In this document: positions 1 to 59,720 of the stretch, piece after piece
Numbering within the stretch: position 1 is the stretch's first letter
Layout of the letters: the number at the start of each line of letters is the position of its first letter
The notes under the pieces: generated by a model
The model's input: the letters and a program-made list of their open reading frames with translations, nothing else
Databases searched by the model: none
Told to the model about the DNA's origin: nothing
Virus record (IMG/VR): IMGVR_UViG_3300032287_002700
Location: 1 to 59,720 of that record
Length of the DNA: 59,720 nt
DNA from: a virus
Reading direction: 5' to 3' (one strand)
Program-made: the position numbers and the translations under genes

Positions 1-21
1 GCTTGCTACAGTCGGCGAAAC
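1..21. repeat. 21-bp terminal direct repeat, left copy
   Basis: Positions 1-21 are identical to 59700-59720. Joining them keeps the desaturase frame open, so they most likely reflect an assembly overlap of a circular or circularly permuted genome and not a biological end. Confidence 0.9.
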
Positions 22-164
22 ATCACGGCAAGCATCACAAAGCCCCATTCGAAATTCGATACTGCGTGATGAGTAACCTGCTCAATCCATTGTTGGACGC
101 GGTAAGTTTTTGGAGGTTGTGCGAGTTCGCCCTGCGTGGGCTAGGCTTGCGAGTGAAGCACTGA
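1..164 (+). CDS. CarF/PEDS1-like lipid desaturase, 3' part
   Basis: This is the C-terminal part of the desaturase that starts at 59339. Codons begin at position 3 and the stop is TGA 162-164. It supplies the last histidine cluster (HHGKHHKAPFEIRYC) and the typical ending in which a short helix is followed by NPLLDAVSFWR. In TMEM189 and CarF the same place carries an HHxxHH motif followed by a Y-C region and a W-R helix. The next gene starts 9 bases after the stop, so the desaturase is embedded in the structural operon. Split only by where the circle was cut. Confidence 0.85.
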   Translation, partial: LLQSAKHHGKHHKAPFEIRYCVMSNLLNPLLDAVSFWRLCEFALRGLGLRVKH

Positions 165-172
165 GGATTTCC

Positions 173-670
173 ATGGCGTCGCTTACTGATTTGATTTTTG
201 ATATACCAAATTGGCGAGACAAGACGTCTAGCGAAATCGTAGAAATTCTCAATGCTGCGAATATTGATTTCGCAGAGTCTGAGAGGTTCACCGGCTATGG
301 GCTCGCGCTCATCATCGGTACGGATCGGGTTCAACCTTTCCTCGATCGATGCCGCATGATGGGCCTTGCTTGGGTCGCCGAGTCGCAGGTGCTAGGCTTG
401 CCGATTGGAGATCCGATTTTCAATGCAAGCTTACTTCAAACTGAGGACGTTGACGCGGTACAAATCGCTCGATACGGTCGGCGAAAGATTTCCGCGTTAC
501 AGGCCAACAAGTTGACGGTGACGACGGATCAAATCGTTGCGGCGTTCAATCTTTGCAAGCTCAAAACGTTGCAGCTTGAGAAGCGACAAGCGGCGCGTGA
601 CCGGTACAATGCCTACTGTACCGCGATCGATCAATGGGACGGCAATCCCGCTACGGAGCCACAGTTGTGA
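173..670 (+). CDS. Conserved-looking phage protein in the tail/fibre block
   Basis: 165 residues, unrecognised. The ATG at 173 follows GAGG at 163 and lies just after the desaturase stop; a longer TTG-initiated version from 110 would overlap the desaturase and is less likely. The protein looks soluble and mainly helical at the C-terminus, with a basic, glutamine-rich stretch near residues 130-150. Its stop overlaps the GTG start of the next fibre-like gene (GTGA), so the two are probably translationally coupled. No function is assigned beyond its place between head and tail genes. Confidence 0.7.
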   Translation: MASLTDLIFDIPNWRDKTSSEIVEILNAANIDFAESERFTGYGLALIIGTDRVQPFLDRCRMMGLAWVAESQVLGLPIGDPIFNASLLQTEDVDAVQIARYGRRKISALQANKLTVTTDQIVAAFNLCKLKTLQLEKRQAARDRYNAYCTAIDQWDGNPATEPQL

Positions 671-1332
671 CGATAAGTATTGTCGGAAGTACCTCACAGC
701 TGGCGAGTAGCATTACCACGATGCCTACACATGCAGCGGGGCATCTGCTTTTATGCCTTGCCTACAACGACGGTTCGTCCACAGCGGTAACATTGCCTAG
801 CGGATGGGTTGAGCGTTACGGCATCGCGGTCGGCGGCGTGGGTTACATCAGAGTTGGATACAGGTACGCTCAATCATCCTCGGAGACCTCGGGCACTTGG
901 ACCAATGCCGATCAGTTGTTTATGTTGTCGATTTCATCCGGTGCTAATACGCTGGTGTTCCCAAACTTTATATCATCGAACACCGGCACAGCAACGACGA
1001 TCAACTTTGCCGCTCAAACCGCGGCAACATTTCAGACCGGTGCAGACGATCAAGCGTTGATCAGCTGGGTTGTTAGCCGAAACTCAACTAACACGCTGAC
1101 TGCTCCCTCAGGGTTGACGGCGCAACAATCGGCAACGGACTCGGCAAACTACGTTTCACAGGTTTGCTTCCAGGCTTCACGTACAACGATTTGGGCGTCA
1201 ACGAATATCACGGTAGCAACCTCGGCACTGTATCGTTCATTGATGTTATCATTGGTTGAGTCACCTGTTTATGGTGCCAGTGGTGGAGGCGGATTGATTT
1301 TACCGGGTGGTTTCAACGGAGGTTTCAACTGA
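667..1332 (+). CDS. Putative virion surface/fibre protein
   Basis: 221 residues rich in Ser, Thr, Ala, Gly and Val, with alternating beta-type segments and a glycine-rich tail (GGGGLILPGGFNGGF). This composition is usual for phage head-fibre or tail-surface proteins that fold as beta-sandwiches. I start it at GTG 667, which overlaps the upstream stop; the upstream in-frame extension would be nested in the previous gene. Its stop overlaps the ATG of the large repeat protein downstream. Family not recognised; a structural role is inferred from composition and position. Confidence 0.65.
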   Translation: MTISIVGSTSQLASSITTMPTHAAGHLLLCLAYNDGSSTAVTLPSGWVERYGIAVGGVGYIRVGYRYAQSSSETSGTWTNADQLFMLSISSGANTLVFPNFISSNTGTATTINFAAQTAATFQTGADDQALISWVVSRNSTNTLTAPSGLTAQQSATDSANYVSQVCFQASRTTIWASTNITVATSALYRSLMLSLVESPVYGASGGGGLILPGGFNGGFN

Positions 1333-2825
1333 TGTTTCTAAAGATCACAGCCGGTCAGACTCAACGATCAATACCTTTGAAGGTGCAAGACAGTACTTCG
1401 ACGACTGGAGCCCTATTGAGCGGTTTGCTTTGGAACACTGCTGGTCTTACGGCTCGCTGGCGTCGTGAGGGCGATAGCACTCATACGACTTTGACGTTAG
1501 CGAACGCTACGCTTGGATCATGGACAGATAGCGGCTTCATTGCAGATAGCATTCAGGCAGGTCATTACGAACTAGGCTTGTCTAACGCGATGATTGCGGC
1601 TGGTGCTCGTTGGGTGGAGATTGTCATCTTCGGCGCGGCGAATATGATGCCGGTTGCGATCCTAATTGAACTTGACGTGGTGAACTACCAGACCGACGCA
1701 TTCGGAGCCCTCAAGCCTACGACCTCGGGAAGAACGCTTGACGTTTCCGCAGGCGGGGAAGCAGGGATCGACTTAGCCAACATTGGATCACCAACAACTG
1801 TAGTGAATCTTTCGAATCTGACGATCAAGACCGCAACCGATATTGAAACGGATACCCAAGACATTCAAACGCGATTACCAGCGGCATTGCTCGGCGGTCG
1901 CATGGATGTTTCCGTAGGGGCTTATCAATCTGGGCTCGTTCCTTTGCAACCAACGGTAGCAGGGCGGACGCTTGATGTTTCCGTCGGCGGTGAGGCAGGA
2001 ATCGACCTCGCCAACGTTGGATCACCAACGACCGTTCTGAACCTCACAGGCTTGACGATTAAGAGCGCTACAGACGTTGAGACGGATACCCAAGACATTC
2101 AGAGCAGACTACCGGCTGCGCTCAATGGCGGGCGTATGGAGGCTTCTGTAGGGGCTTATCAGACTGGCCTTGCTCCATTGCAACCAACTGTTGCCGGAAG
2201 AACGCTCGATGTTACGTTGACCGGGGCGGCGGGAATCGATTGGTCAAACGTCGAGAACCCAACTCACGCAAACGTGCTTTCAGCAACGTCGATAGGTGGC
2301 ATCAACGGCGTCACCTTCCCTGATGACTTCGACAAGCTGGTCATCGAACCTACGGGGCACGTTGTAAGCTCGGTAGATAAGATCAACAACAATACGATCA
2401 CTGCAAGCTCAATCCAAGGCGGAGCAATTACAGCGGCTAAGTTCGCGGCTGGGGCGATTGATGCGAACGCACTCAACGCGGATGCGGCAACCGAGATAGC
2501 TACAGCGGTTGCGGGTATAGAAGTCCTCACGCGGCTTGCGAGCATGATCGAATCGAACGGTGCCGGTAGTTTCCGGTTTACAACCATTGCCTTGAGCCTA
2601 GCGCCAACTGGCGGCGGTGGCGGTGGAACTGATTGGACTACGAATGAGAAGGCCGCTATCCGTGGTATCCTTGGATTCGACTCCAGCGGGAACCTTGTCG
2701 TACCTTCGAGCGGGGCGTTGTACACGATCACAACGCAGACCGCGAGCCTGTTCAAGTACGGTGACACCCAGCGTTGGAACAGCCCTTCGAATCAGATCGA
2801 CGTCATCATCACGAAGGTTACATAA
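1332..2825 (+). CDS. Fibre/baseplate-like protein with internal repeats
   Basis: 497 residues. Roughly residues 125-300 carry three imperfect repeats of about 80 residues, each with GRTLDVS..GEAGIDLANxGSPT, then a DxETDTQDIQ block and SRLPAAL.GGRM. A Gly5-6 run near residue 425 precedes a beta-rich C-terminus. Tandem repeats with a TDTQDIQ-type helix are common in virion fibre proteins of environmental phages. It overlaps both neighbours by 1-3 bases. The structural assignment is good; whether it belongs to the head or the tail is unclear. Confidence 0.7.
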   Translation: MFLKITAGQTQRSIPLKVQDSTSTTGALLSGLLWNTAGLTARWRREGDSTHTTLTLANATLGSWTDSGFIADSIQAGHYELGLSNAMIAAGARWVEIVIFGAANMMPVAILIELDVVNYQTDAFGALKPTTSGRTLDVSAGGEAGIDLANIGSPTTVVNLSNLTIKTATDIETDTQDIQTRLPAALLGGRMDVSVGAYQSGLVPLQPTVAGRTLDVSVGGEAGIDLANVGSPTTVLNLTGLTIKSATDVETDTQDIQSRLPAALNGGRMEASVGAYQTGLAPLQPTVAGRTLDVTLTGAAGIDWSNVENPTHANVLSATSIGGINGVTFPDDFDKLVIEPTGHVVSSVDKINNNTITASSIQGGAITAAKFAAGAIDANALNADAATEIATAVAGIEVLTRLASMIESNGAGSFRFTTIALSLAPTGGGGGGTDWTTNEKAAIRGILGFDSSGNLVVPSSGALYTITTQTASLFKYGDTQRWNSPSNQIDVIITKVT

Positions 2826-3268
2826 TGGCGATAGTGACAACGTTCTGCGATTTCTTCGGATGCTCAGGCGGTGGTACTCCAGGTCAGGGCACCGTCCCGA
2901 ACTTGCTATCAGTCGATTACCAAGGGGATTGGCAATTCCTTGAGGGGATCGAAAGCGTCACGTTTGCGTTCGGGCCACAGCGTTACACGTCACAAACTGT
3001 GAGTGGAAACGTTTCCAAGGCGAAGCGGTCAGCGTTAACTGAGAGGGATATTGCAATCGCTGCAAGTACCTTCGGTTGGGAGCCCGAAGATATGACTTTG
3101 GTTGTATGGGCGGAAACCATCGTTGATACGACCGGGGTAATCATCGAACCGAAAATCGGTGATAAATTCACCGCGTTTGATACCGACTGGATTATCAAGT
3201 CGATCAAGCGAACGGTAGACTTATCTGAGTGGCGTTGCTACGTGCGAAAGACGACGAAGGAAGAATGA
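2825..3268 (+). CDS. Putative neck / head-tail joining protein
   Basis: 147 residues. The true start is ATG 2825, which overlaps the upstream stop (TAATG). Order and size (between fibre genes and a tail-completion protein) fit a head-tail connector or stopper, but I recognise no diagnostic motif. Residues 60-64 are SGNVS, encoded by an exact family A palindrome (core 3005-3016). Its end overlaps the next gene by four bases (ATGA). Confidence 0.55.
   Translation: MAIVTTFCDFFGCSGGGTPGQGTVPNLLSVDYQGDWQFLEGIESVTFAFGPQRYTSQTVSGNVSKAKRSALTERDIAIAASTFGWEPEDMTLVVWAETIVDTTGVIIEPKIGDKFTAFDTDWIIKSIKRTVDLSEWRCYVRKTTKEE
3003..3018. repeat. Family A palindrome, in CDS
   Basis: Core GGAAACGTTTCC at 3005-3016, coding SGNVSK in the gene at 2825. 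Confidence 0.9.
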
Positions 3269-3720
3269 CAGATACACTGGCAGTAGACTTCGTTGATTAT
3301 ATGCGGGACTGGGCCACAAGCCTGGAAACGATGGATCACGAACCTACCTTTCAATCCATGCTCGATCCTCTGCATGAGGGCTTCACCGCAAACTTTGACA
3401 ACGCGAGGGCACCGTACGGGCAATGGCCTCCGCACGCACCGTATACGATCCTCTTGCATGGCCCGCACCCTCTGTTGATTCTTACCGGCGCGATGAAGCG
3501 AAGCGTTACGCAGACCGGATCAGACGGACGGATCGAAGAGTTTACACGGGATCAAGCAATAATCGGAACATCACTTTTTTACGCACCGTATCAACAGTTT
3601 GGAACTGCCAAGATACCTGCCCGGCCTTTCCTTTGGCTCGAAGGTTCTTACGTTGATCGGCTGCACGAACTTTTTGCTGACGCTACGATGGCGAGGGCTC
3701 TAAATGCATCATCAGGATAA
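3265..3720 (+). CDS. Tail completion / virion morphogenesis protein (Mu gpG-like)
   Basis: 151 residues. The pattern LILTGAMKRSV, then YAPYQQFGTAKIPARPFLWL, is the hallmark of the phage virion morphogenesis (tail completion, gpS/Mu gpG) family, which caps the tail and joins it to the head. The length matches the family. Start ATG 3265 overlaps the upstream stop. Confidence 0.8.
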   Translation: MTDTLAVDFVDYMRDWATSLETMDHEPTFQSMLDPLHEGFTANFDNARAPYGQWPPHAPYTILLHGPHPLLILTGAMKRSVTQTGSDGRIEEFTRDQAIIGTSLFYAPYQQFGTAKIPARPFLWLEGSYVDRLHELFADATMARALNASSG

Positions 3721-3976
3721 CGAACTTCCATTGCTCGAACCTTCCGAGCTTCCGACACCTACACGGGCCGCACCTGGATCGATCGAGAAGATCGAGGTAC
3801 TGCGGCAAAGAGTTTCAAACTATCAACAGTTGCACCATCCTGAGGACGCAACATTTACGGAGGCTATGAATGCTTGGGTCGAGAATAAAAATTCTGGGGG
3901 ATGCGCTAGTCGCAGTCCTGAACGCAGACCCAGACCTTTCCTCAAGAACGTTCGTACTTCGAAAGAAACCCTATAA
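3704..3976 (+). CDS. Small unknown protein overlapping both neighbours
   Basis: 90 residues, starting 17 bases inside the tail completion gene and ending 107 bases inside the next. The first 65 residues look genuine (EKIEVLRQRVSNYQQLHHPEDAT, a helical hairpin style seen in small phage proteins), whereas the last 27 are Arg/Pro/Ser-rich, as expected of a frame overlapping another gene. It may be a true gene with a long 3' overlap. Function unknown. Confidence 0.5.
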   Translation: MHHQDNELPLLEPSELPTPTRAAPGSIEKIEVLRQRVSNYQQLHHPEDATFTEAMNAWVENKNSGGCASRSPERRPRPFLKNVRTSKETL

Positions 3977-4391
3977 CCGGGGCCGTACTTGGGTTGCAGG
4001 CGGGCGCGTCGTGCCATTGCAAACCGAGCGAGTAGCAGGTGAGAACTCGCAGGATGAGCGTATCTTTCGCTTCCTGATCGTCGTTAGCGATCCGTCTGAC
4101 TCAGACCTTGCCGGGAACATGGAATCGCACTTGGGCGCAATCGAGAGGATCGAAAACATCTTCGAAAGCAAGTCACACGGCTTCATGCCTAACAGCATTC
4201 GAACTACGGCTCAGACTGCACTGAACACAGCAACCACAGCGGGAAAGTTTCCGACGACGAAGATACAATCGATCGAACTTTCCTTCGCGACTCCCTTCGT
4301 TGATCCTGCCTTCGAGGGCGGGTACGATGCCAGCTCATGCGTCATCGGAATTCGATGCACGATGGATAGACTCGATTCAAGGAATCTGTAG
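3870..4391 (+). CDS. Putative minor tail / tail terminator-like protein
   Basis: 173 residues starting MLGSRIKILGDALVAVLNA, a helical N-terminus typical of small tail terminator or tail-completion proteins, followed by a beta-rich body (RIFRFLIVVSD...IQSIELSFATPF). Its position directly before the tail tube gene, with one small gene between, supports this. Family not formally recognised. Confidence 0.6.
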   Translation: MLGSRIKILGDALVAVLNADPDLSSRTFVLRKKPYNRGRTWVAGGRVVPLQTERVAGENSQDERIFRFLIVVSDPSDSDLAGNMESHLGAIERIENIFESKSHGFMPNSIRTTAQTALNTATTAGKFPTTKIQSIELSFATPFVDPAFEGGYDASSCVIGIRCTMDRLDSRNL

Positions 4392-4393
4392 AA

Positions 4394-4711
4394 ATGCCAA
4401 GGAAAACTGAAGAAACAAATAGTACAACTTTGGAAACGTTTCCAGCGCCGGAACCCGTTCAAGAGCAAGTTGCAGAAAAAAACAACGTTGCAAATATTGA
4501 GCAATCGGAAACGAAAGCCGTCATCGATGGCGTGTGGATGCTCGATGGGCGGTACGCACTGGCCGACACAATCGAGGACGCAAGCGGCTTGTATGAGGCT
4601 TGCTTTGGGGGCATTCCGCGTGAGGCGTTGCCGGGCGATCGATACCCAAGGCCAACGGATAAAGTGCTTCATCTTCGCAATGGTGCACCGGTGTACGGTC
4701 GCGTTGAGTGA
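4394..4711 (+). CDS. Small protein carrying both palindrome families
   Basis: 105 residues. The N-terminal 35 residues are a low-complexity linker encoded largely by two DNA repeats: LETFPAPEP (family A core 4432-4443) and AEKNNVANIE (family B core 4482-4491). The rest (residues 45-105) is a compact domain of unknown function. The same peptide order, ETFPAPEP then AEKNNVANI, recurs in the gene at 42573. The product sits two bases after the previous stop, within the tail operon. Confidence 0.6.
   Translation: MPRKTEETNSTTLETFPAPEPVQEQVAEKNNVANIEQSETKAVIDGVWMLDGRYALADTIEDASGLYEACFGGIPREALPGDRYPRPTDKVLHLRNGAPVYGRVE
4431..4444. repeat. Family A palindrome, in CDS
   Basis: Core 4432-4443, coding LETFPA in the gene at 4394; a B site follows 49 bases away centre to centre. 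Confidence 0.9.
4473..4500. repeat. Family B site, in CDS
   Basis: CAGAAAAAA then ACAACGTTGC (4482-4491), right arm AAATATT; codes EKNNVANI. Confidence 0.75.
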
Positions 4712-4730
4712 GCATAGCGCGAGTAAGATA
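4704..4730 (+). promoter_or_regulatory. Late-promoter-like element, copy 1
   Basis: TTGAGTGAGCATAGC followed by GTAAGATA lies in the 48-bp gap before the tail tube gene. An almost identical element with the same 14-base spacing is at 58237-58263. Recurrence before structural genes suggests a phage late promoter; activity is inferred. Confidence 0.45.
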
Positions 4731-4759
4731 GCAAGCGTCAATTTTCATTCGAGGGAATC

Positions 4760-5647
4760 ATGAGCCAAGCAACAGCAAGTCGGTTGATCGTTTCAGATAG
4801 CACGACATGGGCATCCGGTATCGGGGTTGCGTTCAACGAATGCTCCCTCGTCGGACAGCGAACGAACGTTACGCACATGGGGCACCGTGGAACCCGGCAA
4901 CGGGCAAGCTGCCGTACGCGAACCGTTACCGATAAGTCCGGTGGAAACATTGTCGGAAACTTCGGCGTCCAAGAAATCGATTGGTTCTTTTCGCGTGGGA
5001 TCGGTCACAGCGGCGGAAGTCCATTCTTGCCGGGTGAGACAATCAACGAATGGTACGCGCTCGTTGATAAAGTCGCGGCGATTTACAGCTACAAAAAACT
5101 TCGAATCAACTCCCTGGAAATCAGCGGGCAAGAGTCGCAGTACTTGAACTGGAACGTTGCTTGCGTCGGTGAAGAGGAAGAGGTCTACGGATCGACCTAC
5201 CCGACAACTCCGGTGCCTGAATGCGGTACGGCGTTCGTGCTTTCCGATTGCACCTTCACGTACAACTCGACGGCGTACAAAATGCGTTCGTTCAGGTTGT
5301 CGATTGACAATGCGATAGATCAGAACCAGTACGAAAACTCCCTGACTCCAACGCGGTTTGAGTCACAAGATTTGATCGTTCAATTGTCGCTCGATTGCGC
5401 GTTCCGATCCGATACGCTTGCCCTCTATGATGCAGCGGTAGCAGGTCAAACGGCATCGCTGGCGATCACCGACGGAACGACGACGTATACGATTCACTTC
5501 GGGAATCTCAAGTACATGAGCGGCGGGCCTACCGTTCCGGGACGTGGAAGAATTGCGATGCCTTTGCAGTTCGAAGCGTTCCGCAAGACCAACACAACGA
5601 CCAACGCAGACGATAATCAAATCCGCGTTGTGAAGACAGTGGTTTAG
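4760..5647 (+). CDS. Major tail tube protein
   Basis: 295 residues with the layout of the phage tail tube family (Phage_tube_2-like): a conserved N-terminal segment, then long beta-strands and a C-terminal block with FGNLKYMSGGPTVPGRG and MPLQFEAFRK. It forms the tube of the tail. It has its own candidate promoter upstream (4704) and an intrinsic terminator immediately after (5674-5698), as expected for an abundant structural protein. No sheath gene follows, which supports a non-contractile tail. Confidence 0.8.
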   Translation: MSQATASRLIVSDSTTWASGIGVAFNECSLVGQRTNVTHMGHRGTRQRASCRTRTVTDKSGGNIVGNFGVQEIDWFFSRGIGHSGGSPFLPGETINEWYALVDKVAAIYSYKKLRINSLEISGQESQYLNWNVACVGEEEEVYGSTYPTTPVPECGTAFVLSDCTFTYNSTAYKMRSFRLSIDNAIDQNQYENSLTPTRFESQDLIVQLSLDCAFRSDTLALYDAAVAGQTASLAITDGTTTYTIHFGNLKYMSGGPTVPGRGRIAMPLQFEAFRKTNTTTNADDNQIRVVKTVV

Positions 5648-5673
5648 CGTTTGCTCAATCGCTTGCTATACTC

Positions 5674-5698
5674 AGGGGACATTCCGTCCCCTTTTTTT
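5674..5698 (+). terminator. Intrinsic terminator after the tail tube gene
   Basis: GGGGAC (5675-5680), loop ATTCC and GTCCCC (5686-5691) are followed directly by seven T. It ends transcription of the tail tube gene 27 bases past its stop. An extended -10-like TGCTATACT (5664-5672) lies just upstream and may re-start transcription for the chaperone genes. Confidence 0.85.
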
Positions 5699-5711
5699 AT
5701 TGAGGTATCGT

Positions 5712-6095
5712 ATGAGTTGGAAAGATCCATTCGTTCGGGCAGGCGTTGCAACACCGGCTTACTTCTCCGCGAGGGAAGGCAGATACCCGGAGGCATTCTT
5801 CCGCTATCGCAGACCGGCACCGAAGGTTGTTGAAAAGCAACACTCAGACACAAAACAGATTGCCCTTAACGCCGAAGCGTTGATGGAGTCGATGCAGAAA
5901 TTCGTAACGTTACATATTTCTGAGTGGAGCTTCGATGCCCCCTGCGATGCCGAACACGTGAAGTTGCTCAATCACCCTTTGCTATTGAAAATCTACTTCA
6001 TCATCTTGCAAGCTGACTCGACGGAGCCGATTCCGGCAAAGTACTTGCAGGAAGGCGAAACGGGAACGCCAGAAGGTGAGCTAAAAAAATCCTGA
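5712..6095 (+). CDS. Tail assembly chaperone, short (G-like) product
   Basis: 127 residues starting at ATG 5712 (GAGG at 5702). It lies between the tail tube and tape measure genes, the usual place of the lambda gpG/gpGT pair, which helps tube subunits assemble around the tape measure. Just before its stop the frame reads CTA AAA AAA TCC TGA, a perfect A-AAA-AAA slippery heptamer (6083-6089). A -1 slip there opens the frame of the next ORF, producing the longer GT-like fusion. Confidence 0.75.
   Translation: MSWKDPFVRAGVATPAYFSAREGRYPEAFFRYRRPAPKVVEKQHSDTKQIALNAEALMESMQKFVTLHISEWSFDAPCDAEHVKLLNHPLLLKIYFIILQADSTEPIPAKYLQEGETGTPEGELKKS
5896..5922. repeat. Family B site, full palindrome, in CDS
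   Basis: CAGAAA, three bases, GTAACGTTAC (near 5904-5913), three bases, TTTCTG: the most symmetrical copy; lies in the chaperone gene. Confidence 0.8.
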
Positions 6096-6505
6096 GCGCG
6101 TTCACGCTGCGACTGACGAATCCAACACTCGCGGCTCGGCCGTGTGACCTTTGCCGAAAGATCATGTTCGACGAGGAAACCGGTCAGCCGATTAAGGCAA
6201 GAGACGGAAACGGTTACGCGGCGAGAACGCACAAGGTGCCCTGCGAGTCATCAATCGGGTGTGCAAAAGGGCACTACAATAACAAGCCGGACTTAAACGC
6301 ATTGCAAGAGGCCGTGATTGAGCTTTACAACGCTTCCCGGGCAACCGGCGGCGCAATGCTCAACGAGGCCGAGCGAAGCGACTGGTGGCTGATGCAAGCC
6401 TTCGGACAGATGCGAGAGATCGAAGAAAAGGTCGCGAGGAATTCCCTTGAGGCCGCAATCATGGGGAGTGCTTCTCAATGGCTGAAAATGCTGAACGTGG
6501 GGTGA
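6089..6505 (+). CDS. Tail assembly chaperone T-like extension (-1 frameshift)
   Basis: This frame joins the upstream chaperone by a -1 slip on A-AAA-AAA at 6083-6089: the shifted codons ATC CTG AGC GCG continue without a stop to TGA 6503-6505. The fusion would be 264 residues. The extension begins LSAFTLRLTNPTLAARPCDLCRK and carries a probable zinc site (CDLC at the start, then C.....C in KVPCESSIGCAKG). An internal ATG at 6164 exists but would remove the CDLC pair, so frameshifted expression fits better. It overlaps the tape measure start by 28 bases. Confidence 0.75.
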   Translation: MLSAFTLRLTNPTLAARPCDLCRKIMFDEETGQPIKARDGNGYAARTHKVPCESSIGCAKGHYNNKPDLNALQEAVIELYNASRATGGAMLNEAERSDWWLMQAFGQMREIEEKVARNSLEAAIMGSASQWLKMLNVG

Positions 6506-8694
6506 TTTTCGTCCTCAAGGCGAACGTTGATCCAGCGGCGAAACAAGTCATTGAGCAATTCGCACAAGACATTGCTTCGAAGCAATCGGCGATCGATGAG
6601 GTCATTCGAACATCGGCTACCGAAACAGCGGCGGCATTGCAGAACGCTACAGGGCAAGCTACACAGGCTACAGCTCAATCAACGGACGCTTCGACAAAGG
6701 CGGTCGATGAGTTTTTTCAAGTCACTGACCGAGCGGCGAAAGCCTACGCGAGTGCTCAAGAGCAAAGAGCGAAGGAAGAGGCAGCAAGGCAGACGGAAGT
6801 CAAAGACTATTCGGTTCTCGCAATCGAAGAGCTTTATGCCGAGCGTGAGGTCATCGCGAAGGAGGCGATGGACCGTGAGCGTGACTTGCTCCAAGGCGCA
6901 TTAGATGCAGAGAAGGCGGCTTACGAGGCGTACGATACCGAGATCAGGCGTTTACGTGAGAAGGCGATTTTCTACGCTGACGAGATTACCGATTCTGAGA
7001 TTGAGAACGCAAAGCGACTTGAAGAGGAAGTCGTTGCCTCGATGGAGAATCGATCGAAGGCGGAAGATCGGTTCAGGGCTGCGGATGCGAAGGAACGACA
7101 AAAGAACGTCAACGACGCAATCAATGAGATCAAGCGACGAAGCGCCGAAGAGGAAAAGCTGAACCAGGAGTCTCAGCGTAGATATTCCGAGATCAATTCT
7201 TCGGCTAGTGCCATGATCGGAGCGTTCGCCGAAGGTACTGAGTCGGTAATGAAGTTCGCCGGTGGTATTGCCAAGCTTGGTTTAATTGGCGAAACAGACC
7301 TTCAAAAGCTGACTGATTCTCTGTTGGCGATCCAAGGTACTGTTGAGATCTTTACCGGGTTGGCGAAGGGCATCAAGGCGGCTTCCGATGGCTATGATGC
7401 CTATCGAAAGGTAGTTTTGCTGACTACAGAAGCACAGCTTGCGATGAATGCAGCTCAGGCTGCGGGCGCGGCTGGTCAAGTAGCGTCGGACTTGCCGTTG
7501 ATGGCTCGTGGCGTCCAAACGGCTTCGAATATAGGCGGAAGTATTGCAGGAGTTGCCGGTACAGTCGGTCTAGCGGCTGGCGGATCAGGGATATCGGTTT
7601 TCCTTGCTTCAATTGGAGCGGCGGCGGGTGCAATTGCAGGGTTAGGAGTTGCGGCGGTCACAGCAGCAGACGCATTGAAGAACGGCATTGGAAGGGGATC
7701 AGCTCCCGGTGGAGTGATCGAGGGCATCGGTACTTCGGGATTCAATCCGTTTTTTCAGATCATGCGTAATACCAGAAGCGGCGGGTTTTTTGCCGACGAA
7801 GGAGGGGATACGCAAAAAGCTTACAACGACATGGAAGCGGCTGAGAAAAGGCTAGATACGCTCAGGCGTCAAAGGGCACTTGCGTTAGAGCTTGAGGCAA
7901 GGGACCAAGCCGCAATCAACGAGTTAATCCGTGAACGCGAAACTTTAGAGAACCAACAGGCTCAAGCACAGCAAGCAAGCCTAGCGGCTCGAATCTCCGC
8001 GATGAGTGCCGAAGAGCGACGCGCGGAAATAATCTCGCAGATCGCCAACGCGGAAAACGATCAATCAGCCTCGGCGGAAAACCGAGCGCGACAGATCATT
8101 CAATGGAGTCAGCAACGGCTAGCCGTCGAACGCGAGATTCACCAAGAGCAACGCGCTGCGGCTCAAACGGCGTTGCGATCGGAAGAGGACAAGCTGCGAA
8201 GCGTTGAGAGTCGGCTAGAGGCTGAACGAAACGCGATGATGAGCGCCGAAGAACGCTTCGGCATGCTCAACGTTGACGAGCAACAACAACTCATCGACAT
8301 TCAGAGACGTTTCCAGGCTGGGGCCGGTAACGTGGGCGCTGAAGAGCTTCGGAAAATTCGCGGCTTCTCAGGCGCGATGGATGAACAGATCACCGCAGAG
8401 GCAAGGCGAAGGGCTCAGCAAGGCGGATTCGGTGCCTTCCAAACTCAAGACCTAGCACGAATCCAACAGCTTGAAACACAACGGCAACAAATCGAAGTTG
8501 CGGTTAAGGCGAAGGCCGACGTAGTTGCTAAGCTGGACATTGACGCGGCGGCGGTTGCGAAGGAAATCAATAAGCAAATCGACGCGCAATACAATACAAT
8601 CCTACAGAACCTTGCGAGTCAGATCGGATTGCAGGGAACGAGAATTCGGGAACTTGAAGAGGCGTCGCAACGAAGATTTTCGAGGATACCATGA
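6478..8694 (+). CDS. Tape measure protein
   Basis: 738 residues, the second largest product and directly after the chaperone pair. Residues 1-280 and 450-738 are long charged coiled-coil segments (EERDR-, Q- and A-rich); residues about 320-410 are a hydrophobic Gly/Ala-rich stretch (GGSIAGVAGTVGLAAGG, ASIGAAAGAIAGLG) as in the membrane-inserting part of tape measures. At about 0.15 nm per residue it predicts a tail near 110 nm. It overlaps the next gene by four bases. Confidence 0.85.
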   Translation: MAENAERGVIFVLKANVDPAAKQVIEQFAQDIASKQSAIDEVIRTSATETAAALQNATGQATQATAQSTDASTKAVDEFFQVTDRAAKAYASAQEQRAKEEAARQTEVKDYSVLAIEELYAEREVIAKEAMDRERDLLQGALDAEKAAYEAYDTEIRRLREKAIFYADEITDSEIENAKRLEEEVVASMENRSKAEDRFRAADAKERQKNVNDAINEIKRRSAEEEKLNQESQRRYSEINSSASAMIGAFAEGTESVMKFAGGIAKLGLIGETDLQKLTDSLLAIQGTVEIFTGLAKGIKAASDGYDAYRKVVLLTTEAQLAMNAAQAAGAAGQVASDLPLMARGVQTASNIGGSIAGVAGTVGLAAGGSGISVFLASIGAAAGAIAGLGVAAVTAADALKNGIGRGSAPGGVIEGIGTSGFNPFFQIMRNTRSGGFFADEGGDTQKAYNDMEAAEKRLDTLRRQRALALELEARDQAAINELIRERETLENQQAQAQQASLAARISAMSAEERRAEIISQIANAENDQSASAENRARQIIQWSQQRLAVEREIHQEQRAAAQTALRSEEDKLRSVESRLEAERNAMMSAEERFGMLNVDEQQQLIDIQRRFQAGAGNVGAEELRKIRGFSGAMDEQITAEARRRAQQGGFGAFQTQDLARIQQLETQRQQIEVAVKAKADVVAKLDIDAAAVAKEINKQIDAQYNTILQNLASQIGLQGTRIRELEEASQRRFSRIP

Positions 8695-9419
8695 TTCTAC
8701 AAGTCGGATCGATCAGAAGGCCCAACAACGAAGCGGTTGTCGTTCCGTCGTACTCGCCGGTCTACGATTACACGCGACGCATTGAGGCGATGAAAATCCG
8801 TTGGGAGATCACCGGGCGCGTGGTGAACTTCCCAGTTGCAACGCAAGCGATCACCTCGTCAGAGATAGCAGCGTTAGAAGCGGCATTTCGATCGAAAGAC
8901 CCGATTTGCAGATTGCTTGGTGACCAGGGCGAAGCAACTCCCTACGTGCTCGATCCAGGGCAATTGATGCAGGGCCCGTACTTGATCGATTACACGTTTC
9001 CAACATCGGACGCGGAAGTATACGCAACCGGCCTAGCGTATCGCGTATCGCTCGAAGGGGTGCAATATGTGGGGCAGGGCGGCTTGGACTTGATCGACTT
9101 CACCGAAGAGGTCACAGAGGATCAAGGCGGGCTTACTTATGTTTACGTCGGCGGTGCGGTGAACCTTGCGGAACGGCAAGTTGCATTCCAGAAGAAAAGC
9201 TACAAGTACACGCAATCGGGATCGTGTACGGGCTTGCTGGCGTACCCGAAAATCCCTCCTCCGATTTGGCCCTTCGCGTTGCTTCAAGCACCGAAAATTG
9301 TAAAGAGCGACGCACAATTCAAGGGCAAGGTAGATACTCATTACCGGGTGAACTGGGAGTATCAATACGAATGGCCTGTTAAACTTTTCGGCGATCCACA
9401 TAGGAATAATCAGGGGTAA
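8691..9419 (+). CDS. Distal-tail-like minor tail protein
   Basis: 242 residues, beta-rich with many Tyr, directly downstream of the tape measure, where siphoviruses encode the distal tail protein that starts the tail tip. No diagnostic motif seen; the assignment rests on order and size. ATG 8691 overlaps the tape measure stop. Confidence 0.55.
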   Translation: MILQVGSIRRPNNEAVVVPSYSPVYDYTRRIEAMKIRWEITGRVVNFPVATQAITSSEIAALEAAFRSKDPICRLLGDQGEATPYVLDPGQLMQGPYLIDYTFPTSDAEVYATGLAYRVSLEGVQYVGQGGLDLIDFTEEVTEDQGGLTYVYVGGAVNLAERQVAFQKKSYKYTQSGSCTGLLAYPKIPPPIWPFALLQAPKIVKSDAQFKGKVDTHYRVNWEYQYEWPVKLFGDPHRNNQG

Positions 9420-9422
9420 GCG

Positions 9423-10673
9423 ATGGCAACAAAATATTGGATCGGACGCGCGGCAAGCGTTGCACAAATTACGAAGGTTGTTTTTTCTTCGATCGTATCG
9501 ACGAACACCTACTCGGTGACGATCAACGGGAAGACCGTTAGCGCGGTCGCGGCGTCAACTTCTCTCGGTGACTTGATCGATGCACTGGTCAATGCATGGA
9601 ACAGTTCCGCAGAACCAGAGCACCGGGAAATGGTCGCAGCTCGACGCGAAGACCCTACGTTATCGGGCTTGCAGCTTACTGCGATCAATGCCGGTGTGCC
9701 TTGCACCGTCACAGCCTCGGCAACGACCGGTACGGCAACGGTGACGCAACCAACAGCGGCAAGCGGCCCGAACTTCTGGAACGTTGCTGGCAACTGGCAG
9801 GGCGGATCATTACCAAGTGCGGCGGACGATATCATCGTTCGTGACTCCGACGTATCGATTCTCTACGGACTGGCCGACACGAACAACTACGCAAGCCTTA
9901 CGATCGACGCAACGTTTACCGGGCAGGTGGGCTTGCCTGATCGGAACGCTTCGGGCTATCCAGAGTATCGAACAACCTTGCTGACTCTTGGAACTGGATC
10001 GGCGATTGCCATCAACCTCGGGTATGGCGTTGGTGCCTTTACTTCACGTTGTCGGATCGATGTTCAGGCGTCGAACGTCACCTACACTCTAAGCGGCTCA
10101 GGAACCAACTCAACGCAGGCTTATGCGTTCGAGCTACGCAATCCGGGCAGCGGCTCTACGGTGCGAGTTTACGCGGGTTCTCTTGCAATTTCGTCCTCAT
10201 CGAGTGGAAACGTTTCCACCCTGGATATCATCAAAGGGACTACCCAAGGTGTTTCAGCCTCATCGAATGTCGCGGTCAACGTTCAATCAACGATCACCGT
10301 CGGAACGATCGAAGTCTACGGGGCGAACTTGCTACTTGAGGGGCCGACGACTACCCTGATTGCTCGTGAACAAGCTCGCGTCACAGTGGCAAAGGCGGCA
10401 ACAGCGGCAACGGTCAAGGTATCTTCTCAGGCGTTGGTAAGCTGGGATTCCTCAGGCGGGATCACCACGAAACTACACGTTGAGCAACAAGGTACGATTG
10501 ACTTTGGGCGAGTCGGAACCAGCAAGACAATCGCGGCCTGTGATATCTTCGCAAGCGGTACGCTCCTTGATCCTTTGGACAATTGCACCTTCACCGCAGG
10601 CGTTGTGTTGCAGGCTTGCCGCATTGCTGACGTTTCACTCGATTTAGGCGTAGGGATAACGATCAATGGCTAA
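9423..10673 (+). CDS. Putative tail-tip structural protein with beta-helix features
   Basis: 416 residues. It starts YWIGRAAS, has a small domain with a Val-Thr repeat style (TNTYSVTINGKTVSA), then NFWNVAGNWQGGSLPSAADD, the usual preface to a beta-helix or beta-solenoid found in virion proteins, followed by long Ser/Thr/Val-rich repeats. Residues 261-265 are SGNVS, encoded by an exact family A palindrome (core 10206-10217). A head or tail adhesin is likely; which is unknown. Confidence 0.6.
   Translation: MATKYWIGRAASVAQITKVVFSSIVSTNTYSVTINGKTVSAVAASTSLGDLIDALVNAWNSSAEPEHREMVAARREDPTLSGLQLTAINAGVPCTVTASATTGTATVTQPTAASGPNFWNVAGNWQGGSLPSAADDIIVRDSDVSILYGLADTNNYASLTIDATFTGQVGLPDRNASGYPEYRTTLLTLGTGSAIAINLGYGVGAFTSRCRIDVQASNVTYTLSGSGTNSTQAYAFELRNPGSGSTVRVYAGSLAISSSSSGNVSTLDIIKGTTQGVSASSNVAVNVQSTITVGTIEVYGANLLLEGPTTTLIAREQARVTVAKAATAATVKVSSQALVSWDSSGGITTKLHVEQQGTIDFGRVGTSKTIAACDIFASGTLLDPLDNCTFTAGVVLQACRIADVSLDLGVGITING
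10204..10219. repeat. Family A palindrome, in CDS
   Basis: Full 16-bp GTGGAAACGTTTCCAC, coding SGNVST in the gene at 9423. Confidence 0.9.
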
Positions 10674-12567
10674 TCCAGGAAACGCACCGCAAGGGATGCT
10701 TCGTTACGCAGGCATCTGGTGCGATGGAGAGTTCCAAGTCACGCGAACCGGTACAACGATGCCGGATCAAATCCGGGCACAGTTCGTGCTTAGTGCGAAC
10801 CTTCCGCAGTACGGAAACTTGGAAGTTTTTTACGGTGACAAGTGGATCACCATCCCGGATTGTCGAGTGTCTCGAATGGAGATCACGAGCGGCGTCAATG
10901 GTCGGTATCGGGAAGTTGAATTCGAGGATCGGCGATGGCGTTGGAGGTATGCCTATGCTTTTGGGCATACCAATTTCGATATGAGGGATAACTATTTCTT
11001 CCGTGAAAATGATCTTTCAGTTCTCGATACCATTCGTTACTTACTTGGTATCGTCGGGGAAGGGGAGCCAGAAGTCTATCCAGCAGGCGCTGTATTAAGG
11101 CTTGATGAGGACAAGTACGGAAATTACATCGGGTTTACTCAGTACAGCGTTGCGCAACATTTCGACGGGCGGACGGTCGCAGAATGCCTTGAAGAAATGC
11201 TTCAGTATCTTGGGCTACGGCTATACCTCGGATGGGATAATATTGTTCGACTTTACGCGATGGGTTACGGTCGATCGATTCCATCCGATCAAAGGGTTAT
11301 GGATTACTCGGTTTCCGTTACTCCGCCGGTTGTTCCTCAGACTATCGTTTTCGAATTCAAGAGAGAGGTATTCGAAAATGATTTCTTCCTTGAGCCCGTG
11401 GGGTATCAGTGGGACGTTCAAAATGAGAACCCATCTAAATCGATACTTCCCCTGAGGTTTCTGAACTATGGTCCGATCAATCAGAACACGAATCAGATTG
11501 ACTGGTCACTCGCCGATCCACCGAACTTCAATCGCATTCCTGATAAGCGTCAACGTGAGTTATGCCGTCGGACAATCTTCAAAATGTATCGGATCGATTC
11601 TTCACAGCGTCGATCATTATTGAATCCGTTTTTTAATCCACTGGTTGCAGGGTTGAATTTCGAGTTCAACGCGAACGACTTTATTCTTGATGATGCTCTT
11701 TGGGTTGATCGACCATTATCTCAGCAAGCTTCTCGACCACAGCCGCCGGTTCGGTGGATTAGGTCAGGCGTTAATAGAGACTACAATCGGCTACACTTTG
11801 ACGAGGACTGCAAGGACTTTACGGTTATTGGGTACTTTGCACTTCGTACGCTTGGGCAGGTATCAAATAACGCTCAGATTGCGGCGAACTATCAGTTGCT
11901 CGGAACCGAGTTCGAGCCGTTCGATACGCAGACGCTTCGCACGCAATACCCGGATACGGTATACAACGGAGGAGTAAATTTTGACCCAGTAGAAAGGGTT
12001 GTGAAGCTTGAGACACCGCTTTACTTCGTCAACAGAAATCCCGCAGGGGCAGTACAGCAAAACACCTACCTACCGGCGAAGATATTACTTCGAGCACAGC
12101 ATAAGCTTAGGCGTCGATTCGATATGGAGCTTATGCGACTGATGATACCGGTGCCGATCAACAGTGATTACTCAGTACCTGGACTTGTCGAGAAGGTAGT
12201 CATAGACGGAACGCATTATTGGAGTCGTGCGAATGCTGGAGCAGCTTTGAACGCTCTTTGGTATCAGCAGGAAGCTCAGCAGTACGTTGCGTCGAAGTCA
12301 ATTTCAGAATCAGCAACGATACCGATGAAGGGCTTCGCGTTTGATATCTCCCCTGATGGTAATATTCCCTCGGTGGTATTCAGTCGCAACGCTTCGGGCC
12401 AATGTACAACGCTCGTTCAATGGCAAAAAGAAAACCCATTGATGTTCCCGACGTACGATGAGGAAGCGGCAAAGATCGCGCAGCATGCTTTCACTAGCTC
12501 AGTGCCAGGAAACGCGGTACGTAACGCGAGAAACTTGAAGCAGTTCATGGCGGCGAAAGGTTTTTAG
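10666..12567 (+). CDS. Large baseplate/tail-tip hub-like protein
   Basis: 633 residues, aromatic-rich. Placement (third gene after the tape measure) and size fit a baseplate hub or tail-tip component. The N-terminal region (LEVFYGDKWITIPDCRVSRMEITSGVNGRYREVEFEDRRWRW) resembles the start of a hub protein, but I cannot name a family. It overlaps its upstream neighbour by eight bases and ends one base before the next ATG. Confidence 0.6.
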   Translation: MANPGNAPQGMLRYAGIWCDGEFQVTRTGTTMPDQIRAQFVLSANLPQYGNLEVFYGDKWITIPDCRVSRMEITSGVNGRYREVEFEDRRWRWRYAYAFGHTNFDMRDNYFFRENDLSVLDTIRYLLGIVGEGEPEVYPAGAVLRLDEDKYGNYIGFTQYSVAQHFDGRTVAECLEEMLQYLGLRLYLGWDNIVRLYAMGYGRSIPSDQRVMDYSVSVTPPVVPQTIVFEFKREVFENDFFLEPVGYQWDVQNENPSKSILPLRFLNYGPINQNTNQIDWSLADPPNFNRIPDKRQRELCRRTIFKMYRIDSSQRRSLLNPFFNPLVAGLNFEFNANDFILDDALWVDRPLSQQASRPQPPVRWIRSGVNRDYNRLHFDEDCKDFTVIGYFALRTLGQVSNNAQIAANYQLLGTEFEPFDTQTLRTQYPDTVYNGGVNFDPVERVVKLETPLYFVNRNPAGAVQQNTYLPAKILLRAQHKLRRRFDMELMRLMIPVPINSDYSVPGLVEKVVIDGTHYWSRANAGAALNALWYQQEAQQYVASKSISESATIPMKGFAFDISPDGNIPSVVFSRNASGQCTTLVQWQKENPLMFPTYDEEAAKIAQHAFTSSVPGNAVRNARNLKQFMAAKGF

Positions 12568-12568
12568 C

Positions 12569-13225
12569 ATGTACGTCGATCAACTTAGGTACTTTGCGTT
12601 CAAGAATACGACGGGTGAAGAGATCCCGCCCTTCGGAGTCACCGTCATCGAGAACGCGATAATTGAAGACCGCGAGATTGTGTTCAATGTTCGCAAGTGC
12701 ACTCAAGAGGATGAGGACTTGCAAGAACCTTCGATGTTGTTGTTCAACAATATCCAGCCGGTGCCAGATGACAGCTACGGAAACGGAACGCGAGACTTTC
12801 CAGCTCAAGCCTTAATCGATAGCACGAGCCTAACATCAGGTGAACTCGTTGGGCCAAAATACGGATCATTCCTTTTATCTGACACCGGAAGTTGTTTTTC
12901 GATTGTCGCGAAGGATGCAACAGAACCGCATATCGATACCGGTGAGGCTGTCTACTTCATCGAAGCGAAGCATGGACTTACTGACTTTTGGATCGGTAAG
13001 GTTACGACTGGCGGCATTCCGGGCAGGGCTGGCGATTCACTTTCATCCAATGACGTTGAACTGTACTGGATCAACGCAAGCGATGATTTAGCGAAGGTCG
13101 GCGGCTCATCGACTCCGAAGATCGTTAAAGCCTATAACGTAGGCGTTGATACGATACTTCAGAACTCAATCGTCATCGTATGGCGAGTTCGAAATAAGTA
13201 CGTTTGCATAGGGGTTTGCAACTGA
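12569..13225 (+). CDS. Minor tail protein, unknown family
   Basis: 218 residues starting MYVDQLRYFAFKNTTGEEIPPFGV, with a beta-rich body; an SDTGSCFSI segment and the ending RNKYVCIGVCN suggest a virion-surface beta domain. It lies between the hub-like gene and a Cys-rich gene, with TGATG overlap downstream. Function inferred only from context. Confidence 0.6.
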   Translation: MYVDQLRYFAFKNTTGEEIPPFGVTVIENAIIEDREIVFNVRKCTQEDEDLQEPSMLLFNNIQPVPDDSYGNGTRDFPAQALIDSTSLTSGELVGPKYGSFLLSDTGSCFSIVAKDATEPHIDTGEAVYFIEAKHGLTDFWIGKVTTGGIPGRAGDSLSSNDVELYWINASDDLAKVGGSSTPKIVKAYNVGVDTILQNSIVIVWRVRNKYVCIGVCN

Positions 13226-14283
13226 TGGCATGCGCGGGCGGTTGCACTTCATGTTGTTGCTGTGGCTCCGGTGAAATGAAAGATTTACCGGATTACTATT
13301 GCCGTTTGCATGCTGACCTTCCAGGGCCGGAGTACTCCAAGTGCACCGATACGACCCGTCAGACGTTGAACTGGACGATTACCGAGTTCAATATTGATAA
13401 CTCACTTTTCAGTACCGAGCTTCAAGCAGATTACTTTCCAGAGTGTTCAGAATGTCAATCGTTCGCCAATGACGAAGACCTGACTTGCTGGATTGAGTAT
13501 AAGGATTTTTATCCGTACGGGTATGCGTTTGAATACACGAACGATACGGAATGGGTAATCATCGAAGAAAGCCAGTGTTCAGGAACTAAGTTCTTCCCTG
13601 GGATCGGAACGCGAGACTATTGCGTAAGGCTTCAGACTCAAGCGCGAGTTAAGTACGGGCTTCAAAACCTAAAGGTAAATATAGCTCGATGCAAGATACC
13701 GAATGAGGCTTGTAATTCTGAAGTCGGTGATATGGACTTGGACGAATGCGGCTATCTGATTACTGCAACGATGGACGTTCTCTACGTCATTAAGACGATG
13801 CAGACAATGGCAGAGCAGGCGCTAGCGCCAGCAGGAAGCGGGACGGCTTGTGACGGACTACCTGATTTCCCCGATCCGATGGACCCTAGCTATGATCCGA
13901 ATGCAACCGGGATCGGCGGTAATCCTGTTGTGACCTACTACACGAAGTGCATCACAAGGTCGCAAGTCTATAAAACGTTGAAGAACAATCCGCTTGACCC
14001 GACGCAAATCTACGTTGACTTTGATAGCCCTATCGCCGGTCAGGACGTTGATTGCTGCAAGGATTGGCCCAGCCCGAATCGTAATTTCTTCGGCGGTAAA
14101 GACCCGACGTACAACGATGAGACATTCCGTTGCAGTTGTGATTCTGAATTGGCACTAGTGGTCGAAGGTGATTGCGACGACAATACATGCTTAGAGCTTG
14201 ATCCTGCGGCTACTGAGGTTTGCAATACTTGGAGTATTTCTATTCCCTTTATGGCTGGAAAGAAGTGGATTCTGTCGTGGTAA
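13225..14283 (+). CDS. Cysteine-rich tail-region protein
   Basis: 352 residues with about 25 cysteines, including a CTSCCCCGSG cluster near the N-terminus, CSECQ, DCC and RCSCDS. No clear zinc-finger spacing, so a disulphide-stabilised extracellular virion protein is more likely than a nucleic-acid binder. The start is ATG 13225, which overlaps the upstream stop. Family not recognised. Confidence 0.6.
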   Translation: MACAGGCTSCCCCGSGEMKDLPDYYCRLHADLPGPEYSKCTDTTRQTLNWTITEFNIDNSLFSTELQADYFPECSECQSFANDEDLTCWIEYKDFYPYGYAFEYTNDTEWVIIEESQCSGTKFFPGIGTRDYCVRLQTQARVKYGLQNLKVNIARCKIPNEACNSEVGDMDLDECGYLITATMDVLYVIKTMQTMAEQALAPAGSGTACDGLPDFPDPMDPSYDPNATGIGGNPVVTYYTKCITRSQVYKTLKNNPLDPTQIYVDFDSPIAGQDVDCCKDWPSPNRNFFGGKDPTYNDETFRCSCDSELALVVEGDCDDNTCLELDPAATEVCNTWSISIPFMAGKKWILSW

Positions 14284-15275
14284 AGATTACCGTCAACGGA
14301 TTGCCGATCGACCCGTCAAGTTCTCAAAACCCCAACGCGAGAGCGGCTACGCTTCCCCCATGGTCAAGGCTACATCTTGAGCGAAACCCAACTGAAGAAT
14401 TCTTTGCCGACTGGAAACGTTACATCCCTTCGCAGGGTTGTATGTGTGCTTCGAACTTCGCCGAAATCGAAGAGGAACTTCCGCCTGACTTCACGAGCCC
14501 CGAAGCGTTCTTTGCCCGTGGGATTGAGTGGCATAATCGAGTTAATCGAAAACTCGGCTACCAAGAAATAACGCTCAATCAAGCGTTGATGCTATGGCGT
14601 CACCACAGGCCGAAAACAGGCCGTACACGTTGCGTAGTCACCGTTGCGACTGGCAAGGCGTTTCGGGACTTGCTTGACTTCACTCGGCCTTATCTGCGAT
14701 CCTACGCGATGCGAAACGATGCTGATTACATCGAGCTGACGAACCAAACCGAACTATGGTGGGGCTTTGAGAAATTCAGAACGTTGTTTTTTTCTGAACA
14801 GTACGAAGAGACTTTGTTTGTCGATGCAGACTGTGTGATTCGACCTGATGCGCCGAGCTTGTTCGGTACCGATGCAGAGATCATGATTCATGACGACTGG
14901 AAGTATTTGGCAGAAACATCGTGGCTCAAGTCGCAAAGGGAGATCGTAGGCAAGGGCCTCGCAGTTGAGTTTGAACAACGTGATACCTGCCTGAACTCAG
15001 GCGTGGTTTACTGCAAGCGGTCGCACGCTGGCGTATGGTCACAGCCTCCGCGAACGATGAACACGAACCACACTTCCGAGCAGCTCTACGTTGAGCAGTC
15101 AGCGTTCAGGCTTGGCTATCAGGAACTCGATTCGCGGATGAACTGGCAATTCTATTTTCCGGGCTTCTGGCAAGGCGTGAAAGATGCGTACCTTGTGCAC
15201 TTCGCGACGAGCAACGAGAAGCTCAATCACGCGAAGCGAACCGTTCAGATTTGGCGTGATGGCGGTTTGCTCTAA
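14277..15275 (+). CDS. GT-A-type glycosyltransferase-like protein
   Basis: 332 residues from GTG 14277. After an N-terminal segment (LPPWSRLHLERNPTEEFFADW and a GCMC pair) the C-terminal half has the layout of a nucleotide-sugar transferase: CVVTVATGKAFRDLLDFTRPYL (first Rossmann strand), WWGFEKFRTLFF, then FVDADCVIRPD, a DxD metal/nucleotide motif, and later HDDWKYLAETSW. Its substrate is unknown; placed at the end of the tail block, it might glycosylate virion or host surface components. It could also be an inactive domain used for attachment. Confidence 0.65.
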   Translation: MVKITVNGLPIDPSSSQNPNARAATLPPWSRLHLERNPTEEFFADWKRYIPSQGCMCASNFAEIEEELPPDFTSPEAFFARGIEWHNRVNRKLGYQEITLNQALMLWRHHRPKTGRTRCVVTVATGKAFRDLLDFTRPYLRSYAMRNDADYIELTNQTELWWGFEKFRTLFFSEQYEETLFVDADCVIRPDAPSLFGTDAEIMIHDDWKYLAETSWLKSQREIVGKGLAVEFEQRDTCLNSGVVYCKRSHAGVWSQPPRTMNTNHTSEQLYVEQSAFRLGYQELDSRMNWQFYFPGFWQGVKDAYLVHFATSNEKLNHAKRTVQIWRDGGLL

Positions 15276-15278
15276 AAC

Positions 15279-15289
15279 AGAGTGAGCAT
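15279..15289 (+). promoter_or_regulatory. Late-promoter-like element, partial copy
   Basis: GAGTGAGCAT lies four bases past the glycosyltransferase stop and 36 bases before the first lysis-block gene. It matches the first ten bases of the elements at 4704 and 58237 but lacks the following GTARGATA part. Confidence 0.3.
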
Positions 15290-15324
15290 GATTTCGGTAC
15301 CATTTCGGAACGGGAGAAAACGAA

Positions 15325-15648
15325 ATGGATCTTTTGTTTTTAAGTGCTGAAATCGTCACGAGATTACAAGCGGGGGCCGCAGGGTCGCTTGTCTCGATTC
15401 TTACGTCTGAACCTGACCCATCCGCGAGCGTTGGCAAGCGGTTGTTTTGTGGTTGGGTCGCGGCGGTATTTTGTGCACCTTTGGCGATTTCTCTTGCCGA
15501 AGCATTCTTGCTTTCGGATAAAGTACTATCACGCATCAATCGCGCCGATGCTGAGATGGTTTCCGCTTTTGTCGTTGGCCTCGTTGGCTGGCGAGCGATC
15601 AAGTTTATTCACAAGCGCGCGGCAAAATTCGTCAAAGAAAATGAATGA
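15325..15648 (+). CDS. Small membrane protein, holin candidate
   Basis: 107 residues with hydrophobic segments at about 38-58 (FCGWVAAVFCAPLAISLAEAF) and 80-95 (SAFVVGLVGWRAIKFI) and a basic tail (KFIHKRAAKFVKENE). Two membrane segments and a charged end fit a class II holin. It opens a block of small membrane proteins leading to a peptidase. SD GGGAG lies before ATG 15325. Confidence 0.5.
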   Translation: MDLLFLSAEIVTRLQAGAAGSLVSILTSEPDPSASVGKRLFCGWVAAVFCAPLAISLAEAFLLSDKVLSRINRADAEMVSAFVVGLVGWRAIKFIHKRAAKFVKENE

Positions 15649-15958
15649 GCAACTGTTTCAAGTCTTACAGCTAGTCGGTCGCGTTTGCATGGTTTGGCTT
15701 TGCTATTACGCGGTCATAAAGTTCTCAGCATGTTCTCAACAATGTTGCCGTTGGCGGTACCAAGCTCAAAGCACGCTCGGTTGGATATCCGGTGCGGTAG
15801 CTTGCGTCGGCTTGTTCTACCCGGTAATTTGCGGTGCGGCGGCAATTGTTTTGGTACTCGCACTTTGGATGACGGATTTGAATTATGGCAAGAATACGGG
15901 CAGGTTTACCGCGAAGGCATCGTCGGGTCGCGATGCAGGAAGTCAAGTCAGTAGCTGA
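15641..15958 (+). CDS. Small membrane protein of the lysis block
   Basis: 105 residues from ATG 15641 (overlapping the upstream gene by eight bases). Two predicted membrane segments: VCMVWLCYYAVIKFSA and a long one (ISGAVACVGLFYPVICGAAAIVLVLALWM). It may be a holin, antiholin or spanin-like partner. The start is chosen because the membrane segments are in this frame; an alternative frame through the same region gives a less plausible, basic protein. Confidence 0.5.
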   Translation: MNEQLFQVLQLVGRVCMVWLCYYAVIKFSACSQQCCRWRYQAQSTLGWISGAVACVGLFYPVICGAAAIVLVLALWMTDLNYGKNTGRFTAKASSGRDAGSQVSS

Positions 15959-16160
15959 ACTTGGACTGAGCGAAGAGGAAGCGATCAAGGAACTTGAGGC
16001 GCGGATGATATCCCGCTTCGATCCGGCTTCGATCCTTCTAAGCATTTTGATTTCCTGGGCCGTTAAGCAGTTGATTGCTTGGCTTGCGGGAAAGTTAAAA
16101 GATAAAATCTACGGGGACGAAGGCAACGATCAGTTCGATTCCGTCCCGTCTGGCGAGTGA
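15885..16160 (+). CDS. Small protein with one membrane segment
   Basis: 91 residues overlapping the previous gene by 74 bases. A basic N-terminus (RIRAGLPRRHRR), an amphipathic helix (SEEEAIKELEARM) and one hydrophobic segment (ASILLSILISWAVKQLIAWLAG) followed by an acidic tail. Its position in the lysis block suggests a membrane role, possibly spanin- or antiholin-like; unproven. Confidence 0.5.
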   Translation: MARIRAGLPRRHRRVAMQEVKSVAELGLSEEEAIKELEARMISRFDPASILLSILISWAVKQLIAWLAGKLKDKIYGDEGNDQFDSVPSGE

Positions 16161-16173
16161 TTGGAATCACGCG

Positions 16174-16200
16174 CAGGAAAACGCAATGCTACTTTTTTTC
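16174..16200. repeat. Family B site, degraded
   Basis: CAGGAAAAC, GCAATGCTAC, TTTTTTTC: core differs at two positions; lies before the gene at 16214. Confidence 0.5.
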
Positions 16201-16213
16201 ACAGGGGGCATTT

Positions 16214-16777
16214 ATGCCGAGTCCATCAAGTCCGAGACGTAGACCGACGCGCGGTGACGATCCGGTAACTCCACCAGAGCCAAGCAAGCCGAAGAAACCG
16301 CGAAGACGTCGCAAGCCTCAAGCGGTATCTACAGGCTTTGAAGTCGATTGGTACTGGGTCGCGATTGCCGTTCTATCGCTCTTTACGATCCTTCCCTACG
16401 TCGCGCCGTTTTTCAAGGACGGAAACACGAAACACAATGAAATCGTTGATAACTTCGATTCCTTGAGTGGAAACGTTTCCACTTGGTTCGAGACTGTAGC
16501 CTCCGACGATCCGAAGCAAGACGTTCCAAAATACGTCGAAGCATTGAGGGCAACGGCTAGCGCAGAAATTAGCAACGTTGCAAATATTGATGAGAAACTC
16601 AAAACTGAAGTTGAGTCCCGATTGGGGCGCGTTGGGTGGCTAAATTGGGGCTTGTTCAACGTCGAGCTACTCAAAGAGGTTCGAAGGCTTCGCGATGCCG
16701 GCAAGCTTTCGACCGTCAAACAACATCAAGCATTCTTGAACGCGGTCGCAGACTCACTGCAAAAGGTAGGTGCATAA
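16214..16777 (+). CDS. Membrane-anchored protein carrying A and B sites
   Basis: 187 residues from ATG 16214 (GGGGG SD). Order: Pro/Arg/Lys-rich cytoplasmic tail (residues 1-42), a membrane segment (VAIAVLSLFTILPYVAPFF), then a soluble C-terminal part. SGNVST (family A core 16469-16480) and SNVANI (family B core 16572-16581) are both encoded in the linker. A degraded B copy (16174-16200) lies before the gene. A spanin-like or envelope role is possible from context; family unknown. Confidence 0.55.
   Translation: MPSPSSPRRRPTRGDDPVTPPEPSKPKKPRRRRKPQAVSTGFEVDWYWVAIAVLSLFTILPYVAPFFKDGNTKHNEIVDNFDSLSGNVSTWFETVASDDPKQDVPKYVEALRATASAEISNVANIDEKLKTEVESRLGRVGWLNWGLFNVELLKEVRRLRDAGKLSTVKQHQAFLNAVADSLQKVGA
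16467..16482. repeat. Family A palindrome, in CDS
   Basis: Full 16-bp copy, coding SGNVST in the gene at 16214. Confidence 0.9.
16563..16590. repeat. Family B site, in CDS
   Basis: Core GCAACGTTGC 16572-16581 with left arm CAGAAATTA; codes SNVANI. Confidence 0.75.
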
Positions 16778-17766
16778 TGCCAATTTGGGATCGGTATTTA
16801 GATGGTTCGCTCGACGCGGCAAGGCACGATAGAGCGCACCAGAAACTATTCGCGGCTCAGTCAATCGCTCCAGTCTATGGGGCAGCGGCTCCGAACGTTA
16901 TGGATCGAGAACCGGCGAAGGATATCTTCCTAGGTCGGTATGCCCTGATGGGGATGCAATCGCTTTACGGCAGTAAGTTCAAATGGTTCCCGCAGTACCA
17001 GGAGGAAGGTACTTGCGTTGGGCAATCGCACGCGGCAATCGCAACGATCGTGCTAGGCGTAAGCTCGTTACTTTCCGGCTTGCGTTTTCCTGGTCGCGTT
17101 GCGGTCGCTCCCATTTATGCCGGGTCGCGCGTCGATATCGGCAAGAATCCCGGAACGTGGCAAGGCTCAACTGGATCATGGGCGGCTCAGTGGCTGACCA
17201 AGTACGGCTGCGTGACGTACCGCGAGCTAGGTCACAACGACAATCCAGAAACTGAGAAGGATTGGCTTGCTACCATGCGCGCCGATGAACAGCAGGGAAT
17301 GAAGTGGACGAACTCCCGCGAGGGCGTACCAAAGACTTCTGAGGACGTCGCAAGGCTTCGACCGATCCAGCAAGCTCCCCTCGTCCAAACTGTCGAAGAG
17401 GTACGCGCGGCTATCACGAACCTAACTCCGATCAACCTTTGCGGCATGGTGCACCCTTCGAAGCAGCTTGACTCACAGGGAACATCAAAGCAACTGACGC
17501 GCGGCGGCGGTCATTCAACGGCGATCATCGGTCAGTATTTTGATGGCTCGCGTTGGTGGTACGATCACTTACAAAGCTGGTGGTACTACTACCAGGGCGG
17601 CTACGCGCGAACTGGAAACAAACTCGACGCGCAGTTCAAGGGAAGCGTGACGCGGATACCCGAAGAATGGCTTCGTCAATGGCTTGCAGAACGCGATTCC
17701 TACGCGATGGTAGGCGTGCAAGGCTTGGAACCCATTGACGCGGAATACTCGCGTCTGATGGCCTGA
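16777..17766 (+). CDS. Papain-like cysteine peptidase, endolysin candidate
   Basis: 329 residues. QEEGTCVGQSHA (Cys about 77) and GGGHSTAIIGQYFDG (His about 250), followed by WWYDHLQSWW, fit the Cys-His-Asn arrangement of papain-like peptidases (C1-like). It directly follows the membrane proteins of the probable lysis block, so it may cleave peptide cross-links of the host wall; but a virion peptidase or other role is possible. Start ATG 16777 overlaps the upstream stop (TAATG). Confidence 0.65.
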   Translation: MPIWDRYLDGSLDAARHDRAHQKLFAAQSIAPVYGAAAPNVMDREPAKDIFLGRYALMGMQSLYGSKFKWFPQYQEEGTCVGQSHAAIATIVLGVSSLLSGLRFPGRVAVAPIYAGSRVDIGKNPGTWQGSTGSWAAQWLTKYGCVTYRELGHNDNPETEKDWLATMRADEQQGMKWTNSREGVPKTSEDVARLRPIQQAPLVQTVEEVRAAITNLTPINLCGMVHPSKQLDSQGTSKQLTRGGGHSTAIIGQYFDGSRWWYDHLQSWWYYYQGGYARTGNKLDAQFKGSVTRIPEEWLRQWLAERDSYAMVGVQGLEPIDAEYSRLMA

Positions 17767-17807
17767 TTTGGAGATTCTGCGCGGCCTGGGCTTTACCAAG
17801 TCGCGGC

Positions 17808-17817
17808 GGTGGCGTTA
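17808..17817 (+). promoter_or_regulatory. C motif GGTGGCGTTA
   Basis: Exact copy in the gene-free region after the peptidase gene; no start codon at the usual distance. Confidence 0.4.
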
Positions 17818-17886
17818 GATTACTTGCAACGAGGTTTGGAAAGCCTCGGACCGTAGCAGGGAAACGTCAGATTGAGGCATAAAAAA

Positions 17887-17916
17887 AGCCCCGCAAGTTT
17901 TAAGGCTTGCAGGGCT
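17887..17916. terminator. Hairpin next to an A-tract, terminator candidate
   Basis: AGCCCCGCAAG and CTTGCAGGGCT pair with one mismatch. Seven A precede it on the + strand, so it reads as a classic hairpin plus U-tract only on the minus strand. For + transcription the following CGTTCT is a weak tract. It could end a minus-strand RNA that crosses the structured region to its right, or be a weak + strand terminator after the peptidase gene. Confidence 0.5.
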
Positions 17917-17939
17917 CGTTCTCAGTGTGCGGACGTTGA

Positions 17940-18300
17940 ACTGCCTAGATTTTAGTGAGCAAACGAAATGAAATCAAGGCGTAATGACAGATCGGGAAGT
18001 CACTGGGGCGCAAGCCTTGCTAGTGAGTTCAGCGTGGTGTGCGGCTTGGTAACACTTCGCAAGCAGCAACTACGGATCATTCCGTAGGCGGGTAGTGGTT
18101 CGACCACGACAAGGGCAGGCTTCGCAAACCTGTATCAGTTGGGCGGTAGGGAATAAAATCAAATCCGAGCACTGTGTCAGCTCACAACTCGGTCCTTGGC
18201 CCCGTTTACTACCGTAAGACTGAGCCCCCCTGGTTTTTCAGGGTGCCACTAACTAGGGTTCTTTGCTGATCTTGGCTGCCGGGTGGGGGCCAAGGGATAA
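17940..18300. ncRNA. Gene-free, hairpin-dense region, candidate structured RNA
   Basis: No convincing ORF lies in 17767-18441. Within it I can draw at least eight helices: GGC-GCAA-GCC (18007-18016, a GNRA-type loop on the + strand), GCG/GTGT with ACAC/CGC (18032-18060), CTACGGA/TCCGTAG (18070-18087), GTGGT/ACCAC (18095-18107), CAGG/CCTG (18116-18132), CCGAG..TGTG/CACA..CTCGG (18165-18192), CCCTG/CAGGG (18228-18243) and a long-range CCTTGGCCCC/GGGGCCAAGG (18194-18203 with 18286-18295). No tmRNA, RNase P or tRNA signature was found. Strand is uncertain; + is favoured by the GCAA loop. Confidence 0.5.
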
Positions 18301-18319
18301 AGCTGCGGTGCGCGCGGCG

Positions 18320-18345
18320 CAGAAAAAAGCAACGTTGCAAATCTC
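18320..18345. repeat. Family B site, intergenic
   Basis: CAGAAAAAA then core 18329-18338; 41 bases before the C motif at 18379. Confidence 0.75.
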
Positions 18346-18378
18346 TAGAGCAACGAAAACACTTTTCGAAGTCAGTTC

Positions 18379-18388
18379 GGTGGCGTTA
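18379..18388 (+). promoter_or_regulatory. C motif before gene 18442
   Basis: Exact GGTGGCGTTA ending 53 bases before GTG 18442, after a B site. Confidence 0.5.
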
Positions 18389-18441
18389 ATTGATTGCGTG
18401 GAATTGCGTCAAATTACGTCAACGATTCGAAGGGTAGGAAA

Positions 18442-18702
18442 GTGGCATCGATAGAAAAGGTTTGCGTCATCCGTGGTGATACGTATATGGCTAGGCGGAT
18501 TATCGGGTGGCTTCGTTTCAACTGGGACGCTGAGGCAAAGACTTGGTACCGCAGCGTGATGGTCGATAAGAACGGCGTCGGGGACTTCTCATATGAAAAC
18601 TCAAAGGGCGTCAAGGAAGTGTTGCTGACCGCCGAACGATTGCATGGGATGCTTGTCAACGAGTCACCAAGGGAAATAAAGGTTTCCGTCAGTTTCGAGT
18701 AG
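18442..18702 (+). CDS. Small early protein, unknown
   Basis: 86 residues from GTG 18442; unrecognised, mixed alpha/beta with WLRFNWDAEAKTWYRSVMV. It is the first early gene after the structured region and follows a B site (18329-18338) and a C motif (18379-18388, 53 bases before the start). An A site follows its stop by nine bases. Confidence 0.55.
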   Translation: MASIEKVCVIRGDTYMARRIIGWLRFNWDAEAKTWYRSVMVDKNGVGDFSYENSKGVKEVLLTAERLHGMLVNESPREIKVSVSFE

Positions 18703-18709
18703 CCTTCAA

Positions 18710-18725
18710 GTGGAAACGTTTCCAC
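18710..18725. repeat. Family A palindrome, intergenic
   Basis: Core 18712-18723 just past the stop at 18702; B core lies 39 bases away centre to centre. Confidence 0.9.
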
Positions 18726-18742
18726 CCTTTGACGGCAACGCG

Positions 18743-18769
18743 CAGAAAAAAGCAACGTTGCAAATATTC
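18743..18769. repeat. Family B site, intergenic
   Basis: CAGAAAAAA then core 18752-18761, right arm AAATATT; upstream of the SNF2-type helicase gene. Confidence 0.75.
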
Positions 18770-18804
18770 GCAATCTTCTGCTGATTGCTTTCTTTCGGTC
18801 AAAT

Positions 18805-18814
18805 GGTGGCGTTA
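18805..18814 (+). promoter_or_regulatory. C motif before the SNF2-type helicase gene
   Basis: Exact copy 78 bases before ATG 18893, after A and B sites. Confidence 0.5.
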
Positions 18815-18892
18815 TTGGCTTGGATCATCTACCAGTCGCGGAGCTACCAAGCAACGGTTGCCTAAGGGCTCGCGACGCATCAAGGGGAAGCA

Positions 18893-20326
18893 ATGAACTA
18901 CGAAGAGTTCATCGACCATAAGTCACAAATGGGAGGGGATCACGGATTCGATCCAGGGGAGCTACCAGGTTATTTGTACGACTTTCAAGCGTATCTCGTG
19001 GACTGGGCACTGCGAAAAGGCAAGGCGGCAATCTTTGCTGATTGCGGGCTCGGCAAGACGGCTATGCAACTGACTTGGGCTCAGAAGGTTGTTGAGCATA
19101 CGAACAAGCGGGTGCTTATCGTTACGCCGTTGGCAGTCGCACAGCAAACGCAACGCGAAGCGGAGAAGTTCGGCATCGAAGCGAAGCGTAGCAAGGCGGG
19201 CGAGTTGGAATCAAAGATCGTAGTGACCAACTACGACCGCCTGCACAATTTCAACTCGGAAGACTTCGCGGGATTTGTCTGCGATGAGTCAAGCATTCTC
19301 AAGTCGGTTGACGGTGAGACGCGGAAACAAATCACGCGGTTTACGCTCAAGATGCCTTACCGCTTGCTATGCACAGCGACGGCCGCACCGAACGATTACG
19401 TTGAGCTGGGAACATCCAGCGAGGCGTTAGGCGAACTATCGAACAGCGATATGCTCCGCCGGTTCTTTCGGCAACTTGATGACAAGGGGCAAAAGAAAGA
19501 AACCAAGCAGCAATTGGAAGCGGAAAGGCTGATTCAGCAAGACTCGAACTACTACGGCAAGCTTGCGTTTCGGGTGGCTCAAACAATCGGCCAATGGAGG
19601 CTGAAAAACCATGCCGTTCAGCATTTCTGGCGGTGGGTTGCTTCATGGGCTCGGGCTTGCCGATTGCCTTCGGACTTGGGCTTCGATGACCGAAAATTCG
19701 TCCTGCCTGAGTTGATCGAACGGGATCACGTGATAGCCCCTGATTCACCGCCGGAAGGCTACCTTCTCAACGTTCCAGCCGTCGGGCTTGGGGCAGAACG
19801 CAAGGAGCGAATGCGAACGCTGGAGCAGCGTTGCGAGTACGTTGCAAACCTAGTGAATCATGATCGACCGGCAGTGATTTGGTGCCAAGCAAACCCGGAA
19901 GGGGACATGCTTGAGAAGATCATTCCCGGCGCGGTGCAAGTCGCAGGGCGAACACGTGACGAAAGGAAGATCGAGATTTACGAGGACTTCGAAAGCGGCA
20001 AGCTGCGAGTACTTGTTATCAAGCCGAAGATTGGAGCTTGGGGCCTGAACTGGCAGCATTGCAATCACGTTGTGACCTTTGCTAGTCACTCATACGAGCA
20101 GTACTACCAGAGCGTGAGGCGTTGCTATCGCTTCGGTCAAAAGCGGCCGGTGACGCTAGACGTTGTTGCAACGGAAGGCGAAGAACTAGTACTCGCAAAC
20201 ATGCGACGAAAGGCAGACCAAGCCGCGAAAATGTTTGAGGTTTTGGTAGCGGAAATGAACTCCGCTTTGAAGATTGAACGAGAAAACATCTACACAAAGA
20301 AAGTTGAAGTACCAACATGGCTATAA
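18893..20326 (+). CDS. SNF2-type DEAD/DEAH helicase
   Basis: 477 residues. YDFQAYLVDWAL (Q-like), GLGKT (Walker A, about 52-56), TPLAVAQQTQREAEKF (Ia), CDESS (Walker B variant of DExx), TATAAPND (motif III), VIWCQANPEGDML and QYYQSVRRCYRFGQKRPV (motif VI, SNF2-like R..RxGQ). It translocates on or remodels DNA using ATP. It overlaps the following methyltransferase by 10 bases; the helicase-methyltransferase pair is common in phages. SD GGGGA precedes ATG 18893. Confidence 0.8.
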   Translation: MNYEEFIDHKSQMGGDHGFDPGELPGYLYDFQAYLVDWALRKGKAAIFADCGLGKTAMQLTWAQKVVEHTNKRVLIVTPLAVAQQTQREAEKFGIEAKRSKAGELESKIVVTNYDRLHNFNSEDFAGFVCDESSILKSVDGETRKQITRFTLKMPYRLLCTATAAPNDYVELGTSSEALGELSNSDMLRRFFRQLDDKGQKKETKQQLEAERLIQQDSNYYGKLAFRVAQTIGQWRLKNHAVQHFWRWVASWARACRLPSDLGFDDRKFVLPELIERDHVIAPDSPPEGYLLNVPAVGLGAERKERMRTLEQRCEYVANLVNHDRPAVIWCQANPEGDMLEKIIPGAVQVAGRTRDERKIEIYEDFESGKLRVLVIKPKIGAWGLNWQHCNHVVTFASHSYEQYYQSVRRCYRFGQKRPVTLDVVATEGEELVLANMRRKADQAAKMFEVLVAEMNSALKIERENIYTKKVEVPTWL

Positions 20327-21291
20327 GCGATCAAGTTATCAATGACCGATACGCAATCTACAACGGGGACTGCGTGGAGATCATGCGAACGTTACCGGAT
20401 GAGTGCATCGGGCTCAGCGTCTATTCTCCGCCGTTTGCAGGGCTTTACACGTACTCCAGCGACGCGCGGGACATGTCGAACGCAATCGATAAGGATGAGT
20501 TTTTTGAGCACTACGGATATTGCATTGACGAGGTAGCAAGGCTTACTAAGCCGGGCCGAATCTCAGCGGTTCACTGCATGGATATCCCTTTGAGCAATGC
20601 GGGCTGCGATGCCATGTTCGATTTGCCCGGTGAGATCATCCGGCAACACTTGGCGCGCGGCTTTGAGTACGGCGGGCGTCGTGTGATTTGGAAAGAACCT
20701 TTGATGGTTCGCAATCGAACGATGATGAAGAGCTTGCACCACAAAACGTTTTGCGAGGACACAACGCGGTGCTCGGTGGCGAACGCTGATTACCTTTTGA
20801 TGTTCCGTCGCAAGGGTGAAAACAAGATACCTGTTGAGCAAGAAAACGGAATGCTGGAGTACGCTGGTGAGTCTCAACCGCCGGAAGAGTTTCGACACCT
20901 TCGCGGCATGGTCGGCGATCAGAAAAAGAACTCGTTCTCGCAGTGGATTTGGCGAAACTACGCTTCGTCAGTTTGGATGGATATCCGAATCGATCGAGTA
21001 CTCAACGTCGAAGAGTCGCGGGACTTAGAAGACGAGAAGCACGTGCACCCCTTGCAGCTCGATGTTATCGAACGCGCGGTGGCTATGTGGTCGAATCCTG
21101 GTGAGACGGTCTTAACCCCCTTCATGGGCGTGGGATCTGAGGTCTACGGCGCGGTATCCTTAGGCCGTCGCGGTATCGGCTGCGAACTCAAACCGAGCTA
21201 CTTCCGACAAGCTGCGAAGAACCTCGAACGGATCGGGATCGAGGCCGAAAAGCCGAAGCAGACCGCCGAGCTAAACTTGGTTTGGGAGTGA
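20317..21291 (+). CDS. DNA methyltransferase (beta-class, SPPF motif)
   Basis: 324 residues. Motif IV SVYSPPFAGL (residues about 33-42) precedes the AdoMet-binding block, TPFMGVGSEVYGAVSLGRRGIGCELKPSYF, so the order is that of beta-class amino-methyltransferases; SPPF favours N4-cytosine or N6-adenine modification. It overlaps the helicase upstream. A role in masking phage DNA from host restriction is likely. It may also act with the Mom-like protein at 38894; target sequence unknown. Confidence 0.8.
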   Translation: MAISDQVINDRYAIYNGDCVEIMRTLPDECIGLSVYSPPFAGLYTYSSDARDMSNAIDKDEFFEHYGYCIDEVARLTKPGRISAVHCMDIPLSNAGCDAMFDLPGEIIRQHLARGFEYGGRRVIWKEPLMVRNRTMMKSLHHKTFCEDTTRCSVANADYLLMFRRKGENKIPVEQENGMLEYAGESQPPEEFRHLRGMVGDQKKNSFSQWIWRNYASSVWMDIRIDRVLNVEESRDLEDEKHVHPLQLDVIERAVAMWSNPGETVLTPFMGVGSEVYGAVSLGRRGIGCELKPSYFRQAAKNLERIGIEAEKPKQTAELNLVWE

Positions 21292-21296
21292 CGCGC

Positions 21297-21310
21297 TGGA
21301 AACGTTTCCA
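21297..21310. repeat. Family A palindrome, intergenic
   Basis: Core 21298-21309, six bases after the methyltransferase stop; starts the 50-bp direct repeat. Confidence 0.9.
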
Positions 21311-21346
21311 AAGTGCTCCTATTTCAAAGCAATGAAAACACAGGGA
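21297..21346 (+). repeat. 50-bp imperfect direct repeat, copy 1
   Basis: An A palindrome followed by TGCTCCTATTTCAAAGCAA and then GAAAACACAGGG. The same order recurs at 37988-38037 with a few substitutions. The shared block extends well past the palindrome and suggests a shared promoter or operator unit. Confidence 0.6.
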
Positions 21347-21474
21347 AAGCGTGAAAACGGGATCGAAAACCGCGACGCGGGAAGAAATTCCGGAAAAATC
21401 TTTCCCAATGTTTTCATTGAGAAATAGGTAGATTTGGCGTGAAATAGGATACCATTTGAAAGTTTACCTATTTC
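21318..21474. promoter_or_regulatory. Inverted-repeat region, candidate origin or operator
   Basis: The gap 21292-21555 has no gene. CCTATTTC/GAAATAGG occurs four times (21318, 21421, 21441, 21467) in two nested inverted repeats; the outer pair (21318-21340 with 21409-21428) extends to about 20 bases. AT-rich stretches follow (ACCGATATTATATC near 21491). Such repeats fit a replication origin or a regulator binding cluster; I see no known iteron family. Confidence 0.45.
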
Positions 21475-21555
21475 CTTCCGCGAAATGTACCGATATTATA
21501 TCTACATCACTGGCAACGACGCCAGCAAGACACTGACCTATGAAAGTGATGAATG

Positions 21556-21783
21556 ATGGCAAGTAAAAAGAATTCCTGTCCTTATCAAGTTGTTGACACG
21601 TTCAATCAGACGATACTCAGTCAACATCGCACTTTAAGTGCAGCGGTTAAAGCGGAGCTACGTTTTCGCCGAGCATGCCGCAAGGCTAATAACGGATCAT
21701 GCGTGCCTACTAGTGTTGAGCTTTACGGTAAGGAACTAGAGGGCGATGAGTTGGATTGCTACCTGTCGATGCTGGCAGATTAA
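21556..21783 (+). CDS. Small early protein, unknown
   Basis: 75 residues (an adjacent in-frame ATG at 21553 is also possible). It starts MASKKNSCPYQVVDTFNQTI with a basic helix (ALAAVKAELRFRRACRKAN-like) in the middle. Family unknown. It follows the inverted-repeat region and opens a run of short genes. Confidence 0.5.
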   Translation: MASKKNSCPYQVVDTFNQTILSQHRTLSAAVKAELRFRRACRKANNGSCVPTSVELYGKELEGDELDCYLSMLAD

Positions 21784-21847
21784 CGTGCCGGAAGGTCGAA
21801 ACGCCGCGAGGCGTCTGGGTTTGAGTTTCACAAGTTTTTGAAAGGGT

Positions 21848-22144
21848 ATGGAAATGAAGTTCGACAACGAGTTCCTGGTGATTTGTGGCAAAGAGTTCGC
21901 ACGACACGGAAACAAGATCAGAGGCCCTTTTCGGGTGATTGCAAAGCTTGCCAAGAATGGCTGGTCAGATCGGTCAAAGATCGTTGCGCACGTTACCAGC
22001 GATCGTGACGTATGGCATGAGGTCGAGTTCCGAACTATCCGCGAAGCAAAGGCAGCGTTCGCCAAGCTGCGAGAGAAGAAAGGCAGCATGACAGTTGCCG
22101 AATACGTTCGCCGATGCGGTGGCAAGTTGGCATCATTGGTTTAG
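21848..22144 (+). CDS. Small early protein, unknown
   Basis: 98 residues, basic and mixed alpha/beta (NEFLVICGKEFARHGNKIRGPFRVIAKL), with a long C-terminal helix (EAKAAFAKLREKKGSMTVAEYVRRC). SD-like GGG lies before ATG 21848. No family recognised. Confidence 0.55.
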   Translation: MEMKFDNEFLVICGKEFARHGNKIRGPFRVIAKLAKNGWSDRSKIVAHVTSDRDVWHEVEFRTIREAKAAFAKLREKKGSMTVAEYVRRCGGKLASLV

Positions 22145-22196
22145 GTCAAGAGCGTTTCCAGTTTCAATTCCTTCCTTTTTTCAACGAGGTTTTTCG

Positions 22197-22406
22197 ATGG
22201 TCCCAGGTAAGATCACACTGACACAGCCGGTCAAATGGCAGGAGCTATTTGCATCGGCGGCAAGCATGGAAGGTATGACGTTTTCGGAATGGGCCGGTGA
22301 AGCGATGCTCGAACGAGCTGCGAAAACCAAGGGCGTGACGGTCGATGAGTTGAAATCCAGCTTGCCCAAGCGACTGCGACGCGGTGAACGCGCTTCGTCC
22401 AAGTAA
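22197..22406 (+). CDS. Small helical protein, possible RHH-type
   Basis: 69 residues from ATG 22197 (CGAGG SD). Short beta-like start (GKITLTQPVKW) followed by two helices (MTFSEWAGEAMLERAAKTKG, TVDELKSSL) and a basic tail. The layout is reminiscent of ribbon-helix-helix proteins, but I cannot confirm it. Confidence 0.5.
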   Translation: MVPGKITLTQPVKWQELFASAASMEGMTFSEWAGEAMLERAAKTKGVTVDELKSSLPKRLRRGERASSK

Positions 22407-22511
22407 AAATCTTTTTGAATTGTGCGCCTAGGTTTGGGGATTCCTGAGCCTAGGTATATGTAGCCGGGAAGAACCCGGATGTTTTGACAACCTCTCTATG
22501 ACGGAGAATTG

Positions 22512-22754
22512 ATGATGGCTATTTCTTTTCAGTACGTTGATTTGGCGCTTCCGAGCGAAACGCAGGAAGCTGTCTTGCTGGTTGAAGTCGGCGAGTTCAA
22601 CGGCGTCCCAATGGTCGGCGTCTATGACAGTCCATCATACGCTCGAAGCAAAGATTTAGTGCGAGCGATTTGCATTGTGAGCAAGGATGCACTGACCGAG
22701 AAGCAATACGAGATTGCGACTCAGAACGCTGAATTGTTGAGCCGGGTTTCGTAG
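22512..22754 (+). CDS. Small early protein, unknown
   Basis: 80 residues from ATG 22512 with GGAG upstream. It is beta-rich at the start (VDLALPSETQEAVLLVEVGE) with a helical end. No family recognised. The 105-bp gap before it holds two GCCTAGG words and a CCGGG/CCCGG hairpin. Confidence 0.5.
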   Translation: MMAISFQYVDLALPSETQEAVLLVEVGEFNGVPMVGVYDSPSYARSKDLVRAICIVSKDALTEKQYEIATQNAELLSRVS

Positions 22755-22792
22755 GTCAAGTAACGCCGACTTCCGGTCGGCTGGAGTCAATC

Positions 22793-23032
22793 ATGGCCCT
22801 AGTAATCAAGCGCAGGCAGAGCGAAGCATTTTGGATCGGCGGGGTAAAAGTCCAGATTGTTTCCGTTGGGCCTGCAAAAGTGAAGATAGAAATCGATGCT
22901 CCTTTGGAGGTCGATATAGCGCGGGATGAACTGTTGACGGATGCTCAACGTTCGTTTCGCTGGAATTGTTTTCGAAGCTTTGCGAAACGGTTTCGTAGGG
23001 CGTTAAATGTTGGCAAGGAAGAATCGAGTTAG
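22793..23032 (+). CDS. csrA: CsrA-like RNA-binding protein 1 (C-terminally extended)
   Basis: 79 residues. The first 50 follow the CsrA/RsmA pattern: LVIKRRQSEAFWIGG, VKVQIVSVGPAKVKIEIDAP and EVDIARDEL. In CsrA the first strand and the R-(D/E)-E stretch form the RNA-binding surface that recognises GGA loops in mRNA leaders; the equivalent Arg (IAR) is present. A basic C-terminal extension (RWNCFRSFAKRFRRAL) is unusual. A second CsrA-like gene follows after eight bases. Likely a phage post-transcriptional regulator. Confidence 0.75.
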   Translation: MALVIKRRQSEAFWIGGVKVQIVSVGPAKVKIEIDAPLEVDIARDELLTDAQRSFRWNCFRSFAKRFRRALNVGKEESS

Positions 23033-23040
23033 GTGCGGCG

Positions 23041-23214
23041 ATGAGTTTGATTTTGAAGCGTGGGGTAGGGCAATCAATTACAATCGGACCGGCGACGGTG
23101 ATCGTTCGATCGATCGGTCCGTCGAAGGTGAAGCTTGAAATCCAAGCTCCGAAGGATGTTGCAGTTGCTCGTGGTGAGCTTACTTTTGATGAAAAGAAAC
23201 TGAGGCCGCGATGA
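23041..23214 (+). CDS. csrA: CsrA-like RNA-binding protein 2
   Basis: 57 residues: SLILKRGVGQSITIG, VIVRSIGPSKVKLEIQAP, KDVAVARGEL. This is close to the whole length of a minimal CsrA and keeps the strand order, the APKDV turn and the functional Arg. It lies eight bases after CsrA-like 1 and overlaps a tiny membrane peptide gene (ATGA). Being short, it is easy to miss in automated calls. Confidence 0.8.
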   Translation: MSLILKRGVGQSITIGPATVIVRSIGPSKVKLEIQAPKDVAVARGELTFDEKKLRPR

Positions 23215-23303
23215 TCGAGGTAGTATACGCTTTGGGCTGCGGAGTGGTGATTTTTGCAGTTCTGGTCGCGTTCGATCAGATCATGGAAAAAATCGACTTC
23301 TGA
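23211..23303 (+). CDS. 30-residue membrane peptide
   Basis: ATG 23211 overlaps the CsrA-like stop (ATGA). The product is MIEVVYALGCGVVIFAVLVA followed by FDQIMEKIDF, a single membrane helix. The overlap supports translation; function unknown. Its stop lies seven bases before a B site core. Confidence 0.45.
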   Translation: MIEVVYALGCGVVIFAVLVAFDQIMEKIDF

Positions 23304-23328
23304 ATAAAAACAACGTTACTTTTTTTGA
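23301..23328. repeat. Family B site, intergenic
   Basis: Core ACAACGTTAC 23310-23319, right arm TTTTTTTGAG; starts a B-C-A cassette. Confidence 0.75.
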
Positions 23329-23330
23329 GT

Positions 23331-23340
23331 GGTGGCGTTG
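23331..23340 (+). promoter_or_regulatory. C motif in B-C-A cassette, AAA+ gene
   Basis: GGTGGCGTTG between B and A, ending 47 bases before ATG 23388. Confidence 0.55.
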
Positions 23341-23345
23341 ATAGG

Positions 23346-23361
23346 GTGGAAACGTTTCCAC
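23346..23361. repeat. Family A palindrome, intergenic
   Basis: Full 16-bp copy in a B-C-A cassette before the AAA+ gene; B centre lies 39 bases upstream. TTTTTTT follows. Confidence 0.9.
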
Positions 23362-23387
23362 TTTTTTTGATCCTATGAAAGGACTTG

Positions 23388-24848
23388 ATGATGCAAATTG
23401 CAAAGGCATTCCGGGCAGGTGTCCCATTGGTTTCGGTGACCACAGGCGATCCAGCGGCAACGATTCGATCCATCAGCGAGCAGCTCGCGGGCTTTGAGGA
23501 TTCGGTGGGCTTGATTTGCTGGGACGTAATTCAAGGGGCTAAGGCTGCAAAGACCGATATCAAGGCGGTTGAAGCGTTGGCAGGTCTTCCACAGCAAGAC
23601 TATTCGGGGTCAATGGTCAACTTTTTGGCTGACCTGAAAGAGCTTACGCGCCGTCAGGTGGTTGTGATTTGCAACGCTCATTTATTCATGGATGACCCTC
23701 GCGCGGTTCAGGCTGTGTGGAATCTCCGCGATGATTTCAAGGCCACGAAGAAAGTACTTGTGCTCCTCGGAGTCGCGGTACTTCCGCCAGAACTGATCCA
23801 CGACGTAGTTCAGTTCGACGACCCCCTGCCGGGCTCGGATGAGCTTCGTGGAATCGTGAGCAATGTTTGCGAGTGGGGGAAGCATACGCCAACGGAAGAG
23901 GTACTTGAAAGCGGTGCGAATGCGGCAATCGGCGTGACTGCCTTTTGTGCGGAGAACCTTGCTTGCTTGGCATTGGATAAGACCGGGTTGGACGTTGACC
24001 AGTTGTGGGAATCGAAGCGGCGGAAGATCGATCAGACTCCCGGACTGAGAGTGGTAACAACGAAGGCAGGCTTCGATTCGATCGGCGGTTGTGAGAGCTT
24101 CAAAACATTTATGCGGGCCGTCCTCAAAGGCAAGGCGAAACCGAAGGCGGTTGTATTCGTCGATGAGATCGAGAAGTGCTTAGGGGCGGCTGGATCCGAT
24201 ACTAGCGGGGTATCGCAGGATCAGCTAGGGCAGTTGCTCAGTTGGATGCAAGATAACCGGGCTACGGGCATGATCCTCGTCGGCCCTCCGGGTGCGGCGA
24301 AATCAGCGGTTGCGAAGTCTACAGGTACCGAAGGCGGAATTCCTACGATCCAGCTCGACTTAGGGGGCACCAAGGGATCATTGGTCGGACAGTCAGAGGC
24401 ACAGGTACGGGAGGCCTTGAAGGTAATCAAGGCGATCAGCGGCGGGGATACCCTTTGGATAGCAACCTGCAACAGCTTGACCGAACTACCGCCGGAATTG
24501 AAGCGACGGTTTAAGCTCGGTACTTGGTTCTTCGACCTACCGGACAGGGCAGAACGGCAAGCTATTTGGAGTCTATACGCTGCGAAGTTCGGGCATGATG
24601 ACCAAGGGGCAATCAGCAAGCTACTCGATAACGAATGGACAGGGGCCGAGATCGAATCCTGCTGCGAGATTGCAGATTCTCTTTCGATCAGTCTCGAGCA
24701 AGCCGCGTCCTACATCGTACCGGTAAGCAAGCAAGCACCGGAAGCAATCGCCAAGCTGCGAGCAGGTGCCGAAGGTCGCTTCCTTTCTGCGAGCGTTCCA
24801 GGGCCTTACACGCGACGCAAGGAATCCGCAGGTCGAGAGCTGGAATAG
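23388..24848 (+). CDS. Ycf46-like AAA+ ATPase with circularly permuted core
   Basis: 486 residues. The N-terminal 200 match Ycf46-type proteins (VPLVSVTTGDP, WDVIQGAK, FMDDPRAVQAVWNLRDDFKA, VLLGVAVLPPEL). In the AAA+ domain the motif order is unusual: the Walker B strand VVFVDEIEK with GVSQDQLGQLLSWMQ (about 255-290) comes before Walker A VGPPGAAKS (about 298-306), followed by LVGQSEAQVREALK and TCNSLTELPPELKRRF (sensor and arginine finger). In ordinary Ycf46 Walker A precedes the DEIEK block. It heads a cassette with DUF1257- and DUF2997-like genes. ATG 23388 follows AAAGGA. Confidence 0.8.
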   Translation: MMQIAKAFRAGVPLVSVTTGDPAATIRSISEQLAGFEDSVGLICWDVIQGAKAAKTDIKAVEALAGLPQQDYSGSMVNFLADLKELTRRQVVVICNAHLFMDDPRAVQAVWNLRDDFKATKKVLVLLGVAVLPPELIHDVVQFDDPLPGSDELRGIVSNVCEWGKHTPTEEVLESGANAAIGVTAFCAENLACLALDKTGLDVDQLWESKRRKIDQTPGLRVVTTKAGFDSIGGCESFKTFMRAVLKGKAKPKAVVFVDEIEKCLGAAGSDTSGVSQDQLGQLLSWMQDNRATGMILVGPPGAAKSAVAKSTGTEGGIPTIQLDLGGTKGSLVGQSEAQVREALKVIKAISGGDTLWIATCNSLTELPPELKRRFKLGTWFFDLPDRAERQAIWSLYAAKFGHDDQGAISKLLDNEWTGAEIESCCEIADSLSISLEQAASYIVPVSKQAPEAIAKLRAGAEGRFLSASVPGPYTRRKESAGRELE

Positions 24849-24865
24849 GTTTTCTTTCCGGGATT

Positions 24866-24875
24866 GGTGGCGTTA
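24866..24875 (+). promoter_or_regulatory. C motif before gene 24926
   Basis: Exact copy ending 50 bases before ATG 24926; B site and A half-site lie between. Confidence 0.55.
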
Positions 24876-24884
24876 TACAGTTGG

Positions 24885-24912
24885 GCAATATTTGCAACGT
24901 TACTTTTTTCTG
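24885..24912. repeat. Family B site, intergenic
   Basis: Core GCAACGTTAC 24894-24903, right arm TTTTTTCTG; left arm is AATATTT, the mirror of the AAATATT arm seen elsewhere. Confidence 0.75.
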
Positions 24913-24925
24913 ACAGGTGGAAACG

Positions 24926-25831
24926 ATGACGGATTTAGGACAGCAGTTGTTCGAGGAGATGAGCGGCTGCAAATTGGAAATTACCAGCTTTTCAAGTCGC
25001 AAGAAATTCACCGACGGACAGCGGCATAGCATGGCGTCGTTCTTCGATTCGGACGCAAAGAGCGTAAGCGGCGGGCGTGAGATCCTCAACAAGAAACTAC
25101 CAGAGGTCAAAGCCGTCTATGCGATCATTCGACAAGCTCGTGCGATTTGGCAGGGCTATACCGTCAAGTACGAAGACGGGATGCGGCTTATCAAGATCGA
25201 TCGGATTGAGTGGATGAACCAGCAAGTCGCTACGCTGCAAGCCGACTTGCAAAAGGCGAAAGAGGCGTTGTACGAAGCATGGGAAGCGGTCAAAGAGGAT
25301 GCCGAGAATCGCCTAGCTCGATTGTATGTTCCGTCGGACTACAATTTTGACGTGCGGCAAGCAATTTGGCTGACGATCAGCTACCCTTCGGTGCAACCTG
25401 ACCCGAAGTTGGCGAAGCTTGGTAAAGAGCTTTTCGACCGGGAAATGCAAAAGTTCGCGATCAAGTTTGATGAGGCGGCGCAGGCCGCAGAGCAAGCGTT
25501 ACGCGAAGAGTTCGCCGGTATGATTGCGGCGGTCGCAGAACGTCTTGAGTCCGGGGAGTCTGAGGACGGGAAGAAACGAGTTCTCCAGCAACGAGCGGTA
25601 GATAATATCGTCGAGTTCGCAAACCGTTTCCGAGCTATCTCAGTCGGAGACAATGCCGAGCTAGATGCCCTGGTGCATCAGGCAGAGCAGCTTGCCGTGG
25701 GGCTCGATGCGAAGGCCATGAAGAAAGACGACGAGCAACGCGCTAACATGCGTGAAGCGTTCTCCAAGCTTCAATCGGCGGTATCCGCCCACGTTGTCAA
25801 ACAAGCGGAACGCTCGATCGAATTTGAATAA
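24926..25831 (+). CDS. DUF3150-like helical protein of the AAA+ cassette
   Basis: 301 residues, mostly helical, from ATG 24926. A conserved-looking start (LGQQLFEEMSGCKLEITSFSSRKKF) and coiled-coil centre (MNQQVATLQADLQKAKEALYE). It resembles phage DUF3150-type proteins that sit beside AAA+ genes; this family call is tentative. A C motif (24866-24875), a B site (24894-24903) and an A half-site (24918) precede it; a degraded B copy and an A site follow. Probably a partner of the ATPase. Confidence 0.55.
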   Translation: MTDLGQQLFEEMSGCKLEITSFSSRKKFTDGQRHSMASFFDSDAKSVSGGREILNKKLPEVKAVYAIIRQARAIWQGYTVKYEDGMRLIKIDRIEWMNQQVATLQADLQKAKEALYEAWEAVKEDAENRLARLYVPSDYNFDVRQAIWLTISYPSVQPDPKLAKLGKELFDREMQKFAIKFDEAAQAAEQALREEFAGMIAAVAERLESGESEDGKKRVLQQRAVDNIVEFANRFRAISVGDNAELDALVHQAEQLAVGLDAKAMKKDDEQRANMREAFSKLQSAVSAHVVKQAERSIEFE

Positions 25832-25851
25832 AAGTAACCTTCCGTTTTTTG
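25825..25851. repeat. Family B site, degraded
   Basis: Core GTAACCTTCC 25834-25843 with A and T arms; position relative to C and A is the same as at 23310. Confidence 0.5.
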
Positions 25852-25854
25852 ATT

Positions 25855-25864
25855 GGTGGCGTTA
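25855..25864 (+). promoter_or_regulatory. C motif in B-C-A cassette, DUF1257 gene
   Basis: Exact copy ending 48 bases before GTG 25913. Confidence 0.55.
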
Positions 25865-25869
25865 ACAAG

Positions 25870-25885
25870 GTGGAAACGTTTCCAC
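25870..25885. repeat. Family A palindrome, intergenic
   Basis: Full 16-bp copy in a B-C-A cassette before the DUF1257 gene; degraded B centre lies 39 bases upstream. Confidence 0.9.
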
Positions 25886-25912
25886 TTTTCGAGAGTCAAA
25901 ACGAGGTGCAAA

Positions 25913-26314
25913 GTGAGTCATATTGCGACGGTTGAAATCGAGTTTCGTGACATGGATTGCCTAGCGAAAGCTTGCGAGCGTTGCGGCGTGGAGCTTCGCA
26001 AAGAGCAGAAAACGTTTCGCTGGTATATGGGTCAAGTCGATCCATGCGATGCGGCGATTGTGCATCCGAATCCTACAGCGTACGAGATCGGCGTGCACAA
26101 GACGGAAACCGGGCTTCGGTTGAGCTTCGACCCGTTCGCGCGTGGATACGGGATGCAAGACGCGGTAGCCTTCGCTGAGGACATGCGAGGCCTCGGAAGG
26201 CTGCAACAGGCGTACGGTGTTGAGGTCGCACGCAAGCAAGCCAAGCGGCAAGGCTTTGCGGTCAAGGAAACGTTGCAGGCTAACGGACGAATCAAACTAA
26301 CTCTTTCGAGGTAA
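25913..26314 (+). CDS. DUF1257 (Ycf35-like) protein
   Basis: 133 residues from GTG 25913. It begins MSHIATVEIEFRDMDCLAKACERCG, the signature of the DUF1257/Ycf35 family, with the following RWYMGQ region and helical C-terminus. In cyanobacteria and plastids ycf35 and ycf46 belong to the same conserved but uncharacterised system; here the Ycf46-like gene lies two genes upstream and a DUF2997-like gene five bases downstream. The gene follows a B-C-A motif cassette. Confidence 0.8.
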   Translation: MSHIATVEIEFRDMDCLAKACERCGVELRKEQKTFRWYMGQVDPCDAAIVHPNPTAYEIGVHKTETGLRLSFDPFARGYGMQDAVAFAEDMRGLGRLQQAYGVEVARKQAKRQGFAVKETLQANGRIKLTLSR

Positions 26315-26318
26315 TGCG

Positions 26319-26501
26319 ATGGAATCAATTGACGTAGTGATCGATAAGGAAGGCAAGGTCAAGGTAGAGGTCAACGGGTGCTCGGGGGCAAGCTGCAAGA
26401 CGCTGACCGAAGGCATTGAGAAAGCCCTGGGAACGGTCACCAGCGATGACCTCAAGCAAGACTACTACAAGCAGGCGCAGGGCCAACAGGTCAAGCGATG
26501 A
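26319..26501 (+). CDS. DUF2997-like small protein
   Basis: 60 residues: beta strand (IDVVIDKEGKVKVEVNG), GCSGASCKTLTEGIEKALG with two cysteines, and VTSDDLKQDYY at the end. This is the DUF2997 layout; such proteins commonly follow DUF1257 genes. Part of the AAA+/DUF1257 cassette. Function unknown. It overlaps the next gene by four bases. Confidence 0.75.
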   Translation: MESIDVVIDKEGKVKVEVNGCSGASCKTLTEGIEKALGTVTSDDLKQDYYKQAQGQQVKR

Positions 26502-26800
26502 TCGAAGATGGAAGTTTCTACAGGGTGATCCTCAAGCGGCATCGAACGAATACTGTGATCGGCTTCATCGTCGCAATCGATGAGGGAATGAAATTCAGTC
26601 AGTTGGCTCCGGTCATTGCCAAGCATTTTCCAGGCTTTGGGATACAGGTAACACGGATCAGCTTGAGGGAATTTGAATTGCTCTTGCAAGAGTCCAGGGC
26701 CTCAAGGCTGGTTGACTTCGACCGTGTAATGCCGAACGCAGAGCATGAGAAGTTGCTCGGCATTCACGGCGAATTGTTCGACATTGACTTTCAGAGTTAG
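26498..26800 (+). CDS. Unknown protein attached to the AAA+ cassette
   Basis: 100 residues, ATGA overlap with the DUF2997-like gene, so it is probably translated with it. Mixed alpha/beta (FYRVILKRHRTNTVIGFIVAIDEG), no family recognised. Confidence 0.55.
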   Translation: MIEDGSFYRVILKRHRTNTVIGFIVAIDEGMKFSQLAPVIAKHFPGFGIQVTRISLREFELLLQESRASRLVDFDRVMPNAEHEKLLGIHGELFDIDFQS

Positions 26801-26804
26801 GAAC

Positions 26805-26814
26805 GGTGGCGTTA
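26805..26814 (+). promoter_or_regulatory. C motif at CsrA-like 3 start
   Basis: Exact copy whose last A is the first base of ATG 26814; the spacing differs from other copies. Confidence 0.4.
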
Positions 26815-27038
26815 TGTGGGTGGCGGAAAGAAAGCCCGGTGAGGCGATCAGTATCGAGGCGTTTGACGCTGAGGGCAAGCCGGTAGAGATCAAGGTGTCA
26901 GTAGGTCGATCAACGTCGAAGGGCGTGAGGATCGGCATCGAGGCACCAAAGAGTATCAATTTACGAAGGGTGAGGCCAACGAATGGCGCAGGAAATAACG
27001 TTGTTGATCGGCACAAAGATAGAGTCGATTTACAGTGA
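26814..27038 (+). CDS. csrA: CsrA-like RNA-binding protein 3
   Basis: 74 residues: WVAERKPGEAISIEA, then VEIKVSV, then KGVRIGIEAPKSINLRR, giving the CsrA strand order and the APK turn, with an insertion of about six residues between the first strands. The Arg-Arg at the last strand matches the RNA-contact position. The extra C-terminal part overlaps the next gene by 56 bases. The C motif 26805-26814 runs into its start codon. Confidence 0.7.
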   Translation: MWVAERKPGEAISIEAFDAEGKPVEIKVSVGRSTSKGVRIGIEAPKSINLRRVRPTNGAGNNVVDRHKDRVDLQ

Positions 27039-27234
27039 TGATGCAAGCGAAGTACTAGAAGCGGCTGGAAACGTTTCCATTGCTCGCGCTTCGCATGTTG
27101 AGCCCGGTGAATCGGGCGTTGATTGGTTCGCAGATTTGAGCCCGGTCGGTGGGCCTAAACTGGGGCCGTTCGGTAAGCGATCATTGGCGATCGATGCCGA
27201 GATTCTTTGGCTGCAAGAAAATAGGGGGCTGTAA
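26983..27234 (+). CDS. Small early protein with an A site
   Basis: 83 residues starting MAQEITLLIGTKIESIYSDD. AAGNVSIAR is encoded by an exact family A palindrome (core 27067-27078). It ends on the first base of the following nuclease gene. No family recognised. Confidence 0.55.
   Translation: MAQEITLLIGTKIESIYSDDASEVLEAAGNVSIARASHVEPGESGVDWFADLSPVGGPKLGPFGKRSLAIDAEILWLQENRGL
27066..27079. repeat. Family A palindrome, in CDS
   Basis: Core 27067-27078, coding AGNVSI in the gene at 26983. Confidence 0.9.
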
Positions 27235-28046
27235 TGGGCTTCATCAACGGTCAAGTACATATCGGCGAGCACATCGACAGCTACCACAGGCGGGAAGAAA
27301 TCTCGGCTTCGATGGTCAAAGACTTGCTATCAAGCCCTGAGGAATTCCACTGGAATCACATCCTCAAGCGACGCAAAGAATCTACGGCTGCAATGGACTT
27401 CGGAACGGCGGTTCACGAGGATCAGTTATTGGCCGTATGGGATCAGTCGTACAAGGTAATCCCGAAGCAAGTACTTTCGAGCAACGGTGCACGACGCGGG
27501 TCGGCATGGCTTGCGTACCAGCGGGAAAACGAGGGCTCGATATTGCTCAAGGAAGATCAGATATCGAACCTCAAGTACATTCGGGAAGCGATCCAGAATA
27601 ACCCGGTGGCGGTTCAGTTGCTTTCCAGGCGGTCAGAGTCTTTGACGGAAATATCGATCACGGCTGAGGCACCCTTGCAAGATGGGAGCTACCAGAAGGT
27701 GCGGGGGCGAATTGACATGCTGACCCCTGATTCGATTATTGACTTCAAAACCATTGCCGATATGAGTGAGCGGACTTGCAACTACAGGCCGTACGATCAC
27801 AAGTGGGACGTCCAGGCCGTAATGTACCAACTGCTCGTTCAGTCGGTTCGCGGTGGCGAGCTTCCTCCGGTATACTTCATCGTTGTAGAGACGTCAGCGC
27901 CGTTTCGGTGTGAAGTGTTCAGGCCGACGGAATCGACGCTGGCGGGCGCGGCGTTGGTGCTTCAAGATGCGATCGAAGAGATCATCGAACGCACGAAGAG
28001 CGGCAACTGGCACCGCGATGGATGGCCGGAACCTTTCACTTTTTAG
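27234..28046 (+). CDS. PD-(D/E)XK exonuclease (RecE-like)
   Basis: 270 residues. ISASMVKDLLSSPEEFHW, GTAVHE (57-62), GRIDMLTPDSIIDFKT (D161, D170-x-K172) and Q194 in VQAVMYQ are the ordered motifs of the PD-(D/E)XK nuclease family, as in RecE or lambda-type exonucleases. It probably resects double-stranded DNA ends for recombination with the ERF annealing protein encoded at 31426. Confidence 0.8.
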   Translation: MGFINGQVHIGEHIDSYHRREEISASMVKDLLSSPEEFHWNHILKRRKESTAAMDFGTAVHEDQLLAVWDQSYKVIPKQVLSSNGARRGSAWLAYQRENEGSILLKEDQISNLKYIREAIQNNPVAVQLLSRRSESLTEISITAEAPLQDGSYQKVRGRIDMLTPDSIIDFKTIADMSERTCNYRPYDHKWDVQAVMYQLLVQSVRGGELPPVYFIVVETSAPFRCEVFRPTESTLAGAALVLQDAIEEIIERTKSGNWHRDGWPEPFTF

Positions 28047-28056
28047 GAGTGGTATC

Positions 28057-28374
28057 GTGATTAGTTTTGAGAAGAAATTGCGTGAGGAAGTCGAAATCGC
28101 CTTGGATGATATCAAGGCATCAACCTCGAAGCGTCCGATGGCAGCGGGCTCGAAGTTCTTCGATATCGTTTTGCGAGTGGTCAAGCAGATCGGCGCGGAG
28201 CAACTCAAGGACTTAGACCGGGCAACGGTGCTTGAGATCGTAGGCAAGATTTACGATGAGTACATTGCCAAGATTGATTTACCCGGTGAGTATGACGCGG
28301 TGTTCCATGCCTTGATTAAGCAGGCATCTTTGGCAGCGGTAGCGATTGCGTTTGATAAATTCTTGGCGAAATAG
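28057..28374 (+). CDS. Small helical protein next to the nuclease
   Basis: 105 residues from GTG 28057 (AGGAG SD). Helical with a conserved-looking start MISFEKKLREEVEIALDDI. No family recognised; adjacency to the exonuclease suggests a DNA metabolism role. Confidence 0.5.
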   Translation: MISFEKKLREEVEIALDDIKASTSKRPMAAGSKFFDIVLRVVKQIGAEQLKDLDRATVLEIVGKIYDEYIAKIDLPGEYDAVFHALIKQASLAAVAIAFDKFLAK

Positions 28375-28390
28375 TTTCGCTGAGTTGGTC

Positions 28391-28400
28391 GGTGGCGTTA
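28391..28400 (+). promoter_or_regulatory. C motif before secreted protein gene
   Basis: Exact copy ending 49 bases before ATG 28450. Confidence 0.5.
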
Positions 28401-28449
28401 GTAGTGCGGATAGTTAGTTTTGTGTTTAGTACCCTTCACGGAGGTTAGT

Positions 28450-28908
28450 ATGAAGCGTTGGAGTTTTGGTTCGGTTTCCTTGGTTTTCATTGCTCTTTGC
28501 ATGTTTGCAGGTGGAAACGTTTCCACTTTCGGACAGGATTGCTTGACGGGTCAATGCGTCAAGAGTCCCTCGGATCGAGTGCTTGCCAAGGTTGCTGAGG
28601 TTGTAGTCGCGGCGGTCGAAGTGCCGGTACGAGTCGTTGAGCATGTTGTCTGTGAGTCTCAACCGGTTCGGTCATTGGTGGCTTGCAATGGTCTTGCACA
28701 GTGGAAAGCAGAGCGACAAGCTGCGAGCGGTCGCATGTATCACGTAGGCGGCGGCTTCGGTGGTGGCAACTATGAGGGCGTCGGGTTCTCGACCAGTTCG
28801 CCGGATGCAGCTATCAGAGCTTGTTGCTACTGGGGACGCAGGCCAGTAATGGAGATCGGCGTCGCGCGTGGTCGCAATGGTTGGTACGCGACAGTGATTT
28901 ACCGCTAG
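28450..28908 (+). CDS. Secreted protein of planctomycete style
   Basis: 152 residues with an N-terminal signal-type segment (KRWSFGSVSLVFIALCMFAGG). The C-terminal half, GRMYHVGGGFGGGNYEGVGFS, then ACCYWGRR and GVARGRNGWYATVIYR, resembles short exported proteins I associate with planctomycete genomes. GGNVST (family A core 28513-28524) lies just after the signal. Possible exported accessory protein; function unknown. Confidence 0.6.
   Translation: MKRWSFGSVSLVFIALCMFAGGNVSTFGQDCLTGQCVKSPSDRVLAKVAEVVVAAVEVPVRVVEHVVCESQPVRSLVACNGLAQWKAERQAASGRMYHVGGGFGGGNYEGVGFSTSSPDAAIRACCYWGRRPVMEIGVARGRNGWYATVIYR
28511..28526. repeat. Family A palindrome, in CDS
   Basis: Full 16-bp copy, coding GGNVST in the secreted protein gene at 28450. 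Confidence 0.9.
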
Positions 28909-28978
28909 TACGTTTTGTGAGTAGCCAAGTGCGATGGCTTGGGTGAAAAACCTGGATCAGTGACCAGGAGGCACAAAT

Positions 28979-29060
28979 GGGCCGGTAGCTTAAATCCTAG
29001 GTGAGAGTCTTGGTCCCTACGGGGGATCATGGGGTGCAGGTTCGAGTCCTGCCCGGCCCG
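28979..29060 (+). tRNA. tRNA-like element 1, possible tRNA-Arg(ACG)
   Basis: Acceptor GGGCCGG/CCGGCCC (7 bp), T arm GCAGG-TTCGAGT-CCTGC with a canonical loop, anticodon stem GGTCC/GGATC with loop CTACGGG, giving anticodon ACG. The D stem GCTT/GAGT needs two wobble pairs and there are two extra bases before the anticodon stem and a seven-base variable region, so the fold is imperfect (82 bases). No encoded CCA. A different reading of the fold is possible. Confidence 0.5.
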
Positions 29061-29115
29061 TTGGATGATGACGAAAACGGTTTCGTGATGATGGCAAGCT
29101 AATTGGAGGTGGATA

Positions 29116-29319
29116 ATGCGAGACAATGAGCGAATGTTGAAGTGGTTCGAGTGCGAACACTTGCCAGATGACCTAAAGATCGTGGCGTTGCAGTTTAAGG
29201 CGTTGGCTGAGTTGACGTGTGAGTTGTGCTATCCAGGGCCGGAAAGAACTGTTGCACTTCGCAAACTGCTTGAATCGAAGGATGCAGCAGTTCGGGCAGC
29301 TTTGAATCAGGGCGGCTAG
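29116..29319 (+). CDS. Small helical protein, Acb2/Tad1-hairpin-like
   Basis: 67 residues. ATG 29116 has GGAGG upstream. Two helices around PGPERTVALRKLLESKDAAVRAAL resemble a common small phage family whose helical hairpin recalls Acb2/Tad1-type proteins, known phage inhibitors that sequester cyclic nucleotide signals of CBASS or Thoeris. The similarity is to a short pattern only; the anti-defence role is a hypothesis. Confidence 0.45.
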   Translation: MRDNERMLKWFECEHLPDDLKIVALQFKALAELTCELCYPGPERTVALRKLLESKDAAVRAALNQGG

Positions 29320-29345
29320 GTCGAGGACAGCCGGAGAGACGGCGA

Positions 29346-29408
29346 GGATCGGAGCTTAATCAGTGGGGGCATTGATGAGGCAAGCAGGTAGCCATTCCTG
29401 CCCGGTTC
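29346..29408 (+). ncRNA. tRNA-like element 2 (short)
   Basis: Acceptor-like GGATCGG with CCGGTTC, hairpin ATCAGTG-GGGG-CATTGAT (29359-29376) and T-arm-like GCAGG-N8-CCTGC, followed by TTTT. It shares AGCTTAA and the 3' block with element 1 but is only 63 bases, lacks a normal anticodon arm and is unlikely to decode. Confidence 0.4.
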
Positions 29409-29466
29409 TTTTGAGCTTGCGAGACTTCCTTGCAAGTCGGTTTTAGTTTTGTGAAAGGTTCGAAGA

Positions 29467-30138
29467 ATGATTCGTCTTTTGTCGGTCGCGTTGGTTTTGA
29501 TTGGATCACTTGCAAACGCTCAAACCCCGTTTCCTGCCCGGATTGTCGAGGCCGGTCAGACGGTGGTTGTACCGAAGGGTGACTACGTGCTAAGCAAGCA
29601 AGTTGTCATCAGGGCAGGTGGTAGGCTGGTGCTTGAGGCTGGTTGTAATGTTTCGGTATCCGGGCTCGGATTGCCCGTTCAAGTTTACGGAGAGTTTGAG
29701 GCGAACGGAACGGCAGCGGAACCGGTAACGTTTGGTCCTGATGCTTCGGGCGTTTGCGGTACTATGCAGACGTACGGTAGCCGGTTGGTTCGCTCGTCAG
29801 TTCAGGCAACTTACCTCGAATGGACTACGACATTGAACGGCAATTGCTTGTTTCTTTCGTCGTGTGACTATTCGCTTGCAAGCTGCAAGATCACCAACAG
29901 ATCAAGTGCGGCTAAGCGGGCTTGCGTCGCGTCGGTGGCCGACTCGGTTGGAGTGATTTCTGATTGTATGCTCGATGGATCAGGCGATACGTTAACAACG
30001 CCATGCGCTGCGGTGGTTGTCGGGAACGGAGTAGGGCAGAGTGATAAGGTGCAGTTGGTTGATACGCTCATCATCAACGCAAGCGATCCGGTAAGCATTC
30101 GGAAGAACTTCGCACTGGTGTCAGGCGTTATTGAGTAA
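29467..30138 (+). CDS. Secreted beta-helix-like protein
   Basis: 223 residues with a signal peptide (MIRLLSVALVLIGSLANAQ) and short repeated beta strands (VVVPKGDYVLSKQVVIRAGGRLVLEAG; EANGTAAEPVTFGPD; NGNCLFLSSCDYSLASCKITNRS), the layout of a right-handed beta-helix. It is placed among tRNA-like elements in the early region, outside the tail block. Possibly exported to the host envelope; function unknown. Confidence 0.6.
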   Translation: MIRLLSVALVLIGSLANAQTPFPARIVEAGQTVVVPKGDYVLSKQVVIRAGGRLVLEAGCNVSVSGLGLPVQVYGEFEANGTAAEPVTFGPDASGVCGTMQTYGSRLVRSSVQATYLEWTTTLNGNCLFLSSCDYSLASCKITNRSSAAKRACVASVADSVGVISDCMLDGSGDTLTTPCAAVVVGNGVGQSDKVQLVDTLIINASDPVSIRKNFALVSGVIE

Positions 30139-30153
30139 CCGCGAAAGCGGCGA

Positions 30154-30265
30154 GGGTCGGCGGAGTGGCGGGAACCACTACACCTGAACAGGTGGCACGA
30201 AAGCGTTCTTTGCACGCATGCAAAAGCAATCGCACATCAACGCAGGTTCGAATCCTGCCCGATCC
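30154..30265 (+). ncRNA. tRNA-like element 3
   Basis: GGGTCGG pairs with CCGATCC (30259-30265); T arm GCAGG-TTCGAAT-CCTGC is perfect; GTGG-CGGGAA-CCAC, CACCTG-AA-CAGGTG and TTTGCA-CGCA-TGCAAA are three further hairpins in order. At 112 bases it is too long for a tRNA and lacks a seven-base anticodon loop. TTTTT follows, so it may also terminate transcription. Confidence 0.45.
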
Positions 30266-30292
30266 TTTTTGTTGGAATACCTAAAGGGAGAT

Positions 30293-30352
30293 CCGCGAGG
30301 TAGCCCCGGTGCGACAGACAGATCCTTCGGGATGGTTGCATCGGAACAGCGG
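30293..30352 (+). ncRNA. Long hairpin capped by UUCG between tRNA-like elements
   Basis: CCGC, CGGTGCGAC and ATCC pair in order with GGAT, GTTGCATCG and GCGG around a TTCG loop (30322-30333, closed by C-G). A cUUCGg tetraloop is stable only on the + strand, which fixes the strand of the RNA. It may belong to one transcript with elements 3 and 4. Confidence 0.5.
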
Positions 30353-30355
30353 AGA

Positions 30356-30495
30356 GGATCGGCGGCGTGGCGGTAACCACGATTTGAGACAAGCGGTATC
30401 AGCCAGAGAAGCGGAAACGTAGAGACTCGGCAGAGAATCAGGGGTAAACGAGTGCATCCTGGAGGCCGCAAGCAGGTGAAAATCCTGCCCGATCC
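30356..30495 (+). ncRNA. tRNA-like element 4 (long)
   Basis: GGATCGG pairs perfectly with CCGATCC; hairpin CGTGG/CCACG; a long arm with nested GCGG/CCGC, CCAG/CTGG and ACTCG/CGAGT; then GCAGG-TGAAAAT-CCTGC. TTTTC follows. The opening CGGNGTGGCGG..AACCAC matches element 3. At 140 bases it is not a functional tRNA as it stands; 30139-30534 contains no gene. Confidence 0.4.
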
Positions 30496-30499
30496 TTTT

Positions 30500-30527
30500 C
30501 TAAAAATAGTAACGTTGCTTTTTTCTG
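30500..30527. repeat. Family B site, intergenic
   Basis: Core GTAACGTTGC 30509-30518, right arm TTTTTTCTG; just before zinc-ribbon gene 1. Confidence 0.75.
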
Positions 30528-30534
30528 TGATGCT

Positions 30535-30810
30535 ATGGCTCGACCTGCTTTAAGTCCAGTTGTGATGCGTGACTGCAAAGAGTGCAGTACGCCATTTAGG
30601 TACTACCGCGACGGCATGGCGCGTTGCCATGATTGCAGAAGGAAGCCTAGGACGAAGTCAGAAAAGCCGAAGCGGAAACGCAACCCGAAAATAGAAACGA
30701 TCGATACGGCAGCTCCTTATCGTTGCGGCGGATGCGGATACCTGATTGAGCTTGCAGATTGCCAGATATGCAAGGCGATCCGGTATACAGAATCAGAGTG
30801 CAGAAAATAG
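30535..30810 (+). CDS. Zinc-ribbon protein 1 of a tandem trio
   Basis: 91 residues. CKECS..CHDC and CGGCG..CQIC form two zinc-ribbon-type sites separated by a basic linker (RKPRTKSEKPKRKRNP), suggesting nucleic-acid binding. A B site core (30509-30518) lies just before its ATG and another (30810-30819) at its stop. Confidence 0.6.
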   Translation: MARPALSPVVMRDCKECSTPFRYYRDGMARCHDCRRKPRTKSEKPKRKRNPKIETIDTAAPYRCGGCGYLIELADCQICKAIRYTESECRK

Positions 30811-30828
30811 CAACGTTACTTTTTTCTG
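30801..30828. repeat. Family B site, full palindrome
   Basis: CAGAAAATA, GCAACGTTAC (30810-30819), TTTTTTCTG; overlaps the stop of zinc-ribbon gene 1. Confidence 0.8.
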
Positions 30829-30838
30829 AGGTTGCAAG

Positions 30839-31051
30839 ATGCAGACGATTCGAGCGCGTGAGACTTGCGGTAAGTGCGGTTCAACTCGCAAGTTCGCTGG
30901 AGGCACTTGCAACACTTGCGCGAAGAGGGCATCAAGGCAGCGTGACCCGTACCGTAGATGCAGACCTCATCGATGCCGGAATTGTGGCCGGAAGATAGCA
31001 ACTCAGGGTTGCTTGGCATGTTTGAACGAAGTACCTAAAGGGATCAAGTAA
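30839..31051 (+). CDS. Zinc-ribbon protein 2
   Basis: 70 residues, basic. CGKCG..CNTC and CRNCG..CLAC give two treble-clef or ribbon-like sites. It starts 20 bases after a B site and abuts the next zinc protein without a gap (stop 31049-31051, ATG 31052). Confidence 0.6.
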   Translation: MQTIRARETCGKCGSTRKFAGGTCNTCAKRASRQRDPYRRCRPHRCRNCGRKIATQGCLACLNEVPKGIK

Positions 31052-31363
31052 ATGGGCATTCGAGGGTTCGGGAAGTGTCGCAAGTGCAATACGCTACAAC
31101 CGCACGAGAAGATTGAGAATCGAGTCTGCAAGGATTGCCGCGCTGGATCGTCAACGCGAACTTGCGCCTCATGTAAGCGGCCTTACGAAACGAAATCAGG
31201 TACAGGCGTTGTCTGCCCATCTTGTGAGCGATCGAAGCAGACGATGAGCGGATACGTTCATGCAAAGGTGCATCGATGCGAGGCAGGCCACAGGATCACT
31301 ACGCGGGAGTGCGTCCAGTGCAATACGGAGAAATGGATTGCACAAGAAAAGTCACTGAAATAG
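31052..31363 (+). CDS. Zinc-ribbon protein 3
   Basis: 103 residues with CRKCN..CKDC, CASCK..CPSC and C..H..C..C groups: three possible zinc sites. Immediately downstream of zinc-ribbon protein 2. The three paralogous-style genes precede the ERF recombinase. Function unknown. Confidence 0.6.
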   Translation: MGIRGFGKCRKCNTLQPHEKIENRVCKDCRAGSSTRTCASCKRPYETKSGTGVVCPSCERSKQTMSGYVHAKVHRCEAGHRITTRECVQCNTEKWIAQEKSLK

Positions 31364-31379
31364 TTTCGAGCCGCAATTC

Positions 31380-31389
31380 GGCGGCGTTG
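31380..31389 (+). promoter_or_regulatory. C motif before the ERF gene (one mismatch)
   Basis: GGCGGCGTTG, 36 bases before ATG 31426. Confidence 0.35.
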
Positions 31390-31425
31390 TATTGATGGCG
31401 ATTCTATTGAGAAAGGAACAATGCC

Positions 31426-32283
31426 ATGATTGAGAGTTCGAGTGAATTAGGTGAGTTAGCGATTGCGTTGGCTGGGTTTCATGCCGAGTGCCCGAAGGTG
31501 CTCAAGGAATCTTTCAACAGTCACCACAACCAAAAGTACGCTGACCTGGGAGATATCCTCGGCGTGATTAACCCAGTGCTAGCGAAGCATGGTTTAAGCG
31601 TGGTTCAGTTTCCGATTGAGCCGGTAACATTGGTGACGATGTTGGTGCACAAGTCTGGGCAGTACGTGCGATCATCGAGTCAGATTCGGGCGATGGAAAC
31701 GATCATCAAGCGCGGGACTGGTGGAGCACCGGATACGATTGGGATCACCCCGCAATCGTACGGATCAGCGTTGACTTACCAGAGACGCTATACGCTAGCT
31801 GCGATGCTCAGCTTGTGCATTGATGAGGATGACGACGCGGAACGCGCAGAGCGTGCGGCAAGACGCAACAATGCGTTCACTGCACCAAGCAATCCGGTAC
31901 CGAACAACGCTTTTGATGCTAAGCCTAAGGCTGAGGCGAAACCAGAAGTGAAACAGGAATCAGAAGCAAAGCCCCTTGAGAAGCTTTCTGAGGCGAAGAT
32001 TGCCGAGATTGAAGACAAGCTCAAGACGGCATCGGATGAAGTGTTGCCGAAGATGGAACAGGCTTTGAGTCAGTACGGCATCTCGCAACAGATCGATAAG
32101 GAAACCTGGGGGACGCTCGCTGGGTACATGCTGCTTCGATGGATCGAAGTTGCACCCCCTGCTCAACTTGGCATCCCTACGAATCGGATCGTCGGCTATA
32201 AGAGCAAGGGATTGCTGACTGAAGAGCAACACAAGTACTTAACCGACAAGCTCCAAGAGCGTATCGAGTCGATGAAAGGCTAG
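31426..32283 (+). CDS. erf: ERF-family single-strand annealing protein
   Basis: 285 residues. KYADLGDILGVINPVLAKHGLSVVQ and SYGSALTYQRRYTLAAMLSL...DEDDDA are the ERF superfamily signature. It anneals complementary single strands during recombination, probably with the exonuclease at 27234. The C-terminal half is an acidic/lysine linker (about 160-185) and a small helical domain. Start ATG 31426 has AAAGGA upstream. Confidence 0.85.
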   Translation: MIESSSELGELAIALAGFHAECPKVLKESFNSHHNQKYADLGDILGVINPVLAKHGLSVVQFPIEPVTLVTMLVHKSGQYVRSSSQIRAMETIIKRGTGGAPDTIGITPQSYGSALTYQRRYTLAAMLSLCIDEDDDAERAERAARRNNAFTAPSNPVPNNAFDAKPKAEAKPEVKQESEAKPLEKLSEAKIAEIEDKLKTASDEVLPKMEQALSQYGISQQIDKETWGTLAGYMLLRWIEVAPPAQLGIPTNRIVGYKSKGLLTEEQHKYLTDKLQERIESMKG

Positions 32284-32286
32284 GCA

Positions 32287-32634
32287 ATGGGACTTAGTGA
32301 CCGAAGAAATCACGAAGCGCACGTTCTGACTGACTACGAGATTCTCGTGGACTTTACAGGGCGTGCGTTGACCGCGTTAATAGCAAACGATCCCGAGGCA
32401 GAGCTGACCTTTCAAGAGGTCGCTTCCCAAGCGGTCGAGCATGCACAAGTAACCCTCAGAGAGTTGAAGAGACGGAAGAATGACTGGAAAAAAACGAACG
32501 GTGGCGACAAGCCTGTTAATACTGGATCAGAGGCTTCAATGCAGAGAGTCAGTACCGGAAGAGATCATCAAGGATTACGAGGAGGCTTGGAAGGACAAGG
32601 CAAGCTTCCCCCCGGTGAAAGCCTTCGCAGTTGA
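32287..32634 (+). CDS. Small protein overlapping the ParB-like gene
   Basis: 115 residues, the first 65 plausible (LTDYEILVDFTGRALTALIAND..VEHAQVTLRELKRRK), the last 50 overlapping the next gene in another frame and low in complexity. It starts three bases after the ERF stop. Family unknown; the C-terminal part may be non-essential. Confidence 0.5.
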   Translation: MGLSDRRNHEAHVLTDYEILVDFTGRALTALIANDPEAELTFQEVASQAVEHAQVTLRELKRRKNDWKKTNGGDKPVNTGSEASMQRVSTGRDHQGLRGGLEGQGKLPPGESLRS

Positions 32635-33352
32635 CGGAGAGCTACTTGTCGTTGATGGCTTTTGTCGAGTGCTCGCGGCGCAGAACGTAGGCAAGAGCAA
32701 GATCAGCGTTGAGGTGTTCGAGGGCACTTTCAACGATGCGTTGCGGGCAGCGTGCGGGGCCAACAGTACTCACGGCCTAAGACGCACCAACGCAGATAAA
32801 CGCAAGGCTGCGAATATTGCGATTTTTAACTTCCCCGATGAGTCCAGCCGGGCCATTGCTGAGCTATGCGGAGTAAGTCACGTCTACATCCAAAAGATTC
32901 GTGATGCTGACCGAGAGGCCCAGGAGTTCATTGACGCAGTGGCTCGCGGTGAGGAACCTGCAATCGAAGAGGAAGAACCAGCAAAGCCAAAGAGCAAACC
33001 GCCGAAGCAGGCGAACTTGGAGCTTGATTCGATTGACGTTGAAGGCTGGGCTTGTTTCGAATGCGGGCATACGAAGCAACGTCTTTCGGATGGCGGCAAC
33101 GTCTGCGCGTCTTGTATCTGCCCGGTTGACTATCGAGGCGAAGAAACGCAGGAAAGCGTTGAGGAAGCCGCAGTTCAGCCGGCTGCGGAAGTGGAAACGT
33201 TTCCACCTTCGGGAGATCCAGACCCGGCGAAACTCAAGGACGTTCACCAAGCTTGGGGGCGTTTCATTCGTGCGACTGACGCGGCAAATTGCTCACGACT
33301 GATGCGTATCGAGATCGAATCAATTACCAAGAAACTTGCGGGTTTGCGGTGA
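32480..33352 (+). CDS. ParB-like protein with HTH and zinc site
   Basis: 290 residues. LLVVDGFCRVLAAQNVGK and EGTFNDALRAACGANSTHGLRRTNADKRKA match a ParB-like nuclease/CTPase-type N domain; SSRAIAELCGVSHVYIQKIR is a helix-turn-helix. A CFECGHTK..CASC zinc pair follows, and VETFPPS is encoded by a family A palindrome (core 33193-33204). ParB-type proteins bind 16-bp palindromes, so it is one candidate reader of the dispersed sites; unproven. Confidence 0.7.
   Translation: MTGKKRTVATSLLILDQRLQCRESVPEEIIKDYEEAWKDKASFPPVKAFAVDGELLVVDGFCRVLAAQNVGKSKISVEVFEGTFNDALRAACGANSTHGLRRTNADKRKAANIAIFNFPDESSRAIAELCGVSHVYIQKIRDADREAQEFIDAVARGEEPAIEEEEPAKPKSKPPKQANLELDSIDVEGWACFECGHTKQRLSDGGNVCASCICPVDYRGEETQESVEEAAVQPAAEVETFPPSGDPDPAKLKDVHQAWGRFIRATDAANCSRLMRIEIESITKKLAGLR
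33191..33206. repeat. Family A palindrome, in CDS
   Basis: Full 16-bp copy, coding VETFPP in the ParB-like gene at 32480. Confidence 0.9.
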
Positions 33353-33380
33353 GATAGCTTTAGGCGTTGCGTTGGGTTGC

Positions 33381-33426
33381 GTTAGGTAGTTGGTGTTAGG
33401 TAGTTGGCTTAGGTAGTTGGTGTTAG
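33381..33426 (+). repeat. Short tandem repeat
   Basis: TTAGGTAGTTGG repeated three times at 14-base period (33382, 33396, 33409) with a partial fourth. Lies in the gap between the ParB-like gene and the next. Meaning unknown. Confidence 0.7.
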
Positions 33427-33452
33427 TTTCATGTTTCGATAAGGAGCGGATG

Positions 33453-33842
33453 ATGAGTTCAGAGCAAGGGTTTCGCGGTATTCCCGGCGTGCCGGATGGC
33501 TGGGAGTTGGTGGCGGTTCGCCCAGGGCGTTGCGGAGATTGGCATATAAACGCCGACGGAAAGCCGGTGCGAGTGAGTAGGGATACGGTTAATCTGCTTT
33601 GCATCATCCGCAAGATCGAAGTGCCGAAGCAGTACAGGGCGTTTTCTGGAAGGGAGGAGTTTGAGCGGAATCGGCATCGGTGGTGGGCGTGGAAAGACGA
33701 CCGTGACAACACCTTCCCACCGGCAGCATATGGAGTTGTCGGCCATTCACGCGAAGGTTGGCTGGAGTCATTCGAGCGTAAGGTTTTTGACGATGGATCA
33801 CCCTTCGGCGTGGAGATCACCAGTGAGAATCCGGCAAGCTAG
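33453..33842 (+). CDS. Unknown early protein
   Basis: 129 residues, aromatic and Arg-rich (PDGWELVAVRPGRCGDWHINADGKPVR; RHRWWAWKDDRD). The start is ATG 33453, seven bases after AAGGAG (an ATG three bases upstream is also in frame). A related style appears at 45260 (WRVLGKDEERLASDAYW). Function unknown. Confidence 0.55.
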   Translation: MSSEQGFRGIPGVPDGWELVAVRPGRCGDWHINADGKPVRVSRDTVNLLCIIRKIEVPKQYRAFSGREEFERNRHRWWAWKDDRDNTFPPAAYGVVGHSREGWLESFERKVFDDGSPFGVEITSENPAS

Positions 33843-33997
33843 GAAGATCAGAAAGTTCATGATTTATGAGATTTCTCGCGGTTCATGAATCTTCGATCAT
33901 TCGGTTTACAGGCTTCCAACGCTGCGACGAGCAGTGATGACTTGGAGGAAGCTAACCAGACGCAGGCGGGCTAGGCGGAACAAGTTGATAATGAAAC

Positions 33998-34007
33998 GCA
34001 ACGTTGC
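33998..34007. repeat. Family B core with different arms
   Basis: GCAACGTTGC flanked by GATAATGA and TCGTTATC inverted arms instead of CAGAAA/TTTCTG. Confidence 0.55.
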
Positions 34008-34052
34008 TCGTTATCAGAATATCATGAATCGATTACGTCTTTGGGTGAACTG

Positions 34053-34328
34053 ATGAAACTGCGAATAATCAATGACAAGCGGTATTCATCGTACCGCTGG
34101 AGGCTAGTTAATGAATCAGGGCAAACGATCGAAGTCCCAACGGAGTTCGATCACCCTGAACATGGCAAAATAAGACTGATGCAACCGTTGTGCGAAAACA
34201 CGAAGGAAGCTTTGATCGGGCGAGTGCTCGACTTGTTAGTTCTACAGGCTCAAATCATTAGGAGCAAAGATGAGAAACGGAAACTGGCCGCACCAGGATC
34301 GAGCGAAGGAACGAATTCGGGAAGCTAG
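34053..34328 (+). CDS. Small early protein overlapping the second helicase
   Basis: 91 residues from ATG 34053. Beta-rich start (MKLRIINDKRYSSYRWRLVNESG), then a helical end. It follows a region with a GCAACGTTGC core (33998-34007) flanked by GATAAYGA/TCGTTATC arms and overlaps the helicase by 59 bases. Unknown function. Confidence 0.5.
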   Translation: MKLRIINDKRYSSYRWRLVNESGQTIEVPTEFDHPEHGKIRLMQPLCENTKEALIGRVLDLLVLQAQIIRSKDEKRKLAAPGSSEGTNSGS

Positions 34329-35877
34329 GCTTAGAGGGATCGGCGCGGTAATCGCGGCGGCACCATGCGGCGCGGGAAAGTCTCGCGTTATGCAGCAGCT
34401 GACCGAAGAGGAAGTTACCGCAGGCGGTAGCGTGCGAATCTATCTTTACCGGACGATGCTCAAGGAACAGCTTAGCAATGCGTTCAATCGTGCTGGCGTG
34501 GATCATGGAATCATGGCCGCAGGTCACGAGTACGAAGATCATAAGCCGGTTCAGATTTGCATGACCGATAGCGTTTACGCGAGAGCGATCCAGAAAAGCA
34601 CTTGGGATTTGGGAAACCCTTCGCTAGTGCTATTCGATGAAGCTCACTTGCAGACGAAGAACCGGGCGATATCGATCGTCAAAGGCGGGGTAAATGAGAA
34701 CGGCTTGCGATGGGAAGGGCACCAGCAGAAGGGAGCTTTCATTGTTGGCTTGTCGGCTACTCCGGTTGGGTGCGGCGAGCTTTACGATGAGATGATTGAC
34801 TTCGGCAAGTACTCCGAAATGAGATTGGTGAAGGCTCACTTGCCGGTTCGCGTCTATTCGCCAAGCGAGATCGATTGCAGCGGGCTTAATCAGGACGTTG
34901 AAAACGAATACAGTTCAACCAAGTTGGAGCCAAGAGCTTACAAGATTTTCGGTGATGCGTATTCGAATTGGCGCAAGCTTAACCCAGACAGCAAGCCGAC
35001 GATTCTGTTCGCTCCATCGGTCCCGGCCTCAAGGTGGTTCGCGGAAGAGTGGGCGAAGATGGGCGTGCCGGTTGCCCACATCGACGGCGAGACATGCTTG
35101 CTACCTCATCGCGGCCCAAGCGGTGAGATCAGGATGGAAACGTACGACACAACGGAAGAGATTCGTCAAACGATCATGGACATGAGCCGCACCGGTGAGA
35201 TCAAGGTGGTAATGAATCGATTCATTTTGCGTGAAGCGATCGATATGCCTTGGCTCTATCACGGCATCGCGGCGACGGTGTTCGGTGGCATCGCAACGTA
35301 CTTGCAATCGGTAGGGCGTATCCAGCGTTACTTCCCGGAATACGAGTACAAAATATGGCAGAGTCACGGCGGTTGCTTTTGGCGGCATGGCTCGCCGAAC
35401 ATGGATCGAGATTGGGAACTAGGTTGCACGAACAAGAGCATTGCACAGGGCCGAGCGAAGCGAATACAGAGGGCTGAGCGTCCGCAGGATGTTGAGGGCA
35501 TCTGTTGCCCGAAGTGCAGCGTATGGCGTCAATTTGGCAAGCGTTGCCCTGGTTGCGGCCATGCTCACGCGCAGAGTGTGCGAACGGTGCACATGGTCAG
35601 CGGTGAACTCAAGCTGATGCGGGGACTGGTCAACAAGCCGAAGAAGAAAAAAACCAAGTCAGCGAATCAAATCTGGGTCAGCGTTCTCTATGCGATGAGT
35701 CGAAGCGGAAAGCCGGTTTCGTCGGCGTTGAGCGTTTGGAGGGCTCGCTGTGCTTCGGACGGAGTTTGGGCCGACGTTAACGAGCTGCGGTTCAAACCCC
35801 CTCAAGCGGGATCGGTTGACTACCACAGGCTTGTAAGCGACGTTTACCCCTGGACAGCGGCGAAGGCAAAGCGATGA
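34270..35877 (+). CDS. Superfamily II helicase with C-terminal zinc ribbon
   Basis: 535 residues. APCGAGKS (Walker A, about 30-37), LFDEAH (DEAH box), GLSATP (motif III), FGGIATYLQSVGRIQRY (motif VI) and a late zinc group CCPKCSVWRQFGKRCPGCGH. The pattern is that of a DEAD/DEAH helicase related to RAD25/type III enzymes. Probably acts in replication or recombination. It overlaps its downstream neighbour by four bases. Confidence 0.8.
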   Translation: MRNGNWPHQDRAKERIREARLRGIGAVIAAAPCGAGKSRVMQQLTEEEVTAGGSVRIYLYRTMLKEQLSNAFNRAGVDHGIMAAGHEYEDHKPVQICMTDSVYARAIQKSTWDLGNPSLVLFDEAHLQTKNRAISIVKGGVNENGLRWEGHQQKGAFIVGLSATPVGCGELYDEMIDFGKYSEMRLVKAHLPVRVYSPSEIDCSGLNQDVENEYSSTKLEPRAYKIFGDAYSNWRKLNPDSKPTILFAPSVPASRWFAEEWAKMGVPVAHIDGETCLLPHRGPSGEIRMETYDTTEEIRQTIMDMSRTGEIKVVMNRFILREAIDMPWLYHGIAATVFGGIATYLQSVGRIQRYFPEYEYKIWQSHGGCFWRHGSPNMDRDWELGCTNKSIAQGRAKRIQRAERPQDVEGICCPKCSVWRQFGKRCPGCGHAHAQSVRTVHMVSGELKLMRGLVNKPKKKKTKSANQIWVSVLYAMSRSGKPVSSALSVWRARCASDGVWADVNELRFKPPQAGSVDYHRLVSDVYPWTAAKAKR

Positions 35878-36473
35878 GCGAATGGATGGCCTTCCTCTCG
35901 CGGGAACAGATGGCGAAATGGTTGCTCAATACCGACGCGGGGAATCGATACCTTGGATGGTTCGTTCGCAAGTACGCTAGGGCAATCATGGCAACCGATG
36001 CCGGGCGTAAAATAGTCGATTGGATCAGAGGCGAGATCGAGAAGGATGACGCGGCTTTAGGCTGGGGTCGGCATAAGATCGTCGTGGAAAGATTCCCAGA
36101 TGGTATGCTAAAAGTTTACGCAGAAAAAAGTGATGTTACTTTTATTCATCGACTTGAGGTCAACAGCGTACGCGGGGAAATCCTCGATGATGAATGGGCT
36201 GAATTGAATTGCCCTCACGCGTACAAGGGAGTTTACAATGGACGAATCGCAGCGACGGATTTTTACACCGGGCGGACGCCACAGCGAGAAGCGGCAAGAC
36301 TCTCAAGGCTGGAACTATCCGCCGCGATATCAGCAGGAGTCAAACGTCGAGAAGAGTCTGCGAAGGATCGAAGCAACAGCGAACCCGGAGTTGGTGATAG
36401 CAGCGTTGGAGATGATCGAGGATGCGCAGACCGTACCGACGAAGCTTCGGGAGTGGAAGGGATCGATCCATGA
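35874..36473 (+). CDS. Unknown protein downstream of the helicase
   Basis: 199 residues. Residues 1-130 are mixed alpha/beta (KIVVERFPDGMLKVYAEKSDVTFIHRLEVNS; a B-like degraded site is coded at 36121-36146), the last 40 are polar and low-complexity. Both ends share ATGA overlaps with neighbours (helicase upstream, HNH-like downstream), which supports the frame. Function unknown. Confidence 0.6.
   Translation: MSEWMAFLSREQMAKWLLNTDAGNRYLGWFVRKYARAIMATDAGRKIVDWIRGEIEKDDAALGWGRHKIVVERFPDGMLKVYAEKSDVTFIHRLEVNSVRGEILDDEWAELNCPHAYKGVYNGRIAATDFYTGRTPQREAARLSRLELSAAISAGVKRREESAKDRSNSEPGVGDSSVGDDRGCADRTDEASGVEGIDP
36121..36146. repeat. Family B site, degraded, in CDS
   Basis: CAGAAAAAA, GTGATGTTAC (36130-36139), TTTTATTC; codes EKSDVTFI in the gene at 35874. 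Confidence 0.45.
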
Positions 36474-36534
36474 GCAAGCCTTGCGTGACCTCGAACAAGC
36501 CTTGGCACTCGACCGAATACAACGCACAGACTGA
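36238..36534 (+). CDS. Overlapping ORF within the previous gene
   Basis: 98 residues, nested mostly inside 35874-36473 in another frame. It has its own SD (AGGGAG) and ATG, and the second half (IEATANPELVIAALEMIEDAQTVPTKLREW...EQALRDLEQALALDR) reads like a real helical protein. If genuine, it is a true overlapping gene; otherwise it is a shadow. Unresolved. Confidence 0.4.
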   Translation: MDESQRRIFTPGGRHSEKRQDSQGWNYPPRYQQESNVEKSLRRIEATANPELVIAALEMIEDAQTVPTKLREWKGSIHEQALRDLEQALALDRIQRTD

Positions 36535-36895
36535 GTACGCGGGGATGCGGTCGCTGTTCTTCTCTTGCTGGGCTTGCGGTGCATCCCGGAAACCTTCGAA
36601 CTACTTTGGGCCATGGCTGATCGAACGCGCCCACATCGCCAACAAGCCACGAAGGGAAGATCGGCGGCTAGTCGTGATGCTTTGTACCTTGTGCCACAAG
36701 GCGAGCCACAGGGAGCGGATAGCGGGCTTCCTTCGACCTGCTTTGAGTGCCGGCCAGATGGTAGCGCTCAAGCAGTTTTACGATGCCGAGTGGTTGGACT
36801 TGGAGTACATCAACAAACATTCGGTGCGGCTATTGGAGTCCGAACCGATCGATCCTTGGTACGCAGATGAAAGGGTTAGGAATCGTGCGACTTGA
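36470..36895 (+). CDS. HNH-like nuclease
   Basis: 141 residues from ATG 36470 (ATGA overlap upstream). CWACGA, RAHIANKPRREDRRLVVMLCTLCHKASH supply a zinc-bound HNH-type arrangement (two CxxC pairs and H...H). Candidate homing or recombination endonuclease. Confidence 0.6.
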   Translation: MSKPCVTSNKPWHSTEYNAQTEYAGMRSLFFSCWACGASRKPSNYFGPWLIERAHIANKPRREDRRLVVMLCTLCHKASHRERIAGFLRPALSAGQMVALKQFYDAEWLDLEYINKHSVRLLESEPIDPWYADERVRNRAT

Positions 36896-37256
36896 ACTAC
36901 CATATCCGAAGGGCATCACGGCCCACAACAAAGGCCGCTGGAGTGACAAAAGCAAAGAGGTTGCGAACCTGCGATTGATTGCCAAGTGTATCACGCTCGA
37001 CGCAATCGCAAGGGGGCAGGAGCCCGTCAAAGGGCCTCACGTGATTAACTATCACTTCGAGGTTCCGGACAACCGGCAACGGGATCGAGCGAACATGATC
37101 CAGCAATGCAAGGCCATGATTGACGGAATCGTTGACGCGGGCGGGATCGAGGGGGATCACTGGCAGATTTCTTGGATTGGGGCTGTAGCCGTCGAGATAA
37201 CCCCCAAAAAGGCTGGAGTCATCCTGGAAATATTGCCGAAAAAACCTGACGCCTAG
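36885..37256 (+). CDS. rusA: RusA-like Holliday junction resolvase
   Basis: 123 residues from GTG 36885 (a longer ATG start at 36867 is possible). RLELPYPKGITAHNKGRWSDKSK at the N-terminus and PDNRQRDRANMIQQCKAMIDGIVDAGGIEGDHW fit RusA, with the D-R-D-x-x-N motif carrying catalytic aspartates. It would resolve recombination intermediates before packaging. The overlap with the HNH-like gene is 11 bases. Confidence 0.8.
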   Translation: MRLELPYPKGITAHNKGRWSDKSKEVANLRLIAKCITLDAIARGQEPVKGPHVINYHFEVPDNRQRDRANMIQQCKAMIDGIVDAGGIEGDHWQISWIGAVAVEITPKKAGVILEILPKKPDA

Positions 37257-37358
37257 CGCCTTGGGCTGGTCAAATAGTAGCCTATTATTTAAGATGGCAG
37301 AAGTGACGGGGAAACCCGATTGTTTTGTACTGATTCGATTGGATCGAAAGGCTTGAAA

Positions 37359-37811
37359 ATGCTTGATATTCTTGATTCTATGGCTGGTATCGTATCTCGT
37401 GAACTCCGTAGCGTACGCGAGAAAGTAGACGTTGAAGACGTACTCCAGGAAGCGGCAATCGCTATCCTCAAGACCTACGCAGAGGCCCCAAAGAAGAAAG
37501 CCGTTTGGACGGCAAAGAGTGCCCGACGCAAGGCGTTCCGCGATCAACGCAGGGATCACCTTTGGCACATGGAAAATTCCCGGAATGAGTTTTCCTGCGA
37601 TCCGTTGGCGGCGTTAATCAGATCGGAAGAGATTGACGCGCTTTCGCAAGCGTTCGAATGCCTGACCGAAGATCAAGCGACAGCAATCAAGATGCGATAT
37701 TATGATGACGCGACTTTGGCGGAGATTGCAGAAGTGTTCGGGGTTAGCAGTCCGACGGCTGCAAAGATCGTGCGCGATGCCTTAGAAGTTTTAAGGGAGA
37801 GAGTCGGCTGA
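37359..37811 (+). CDS. RNA polymerase sigma-70-like (ECF-type) factor
   Basis: 150 residues from ATG 37359. VEDVLQEAAIAILKTYAEAP resembles sigma region 2, and LTEDQATAIKMRYYDDATLAEIAEVFGVSSPTAAKIVRDALEVLRERV is a region 4 helix-turn-helix. A short ECF-like sigma factor is likely and could drive phage promoters such as those at 4704 and 58237. It ends the recombination gene run and a terminator follows (37950). Confidence 0.7.
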   Translation: MLDILDSMAGIVSRELRSVREKVDVEDVLQEAAIAILKTYAEAPKKKAVWTAKSARRKAFRDQRRDHLWHMENSRNEFSCDPLAALIRSEEIDALSQAFECLTEDQATAIKMRYYDDATLAEIAEVFGVSSPTAAKIVRDALEVLRERVG

Positions 37812-37832
37812 GGTTGGCTAGCCTAGAGCAAA

Positions 37833-37863
37833 CCCTACCCGTTTCGGAAAGCGGCGGGTAGGG
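37833..37863 (+). ncRNA. Strong hairpin after the sigma-like gene
   Basis: CCCTACCCG and CGGGTAGGG pair perfectly over nine bases with a 13-base loop. A second hairpin, CGGTATG/CATACCG (37923-37942), and the terminator at 37950 follow. They may be a leader or small RNA; nothing coding is seen in 37812-38046. Confidence 0.45.
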
Positions 37864-37949
37864 CCTTGAATTAGCTGGTGAGGGGTCGAGCCGGGTTCAT
37901 AGCCCCAATCGCCTCAAAGGATCGGTATGCTCCTTCATACCGCTGACCT

Positions 37950-37986
37950 GCCCTGCCGGATTCCATACGTCCGGCGGGGCTTTTTT
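37950..37986 (+). terminator. Strong intrinsic terminator
   Basis: GCCCTGCCGGA (37950-37960) pairs with TCCGGCGGGGC (37970-37980) over 11 bp with one G-T pair, followed by TTTTTT. It closes the operon that ends with the sigma-like gene. Confidence 0.9.
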
Positions 37987-38013
37987 GTGGAAACGTTTCC
38001 AAAATGCTATCAT
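37985..38013 (+). promoter_or_regulatory. Promoter with family A operator in its spacer
   Basis: TTGTGG (37985-37990), 17 bases, then extended -10 TGC-TATCAT (to 38013). The A palindrome core (37989-38000) lies between them, where a bound protein would block RNA polymerase. It would drive the gene at 38047. The match to consensus is moderate. Confidence 0.5.
37988..38001. repeat. Family A palindrome, intergenic
   Basis: Core 37989-38000, inside a promoter spacer and directly after a terminator. Confidence 0.9.
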
Positions 38014-38037
38014 TTGAAATCAACGAAAACACAGGGG
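37988..38037 (+). repeat. 50-bp imperfect direct repeat, copy 2
   Basis: A palindrome followed by ATGCTATCATTTGAAATCAA and then GAAAACACAGGGG; matches 21297-21346. Confidence 0.6.
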
Positions 38038-38046
38038 AAATAGAAA

Positions 38047-38223
38047 ATGCACGCGCAAAGCGGTGAACTTTTGGAGTACCTCGAACGCAAGGCAATCTGC
38101 ATGGTCGAAGGCGCGACGGAAGAACAGGCAATCGAGATAGCCTATGAGCAAATTAAGGGCAAGCTGACCGCATGGGTGCCCGACATAATCGCGAAGGATA
38201 TCAAGCGACTCAAAGAAAAGTAG
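38047..38223 (+). CDS. Small acidic helical protein
   Basis: 58 residues (MHAQSGELLEYLERKAICMV then GATEEQAIEIAYEQIKGKLTAW). AGGGGA precedes ATG 38047 and a promoter with an A operator lies 34 bases upstream. The stop overlaps a degraded B site (core 38220-38229). Unknown function; below the size many gene callers accept. Confidence 0.6.
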   Translation: MHAQSGELLEYLERKAICMVEGATEEQAIEIAYEQIKGKLTAWVPDIIAKDIKRLKEK

Positions 38224-38238
38224 CGTTGCGTTTTTCTG
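38211..38238. repeat. Family B site, degraded
   Basis: AAAGAAAA, GTAGCGTTGC (38220-38229), GTTTTTCTG; overlaps the stop of the gene at 38047. Confidence 0.5.
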
Positions 38239-38316
38239 CGCGTTGTCTCGTTAGTTGCAATTGGCATCTTTGCGTGTTACCTTGGATCACCTTCCCCTAT
38301 ACAAGAGAGTGCAGCA

Positions 38317-38907
38317 ATGCCAAAGAAAGCAAGCAAGCAGAACGCCTCGGGGCGCAATGAGCCGTCCCGCTGGGTATCCAAGATCGTCGGGCATGAAAAG
38401 GTGCCCGCGTCTCAACTTCTAGCGAACCCGTTCAACCACAGGAAGCACCCAGAGAAGCAACGCAAGGTGGTTGCGGCGTCGATCGAGGAACTAGGCTTTG
38501 TGAAGTCGGTGCTGGTTAATCGCACGACTGGCCGAATCATCGACGGGCACGAACGGGTAATGCAGGCCCTAGGCGTAGGTGATGAAACGCTCGTTGACGT
38601 GGAATACGTTGAGCTTTCCGAAGAGGACGAGAAGAAAGCCCTGCTCATCCTCGATGCGTCAAGCGAGCTGGCCGAAGTCGATGCGGCGCAGTTGGATCAA
38701 CTGGTTGCTGATTGTGCGTTCGGGATGGAATCTCTCGATGAACTGGCGAAAGAAATGCTTGCTGAATGCGGGCAGTGGCAGGGGGATGAGAGCCCAAGCT
38801 TTGAACCTGGAACAGTGGATGACCAAGGCAAGCTAGATGAATTGTCCCCGGTAATGGTTGCTTGCCCACATTGCAAAGCGGAGTTCAATTGCCGTGAGCA
38901 AGTCTGA
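38317..38907 (+). CDS. ParB-like N-domain protein near the terminase
   Basis: 196 residues. KVPASQLLANPFNHRKHPEKQRKVVAASIEELGF then GRIIDGHERVMQALGVGDETLVDVEYVELSEEDEKKALLILD is the ParB-like nuclease domain commonly found beside terminase and DNA modification genes. A CPHC..C zinc-like pair ends the protein. It overlaps the Mom-like gene by 14 bases. Likely linked to DNA modification or packaging. Confidence 0.75.
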   Translation: MPKKASKQNASGRNEPSRWVSKIVGHEKVPASQLLANPFNHRKHPEKQRKVVAASIEELGFVKSVLVNRTTGRIIDGHERVMQALGVGDETLVDVEYVELSEEDEKKALLILDASSELAEVDAAQLDQLVADCAFGMESLDELAKEMLAECGQWQGDESPSFEPGTVDDQGKLDELSPVMVACPHCKAEFNCREQV

Positions 38908-39427
38908 TTTGCAGATTGATTGGGCTACTCACGAAGCAGCAAAGTATGCTTGCGAAAACTGGCACTACACGAAGACGCTACCAGTTGGAAAAATGGTAAA
39001 AGTCGGCGTTTGGGAGTGTGGTAAGTTCATCGGGGTAGTGTTGTTCGCATGGGGCATGAACAGAAATCTAGGGAGTCCGTATGGTTTGCGTATTGGCGAA
39101 TGCTGCGAACTTGTCAGAGTGGCGATGACCACTCACAGAAACGCAGTCAGCAGGATCATAAGAGTTAGCCTAGTGTTTCTTAAGAAGCAATCACCTGGAT
39201 TGAGAATGGTTGTGTCTTTTGCAGACCCAGAGCAAGGGCACTTAGGAGGAATCTACCAAGCTGGCAATTGGATATACGCTGGGAAGAGCGCGGATTCTTT
39301 CGAGTGGGTATTGAATGGAAAGCGATTGAACAAGCGGGCGTATACTGGTCAGCAATTTGGGGGGGGCGAGATCGGTTGCATCAGTTCCTTCTGGGGCACT
39401 CAAGAGAAAGATATGCGGAAAGCATAG
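38894..39427 (+). CDS. mom: Mom-like DNA modification protein
   Basis: 177 residues from GTG 38894. WHYTKTLPVGKMVKVGVWECGKFIGVVLFAWG, ECCELVRVAMT, VSFADPEQGHLGGIYQAGNWIY and NGKRLNKRA follow the Mom pattern: a GNAT-like fold that in phage Mu converts adenine to a carbamoylmethyl form and blocks restriction. Length is shorter than Mu Mom (about 241). Here it is near a ParB-like protein and the terminase, a frequent phage arrangement. Confidence 0.75.
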   Translation: MSKSDLQIDWATHEAAKYACENWHYTKTLPVGKMVKVGVWECGKFIGVVLFAWGMNRNLGSPYGLRIGECCELVRVAMTTHRNAVSRIIRVSLVFLKKQSPGLRMVVSFADPEQGHLGGIYQAGNWIYAGKSADSFEWVLNGKRLNKRAYTGQQFGGGEIGCISSFWGTQEKDMRKA

Positions 39428-39434
39428 ATACCTT

Positions 39435-39590
39435 ATGCCCCTAGACTCAGCTATGCGCAAACAAATAGAATCACTATCAAGACCATATCCAAAACGCGTT
39501 AGAAGTGCTGATGGCGGCACGCTCAACAATCCAGTTGAGAAGGGGCAGTTCGAATCTGACCCTAACGCTTCCCAGCACGACGGGAAGTAA
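39435..39590 (+). CDS. Small protein before the terminase
   Basis: 51 residues from ATG 39435: MPLDSAMRKQIESLSRPYP then KRVRSADGGTLNNPVEKGQFE and a polar end. It starts seven bases after the Mom-like stop and ends 15 bases before the terminase small subunit candidate. No family recognised, moderate support. Confidence 0.45.
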   Translation: MPLDSAMRKQIESLSRPYPKRVRSADGGTLNNPVEKGQFESDPNASQHDGK

Positions 39591-39605
39591 AAGGGCAGAA
39601 AAGCC

Positions 39606-40121
39606 ATGACGAAGCGCGCCGGAAAAAAGAAGTCACCGGTGCAAGGCAAGAACACGACAGGCAATAAGCCGGGGTCACAGAGCCGAGCACTGAAAGCGAC
39701 AGGCGAACCCCAGAAAGAATCATTCTTCTGGCCTGAGTTAACCAATGCCAATGAAGCGACTGCGATCAAGGCAGGACGCGGGGATCAGGTCAAACGACTC
39801 AAAGACCTACGCTTAGAGCTGCGAGCCGTGAACGAACGCTGGCCCGTGCCGCAAGAGCTACGGGAACGGATGGTGTTCGAATCTGCAAGAATCGCGATGA
39901 GTCCCGATTCAGGCCCGAAGGAAAAGCTATGGGCCACAAGACTTCTGCTAGCGATGGACGCTGCGAACAACAAGCCAAGAGACTTACCAACGCAGATAGC
40001 AGGATCGGCGAATATCACAGTCAATCAAGTGCTTGCCTTGATCGAAGGGCCGGGCAGGGATGAAGAGCTTGACCTAAGAGAGTTCAAGGTGATACCAGGG
40101 GGTGAGGATGACTACGCTTAA
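39606..40121 (+). CDS. Terminase small subunit candidate
   Basis: 171 residues, a Lys/Ser/Gly-rich N-terminal tail (residues 1-40) then helical segments (RLKDLRLELRAVNERWPVPQELRERMVFESARIAM...EKLWATRLLLAM). Its position directly before the large subunit, overlapping it by 14 bases, and its helical DNA-binding style suggest TerS. Not recognised by motif. Confidence 0.6.
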   Translation: MTKRAGKKKSPVQGKNTTGNKPGSQSRALKATGEPQKESFFWPELTNANEATAIKAGRGDQVKRLKDLRLELRAVNERWPVPQELRERMVFESARIAMSPDSGPKEKLWATRLLLAMDAANNKPRDLPTQIAGSANITVNQVLALIEGPGRDEELDLREFKVIPGGEDDYA

Positions 40122-42576
40122 CGTGCCGGCGTGGGTCAGTCCTAAAGAGGCTCAGCGAGCAGTTGATGACGCGCGGGCGATGCGTAGTCCCTTGCTGATG
40201 GCGGAGCGATTCTCAAACGGAGAATGGAAACGTGCTCGGCATCTAGCGGTAATTGACTTCGAGTTTCGGAACTTGCTAAGTGATCCGAACCTAGATTGCT
40301 TGATAGTCAAATGTCCAGTTCGCCATGGAAAACTTCTCGCCGACGAAACGCCTATATGGACGCCTGACGGATGGAAAACCCATGGCGAGCTAGCCGTAGG
40401 GTCAAGGGTGTTCGCAGCGGATGGGACGATTTCCACTGTGATAGGGATATCGGCAAAGCAGGAAGCAGATTGTGAAGTGGTCTTCTCCGATGGTGAAGTC
40501 ATCAAGTGTCACGAAGCGCATGAGTGGATGGTATGGGATCGAAAGAAGCGGCGATGGAGAATCATTGAGACGAAAGAGCTTTTCGAAGGTGTTTTTCATA
40601 GCCATGAAAAGGGAGTCCCGCGGGCTAGATACTCCATTCCGTTCGGTGAGGTTTGCGATGGGCATAGCGATCCGTTGCCAGTCGATCCCTATTGGCTTGG
40701 AGTTTGGCTTGGTGACGGCAGGTCGAGTGCTTGGGACTTCTGCGGATGCAAAGAGGATTCAGAATACATTCTCGGCTTACTCGAATCCCGCGGCATGGTT
40801 CGATCATGGTCAACAGTTCACAAAACAACCGGCGTTCACTACTTCGGATTCAGTGGGCTACCCAAGCTAAAATCACTGGGCCTCAAGAACAATAAGCACA
40901 TACCGGACGAGTATCTAACCGCGAATCAGTCAGTGAGGCTCGACGTTCTCCGCGGCTTGGTTGATACGGATGGTCACGTTGAGGATGACGGAAGGGTTCG
41001 CATTGTTACCGCTTCCAAGCAGCTTGCCGACGATATTGAAACGCTAGTTCGTTCGTTCGGGTGGAGAGCGTCAACAACGTTCCAAGAACCGGCGATGAGT
41101 AGTTCCGGGATCCAGGGTCGAAAGAGAGTCTATACCGTTCAGTTCATGCCGCGGGGATTGATCGTCGCAAACCTTCCAAGGAAACAAAAGGGACGCAAGG
41201 CGAATCTATACAAGAACGGAAAGTCACTGACGATTCGTGAAGTTCGCCGGGTCGCTCCAAGTCCAGGCCATTGCATCGAGATCGATCACCCTTCGCACTT
41301 GTACCTATGCGGGAAAACCAACAAGCCGACGCATAACAGCCAGTACTTAGCACGATGGGCACCGGCTTGGTACATGCTAAGAAACCCCTACAAGCGAGTG
41401 ATGATTTGCACCAATACGGCAACGCTTGCTAGCAGTCACTCAAGGTGGGTACGTGACAAGGTACACGAGCTTTCACCGATGATGGGGCTCGATGGCGTTG
41501 ATCCGAAGCACTCAGCGGTGCGTAACTGGCAGTTAGAGAAGACCAAGGGTGAATGCCTAGCGGCTGGGGTTGGATCATCGATCGTGGGATTCGGTGCGAA
41601 CTTACTAATCATCGACGACTACCTCAAGGATGCGAAGTCGGCTTACTCGCAGAAGGTTCGGGACGATCAGTGGGATTGGTTTGTTTCCACTTCCGGCACG
41701 CGACTCGAGCCGGGCGGGAAAGTGGTTCTGCTTTGTACCCAATGGAACGCTGACGACTTGATAGGCCGTATCGAATCACGCAAGGAGGAACTGGATATCC
41801 GGGTGCGATCAGTAACGCTGCAAGCCTTGAGGGAAGGTACCGAAGTCAAAGACCCGTTGAACAGGCAAGAGGGTGAAGCATTGTGGCCGGAGCGCTGGCC
41901 TGCGGAAGTAATGGAGAGACGCAAGCGGCAAGCGGGGCACTGGTGGCACTCCATCTACCAGGGGAATCCCAAGGGCTCGTCGATGGCGAACTTCCCCGAT
42001 TCCTACTTTGCGAACATCTGGGCCGACGATGATGAGTTCCCAGAGCCGAAGGACTGCTTAATCTCGGCTGCATTCCTCGATCCGTCGAAGGGCAAGAACG
42101 CTCGCAAGGGTGACTACCAAGCACAAATATGGGTCGGATTCCGCAACGGGCTTTTCTACGTCGATTCGGACATTGACCGCAAGCCGGTATCAAAGATGGT
42201 CAGAGACTACGTGACGTTCAACCGAGAACGGCGTACGGCCTTCGTAGGACTTGAGGCGAACGCATGGCAAGACTTGCTAGCCGACGATTACTGGGAAGTC
42301 TGCAACGAGATCGGATACAACGCCGATAGGCCTATCCTCGTTGAACAGCGAGTCAACAAGCATGTTCGAATCGAACGCCTCGGGAAGTGGTTCGATAAGA
42401 GGTTGCTACGCTTCCGCAAGTCGGCGAGCAATGAGCTACTGATTCGGCAAGCGAAGGCGTTCCCATACGGCGATCATGACGACGGGCCGGACGCATTGGA
42501 AGCAGCAATCGCGTTGCTATGCCGGTCAGTGGATGTTTTGCATGGCTTACATGAGGTAGAGGAAACGGAAATATGA
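40108..42576 (+). CDS. terL: Terminase large subunit precursor with intein
   Basis: 822 residues from ATG 40108; removal of a 335-residue intein leaves 487. Extein: CPVRHGK joined to SQYLARWAPAWYML rebuilds the Walker A motif, LLIIDDYLKDA is Walker B, and AAFLDPSKGKNARKGDYQAQIWVG starts the RNase H-like nuclease. It translocates DNA into heads. The intein interrupts the Walker A lysine-serine junction, so unspliced protein should be inactive. It overlaps the small subunit upstream and the next gene by four bases. Confidence 0.85.
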   Translation: MTTLNVPAWVSPKEAQRAVDDARAMRSPLLMAERFSNGEWKRARHLAVIDFEFRNLLSDPNLDCLIVKCPVRHGKLLADETPIWTPDGWKTHGELAVGSRVFAADGTISTVIGISAKQEADCEVVFSDGEVIKCHEAHEWMVWDRKKRRWRIIETKELFEGVFHSHEKGVPRARYSIPFGEVCDGHSDPLPVDPYWLGVWLGDGRSSAWDFCGCKEDSEYILGLLESRGMVRSWSTVHKTTGVHYFGFSGLPKLKSLGLKNNKHIPDEYLTANQSVRLDVLRGLVDTDGHVEDDGRVRIVTASKQLADDIETLVRSFGWRASTTFQEPAMSSSGIQGRKRVYTVQFMPRGLIVANLPRKQKGRKANLYKNGKSLTIREVRRVAPSPGHCIEIDHPSHLYLCGKTNKPTHNSQYLARWAPAWYMLRNPYKRVMICTNTATLASSHSRWVRDKVHELSPMMGLDGVDPKHSAVRNWQLEKTKGECLAAGVGSSIVGFGANLLIIDDYLKDAKSAYSQKVRDDQWDWFVSTSGTRLEPGGKVVLLCTQWNADDLIGRIESRKEELDIRVRSVTLQALREGTEVKDPLNRQEGEALWPERWPAEVMERRKRQAGHWWHSIYQGNPKGSSMANFPDSYFANIWADDDEFPEPKDCLISAAFLDPSKGKNARKGDYQAQIWVGFRNGLFYVDSDIDRKPVSKMVRDYVTFNRERRTAFVGLEANAWQDLLADDYWEVCNEIGYNADRPILVEQRVNKHVRIERLGKWFDKRLLRFRKSASNELLIRQAKAFPYGDHDDGPDALEAAIALLCRSVDVLHGLHEVEETEI
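40333..41337 (+). other. Intein with LAGLIDADG endonuclease domain (class 3 type)
   Basis: 335 residues (precursor residues 76-410). Block A is LLADETPIWTPDGWKTHGELAVG, so the first residue is Leu, not Cys or Ser; block B contains KCHEAHEWMVW; the end is GHCIEIDHPSHLYLCGKTN then KPTHN before Ser+1. The Trp (HEW), Cys (GHC) and Thr (THN) match the WCT triplet of class 3 inteins. LGVWLGDG and LRGLVDTDG are the two dodecapeptides of a LAGLIDADG homing endonuclease, which may still be active. Confidence 0.85.
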
Positions 42577-43109
42577 ACGCTCAGGTCAAATTCGTAGTGC
42601 ATTACGGCGGGTGGAAACTAAACGTCCTCGACCTTGAGGCGCTTCAAAAGTGGGTCGATTCAGGCCGGGTAAATGCCGATTCGCAAATTGAGATTGCAGA
42701 TACCTTTGAGATAGTCGCAGCAAGGAAAATACAGGGTTTGCGATTTGAAGGGGTGGAAACGTTTCCAGCGCCGGAGCCTGTGAAGGATCAACTACCGCAG
42801 AAACGCGCAGAAAAAAACAACGTTGCAAATATTGGCAAGATCGATCCGAAGTTGGATCAGTTGCTCGAAGGGTTGTGGCGGAGCTGGTTGATGGTCGGAG
42901 GCTTGGCTTGCTTCCTGCTTGCGACAGCTTGGGGAGCGTCAATGAACTACAGGAATCCTGCGGATACCTTTTTTGCAAGTCTGATTTGCGGCGTTATCTT
43001 AGGGGCTATGTTCTCTGTATTGAGCATGGGCCTCAGGGTTGTTTTGGAAGTCGCAAGAAAGGTACTCGGCGGTGGTCAATCACAAAATCGTTCGCGAGAA
43101 GATTGCTGA
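42573..43109 (+). CDS. Membrane protein with A and B sites in its linker
   Basis: 178 residues, ATG 42573 overlapping the terminase stop. N-terminal domain (WKLNVLDLEALQKWVDSGRVNADSQI, GYF_2-like style), then linker VETFPAPEP (A core 42755-42766) and AEKNNVANI (B core 42817-42826), then two membrane segments (WLMVGGLACFLLATAWGA; LICGVILGAMFSVLSMGL). Same linker order as the gene at 4394. Function unknown. Confidence 0.6.
   Translation: MNAQVKFVVHYGGWKLNVLDLEALQKWVDSGRVNADSQIEIADTFEIVAARKIQGLRFEGVETFPAPEPVKDQLPQKRAEKNNVANIGKIDPKLDQLLEGLWRSWLMVGGLACFLLATAWGASMNYRNPADTFFASLICGVILGAMFSVLSMGLRVVLEVARKVLGGGQSQNRSREDC
42754..42767. repeat. Family A palindrome, in CDS
   Basis: Core 42755-42766, coding VETFPA in the gene at 42573; B centre 61 bases on. 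Confidence 0.9.
42808..42835. repeat. Family B site, in CDS
   Basis: CAGAAAAAA then core ACAACGTTGC 42817-42826; codes AEKNNVANI. Confidence 0.75.
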
Positions 43110-43329
43110 GCTTGCGTTGCTCGACGGCTGCGAATTGACCAAGGCTGAGCTAGATCGGCTTGAGGGCGTTTGGACGCTGGCGTATACGACCCCGATGCCG
43201 GGTTGGGCCTATGAGATGCTCCAGAGTCAGACGCTAGATCAGCGTGTATACAAGCTCGGTCAGATGACGCGGCGGGTTCAACTGCAAAACACTCTGTGCA
43301 TCGGGCGGTCAAAGATCGTCAAGAAATAG
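43072..43329 (+). CDS. Small protein, unknown
   Basis: 85 residues from GTG 43072, overlapping the previous gene by 38 bases. Helical (REKIAELALLDGCELTKAELDRLEGVW) with a basic tail. No family recognised. Confidence 0.5.
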   Translation: MVNHKIVREKIAELALLDGCELTKAELDRLEGVWTLAYTTPMPGWAYEMLQSQTLDQRVYKLGQMTRRVQLQNTLCIGRSKIVKK

Positions 43330-43338
43330 TCTGTTTTG

Positions 43339-43354
43339 GTGGAAACGTTTCCAC
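43339..43354. repeat. Family A palindrome, intergenic
   Basis: Full 16-bp copy after the stop at 43329; TTTTT follows. Confidence 0.9.
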
Positions 43355-43376
43355 TTTTTGTTTTGTTTTGGCCTTC

Positions 43377-43386
43377 AGTGGCGTTG
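43377..43386 (+). promoter_or_regulatory. C motif before gene 43405 (one mismatch)
   Basis: AGTGGCGTTG, 18 bases before ATG 43405, just after an A site. Confidence 0.35.
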
Positions 43387-43404
43387 ATATCTTGGAGTGA
43401 AATC

Positions 43405-43680
43405 ATGGCTAAAAGCGTTGAATGGTCACGTGCTGACGATGGGATTTACGAGGGTGTTTCGGTTCACGGGCACTGGTTGATCCTTGAGCATGGCGACGGA
43501 TGGATCATCGAGAAACCTTCGGGCTTCGAAGCAGACTTTCCGCGATGCGTCAGCGCTGAGCAAGCCATGGAATACGTAGAGGCAGAAATCAAGGAACTAC
43601 GGCGGCAACGTGCGGCTGACTTGAGGATTGCCCAAGCTATCGAACAGCAAGCATTGGCGAGGGGTTATGAGCGAGTCTGA
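43405..43680 (+). CDS. Small protein, unknown
   Basis: 91 residues from ATG 43405 (GGAG SD). It starts MAKSVEWSRADDGIYEGVSV and ends in a helix (EIKELRRQRAADLRIAQAIEQ). A family A site (43341) and a near-perfect C motif (43377-43386) lie before it. Unknown function. Confidence 0.5.
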   Translation: MAKSVEWSRADDGIYEGVSVHGHWLILEHGDGWIIEKPSGFEADFPRCVSAEQAMEYVEAEIKELRRQRAADLRIAQAIEQQALARGYERV

Positions 43681-44650
43681 ATTGGTGCAGGTTAAGGGGC
43701 TGACGGAAGTCGCGGCGGAGTCCGTGATTGCAGCTTGGAAGGAAGAGTTTGCCGGGCTCACGGCTGACACGAAGGAAGGGTACGAAGAGGTTCGCAAGGC
43801 TATTCGACTTTGTGTCTCGAAGCGAACGGAGATCGACGACAGGCGGACAGGGCTCAACAAGGAAGCTTTGGAGTGGCAACGTAAAGTTAACGCAGAGGCG
43901 AAGCGGCTTACCGCGTTGATCGTTGAGATAGAGGAGCCTTTGAAGGCGAAGAAAAAGGCGGTCGATGACGAGGCGGCGCGAGTCAAGGCAGAACTGGAAG
44001 CGAAGCAGAAAGCCTTCGTTGATGGCAGGATTGCCAAGTTCGTTGAGTTGACCGGCAAGCCTTGCACGATGGAACAGGTTGAAACCTGGACGGATACCGA
44101 GTACTTCGAAGCTTTGGAAGCGGGTCGCGTTGAGAAGGTGCAAGCCGAAGCAGAGGCCGCTAGAATCGCACAGGAAGAGCAAGCGAAGCGTGAGGCCCTG
44201 CAAGCCGAGCAAGCCAAGCTAGCAGCGGAACGGGCTGAATTCGAACGCGAGCGGGCCAAGCAACAGGAAGAGCTTGACCGGCTGCGATACGAGGCCCAAT
44301 TACGCCAACAAGAGATCGACGCACAACGGGCACAAGTCGAAAAGCAGCAACGCGAACAGCAAGCCGCGATCGATGCCGAACGTCAAAGACTTGAGGACGA
44401 AGAGCGAGCCCGCATTGTAGAAGCAGAAAACCAAGCCAAGCTGAAAGAGATTCAGGACGCTATCGGGCAACATGCGGGTGAACTTCGCGTGATCCGTGGT
44501 GGCTTGGATCAAAATTGCTTCAAGCTTGCAAGCCTCGTCGAAGACCCAGTTCTCAGCAGCGTGTTCCGAAAAGTCTACGAAGACCTCGATACGGCCGTTC
44601 AAGCCTTTACGAATCAATTCCAACGTTTTGCAAGGCCGGACGACTTCTAG
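43667..44650 (+). CDS. Coiled-coil protein, DUF1351-like
   Basis: 327 residues from ATG 43667. A first domain (GYEEVRKAIRLCVSKRTEIDDRRTGLNKE) resembling DUF1351 phage proteins, then a long coiled coil rich in Glu, Gln, Arg and Ala (about 120-250). It may be a recombination or replication accessory; unproven. Followed by an A and a B site within 45 bases of its stop. Confidence 0.55.
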   Translation: MSESELVQVKGLTEVAAESVIAAWKEEFAGLTADTKEGYEEVRKAIRLCVSKRTEIDDRRTGLNKEALEWQRKVNAEAKRLTALIVEIEEPLKAKKKAVDDEAARVKAELEAKQKAFVDGRIAKFVELTGKPCTMEQVETWTDTEYFEALEAGRVEKVQAEAEAARIAQEEQAKREALQAEQAKLAAERAEFERERAKQQEELDRLRYEAQLRQQEIDAQRAQVEKQQREQQAAIDAERQRLEDEERARIVEAENQAKLKEIQDAIGQHAGELRVIRGGLDQNCFKLASLVEDPVLSSVFRKVYEDLDTAVQAFTNQFQRFARPDDF

Positions 44651-44653
44651 GGC

Positions 44654-44667
44654 TGGAAACGTTTCCA
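44654..44667. repeat. Family A palindrome, intergenic
   Basis: Core 44655-44666, four bases after the coiled-coil gene; B centre 26 bases on. Confidence 0.9.
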
Positions 44668-44672
44668 CTTCG

Positions 44673-44700
44673 TAGAAAAACGCAACGTTACTTTTTTGAG
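44673..44700. repeat. Family B site, intergenic
   Basis: TAGAAAAAC then core GCAACGTTAC 44682-44691 and TTTTTTGAG; 22 bases before the acetyltransferase start. Confidence 0.75.
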
Positions 44701-44712
44701 CGAGAGGAAGTT

Positions 44713-45144
44713 ATGACGGCCCATACTCGTTGGTTGACAATACCCGACCTGCCCGCAGTGATGGAGATACTCGAAGGCAACGGGATCGACATACCAGAGG
44801 CTGAATTGCGGCTGATGCTCAGGCAGCGGAACGTGATCGGCATGGTTGCAGAATGCTCAGGTTTAGTCTCCGGCGTGGTTGTTTACGCTCTTGAGAAGCA
44901 GGCGATTGATATTCATCTGCTAGCGGTCGATCCGGGGCAGCAATGGCAGGGCGTAGGGCGTTGCTTGATCGATACGCTCAAAAAAAAGGTTGACGGCAAG
45001 CGGCGTTCACTGTTCGCCACTGTCAGTGAGTACGACGTAGCGGCGCAGATGTTCTCAAAGGCGATGGGCTTCCTGGCCGTGGAGACTCTCCGCGACTGGG
45101 ACGATCAAGGGGACGGGATTTTGTTTCAGTACGTGAGGGCGTGA
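44713..45144 (+). CDS. GNAT acetyltransferase
   Basis: 143 residues from ATG 44713. IHLLAVDPGQQWQGVGRCLIDTLKKKV is the acetyl-CoA pyrophosphate loop (V..xxxQxxGxG/A), and ATVSEYDVAAQMFSKAMGF is the typical last motif. Substrate unknown. A and B sites at 44655-44691 precede it. Confidence 0.75.
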   Translation: MTAHTRWLTIPDLPAVMEILEGNGIDIPEAELRLMLRQRNVIGMVAECSGLVSGVVVYALEKQAIDIHLLAVDPGQQWQGVGRCLIDTLKKKVDGKRRSLFATVSEYDVAAQMFSKAMGFLAVETLRDWDDQGDGILFQYVRA

Positions 45145-45146
45145 AA

Positions 45147-45263
45147 ATGTTGACGGCGTTTGTTTGCGGGATCGTTTCCGGCTTGCTTTACTTGGCAGTT
45201 TCTGCGGCGTTAGTAGTTCGGGCAGTTGGTAGTTTCTTTGAGTCAAATGAGGCTTGCGAATGA
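45147..45263 (+). CDS. 38-residue membrane peptide
   Basis: MLTAFVCGIVSGLLYLAVSA then ALVVRAVGSFFESNEACE, one membrane helix. ATG 45147 follows the acetyltransferase stop by two bases and its stop overlaps the next start (ATGA), which supports translation. Confidence 0.45.
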   Translation: MLTAFVCGIVSGLLYLAVSAALVVRAVGSFFESNEACE

Positions 45264-45961
45264 GCGAACGTATCGAACAGTTTTGGCGGCCAGCAACGGC
45301 GGATGATGTTGCTAGGGTGATGAGGTGTGAGACGGTTGAGGCGAGGTTTCGAGACAATACAGATAAAAAATGGAAGCATGCGCTTCTCTCCGGGTGGAGC
45401 AAAATAGACAAGTCGGATTCGCTTCAATGGGCATCATCAGAAGGTACGTTTTGGCGATTTTGCCAAGTCTACGACCCGCAGCAATGGTGGCTCAACAAGC
45501 CCGAGCCCGGCGAAGGTTTTAGGTTGCTTGGTAAGTTTCCGCATGAGGATAAACTGGAGCATGATGAAGAGTGGGATGCAAACAAAAAGCACTGGAAGTG
45601 GAACCCAGGCATCTCTCGCACTCCCGCACAAGTTGAAACCACTTGGTATCGCCGACGCATTGAAACCAACTCTCCAGCATCTTTGGACAGTTGCCGCTCC
45701 CGCGACACAATCCCCAGCGGCTGGCGCGTACTTGGCAAAGATGAAGAGCGATTAGCAAGTGATGCGTATTGGTCAAACGGATGCGATGACTGGCTCATCA
45801 TCGGTGATGATCGGGTTGCGATTGCGAATAACCAAGAGTGGCACGCTATCCGCTTAAATACCAACGTCACTGAATTGATCCTCATCGAAGGCTTCGGCTA
45901 TGTTCTTCCAGGCGGTGGACGCATTCGCGTAACCGCGAAAGGCTTTGACGTGTTGCCATGA
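45260..45961 (+). CDS. Unknown early protein, aromatic-rich
   Basis: 233 residues. WKHALLSGWSKIDKSDSLQWASSEGTFWRFCQVYDPQQWW and a later SGWRVLGKDEERLASDAYW. Repeated GW and W-R motifs suggest two related small domains. ATGA overlap upstream; no family recognised. Confidence 0.55.
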   Translation: MSERIEQFWRPATADDVARVMRCETVEARFRDNTDKKWKHALLSGWSKIDKSDSLQWASSEGTFWRFCQVYDPQQWWLNKPEPGEGFRLLGKFPHEDKLEHDEEWDANKKHWKWNPGISRTPAQVETTWYRRRIETNSPASLDSCRSRDTIPSGWRVLGKDEERLASDAYWSNGCDDWLIIGDDRVAIANNQEWHAIRLNTNVTELILIEGFGYVLPGGGRIRVTAKGFDVLP

Positions 45962-46218
45962 GTTATGACGCTACCTGCCCGCATTGCGGCGAGGAATTCA
46001 ATGTTGAGGAAGAGGATTGTCGCGAGTCCGGGCCTTACGCATGCCCTGAATGCAACAAAGAAATCTGGATTGAAGTGGAGCACTTTGTAACGTACGAAGC
46101 GACTTGTATGCCGCAGGATCACAAGTGGGTTCAGTGGGACAATGACAAGGATTGGCAGAAATGCGAGAAGTGCCGAGACGTAAGGCACAAAAGCAAGGCA
46201 GAAAAGGCTGGTGAATGA
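45958..46218 (+). CDS. Zinc-ribbon protein
   Basis: 86 residues: CPHCGEE..CPECNK and CEKCRDVRHK make one full ribbon and a half site. Overlaps its neighbours by four bases each side. Probably nucleic-acid binding or regulatory. Confidence 0.6.
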   Translation: MSYDATCPHCGEEFNVEEEDCRESGPYACPECNKEIWIEVEHFVTYEATCMPQDHKWVQWDNDKDWQKCEKCRDVRHKSKAEKAGE

Positions 46219-46457
46219 TGGCGTGGCGAATAGTGCAACAGCCCAACGGCAAGTTGGCAAGGTTCAGCGATGTTTGCGACGACTTCACCGATATCGACAT
46301 GACCTACGAAGAGGCTCTTGATGAGTGCATCCGCGAAGGTATGTCGGTGATTGATGCAGTCGATAAGGTGATGCGAGGGATCAACGCGGGTAACGCTAGG
46401 TACCTCGAATGCTTGGAAACAATTCGCACGATACACGGAAGGGAGCATAGGCCGTGA
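46215..46457 (+). CDS. Small protein, unknown
   Basis: 80 residues (ATG 46215 or 46218). Mixed start (WRIVQQPNGKLARFSDVCDDFTDIDM) and helical end (EEALDECIREGMSVIDAVDKVM). Overlapped by both neighbours. Confidence 0.5.
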   Translation: MMAWRIVQQPNGKLARFSDVCDDFTDIDMTYEEALDECIREGMSVIDAVDKVMRGINAGNARYLECLETIRTIHGREHRP

Positions 46458-46723
46458 TAGCTAGATTCATTGCGTTCTCTTGGCTCGATGGCAAGAGAGG
46501 ACAAGGTACGCTTGAGTTCTTGCCGTTTGCACCTGGGAACACTGAGGCGCGGGTAACGGTGCCGTTCGAGTTCGTGAGTTATGTTGATTCCAAAGCGATG
46601 ATCGATCAGCACTTCGGGAAGTACGTCAATGTTGACAACAGGTTCTTTTGGCTTGAGCGAACGATCAACGGCAAGCCGGTGAAGGTTCTTCAATGCGTCG
46701 GGCTATATCACCATGAGCTATAA
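46454..46723 (+). CDS. Small protein, unknown
   Basis: 89 residues from GTG 46454, beta-rich (GTLEFLPFAPGNTEARVTVPFEFV). Overlaps the following HNH gene by 11 bases. Unknown function. Confidence 0.5.
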   Translation: MIARFIAFSWLDGKRGQGTLEFLPFAPGNTEARVTVPFEFVSYVDSKAMIDQHFGKYVNVDNRFFWLERTINGKPVKVLQCVGLYHHEL

Positions 46724-47177
46724 AAAAGCAACGTTGCGTTTTTTGGAGTTCTCTTTCTATGCCTTGTCTTTGGCTTTGGCCTTGGTGTTCTTCAAGTCCT
46801 ACGTGATTGATGGTCAGCATAGGCAGATACCTCAAGAGCCTATTGAGCAGCTCGGCGAGTCAATCGACTGGGACATATCCGAAGGCGAGCGCAGCGGGGA
46901 GTGGCGACGGGTGCGGGATCAATTTGTAGAAAAGTTTCCCGTTTGCGCTGCTTGCGGAAGTTCGGCGGCGTTGAATGTACATCACGTGATACCGTTTCAC
47001 GTGCGGCCTGACTTGGAGCTTGACGAGTGGAACTTGATTACCCTTTGCCGGGAACATCATTTCCGAATCGGTCACGATCCAGACGGGCCTTGGAGATCGA
47101 AGAAACCAAGCTGGTCAGCGTCGAACCCCCTAGTGCGGGAACATGCTGAGCAGTTCTCGCAAGGGCGGAAGTACTGA
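46713..47177 (+). CDS. HNH endonuclease with membrane-like N-terminus
   Basis: 154 residues. CAACG, VHHVIPFHVRPDLELDEWNLITLCREHHFRIGH is a full HNH nuclease (C-C pair, HH, N, H). An N-terminal segment (LRFLEFSFYALSLALALVFFKS) could anchor it in the membrane. A B palindrome core (46728-46737) is coded at its very start (KKATLRF). Homing or defence-type activity is possible; unproven. Confidence 0.75.
   Translation: MSYKKATLRFLEFSFYALSLALALVFFKSYVIDGQHRQIPQEPIEQLGESIDWDISEGERSGEWRRVRDQFVEKFPVCAACGSSAALNVHHVIPFHVRPDLELDEWNLITLCREHHFRIGHDPDGPWRSKKPSWSASNPLVREHAEQFSQGRKY
46719..46746. repeat. Family B site, in CDS start
   Basis: Core GCAACGTTGC 46728-46737 with A and T arms; codes KKATLRF at residues 4-10 of the HNH protein. 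Confidence 0.7.
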
Positions 47178-47599
47178 TGAGAAACATCGACCCGACGAAA
47201 TTAAGACTAGTTCCAAAGGAAGAAATGCCTACCTGGGGTCACGTTCCAGATTGCGCCTACGTTGATCGTGAGAACGGCGTCGTGGTTCAGGTTTGGGGTA
47301 ACGCAACTCCCGGCTGCGATGGTACACCATGGCAAGGAACCTTGAGAGTAGCGGTCAAGCATACCAACGCAACGACGCGGGAAGGAGTGCTTGATCGAGG
47401 TACTACCAAGCCGATCGAATGGGATGACATGCAGGCGATCAAGGATTACTTCTGGCCTGAGCGTATCGGGTTGGAGGTTTTCCCGCCTCATGAAAAGATC
47501 GTAGACGTTGCCGACTTGCGGTGGTTGTGGGTGCTTCCGAAGGGGGCAGCACTTCCGTTTAACATTCAGCTTGGAAGTTATGACAGGCTGGAGTCATAG
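47177..47599 (+). CDS. Unknown early protein
   Basis: 140 residues, beginning MRNIDPTKLRLVPKEEMPTWG, beta-rich with several Trp. ATG 47177 overlaps the upstream stop. No family recognised with confidence. A family A site follows by 22 bases. Confidence 0.5.
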   Translation: MRNIDPTKLRLVPKEEMPTWGHVPDCAYVDRENGVVVQVWGNATPGCDGTPWQGTLRVAVKHTNATTREGVLDRGTTKPIEWDDMQAIKDYFWPERIGLEVFPPHEKIVDVADLRWLWVLPKGAALPFNIQLGSYDRLES

Positions 47600-47619
47600 T
47601 CAGTTTTCACGCTAGGAAG

Positions 47620-47635
47620 GTGGAAACGTTTCCAC
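47620..47635. repeat. Family A palindrome, intergenic
   Basis: Full 16-bp copy 26 bases before the sliding clamp start. Confidence 0.9.
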
Positions 47636-47660
47636 CCAGAAATAAGAAAGACCAAGGAAA

Positions 47661-48734
47661 ATGCAGTTCGTTTTTGATCGACAAGAGTTACTTACCAAGT
47701 TCGAAACAGCGGCTTCAATCGTCAACAAGTCGAGTGCGAAGAGTGCACTTCAGAACGTGTTGCTCGACCTCGATAAAGGCGTATTAGAGGGCAGCGACGG
47801 GGAAACGAGCGTACAGGTGCAAGTCAAGGTTCAGGACGGTTGGAGCGGTAGCGTGTTGCTCAATCCGTTTCGCTTTGGCTCGATCATGCGGGAGAGCAAG
47901 TCACCTTCGGTCAGCTTGTCGTTCGATGACAACAAGCTTCACATCGAGTTGAATAACGGGAACTTCTCGTTGCCGACTTCGAACCCGGATGAGTTTCCAC
48001 GAATGAAGGTTGCGATCGATTCCCCGGTTAAGATCGAAGCGAAAGAGTTTGCAAGGGCGATCAACTCGACGAAGTTCTCCGTGGACGTTGAATCGACGCG
48101 CTACCAGCTCGCAGGCGTTGCGTTGCAGTTCGGGCCGAATGGTGTAAACGTGGTGGCTACGAATGGGCGTACACTAGCCTACACTGAGCTACACTGTGAG
48201 TCCAAAGAGCAATCGGCAATCGTACCGATCAAGCCTCTTGCACTGGTCGAACGCATGGCGGATAGCAAGGATGCCGACTGCGAGATTCAAATCATCGGCA
48301 ATCGGATTGCGTTCCGTTGTGCGGATACAACCATCTTCACGAGTCAGATCGAAGGGCGGTTTCCGGCTTGGGAAAGGATCGTGCCGAGTGTTCTTGGCGA
48401 GCGCGTCGCGGTGTCGGCCGGTGCGTTGCTGCAAGCGATTCGGCAAGCCTCGGTAGTGTCTGACGATGAGACGCGGGCAACTGAATTGCACTTCTGCGAA
48501 GATAATCTTTTGGTCAAGTCCTCGGCGGCGGAGAAGGGCGTTTCATCGGTCAGCATTCCGGTTGAGAGTGACTTGGTAGAAACCTTGATTATCGATCACA
48601 GGTACGCTCAAGATTGGCTCAAGACGCTCGATAAGGATGCCGTGGTTGAGTTGTTTATTACCAGTCGGACGAACCCGATGGTATGCCGTTGTGGTGCTTC
48701 GCGGTATGTTGTGATGCCTATGGATCGGAGCTAG
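47661..48734 (+). CDS. dnaN: DNA polymerase sliding clamp (beta subunit)
   Basis: 357 residues, the usual size of DnaN. QELLTKFETAASIVNKSSAKSALQNVLLD, LNNGNFSLPTSNPDEFP, YQLAGVALQF, VATNGRTLAYTE and RFPAWERIVPS match the three-domain beta clamp. It encircles DNA and tethers a polymerase. No polymerase gene is seen in the window, so it may replace or modify the host clamp of host Pol III. An A site (47622) lies just upstream. Confidence 0.85.
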   Translation: MQFVFDRQELLTKFETAASIVNKSSAKSALQNVLLDLDKGVLEGSDGETSVQVQVKVQDGWSGSVLLNPFRFGSIMRESKSPSVSLSFDDNKLHIELNNGNFSLPTSNPDEFPRMKVAIDSPVKIEAKEFARAINSTKFSVDVESTRYQLAGVALQFGPNGVNVVATNGRTLAYTELHCESKEQSAIVPIKPLALVERMADSKDADCEIQIIGNRIAFRCADTTIFTSQIEGRFPAWERIVPSVLGERVAVSAGALLQAIRQASVVSDDETRATELHFCEDNLLVKSSAAEKGVSSVSIPVESDLVETLIIDHRYAQDWLKTLDKDAVVELFITSRTNPMVCRCGASRYVVMPMDRS

Positions 48735-48736
48735 GC

Positions 48737-48880
48737 GTGAGTGAGTCAAAGAGGGTTATTGTCGTTGCTGGTGGCTTGCTAATCTTCGCCTACTCCATGG
48801 GATGCATCAAAGGGTATTTCCATGGCTACCGCGACGGAAGAACGCAAGCATTGGTAGAGATTCAAGGGGAGCAGAAATGA
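48737..48880 (+). CDS. 47-residue membrane protein
   Basis: GTG 48737, 47 residues with one membrane segment (VIVVAGGLLIFAYSMGCIKG) and a small soluble tail. It overlaps the next gene (ATGA). Unknown function. Confidence 0.5.
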   Translation: MSESKRVIVVAGGLLIFAYSMGCIKGYFHGYRDGRTQALVEIQGEQK

Positions 48881-49110
48881 TTCGATTCGTTCGCAATCTT
48901 CGACGGGTGCAGCGCGGCAAGGACATGATTGGCCGATGGGTTATTGAGTTCCACCTTGGCAAGTATGTCGCGGACTGGCCTTGTGAGAACATGCTAGTAT
49001 TCGGCGTCTACAAGGTCAAAGCTCCTGCGCCTGAGGGGTGGTATCTGATTTGTGACGACAACATCAAGGGATTTAGATTCGATTTTCGATTCAGAAGGGT
49101 TAAGTCATGA
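48877..49110 (+). CDS. Small protein, unknown
   Basis: 77 residues from ATG 48877, beta-rich and basic (RWVIEFHLGKYVADW; KGFRFDFRFRRVK). ATGA overlaps upstream and downstream. Unknown. Confidence 0.5.
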   Translation: MIRFVRNLRRVQRGKDMIGRWVIEFHLGKYVADWPCENMLVFGVYKVKAPAPEGWYLICDDNIKGFRFDFRFRRVKS

Positions 49111-49325
49111 AGGCTAGCGAAGTACTCAATAGCAAGTGGGAAACGATGCCAGAGATCAGCAAGGCCGTTGGAATGGCACCGGCTGAGCTTTGGCCTATCG
49201 TCAAGGGTTTTATCGAGGCCGGTCACGCGGAGATAGCTACTTGGCAGCATAGCGGTTGCTCGGTACCGATGATCCGATTGAGGCCGGGCATATTTCCAAC
49301 ATGGAAGAAACGAGGCGGTAAGTAA
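49107..49325 (+). CDS. Small winged-helix-like protein
   Basis: 72 residues: ASEVLNSKWETMPEISKAVGMAPAELWPIVKGFIEAGHAEI reads like a short helix-turn-helix with a recognition helix. Possible transcription regulator; low confidence. Confidence 0.5.
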   Translation: MKASEVLNSKWETMPEISKAVGMAPAELWPIVKGFIEAGHAEIATWQHSGCSVPMIRLRPGIFPTWKKRGGK

Positions 49326-49329
49326 GACC

Positions 49330-49671
49330 ATGGAAAAAGACAGTAACGAAAAACCAATTGTTTACGAAGTAAACGAATTGGCAGGAATCATAGTTGGTTC
49401 AATTGTTGCGTTTGTCTTATGCGCGGTATTTGTTTTGTTGGGTGTTTTGTGCGTGGTGTTTATGTGCGGTGCGATTGTGAGAGAGTTCCAAAACATTACA
49501 CAAGTTCCGCCAGTAATCACCAACGGCCCAAGCCGCGAGCAGTTGCGTGAATGGTTTGACAAGAACCCTGACAAGGCACCGCCTGCGGAGTGGTATCCTA
49601 ACGGCGATCCGTGGCGCGGGATCACGGCGGAAGAGGCGAACAAGATGCTCGAAGATTGCGAGGTTAAGTAA
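49330..49671 (+). CDS. Membrane protein, unknown
   Basis: 113 residues. One or two hydrophobic segments near 20-50 (IIVGSIVAFVLCAVFVLLGVL CVVFMCG), then a soluble tail. Overlaps the next gene by one base. Unknown function. Confidence 0.5.
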   Translation: MEKDSNEKPIVYEVNELAGIIVGSIVAFVLCAVFVLLGVLCVVFMCGAIVREFQNITQVPPVITNGPSREQLREWFDKNPDKAPPAEWYPNGDPWRGITAEEANKMLEDCEVK

Positions 49672-49904
49672 TGCTCGATATTGAAATGAACGGCGATCCA
49701 GAGACTAAGCAAGTTCATCGCCTGACGATCACGTACATCACAGCAGAGGACTCCACGAAGGATGACTTGCTATTTATCACCAAGCTGGCGAACGCGCTAG
49801 CACGCGGGGCTCGAATCGTCTTCGATCCAGAGCTAGCAACTGAGTTTGTCTACGAGGCCGGGGAGAGAGTCGAAGAGGAAGAAAGCGAAGGCGATGATGG
49901 TTAA
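49671..49904 (+). CDS. Small protein, unknown
   Basis: 77 residues with an acidic C-terminus (EEEESEGDDG). Mixed alpha/beta. Unknown function; overlaps its successor by eight bases. Confidence 0.45.
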   Translation: MLDIEMNGDPETKQVHRLTITYITAEDSTKDDLLFITKLANALARGARIVFDPELATEFVYEAGERVEEEESEGDDG

Positions 49905-50079
49905 GCTAAGACAGTTGAATTGGTGGGAAACCATCCTGCAAGGTGACCGATACGTACTCGCAGGCAGGGAGCCTCTGAACCCAGCAACGTTCTACGTCGG
50001 GTGGACAGTGGATCAAGCCTTCGAGTACGTGAGGAATACCGGTGATACGATATTCTTCTATCGACAGGTTGACCAATGA
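49897..50079 (+). CDS. Small protein, unknown
   Basis: 60 residues from ATG 49897: KLRQLNWWETILQGDRYVLAGRE then a VDQAFEYVRNTGD helix. The following 133 bases (50080-50212) contain no gene or clear signal. Confidence 0.45.
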   Translation: MVKLRQLNWWETILQGDRYVLAGREPLNPATFYVGWTVDQAFEYVRNTGDTIFFYRQVDQ

Positions 50080-50212
50080 GTCCTGACCCTTTGCCGGTTA
50101 AACTAAATAAAGCTGCGCAGGTTCAAAATTTAATCAATCGATCGAGTGATATACCTTGAGCCGTCAAGTTAGGGCCCATGATGCACCGCAACGGCAGGAA
50201 ATTAACTAGACA

Positions 50213-50536
50213 ATGAGTGAGAAACGCAAGCCCGAAATGATTTTATTTGCCGAGATTCCAGGCAAGCCCGGAGCGCGAGCAACTAGATTCAAGGTGGAGT
50301 TGTTCCATGTTTCGCAGTGGCTGAATCCTACTCGTCGCGGAGTAAGCTGGAAACCGCGATCGATTCGAATGATGCAAGCTGATGTTTACCGTTTGCGAGT
50401 GAACGGTAAGTGGTATGCACCAAGCGATGCCGAACCGCTGACACTTAGTCAGGTTTTCGCGTTGTTTCGCAAGTCAGTGTCCGCAGTGAGAAAGCGAAGG
50501 CGTGACGAGCCTAGCGCAAGAAAGGTTGCCGAATGA
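50213..50536 (+). CDS. Small basic protein, unknown
   Basis: 107 residues, Arg/Lys-rich at the end (RKSVSAVRKRRRDEPSARK), beta-type body (FKVELFHVSQWLNPTRRGVSW). DNA or RNA binding is possible. Overlaps the next gene (ATGA). Confidence 0.5.
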   Translation: MSEKRKPEMILFAEIPGKPGARATRFKVELFHVSQWLNPTRRGVSWKPRSIRMMQADVYRLRVNGKWYAPSDAEPLTLSQVFALFRKSVSAVRKRRRDEPSARKVAE

Positions 50537-50757
50537 ATTCCGAATCTTTGCCGGTTGAGTTCGTCGGCGGGCCAATGGACGGTCAGAGCCTTTGGATAGA
50601 ATCAGGCACAGAGACTATCAAGACGGGATCACTGGACATGGACAGCGGAAAGGTGGTTGTTGTACATCACCTTTACAAGCTTCGCAGGATCAATGAGATT
50701 CTGGTTCGCTTGCCGAGCGGACTTCACGCGATGGACTACTCAGGGAAGGTTGCGTAG
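50533..50757 (+). CDS. Small protein, unknown
   Basis: 74 residues: LPVEFVGGPMDGQSLWIESG opens a short beta-rich fold seen in many small phage proteins. ATGA overlap upstream; a degraded B site (about 50754-50781) follows its stop. Confidence 0.5.
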   Translation: MNSESLPVEFVGGPMDGQSLWIESGTETIKTGSLDMDSGKVVVVHHLYKLRRINEILVRLPSGLHAMDYSGKVA

Positions 50758-50781
50758 AAAAAGATGGTTGTTTTTTTCTGC
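50754..50781. repeat. Family B site, degraded
   Basis: GTAGAAAAA, GATGGTTGTT, TTTTTCTG: arms kept, core lost. Confidence 0.4.
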
Positions 50782-50967
50782 GTGATGGTCGCGGTATTCG
50801 CAGTGGCTCACTTGCTCTTGTATCTGTTATTGCGGGAACTCCACAGGGAGCTTGCTAAGATCGATCAACTCAGCAGAAAGCGGATTGACGCACTTAGGCA
50901 AGTCCGAGCACAGCAAATCGAGCTTATCGAAAAGTACAGGGAACTACGCAGTAAGTTGCGTCGCTAA
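50764..50967 (+). CDS. Small membrane protein with coiled coil
   Basis: 67 residues. Membrane helix (VVFFCVMVAVFAVAHLLLYLLL) then a basic coiled coil (ELAKIDQLSRKRIDALRQVRAQQ). Last + strand gene before the minus-strand regulator. A family A site starts two bases after its stop. Confidence 0.5.
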   Translation: MVVFFCVMVAVFAVAHLLLYLLLRELHRELAKIDQLSRKRIDALRQVRAQQIELIEKYRELRSKLRR

Positions 50968-50968
50968 G

Positions 50969-50982
50969 TGGAAACGTTTCCA
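50969..50982. repeat. Family A palindrome, between convergent genes
   Basis: Core 50970-50981, between the last early gene and the end of the minus-strand regulator gene. Confidence 0.9.
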
Positions 50983-50983
50983 G

Positions 50984-51559
50984 CTAAGAGGCAAGCCGGA
51001 TCACATCGTTGACGTCCAATGTCACGAACGGCTGACCAGTCCAAGCCATGATACCGAGCGCGCCGTGAATAAGTCCGGCGGGCGTATCCGATGAGTCGAA
51101 GTCTGAAAGCTGGATCACGAATCGATCAGTTTTGACCCCATACATATACCGGGCAGCTTCCCGCGTCATGCAGACCCCTTGAAGATTTGCAACGTTGCGT
51201 TTTTCTGCGCACTCTTGCGCCCATTGATGCCGGGTGAAGTTCGCACCGCCGATCATTTCCGTTCTCAAGTCGCGGTAGTGGCCTAGCATGGACTTAACCG
51301 TCGGCCGACGCTCGAAGAAATACGAAGCTTCCGCGATGGAGATGAAACCGAAGGGAATGGGCCTCTTTCGCGGCTGCGGTGGTTGAAGGTTCTTGATGCG
51401 ACGTTGAAGGGGCAGGGAGTACCGCCAGCGGAACCTACCGGATAAATGGGAATCTACTGTGTCGCGGGTGATCGAAAGGTAAGATGCGATTTCCGACTTC
51501 GTAGCTCGACGATGCGCCATGGCAAAGATTTGGTAGATTGTCGATTCGTCAAGTCGCAT
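50984..51559 (-). CDS. Only minus-strand gene, HTH-like regulator
   Basis: 191 residues from ATG (complement of 51557-51559). KSEIASYLSITRDTVDSHLSGRFRWR is a good helix-turn-helix. AEKRNVANLQG is coded by a B palindrome (core 51189-51198), and an A palindrome lies just past its stop (50970-50981). It faces against all other genes and its start is 42 bases from the portal ATG, so it is well placed to control the late operon. It is a candidate reader of the A or B sites; this is an inference. Confidence 0.65.
   Translation of the reverse strand: MRLDESTIYQIFAMAHRRATKSEIASYLSITRDTVDSHLSGRFRWRYSLPLQRRIKNLQPPQPRKRPIPFGFISIAEASYFFERRPTVKSMLGHYRDLRTEMIGGANFTRHQWAQECAEKRNVANLQGVCMTREAARYMYGVKTDRFVIQLSDFDSSDTPAGLIHGALGIMAWTGQPFVTLDVNDVIRLAS
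51180..51207. repeat. Family B site, in the minus-strand gene
   Basis: Core GCAACGTTGC 51189-51198, then GTTTTTCTG; codes AEKRNVANL on the minus strand. Confidence 0.75.
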
Positions 51560-51600
51560 AGTGAGCAGGGTTGACCTAGAATTTGAGGCGGAGGCATACC

Positions 51601-53784
51601 ATGGAAAAAATAATCGACGCAATGCGAGACGCCCAAAGTTTAACTGAATCCTGGGGCGAGGTCATCGACGTTACCGAGTTCATGACGGATTCTACCGGGT
51701 TCTTCAATACGAATGGACTCGGAGCATTTACGCAGATTTACGACCGGTCAGACGGTCGCTTTCGTCCAGTCTATACCAATGAGTCCGACCTGAAGCTGAT
51801 CCGGGCTATGAGTTGGCTACTTGTGGAGAAGGTGCCCATGGCTCAAGCGTGGGTCAATCGCCTGTTGGATTACACGATCGGCACCGGATTCGATTGGACG
51901 ATCAAGAGCGAGAACAAGCGACTTGAAAAGGCGGTTCAGATTTACGTCCGCGAATGCCTTGATAACTCGAAGTGGTCATCGGAGCTCGAACGTGAATCCT
52001 ATGTCCGAGAAATCGCCGACGGTGAGTTCCTATCTGAGTTCATCTACGACGACGGTCAGTGCATGATGGTCGCGCGGGAGCCTGACGAACTGACTGAACC
52101 AGCGATCAAGCCTGAGCTAGAGGATTGGCTAGGGATTGATTACGTGCCTTCCTGGACGTTCGGAGTACTTACGAAAAAGAACGTACCAGAGAGGCACATC
52201 GGGTACCATTTCGTGCGTGACGCGGCGGGGCTAGATTGGGACTACGTACCGGCTGACCGCGTTGTATTTTGGAAGCGAAACGTACGCCAAAGGGCGAAGC
52301 GGGGCTTCTCAGATTTTTTCAAGCCGCATTTGTACCTTCTCAGGGCTGACCGCGTTTTGACCAATACCGCAGAGGGGGCAGCAACTCAGGCGGCAATCGC
52401 CTACATCGTCGAGCACAGCGAAGGGACGCAGCGTCAAGCGGATAACATCGTCAAGAAATTCGCACCGCTAACCGGCAAGGTTGACCCTATGACTGGGCTA
52501 CCGCAACGCAGGCGGAGAATGATGCCGGGCACGCGGCTTGATGTTCCGGCTGGTCAGTCCTACAAGGCGGGCTTACTCGGCGCGAATAACTCAGATATCT
52601 ACGTCGATGTTCTCGAGGCGGCGTTGAGGCTTGCGGGATCGGTTCACGCATTCCCCGAAGGGATGCTGACCGGAAGCTACGAGAACAATAACCTTGCCTC
52701 AGCACTGGTCGCAGAGGGGCCGTTTATGCAGGGTCGGCAGGCGGAGCAAGTGCAACGCAAGGAACGCTTCCGCGAGGTCATTGTGAAGCTTATTAAGCTT
52801 GGTGCGAACCTTGGGCGTTTCCGCGCGTACGGGATCAACTCGTGGGATGACTTGCGAGATATCTTGACCGTTGAAACCATCGCGGCAAGAATCCTACAGC
52901 TTGACCCATTGAAGCATACCCAAGCCCTAGCCTTACAACGTGAGAGAGGCTGGGTATCAGACAAGACCGCAATCAACGAATTGGGCCGGGATATCGATAC
53001 CGAAACGGCGAACGGTTTGCAGGTTGCAGGGGCAGAGCAACAAGCCGGAACAGCGACTCAACCGGGCTCGAAAAGTGGAAACGTTTCCAGCGCAGAGGGT
53101 CAGAAAACGGGGCCAGAAAGTGGAAACGTTTCCACCTCAGAAGCAGAGAATTCTGCAAAATGGCAGGGAATTTCGCGTTTGCAGTGGAATCGCAATCGCA
53201 AGGCGATGGCCGACGTCTTGCGTGACTACATGCAAGGGAACACTACCCGGCAAGTGGCCGAAGTTCTGCTTCGATCAATCGGCATGCCTGACCAGGATAT
53301 CAAGGCAGTTTTGGACGATGCGTCGGATGGGAGCCTGGAAACGTTTCCAGCGGAACAGCTAACTGAGGCTGAGAAAAAGACCCTCAACAAGCCTTTCCGA
53401 ACACCGAGTGGCCCGAAGAAATTCGGCGTGTATGTCAAGGACGATAAGGGCAACGTGGTGAAGGTCAGCTTCGGCGATCCGAAGATGCGAATCAAGCGTG
53501 ATGACCCTGGAAGCAGACGCGTGTTCAGGGCTCGGCATAACTGCGACGATCCGGGGCCGAAGTGGAAGGCTCGGTACTGGTCATGCCGTTTCTGGTCGCG
53601 CCCAAGTGTCACCAAGTTGCTCAAGGAATCATTGCAGGGGCTCGATACTTGGGACGGCGTGACCTTCGTTCGTGAGTCCTGGTTGCTCAAGCAGAACCCA
53701 GCATTGGCTGAACTGAACCGCAAGCAGGAATCATTTTCAGGGCGTCAACAACAGATGCTCGACCGTTGGAAGGATTACCCATAA
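51601..53784 (+). CDS. Portal protein with extra C-terminal domain
   Basis: 727 residues from ATG 51601 (GGAGG SD). Residues about 1-480 have a portal layout (WVNRLLDYTIGTGFDW; DVPAGQSYKAGLLGANNSDIYVDVLEAALRLAGSVHAFPEGML). The C-terminus (about 595-727: PSGPKKFGVYVKDDKGN, MRIKRDDPGSRRVFRARHNCDDPGPKWKARYWSCRFW) is a domain I know as a separate small phage protein. The linker (about 485-585) codes three A palindromes (cores 53077, 53122, 53337) as SGNVSS, SGNVST and LETFPA. DNA enters and leaves through the portal ring. Confidence 0.8.
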   Translation: MEKIIDAMRDAQSLTESWGEVIDVTEFMTDSTGFFNTNGLGAFTQIYDRSDGRFRPVYTNESDLKLIRAMSWLLVEKVPMAQAWVNRLLDYTIGTGFDWTIKSENKRLEKAVQIYVRECLDNSKWSSELERESYVREIADGEFLSEFIYDDGQCMMVAREPDELTEPAIKPELEDWLGIDYVPSWTFGVLTKKNVPERHIGYHFVRDAAGLDWDYVPADRVVFWKRNVRQRAKRGFSDFFKPHLYLLRADRVLTNTAEGAATQAAIAYIVEHSEGTQRQADNIVKKFAPLTGKVDPMTGLPQRRRRMMPGTRLDVPAGQSYKAGLLGANNSDIYVDVLEAALRLAGSVHAFPEGMLTGSYENNNLASALVAEGPFMQGRQAEQVQRKERFREVIVKLIKLGANLGRFRAYGINSWDDLRDILTVETIAARILQLDPLKHTQALALQRERGWVSDKTAINELGRDIDTETANGLQVAGAEQQAGTATQPGSKSGNVSSAEGQKTGPESGNVSTSEAENSAKWQGISRLQWNRNRKAMADVLRDYMQGNTTRQVAEVLLRSIGMPDQDIKAVLDDASDGSLETFPAEQLTEAEKKTLNKPFRTPSGPKKFGVYVKDDKGNVVKVSFGDPKMRIKRDDPGSRRVFRARHNCDDPGPKWKARYWSCRFWSRPSVTKLLKESLQGLDTWDGVTFVRESWLLKQNPALAELNRKQESFSGRQQQMLDRWKDYP
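53076..53089. repeat. Family A palindrome, in CDS
   Basis: Core 53077-53088, coding SGNVSS in the portal linker. Confidence 0.9.
53120..53135. repeat. Family A palindrome, in CDS
   Basis: Full 16-bp copy, coding SGNVST, 45 bases after the previous copy in the portal linker. Confidence 0.9.
53336..53349. repeat. Family A palindrome, in CDS
   Basis: Core 53337-53348, coding LETFPA near the end of the portal linker. Confidence 0.9.
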
Positions 53785-54470
53785 TGCCTGACGTTAAGGG
53801 CCGCAAACGCTATGAGGAACGCATTAGGGCAGCGATGGAGGAAGTATTCGCCGAAGCTTTGGCGGTTGCTTCTCAGGGGATCGACGCGATCAATGCAGCA
53901 ATAAAAGTAGCATTGCAAAAATACGTCGGGCCGATTGTCGAAGAGGTTCACCGACGGGTAATCATCGCCCTTTTGATCCTATTCGGAAGTGATGACATTG
54001 GACGCGGAGTACTCGGTGACGCGCCGAAGAAACAGGGGCCTATATACGACGACCTCGTAACCCAAGCGAAGAAACGCGCTCAAGATCAGATCGATGAACT
54101 AGGCGATCAGATGAGCGATACGAATCGATCATGGCTCGATGAATGGGACGAGGAAGAACCCTTCGAAGAATGGGCCAAGGATCGATTGTTTCCAGAGTCC
54201 AGGGCTGAGAACATCGGCGTGACGGAGACTACCAACGCGGTGACGATTGGTGAGGGTACAGTCGTGGAGACGATGCGTGAGCTAGGGGTCGGCGTAACGG
54301 CTCGATGGATCACGAAGCGTGACGAGAGAGTTTGCCCGGTATGCGGGCCATTGCATAACACAGGCCCGGCGAACTGGGCCGACGACTTCGCCAAAGGGCC
54401 CCCAGCTCATCCGCGTTGTCGGTGCTATCTGTTGTACGTGTTGAGTGAGCAAGCGGAAGGTAGTATTTAG
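53784..54470 (+). CDS. MuF-like minor head protein
   Basis: 228 residues from ATG 53784 (TAATG overlap). Its end ARWITKRDERVCPVCGPLH then NWADDFAKGPPAHPRCRC is the hallmark of the Mu gpF/SPP1 gp7 head morphogenesis family. It attaches to the portal and may be packaged with it. Confidence 0.8.
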   Translation: MPDVKGRKRYEERIRAAMEEVFAEALAVASQGIDAINAAIKVALQKYVGPIVEEVHRRVIIALLILFGSDDIGRGVLGDAPKKQGPIYDDLVTQAKKRAQDQIDELGDQMSDTNRSWLDEWDEEEPFEEWAKDRLFPESRAENIGVTETTNAVTIGEGTVVETMRELGVGVTARWITKRDERVCPVCGPLHNTGPANWADDFAKGPPAHPRCRCYLLYVLSEQAEGSI

Positions 54471-54473
54471 ACC

Positions 54474-55592
54474 ATGAGCAAGTTCATACGAGAATCCCAA
54501 CGAGGTTTTGAGCGGATCGACCAAGAGGCCGGAATCATTTACGGCGTCAAGGTACTCGGTCAGCAATCGCGTAACGGTCGCGTCTACGAGGCGTCCGCAA
54601 TCGAGAAAGCCTTACCGCTTTACGAGGGAGTCACCGTCAATCTGAATCACCAAAAGCTTGACCCGTCGAATCGGGTACAGCAAGACAGGCCGATTCAGGA
54701 CAGGTGGGGAGTACTTCGCAACGCTCGAATGATCGAGGGGGCTTTGTATGCTGACTTGCACTACCTCAAGAACCATCCGATGACGCCTCAACTCATCGAA
54801 GCAGCGGAACGATTCCCCGATACATTCGGCTTGTCACACGATGCAGCAGGTGACGAGCAGATGATTGACGGGCAGCGTCGGGTGGTCGAATTGATGGACG
54901 TACGGTCGGTCGATGTTGTGGCCGATCCAGCCACGAATAACGGTTTGTTTGAAAGTCACAACAGGAACCAAGCGATGAAAAAGAAGTTCAAGGCAATTCT
55001 CGAATCTTGCGGCGAAGGCGAAGTCAAGCGAGCAATGGAGGGCGCGATGGGTGCCTATCCAGATATGCAAGAAATGGACGTTGAGTACTCCGGTGGAGAA
55101 GACGATTCCATCGGGGCCGCGTTCAAGATGGCAATGGTTAAAGTCCTCGATGACTCGACCTTGGATACCGCAGGCAAGCTTGCGAAGATCAAGGCGATCA
55201 TGGCCGCGAAGGATAAAGCGGATGAGGCCATGGGCAAGGCTGGAGGATCGAGCGAAACCGACGCTTCCGGCGCGATGGAAGAATCAGAAAAACGCAATGC
55301 TGCGAATCTTCGTGAATCCGAATTGATGAAGGAAGTTGCCAAGCTTAAGAGTGACTTGGATCGAAGCGCATGCAAGACCCTGTTGGTTGAGTCCTCGATT
55401 GAGGTCAACGAAGTACGCATTAAGGCTCTGATGGCCTTGCAAGAATCAGACCGGGCCGAGCTCGTGAAGACCTGGAAAAGTGGAAACGTTTCCAGCGGCA
55501 AGCGTCCAGAGCGTACCGGATCGGTAATGACAGAATCGGCTGCGGGGGCGTATCCAAGCAGCTCAGACGAGTTCAAGCGGCTTTTGGGCTAG
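54474..55592 (+). CDS. Prohead protease fused to scaffold
   Basis: 372 residues. Residues 1-165 carry a prohead protease-like domain (FERIDQEAGIIYGVKVLGQQSRNGRVY; FPDTFGLSHDAAGD; VELMDVRSVDVVADPATNNG), with H about 121 and S about 120 likely catalytic; 166-372 are Lys/Glu/Ala-rich helices typical of scaffold. It matures the capsid and is degraded. A degraded B site (55288-55303, KRNAANLRE) and an A site (55482-55493, SGNVSS) are in the scaffold part. Confidence 0.75.
   Translation: MSKFIRESQRGFERIDQEAGIIYGVKVLGQQSRNGRVYEASAIEKALPLYEGVTVNLNHQKLDPSNRVQQDRPIQDRWGVLRNARMIEGALYADLHYLKNHPMTPQLIEAAERFPDTFGLSHDAAGDEQMIDGQRRVVELMDVRSVDVVADPATNNGLFESHNRNQAMKKKFKAILESCGEGEVKRAMEGAMGAYPDMQEMDVEYSGGEDDSIGAAFKMAMVKVLDDSTLDTAGKLAKIKAIMAAKDKADEAMGKAGGSSETDASGAMEESEKRNAANLRESELMKEVAKLKSDLDRSACKTLLVESSIEVNEVRIKALMALQESDRAELVKTWKSGNVSSGKRPERTGSVMTESAAGAYPSSSDEFKRLLG
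55285..55312. repeat. Family B site, degraded, in CDS
   Basis: CAGAAAAAC, GCAATGCTGC (55294-55303); codes EKRNAANL in the prohead protease/scaffold gene. Confidence 0.5.
55481..55494. repeat. Family A palindrome, in CDS
   Basis: Core 55482-55493, coding SGNVSS in the scaffold part of the prohead protease gene. Confidence 0.9.
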
Positions 55593-55655
55593 TAGCTCTT
55601 TCGCCTGTATTTTTGTTGGTTTTTCGGTTACTCCACCTAATAAGAGGATGAGCAG

Positions 55656-56372
55656 ATGAAGGGATTACTACTACCTGACGCGGCATTGAAGTTGCCAAAG
55701 ACTTCGGGCTTCGCTGATGACTTCGACGGATTGAATTCCGCCCGTTGGACTTCGACCCTTACCGATACCGGTACGGCTGCGGTAGGCGATGCCGTCGGCG
55801 GCGTTGTGACCTTGAGCCCGTCTGACGGAACGGTTGCAGACAACGACGAGGCTTACATCTCCACCAAAGAGATTTACAAGATTGCTGCGGGCAAGCCTAT
55901 CGAGTTTGCTTCGCTGATTCAGTTCACGCAAGCCGCTACCAATGCCGCGAACGTCTACGTCGGCTTGATGGATGCGGTTGCAGCGAATGCGATCCAAGAC
56001 AACGGCGCGGGGCCTAAGGCAAGCTTCAGCGGTGCCGGGTTCTTTGCCAAGGATGGATCGACGAGCATGTTCGTCATCTACTCCGACGGATCGACTCAAA
56101 CCATCGCTGAACTGACCGCGACGAACAGCCTCAACAAGCAAGCAAACCTTGCGGCATCGGCTGCATTCCAGTTGCTCGAAGTTGAGATCATTCCAAAGAC
56201 TTCGGCCCTTTGCGATGTTATTTTCAAAATCAACGGTTCGACCGTCTACAAGATGCTCGACCGAACCTACGCGAACGCTACCGAAACCTCGGTAATGATC
56301 GGCGTGAAGAACGGATCAGCAAACCAGCAAACCCTGCTTGCTGATGCCGTTTCGTGTTACCAAGCTCGGTAG
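55656..56372 (+). CDS. Capsid accessory/decoration-like protein
   Basis: 238 residues, beta-rich with Ala/Thr/Ser (DDFDGLNSARWTSTLTDTGTAAVGDAV; FKINGSTVYKMLDRTY), resembling concanavalin-like jelly rolls. Placed between the protease and the major capsid protein, where decoration proteins are often encoded. Role inferred from position and fold style. Confidence 0.6.
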   Translation: MKGLLLPDAALKLPKTSGFADDFDGLNSARWTSTLTDTGTAAVGDAVGGVVTLSPSDGTVADNDEAYISTKEIYKIAAGKPIEFASLIQFTQAATNAANVYVGLMDAVAANAIQDNGAGPKASFSGAGFFAKDGSTSMFVIYSDGSTQTIAELTATNSLNKQANLAASAAFQLLEVEIIPKTSALCDVIFKINGSTVYKMLDRTYANATETSVMIGVKNGSANQQTLLADAVSCYQAR

Positions 56373-56441
56373 TTGGATGGAGCCCTAGCGCGGTTGCTTG
56401 GGGCGGCGGATAGTTTCACTTTGTAAATGGGATAGAGAACG

Positions 56442-57599
56442 ATGCGATTAGACGCAAAGACCCGTCGTCACCAGGAACTGCGACGGTTGTACGAGGCGGC
56501 AGCACGCGATCGGCAGTTCGATCGATTCATGACTGACTTCCAAGAGTCGCTCAAGGGTGACGCGAATGACCTAGCTTCACGCTGGTCAGTTCGTCAACTC
56601 TTTGAGCAATTCGTACCCGATGGACGCGAAGCTGCAAACCTGCTTCGTCCTTTGTCCGGCGGTGGATATCAGATTCAAGAATCGGCTGAGTTGGTCGATA
56701 CGTCGATGTTTGCCAACATCATCGGGCAGATCATGTACACCCAAACCCTCAACGGCTTCAATCAGCCTGGGTTGGTCGGTGAACAACTGGTCGAAGTGAT
56801 CCAGACTCAGTTCAGCGGCGAGCGAATCCCCGGCGTTGGTCGCTTGGGCGATGACCTCGACGTGGTGAACGAAGGTCAGGAATACCCGAACGCAGTGCTC
56901 GGTGAAGAGTACGTTGACACCCCGGAAACGATCAAGCGTGGTTTGATTCTCAACGTGACTCGTGAGGCGATTTACTTCGACCGAACGGGAGTGCTGTTGA
57001 GCGAATGTAACCGCGTTGGTGAGCGCGTCGGCGTTAACCGCGAAAAGCGAATCCTTGACGTCGTAACCGGTATCTCGACCGTGTACCGACGCAACGGACA
57101 AGCGGCCACAGCAACCTACGCTTCAGACAACCAGTTGAGCAACACGCTTGCCGACTGGACTTCGATCGATGTTGCGGCTCAGAAATTTAACGGCATGGTT
57201 GACCCTGTGACCGGCGAACCGATTTCCGTTTCGATCGATACCATCTTGGTGCCGAAGGCGTTGGAAGTCCTAGCGAATCGAATCATCAACGCTTCGATGA
57301 CTCGCCAGGGAAGCAACACCGGCAACAACCAAACGTACGTCAACGGCAACAGCGTTCAGGGTGCTCCCCGCGTTGTTTCCGGTCAGTACGTCAAGCAACG
57401 TACCAGCTCCGATGCGACGTGGTTTGCAGGTGCTCCGCGTGAAGCGTTCGTCTACATGCAAAACTGGCCTTTGACCGTCACCCAAAGTGACGAGAACAGC
57501 GAAGTCGGCTTCACTCGCGATATCGTTGTTCGATTCAAGGCTTCCGAGCGTGGAGCGGCTGCGGTTCGCGAGCGGCTCAAGATGACGAAGAATACCTAA
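56442..57599 (+). CDS. Major capsid protein (HK97-like)
   Basis: 385 residues. N-terminal helix, then long beta/alpha layout with LLRPLSGGGYQIQESAE, ERIPGVGRLGDDLDVVNEGQEYP, and a conserved tail-end block (NWPLTVTQSDENSEVGFTRDIVVRFKASERGAAAVRE). It forms the capsid shell. No long cleaved delta domain is visible, in keeping with a separate scaffold. A strong terminator follows it. Confidence 0.8.
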   Translation: MRLDAKTRRHQELRRLYEAAARDRQFDRFMTDFQESLKGDANDLASRWSVRQLFEQFVPDGREAANLLRPLSGGGYQIQESAELVDTSMFANIIGQIMYTQTLNGFNQPGLVGEQLVEVIQTQFSGERIPGVGRLGDDLDVVNEGQEYPNAVLGEEYVDTPETIKRGLILNVTREAIYFDRTGVLLSECNRVGERVGVNREKRILDVVTGISTVYRRNGQAATATYASDNQLSNTLADWTSIDVAAQKFNGMVDPVTGEPISVSIDTILVPKALEVLANRIINASMTRQGSNTGNNQTYVNGNSVQGAPRVVSGQYVKQRTSSDATWFAGAPREAFVYMQNWPLTVTQSDENSEVGFTRDIVVRFKASERGAAAVRERLKMTKNT

Positions 57600-57635
57600 G
57601 CTCGACCACTCTGACGGAGGGGAAGGGAAGCGAAG

Positions 57636-57669
57636 ACGGCCTGGGGAAACCTGGGCCGTTTTTGTTTTT
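57636..57669 (+). terminator. Terminator after the major capsid gene
   Basis: ACGGCC (57636-57641) pairs with GGCCGT (57654-57659), an inner GGG-AAA-CC loop stem adds stability, and the tract TTTTTGTTTTTG follows. Marks the end of the high-expression head operon. Confidence 0.85.
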
Positions 57670-57670
57670 G

Positions 57671-57699
57671 TTTCCATCAGTGGTACACTGTGCTATATT
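57671..57699 (+). promoter_or_regulatory. Promoter candidate abutting a B site
   Basis: TTTCCA (57671-57676), 17 bases, then extended -10 TGC-TATATT (57691-57699), which runs straight into the B core at 57701-57710, near where transcription would start. A protein bound to B could block it. The downstream gene starts at 57743. Confidence 0.45.
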
Positions 57700-57719
57700 C
57701 GCAACGTTACGTTTTTTCC
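57692..57719. repeat. Family B site, intergenic, at promoter
   Basis: Core GCAACGTTAC 57701-57710, right arm GTTTTTTCC; directly follows an extended -10. Confidence 0.75.
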
Positions 57720-57742
57720 CTTTGTTTCCAGGAGTGTGAGAA

Positions 57743-58240
57743 GTGGCGAAAGATACCAAAGATGCCGGGCTGACCGTTGAAGAAAGAATTGCACAGCTTG
57801 AGCAGGCAGAAGCAAGACTTCGAGAGCGTGAAGCAGAGATTGCCAAGCGGGAAGACTCGATCAAGAACCAAGAGGATTCCTCAGCCGTTCGACCGATCAG
57901 ACCTTCTGAAGCGGTTTGCATTGGTGAGGGCTATGAGTTCGAAGTGAGTCCGATCAAGAGTGACTCACCGTTGCCGAAGAAAACCATCAAGTGCTGCGAC
58001 GAGGCCGAAGCGATCCGGTGGTATATCGTGACCACTCAAAGCCCGGAGAATGCCGGTAAGCAGGTTGACCCGGTCAAGCACCCATTGCGGGCAATCTGCA
58101 AGGATGCTCGGCGCGATGAGAGACGCAAGCACGTACTGATGATTGCCTCACTGAGAGCGAAGGCAGAGCGTGGAAACATGCTGACCTCAAGCGAGCAAGA
58201 AATGCTCGACGCTGAGGACATGCGACGCGCCGGGTACTGA
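57743..58240 (+). CDS. Head-region protein with coiled coil
   Basis: 165 residues from GTG 57743 (GGAG SD). Coiled coil at 14-45 (EERIAQLEQAEARLREREAE), then a compact domain (FEVSPIKSDSPLPKKTIKCCDEAEAIRWYIV) and a basic helix. Directly after the major capsid gene and a terminator. Role unknown. Confidence 0.55.
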   Translation: MAKDTKDAGLTVEERIAQLEQAEARLREREAEIAKREDSIKNQEDSSAVRPIRPSEAVCIGEGYEFEVSPIKSDSPLPKKTIKCCDEAEAIRWYIVTTQSPENAGKQVDPVKHPLRAICKDARRDERRKHVLMIASLRAKAERGNMLTSSEQEMLDAEDMRRAGY

Positions 58241-58263
58241 GTGAGCATAGCTCAGGTAGGATA
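58237..58263 (+). promoter_or_regulatory. Late-promoter-like element, copy 2
   Basis: CTGAGTGAGCATAGC then GTAGGATA with the same spacing as the copy at 4704. It sits in the 40-bp gap before the gene at 58281. Confidence 0.45.
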
Positions 58264-58280
58264 CTTCGCAGAGGGTAATT

Positions 58281-58544
58281 ATGAGCGTCCTAGATGATCT
58301 TAAAACGCGGCGGGCTTATGTAGCTTCACAGCTTGCCGCGATGACGGTGACGAGCGGGGCGGGCGGTAAGCCGAACGCCAACACGAGTGACGGCGGAACA
58401 ACCGTTGACCATGTTGGATACCGCAAGTCGTTGCTGGAAGAACTGAAGATGCTCGACGAGGCCATTCTGCGAGAGGCCGAAGTGCAGGCCGCGTTGGATG
58501 ACGAAGATGGAAGCTGGGAAATCGAATCACAGGTGTACACATGA
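58281..58544 (+). CDS. Small head-completion-like protein
   Basis: 87 residues, helical (VLDDLKTRRAYVASQLAAMTV; VGYRKSLLEELKMLDEAILREAE) with a Gly/Asn-rich centre. Size, helix pairs and place suit a gpW-type head completion protein. ATGA overlap downstream. Confidence 0.5.
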   Translation: MSVLDDLKTRRAYVASQLAAMTVTSGAGGKPNANTSDGGTTVDHVGYRKSLLEELKMLDEAILREAEVQAALDDEDGSWEIESQVYT

Positions 58545-58894
58545 GAAATGACAGGCTGACGGTTACGATTCCTAACGGCGTTCAAGAGTCGAGCGACGTT
58601 GTGATTCCAGAGGGTGAAGTCCTCTGCGCCATCTCGACCAATGAAGATGGCTTCGACGGTGCGAACGTCGGCTACGAGATCCAGTTCGACAATACGAATT
58701 GGCTGACTGTTTACCAGCTTGATTCGACCACTGCTCACACGACGGCGCTCAGTAGCACCAAGCGATACGTTCCGGTGAACTCGAACGTCTTTCTTTCTTC
58801 GGCTCGTGGATACAGTGCCAAGCTGCGGCTGAAGGCTGCGACGGCTCAAACCGGTGCGATTACCTTTACCCTTCACTTCCGATCAATCAGGTAG
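58541..58894 (+). CDS. Small virion-type beta protein
   Basis: 117 residues, all-beta pattern (VLCAISTNEDGFDGANVGYEIQFDN; YSAKLRLKAATAQTGAITFTLHFRSI). Likely a head or tail accessory protein. ATGA overlap upstream. Confidence 0.55.
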   Translation: MRNDRLTVTIPNGVQESSDVVIPEGEVLCAISTNEDGFDGANVGYEIQFDNTNWLTVYQLDSTTAHTTALSSTKRYVPVNSNVFLSSARGYSAKLRLKAATAQTGAITFTLHFRSIR

Positions 58895-58901
58895 TTTCTC
58901 A

Positions 58902-59342
58902 ATGCGATCACCTTCCCTTGGTTCGTTGCTATTGTCGTTGATTTTCGGCGTGGTCATTGGCGTTTTGGGCTATGAACTCGTAGCCAAAAGTGGAAACGTT
59001 TCCACCGAAGAGACTCAGCCGAAGCAGTCATCCTCAGACCTCATCGATCAGATCAAAGCTGACTATGAGGCGATGCTGGCCGAGCGAAAAGCGAAGCAAT
59101 TCAGCAAGGCGGAAGCAACAAAGGAAATCGTTATTTGCACCCTTCCTAATTGCCCTCCGTGTAAGCAGTGGATCGATCAGGAGTGGAAACGTTTCCACGA
59201 TGCGGGATGGGACGTCGTTATTTGCGACAAGCCGAACCATGGCTATACCAGAGGGCCTACCTTCGAACTCACAAGCGGTGGCAAGCGGGTTGTCATCGTC
59301 GGCTATCTTTCCCTCGACAGCGCAGAGGCGGCAATCAAATGA
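58902..59342 (+). CDS. Membrane-anchored thioredoxin-like protein (CPPC)
   Basis: 146 residues from ATG 58902. An N-terminal membrane segment (SLGSLLLSLIFGVVIGVLGYEL) then a linker and a thioredoxin/glutaredoxin-type domain: IVICTLPNCPPCKQWIDQEW with a CPPC redox pair, then VVICDKPN and GGKRVVIVGYLS. It would face outside the cytoplasm and could handle disulphides, possibly of the Cys-rich virion proteins. Two family A palindromes are coded: SGNVST (58992) and EWKRFH (59185). Overlaps the desaturase gene (ATGA). Confidence 0.65.
   Translation: MRSPSLGSLLLSLIFGVVIGVLGYELVAKSGNVSTEETQPKQSSSDLIDQIKADYEAMLAERKAKQFSKAEATKEIVICTLPNCPPCKQWIDQEWKRFHDAGWDVVICDKPNHGYTRGPTFELTSGGKRVVIVGYLSLDSAEAAIK
58990..59005. 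repeat. Family A palindrome, in CDS
   Basis: Full 16-bp copy, coding SGNVST after the membrane segment of the CPPC protein. Confidence 0.9.
59183..59198. repeat. Family A palindrome, in CDS
   Basis: Full 16-bp copy read in the third frame, coding EWKRFH; 193 bases from the previous copy. Confidence 0.9.
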
Positions 59343-59720
59343 CCGATTGGATCGGTTGGATATTACTTAGTTGGCTCGCGGCGGATTTCATCGCCGGAGC
59401 GTTCCATTGGTTTGAGGATCGGTACTGGGATGCCGACACACCCTTTGTAGGCGCGCTCATAGGCGGGCCCAACAAAGAGCACCATGCGAACCCCTTGGGC
59501 CTGTTGGCTGGGAGCTACTGGCACCGCAACTACACGACGATCATTCCTTCGATGACGGCCTGTGTTACTTGCCTGTTTGTACCGGCATGGCGTGACGCAT
59601 GGCTAGCCTTCGCGTTCCTCAGTCAAGCGAACGAGGTACACGCATGGGCTCATTCGAAGGGCAAGGTAAACGGGCTTATTGAGGCATTGCAGGAAACCGG
59701 CTTGCTACAGTCGGCGAAAC
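59339..59720 (+). CDS. CarF/PEDS1-like (TMEM189) lipid desaturase, 5' part
   Basis: This holds codons 1-127 of a 174-residue protein whose remainder is at positions 22-164 once the sequence is circularised. The protein matches the lipid desaturase (Kua/TMEM189/CarF) family, whose known members introduce the vinyl-ether bond of plasmalogens in membranes. Visible family landmarks are an N-terminal hydrophobic segment ending in HW (H23), EHHANP (H48, H49), H62, the VHAWAH block (H101, H105) and, across the join, HHGKHH (H128-H133). These histidines fit a di-metal centre. Its ATG overlaps the stop of the upstream CPPC protein (ATGA). It is shorter than the roughly 270-residue animal and myxobacterial proteins. 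Family assignment is confident; the substrate is unknown. Confidence 0.85.
   Translation, partial: MTDWIGWILLSWLAADFIAGAFHWFEDRYWDADTPFVGALIGGPNKEHHANPLGLLAGSYWHRNYTTIIPSMTACVTCLFVPAWRDAWLAFAFLSQANEVHAWAHSKGKVNGLIEALQETGLLQSAK
59700..59720. repeat. 21-bp terminal direct repeat, right copy
   Basis: Identical to positions 1-21. One copy should be dropped when the sequence is circularised, which gives a unique length of 59,699 bases. Confidence 0.9.

Follow-up and report, generated by a model that had tools for sequence, protein, structure and literature searches.

A lipid-desaturase-family gene of probable Planctomycetota phages, outside the plasmalogen desaturase branch and adjoining a thioredoxin-like gene

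Introduction

What would a phage do with a lipid desaturase, and which lipid would such an enzyme act on? The question is raised by a gene cut in two by the ends of a viral sequence of 59,720 nucleotides, IMG/VR virus record IMGVR_UViG_3300032287_002700, which was analysed as a whole and is called the window below. A sequence-only reading had joined the two parts across the circle join and proposed a phage-encoded plasmanylethanolamine desaturase of the CarF/TMEM189 type, a kind of enzyme for which it knew of no described phage member. In agreement with the latter, the literature searched did not describe the PF10520 superfamily in tailed phages, nor any PF10520 phage protein. As two or more chemistries occur in the family (delta-1' desaturation in plasmalogen formation, delta-3 in FAD4), membership of PF10520 leaves the product unfixed. 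Here, we ask whether the gene is real, to which branch of the family it belongs, and what its neighbours and host suggest about its function.

Results

The gene is real and intact across the join

Bases 1-21 of the window are identical to bases 59700-59720 (GCTTGCTACAGTCGGCGAAAC), the sole terminal overlap found when the ends were compared. This overlap is probably one left by the assembler on a circular map and not a physical terminal repeat. Joining 59339-59720 with 22-164 gives a single open frame of 174 residues followed by a stop codon, as the sequence-only reading had described. The features at the join are:

59339..59720, + strand: desaturase-like gene, 5' part, residues 1-127, ATG at 59339 (PF10520 profile 1-125; joined open frame; uninterrupted copy in contig L003)
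22..164, + strand: desaturase-like gene, 3' part, residues 128-174 and stop, across the circle join (PF10520 profile 121-164; joined open frame)
59700..59720, no strand: 21-bp end overlap, inside the desaturase gene, identical to 1-21
1..21, no strand: second copy of the 21-bp end overlap (end comparison)

The viral IMG/VR contig L003 (59,960 bp) carries an uninterrupted copy of the gene, 98.9% identical and with the same neighbours as in the window, so the join is not an artefact. Synonymous changes greatly outnumber replacements when the window is compared with L003 (dN/dS 0.02) and with L004 (0.05), and the whole range of 0.02-0.07 indicates a real gene under purifying selection. Chance or an assembly artefact is ruled out by these two observations.

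A Pfam search with the joined protein matched PF10520 (Lipid_desat) at 125.5 bits (E 3.1e-36, profile 1-164 of 175), well above the curated cut-off of 26.4 bits. This was the only family reported, with no match to PF00487 (FA_desaturase), and the proposed membership of the lipid-desaturase family is supported. Each half of the gene exceeds the cut-off unaided (65.6 and 50.4 bits). The earlier expectation that annotation of a linear contig would be blind to the gene needs correcting: although the gene is cut in two, Pfam recognises each half, and two fragments would result.

Other searches returned little. No PHROGs family was found for the protein. A PDB sequence search gave no match with the single protein and only chance-level matches with a profile. 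In the annotated phage collection, the only matches were to Erythrobacter phage vB_EliS-L02 (38%), whose member is annotated 'hypothetical protein', and to LR756511 (30%). An AF2 model built with 31 sequences (pLDDT 92, pTM 0.87) has long helices at residues 2-29, 60-80 and 82-94. Its top PDB fold match, the di-metal fatty-acid hydroxylase Scs7p, is weak (E 1.8), while its top viral fold match in Foldseek is the 'Lipid desaturase domain' protein A0A3G5A308 of Harvfovirus (E 2e-6, probability 1.00); the viral fold library also gives A0A6B9UTM0 (E 6e-4).

The metal ligands are kept but two residues of plasmalogen desaturases are replaced

Across phage and cellular relatives, exactly eight histidines are invariant (H23, H48, H49, H101, H105, H129, H132 and H133), and D27 is also invariant across distant relatives, so the CarF/TMEM189 histidine pattern is indeed intact. 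Comparison with CarF, TMEM189 and FAD4 was made through published residue numbers and through planctomycete proteins that carry the phenylalanine and histidine discussed below (F/H-type). Mouse PEDS1 residues H96, D100, F118, H121 and H131 are numbered in PMC8960569. The distance from H96 to H121, 25 residues, equals that from H23 to H48 in the window protein, which places D100 at D27, F118 at N45 and H131 at G58. The aspartate four residues past the first histidine, D100, is the only further essential residue of PEDS1 (PMC8960569) and is present in the window protein as H23/D27.

The other two positions differ. FAD4 and PEDS1 are stated to have F118 in common, and mutation of this residue to alanine leaves 6% activity (PMC8960569); in the window protein, this site is Asn45. 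A ninth histidine is found in the metazoan, myxobacterial and Leptospira enzymes and not in the plant or alphaproteobacterial ones, and plant and alphaproteobacterial homologues without it did not complement carF (PMC9131029). The corresponding site (mouse H131, CarF H113) is Gly58 in the window protein, and the nearby H62 varies among relatives. The eight histidines, D27 and N45 are invariant in 31 sequences, viral and cellular, of what we call the N-type.

The window protein belongs to a separate branch

For the residue survey, about 150 homologues were extracted and more from Pirellulaceae were added later. The sequence 'RPFREHHVDPREITRHDFIETN', in which the two diagnostic sites are F and H, is found in planctomycete proteins such as L124 and L127-L130. 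The window protein, its viral relatives, the Hyphomonadaceae proteins L040-L046 and the Verrucomicrobiota members carry N at the first site, and their second site is usually G or some other residue than histidine. In these trees, planctomycete F/H-type proteins stood in for Myxococcus xanthus CarF, and plant FAD4 was not among the sequences. The split between N-type and F/H-type has a support of 100/99 in a first, maximum-likelihood tree, and in a second tree, with the Pirellulaceae prophage members included, the F/H-type forms a 100/98 group, consistent with the split and with the residue table. In both trees, the window protein falls outside the F/H-type group, on the N-type side. Members of the N-type occur on about 65 viral contigs, and these viral members are almost all undescribed before.

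Against the NCBIfam CarF equivalog NF045946, the window protein scores 68.3 bits for a cut-off of 500, which is strict, so that this miss alone is weak evidence. Taken with the residues at the two sites and the N-type branch, however, it leads us to keep the family membership and to drop the label 'plasmanylethanolamine desaturase' proposed earlier. Judged by its sequence, the window protein is a PF10520 superfamily member of an N-type branch distinct from the plasmalogen desaturases.

Some observations were made on the wider family. About a tenth of the sampled Planctomycetota genomes encode PF10520 proteins (L124-L141, L160-L167), the best-scoring of which mostly have the animal/CarF-like F/H motif, and the ninth-histidine site is Cys or Arg in some Pirellulaceae members. 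In the uncultured 595-kb phage LR756511.1 (L037), positions 2986-3444 encode an unannotated PF10520 protein in which the eight histidines, the aspartate, an F118-like phenylalanine and the ninth histidine are all present. By its residues, this phage protein qualifies better than the window protein as a candidate true plasmalogen desaturase.

The gene lies among structural genes of a probable Pirellulaceae phage

The gene is embedded in the structural region, as the sequence-only reading had noticed, with the capsid gene upstream and tail-like genes downstream. The main landmarks are:

40102..42576, + strand: terminase large subunit (phrog_38, E 3e-72)
51583..53784, + strand: portal protein (phrog_21, E 2.7e-25)
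56442..57599, + strand: major capsid protein (PF25209, E 1.6e-18; phrog_133; relatives in Pirellulaceae)
58902..59342, + strand: membrane-anchored thioredoxin-like protein, 146 residues (N-terminal hydrophobic helix, NCPPC, PTF cis-Pro-like motif; AF2/Foldseek)
634..1332, + strand: minor-tail-like protein, downstream of the desaturase (phrog_13352 minor tail protein, E 7e-8)

Relatives of the window capsid protein, 39-49% identical, were found in about 15 of 241 Pirellulaceae genomes, in none of 105 Hyphomonadaceae genomes, and with no match among 50,697 phage records. Four of the Pirellulaceae capsid regions keep the order of the window (portal, two further head genes, capsid, downstream genes). 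The desaturase and the thioredoxin-like gene were not found in these four syntenic regions, which makes the pair look like accessory cargo. Among non-viral desaturases, the nearest (51-55% identity) lie in head/packaging modules of Pirellulaceae prophages. Their neighbours there are terminase, portal, prohead protease, capsid or head-tail joining genes, and this location rules these desaturases out as host metabolic genes. Since the capsid protein matches syntenic prophages in Pirellulaceae and the nearest non-viral desaturases lie in prophages there, the host is probably a member of the Pirellulaceae (Planctomycetota). The Hyphomonadaceae, where the first cellular matches were found, are ruled out as host by the capsid protein, absent from the 105 genomes and present in Pirellulaceae; comparisons of the terminase and the sliding clamp were uninformative on the host.

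An exported trypsin-like protease with a C-terminal transmembrane segment is encoded directly upstream of the N-type desaturase in Pirellulaceae prophages (L183, L184, L185, L186, L187, L188). One 8.4-Mb genome has two copies of such protease-desaturase prophages, and so does one 6.5-Mb genome. A papain-like protease is encoded near the desaturase in L011 (1700-2515; Peptidase_C1, 22.2 bits for a cut-off of 20.7), with homologues in L031 (6391-7254) and L091 (12698-13579). A separate family, in L076 (4303-5229), L079 and L082, has a weak relative at 16636-17766 of the window (E 7e-10). Elsewhere in the window, residues 570-680 of the portal protein (51583-53784) form a C-terminal domain about 50% identical to hypothetical or HVA1-family proteins of Roseobacter, Pelagibacter and Flavobacterium phages, and a phage-encoded tRNA-Ser (anticodon AGA) lies at 28978-29061.

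A thioredoxin-like gene adjoins the desaturase

The TGA stop of the thioredoxin-like gene overlaps the ATG of the desaturase (ATGA). Pfam Thioredoxin_2 matches only some relatives of its product, and below the cut-off (best 23.5 bits for 27), while an AF2 model of the C-terminal domain matches thioredoxins with a Foldseek probability of 1.00, and the CxxC active site is conserved in the family as CPPC, CEPC or CGPC. The gene adjoins the desaturase in 40 of the 44 clade contigs with enough flank, a count that includes many near-copies and only about five independent lineages; it is missing from three to four of the 44. Counted among the 40 is L011, where the desaturase is flanked on its opposite side by a divergent thioredoxin-like copy (CGPC, profile E 9e-5). 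In the more distantly related phages L074 and L078, unrelated-looking Thioredoxin_2-like proteins of 307-309 residues, with a signal-like start and a C-terminal transmembrane segment, are encoded upstream. An adjacency census found no gene of this thioredoxin-like family beside the Hyphomonadaceae desaturases.

Positive-inside counts give an N flank with more K/R in about 10 of 17 cases and the reverse in none. By these charge counts, the thioredoxin domain would weakly be placed outside and the histidine-rich domain inside, a topology that argues against direct electron transfer between the two proteins.

Discussion

What has been established here for a desaturase-like gene in a phage is its family, the residues of its active site, the selection on it, its branch, and its adjacency and synteny. 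From these we infer an enzymatic activity, its substrate and electron path, its timing and its benefit to the phage. The reading of the whole that we consider likely is that of an N-type PF10520 di-iron enzyme, carried as thioredoxin-coupled late cargo by Pirellulaceae phages and prophages, which would alter host membrane lipids. The protein would be a small integral-membrane enzyme in which the eight histidines and one aspartate very probably hold a di-iron centre. With O2, this predicted centre may introduce a double bond, or a hydroxyl group, into a lipid tail near its glycerol or head-group end. The gene would be accessory cargo of the late region in phages and prophages of Planctomycetota (Pirellulaceae), and its expression, to judge from gene position, would be late. 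Translational coupling would link it to the membrane-anchored thioredoxin-like protein, which may either aid the redox cycle of the enzyme or act on thiols in the same envelope. For the former, a thiol-redox companion has a precedent in plant FAD4, which is more active with the thiol peroxidase PRXQ (PMC12456178). The probable outcome is that host membrane lipids are altered late in infection, and as a residue common to all known plasmalogen makers is missing, the effect on lipids is probably other than plasmalogen formation.

Could the enzyme still be a genuine plasmanylethanolamine desaturase that converts alkyl-ether lipids of the host to vinyl-ether lipids (plasmalogens)? It shares the superfamily, and the eight essential histidines and the aspartate are all there. 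Homologues of ether-lipid genes are reported for some Planctomycetota (PMC11868695), and PEDS-like F/H-type members do occur in this phylum. The loss of the ninth histidine is no absolute proof against such a role, as the mouse H131A variant keeps about 7% activity (PMC8960569). However, both the ninth histidine and F118 are replaced, carF was not complemented by homologues lacking the former (PMC9131029), and the protein scores far under the CarF equivalog cut-off and falls on a separate branch in both trees, so that we regard plasmalogen formation as very unlikely. An FAD4-like desaturase, which would desaturate an acyl chain (e.g. in phosphatidylglycerol) close to its carboxyl end, with the thioredoxin-like neighbour as the counterpart of PRXQ, seems to us possible but doubtful: both enzymes lack the ninth histidine (PMC9131029), and a conserved thiol-redox neighbour beside the phage gene recalls the enhancement of FAD4 by PRXQ (PMC12456178), yet the phenylalanine said to be common to FAD4 and PEDS1 (PMC8960569) is Asn here, and the topology counts weakly favour opposite sides for the thioredoxin domain and the enzyme.

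Loss of F118, conserved from animals to plants, could imply changed or weakened catalysis. Together with the top, though weak, PDB match to the hydroxylase Scs7p, it would fit a membrane hydroxylase or a protein that has lost catalysis and merely binds membrane or iron; we think this quite unlikely, for the metal ligands are all invariant and purifying selection is strong. In L080, an amidase/endolysin gene (9396-9989; phrog_822, E 5e-55) overlaps the start of the desaturase gene, the exported proteases lie upstream in the Pirellulaceae prophages, and short transmembrane and coiled-coil proteins, weakly spanin- or hemolysin-like, adjoin the desaturase in several contigs:

L015 7795-8001; L030; L011 3513-3800; L031 8737-9036; L074 10510-10719; L076 6308-6610: short transmembrane and coiled-coil proteins

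As part of a lysis or envelope-breaching module, the desaturase would act alongside endolysin, holin/spanin-like and membrane-anchored protease or thioredoxin genes by changing or softening the membrane. The L080 amidase is the sole strong match, however: the spanin and holin matches do no better than E 0.07, and the hemolysin-like match has 7e-5. We recognised no lysis gene next to the copy in the window, and the prophage copies lie among head genes. Such a module is therefore unlikely, although the protease, head-gene and endolysin contexts suggest an envelope-directed role, with lysis as a lead. A tentative extension of the reading of an N-type di-iron enzyme is that it forms a previously undescribed planctomycete-phage system, in which the enzyme, acting on or forming lipids other than plasmalogens and FAD4 lipids, might remodel the host envelope with its own membrane-anchored thioredoxin, late in infection or at lysis.

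How does the window protein compare with known systems? With CarF/TMEM189/PEDS1, it shares the superfamily, the eight essential histidines, the H-x3-D arrangement and the type of membrane topology; it differs in G58 for the ninth histidine, N45 for F118, its branch and its being phage-borne, and is about 55 residues shorter than CarF at the N-terminus (NF045946 positions 60-223 matched). Plant FAD4, a phosphatidylglycerol delta-3-trans desaturase, likewise belongs to the superfamily, has no ninth histidine and is linked to a thiol-redox protein, but by its published residues differs at the F118 position, and its PRXQ is a peroxiredoxin whereas the phage partner is thioredoxin-like and membrane-anchored. 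The alphaproteobacterial PF10520 proteins, about 36-42% identical to the phage protein, also lack the ninth histidine, and the Hyphomonadaceae ones share N45-type residues on the N-type side, but have no such thioredoxin-like gene beside them. A Bradyrhizobium homologue that was tested failed to complement carF (PMC9131029). The Harvfovirus protein A0A3G5A308 has the viral PF10520 fold in common, but is from a giant eukaryotic virus and only 26% identical.

Lipid desaturation by a phage has, in general terms, a known precedent in the cyanophages, as in both cases a phage carries a membrane lipid desaturase as an auxiliary gene. Lipid desaturases encoded by cyanophages were reportedly described by Roitman et al. 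in 2018 in ISME J; we take them to be of a different family (acyl-lipid/FA_desaturase type), with cyanobacterial hosts. They are cited in passages of PMC8228385 and PMC11480375.

The PF10520 superfamily includes the human plasmalogen enzyme, and in phages of Planctomycetota it occurs widely, under strong selection and together with a redox protein. Planctomycetota have unusual membranes, and few of their phages have been studied. The N-type phage members offer a small set of proteins for asking what N-type enzymes make, and would also let one ask whether thiol-redox proteins generally serve PF10520 enzymes.
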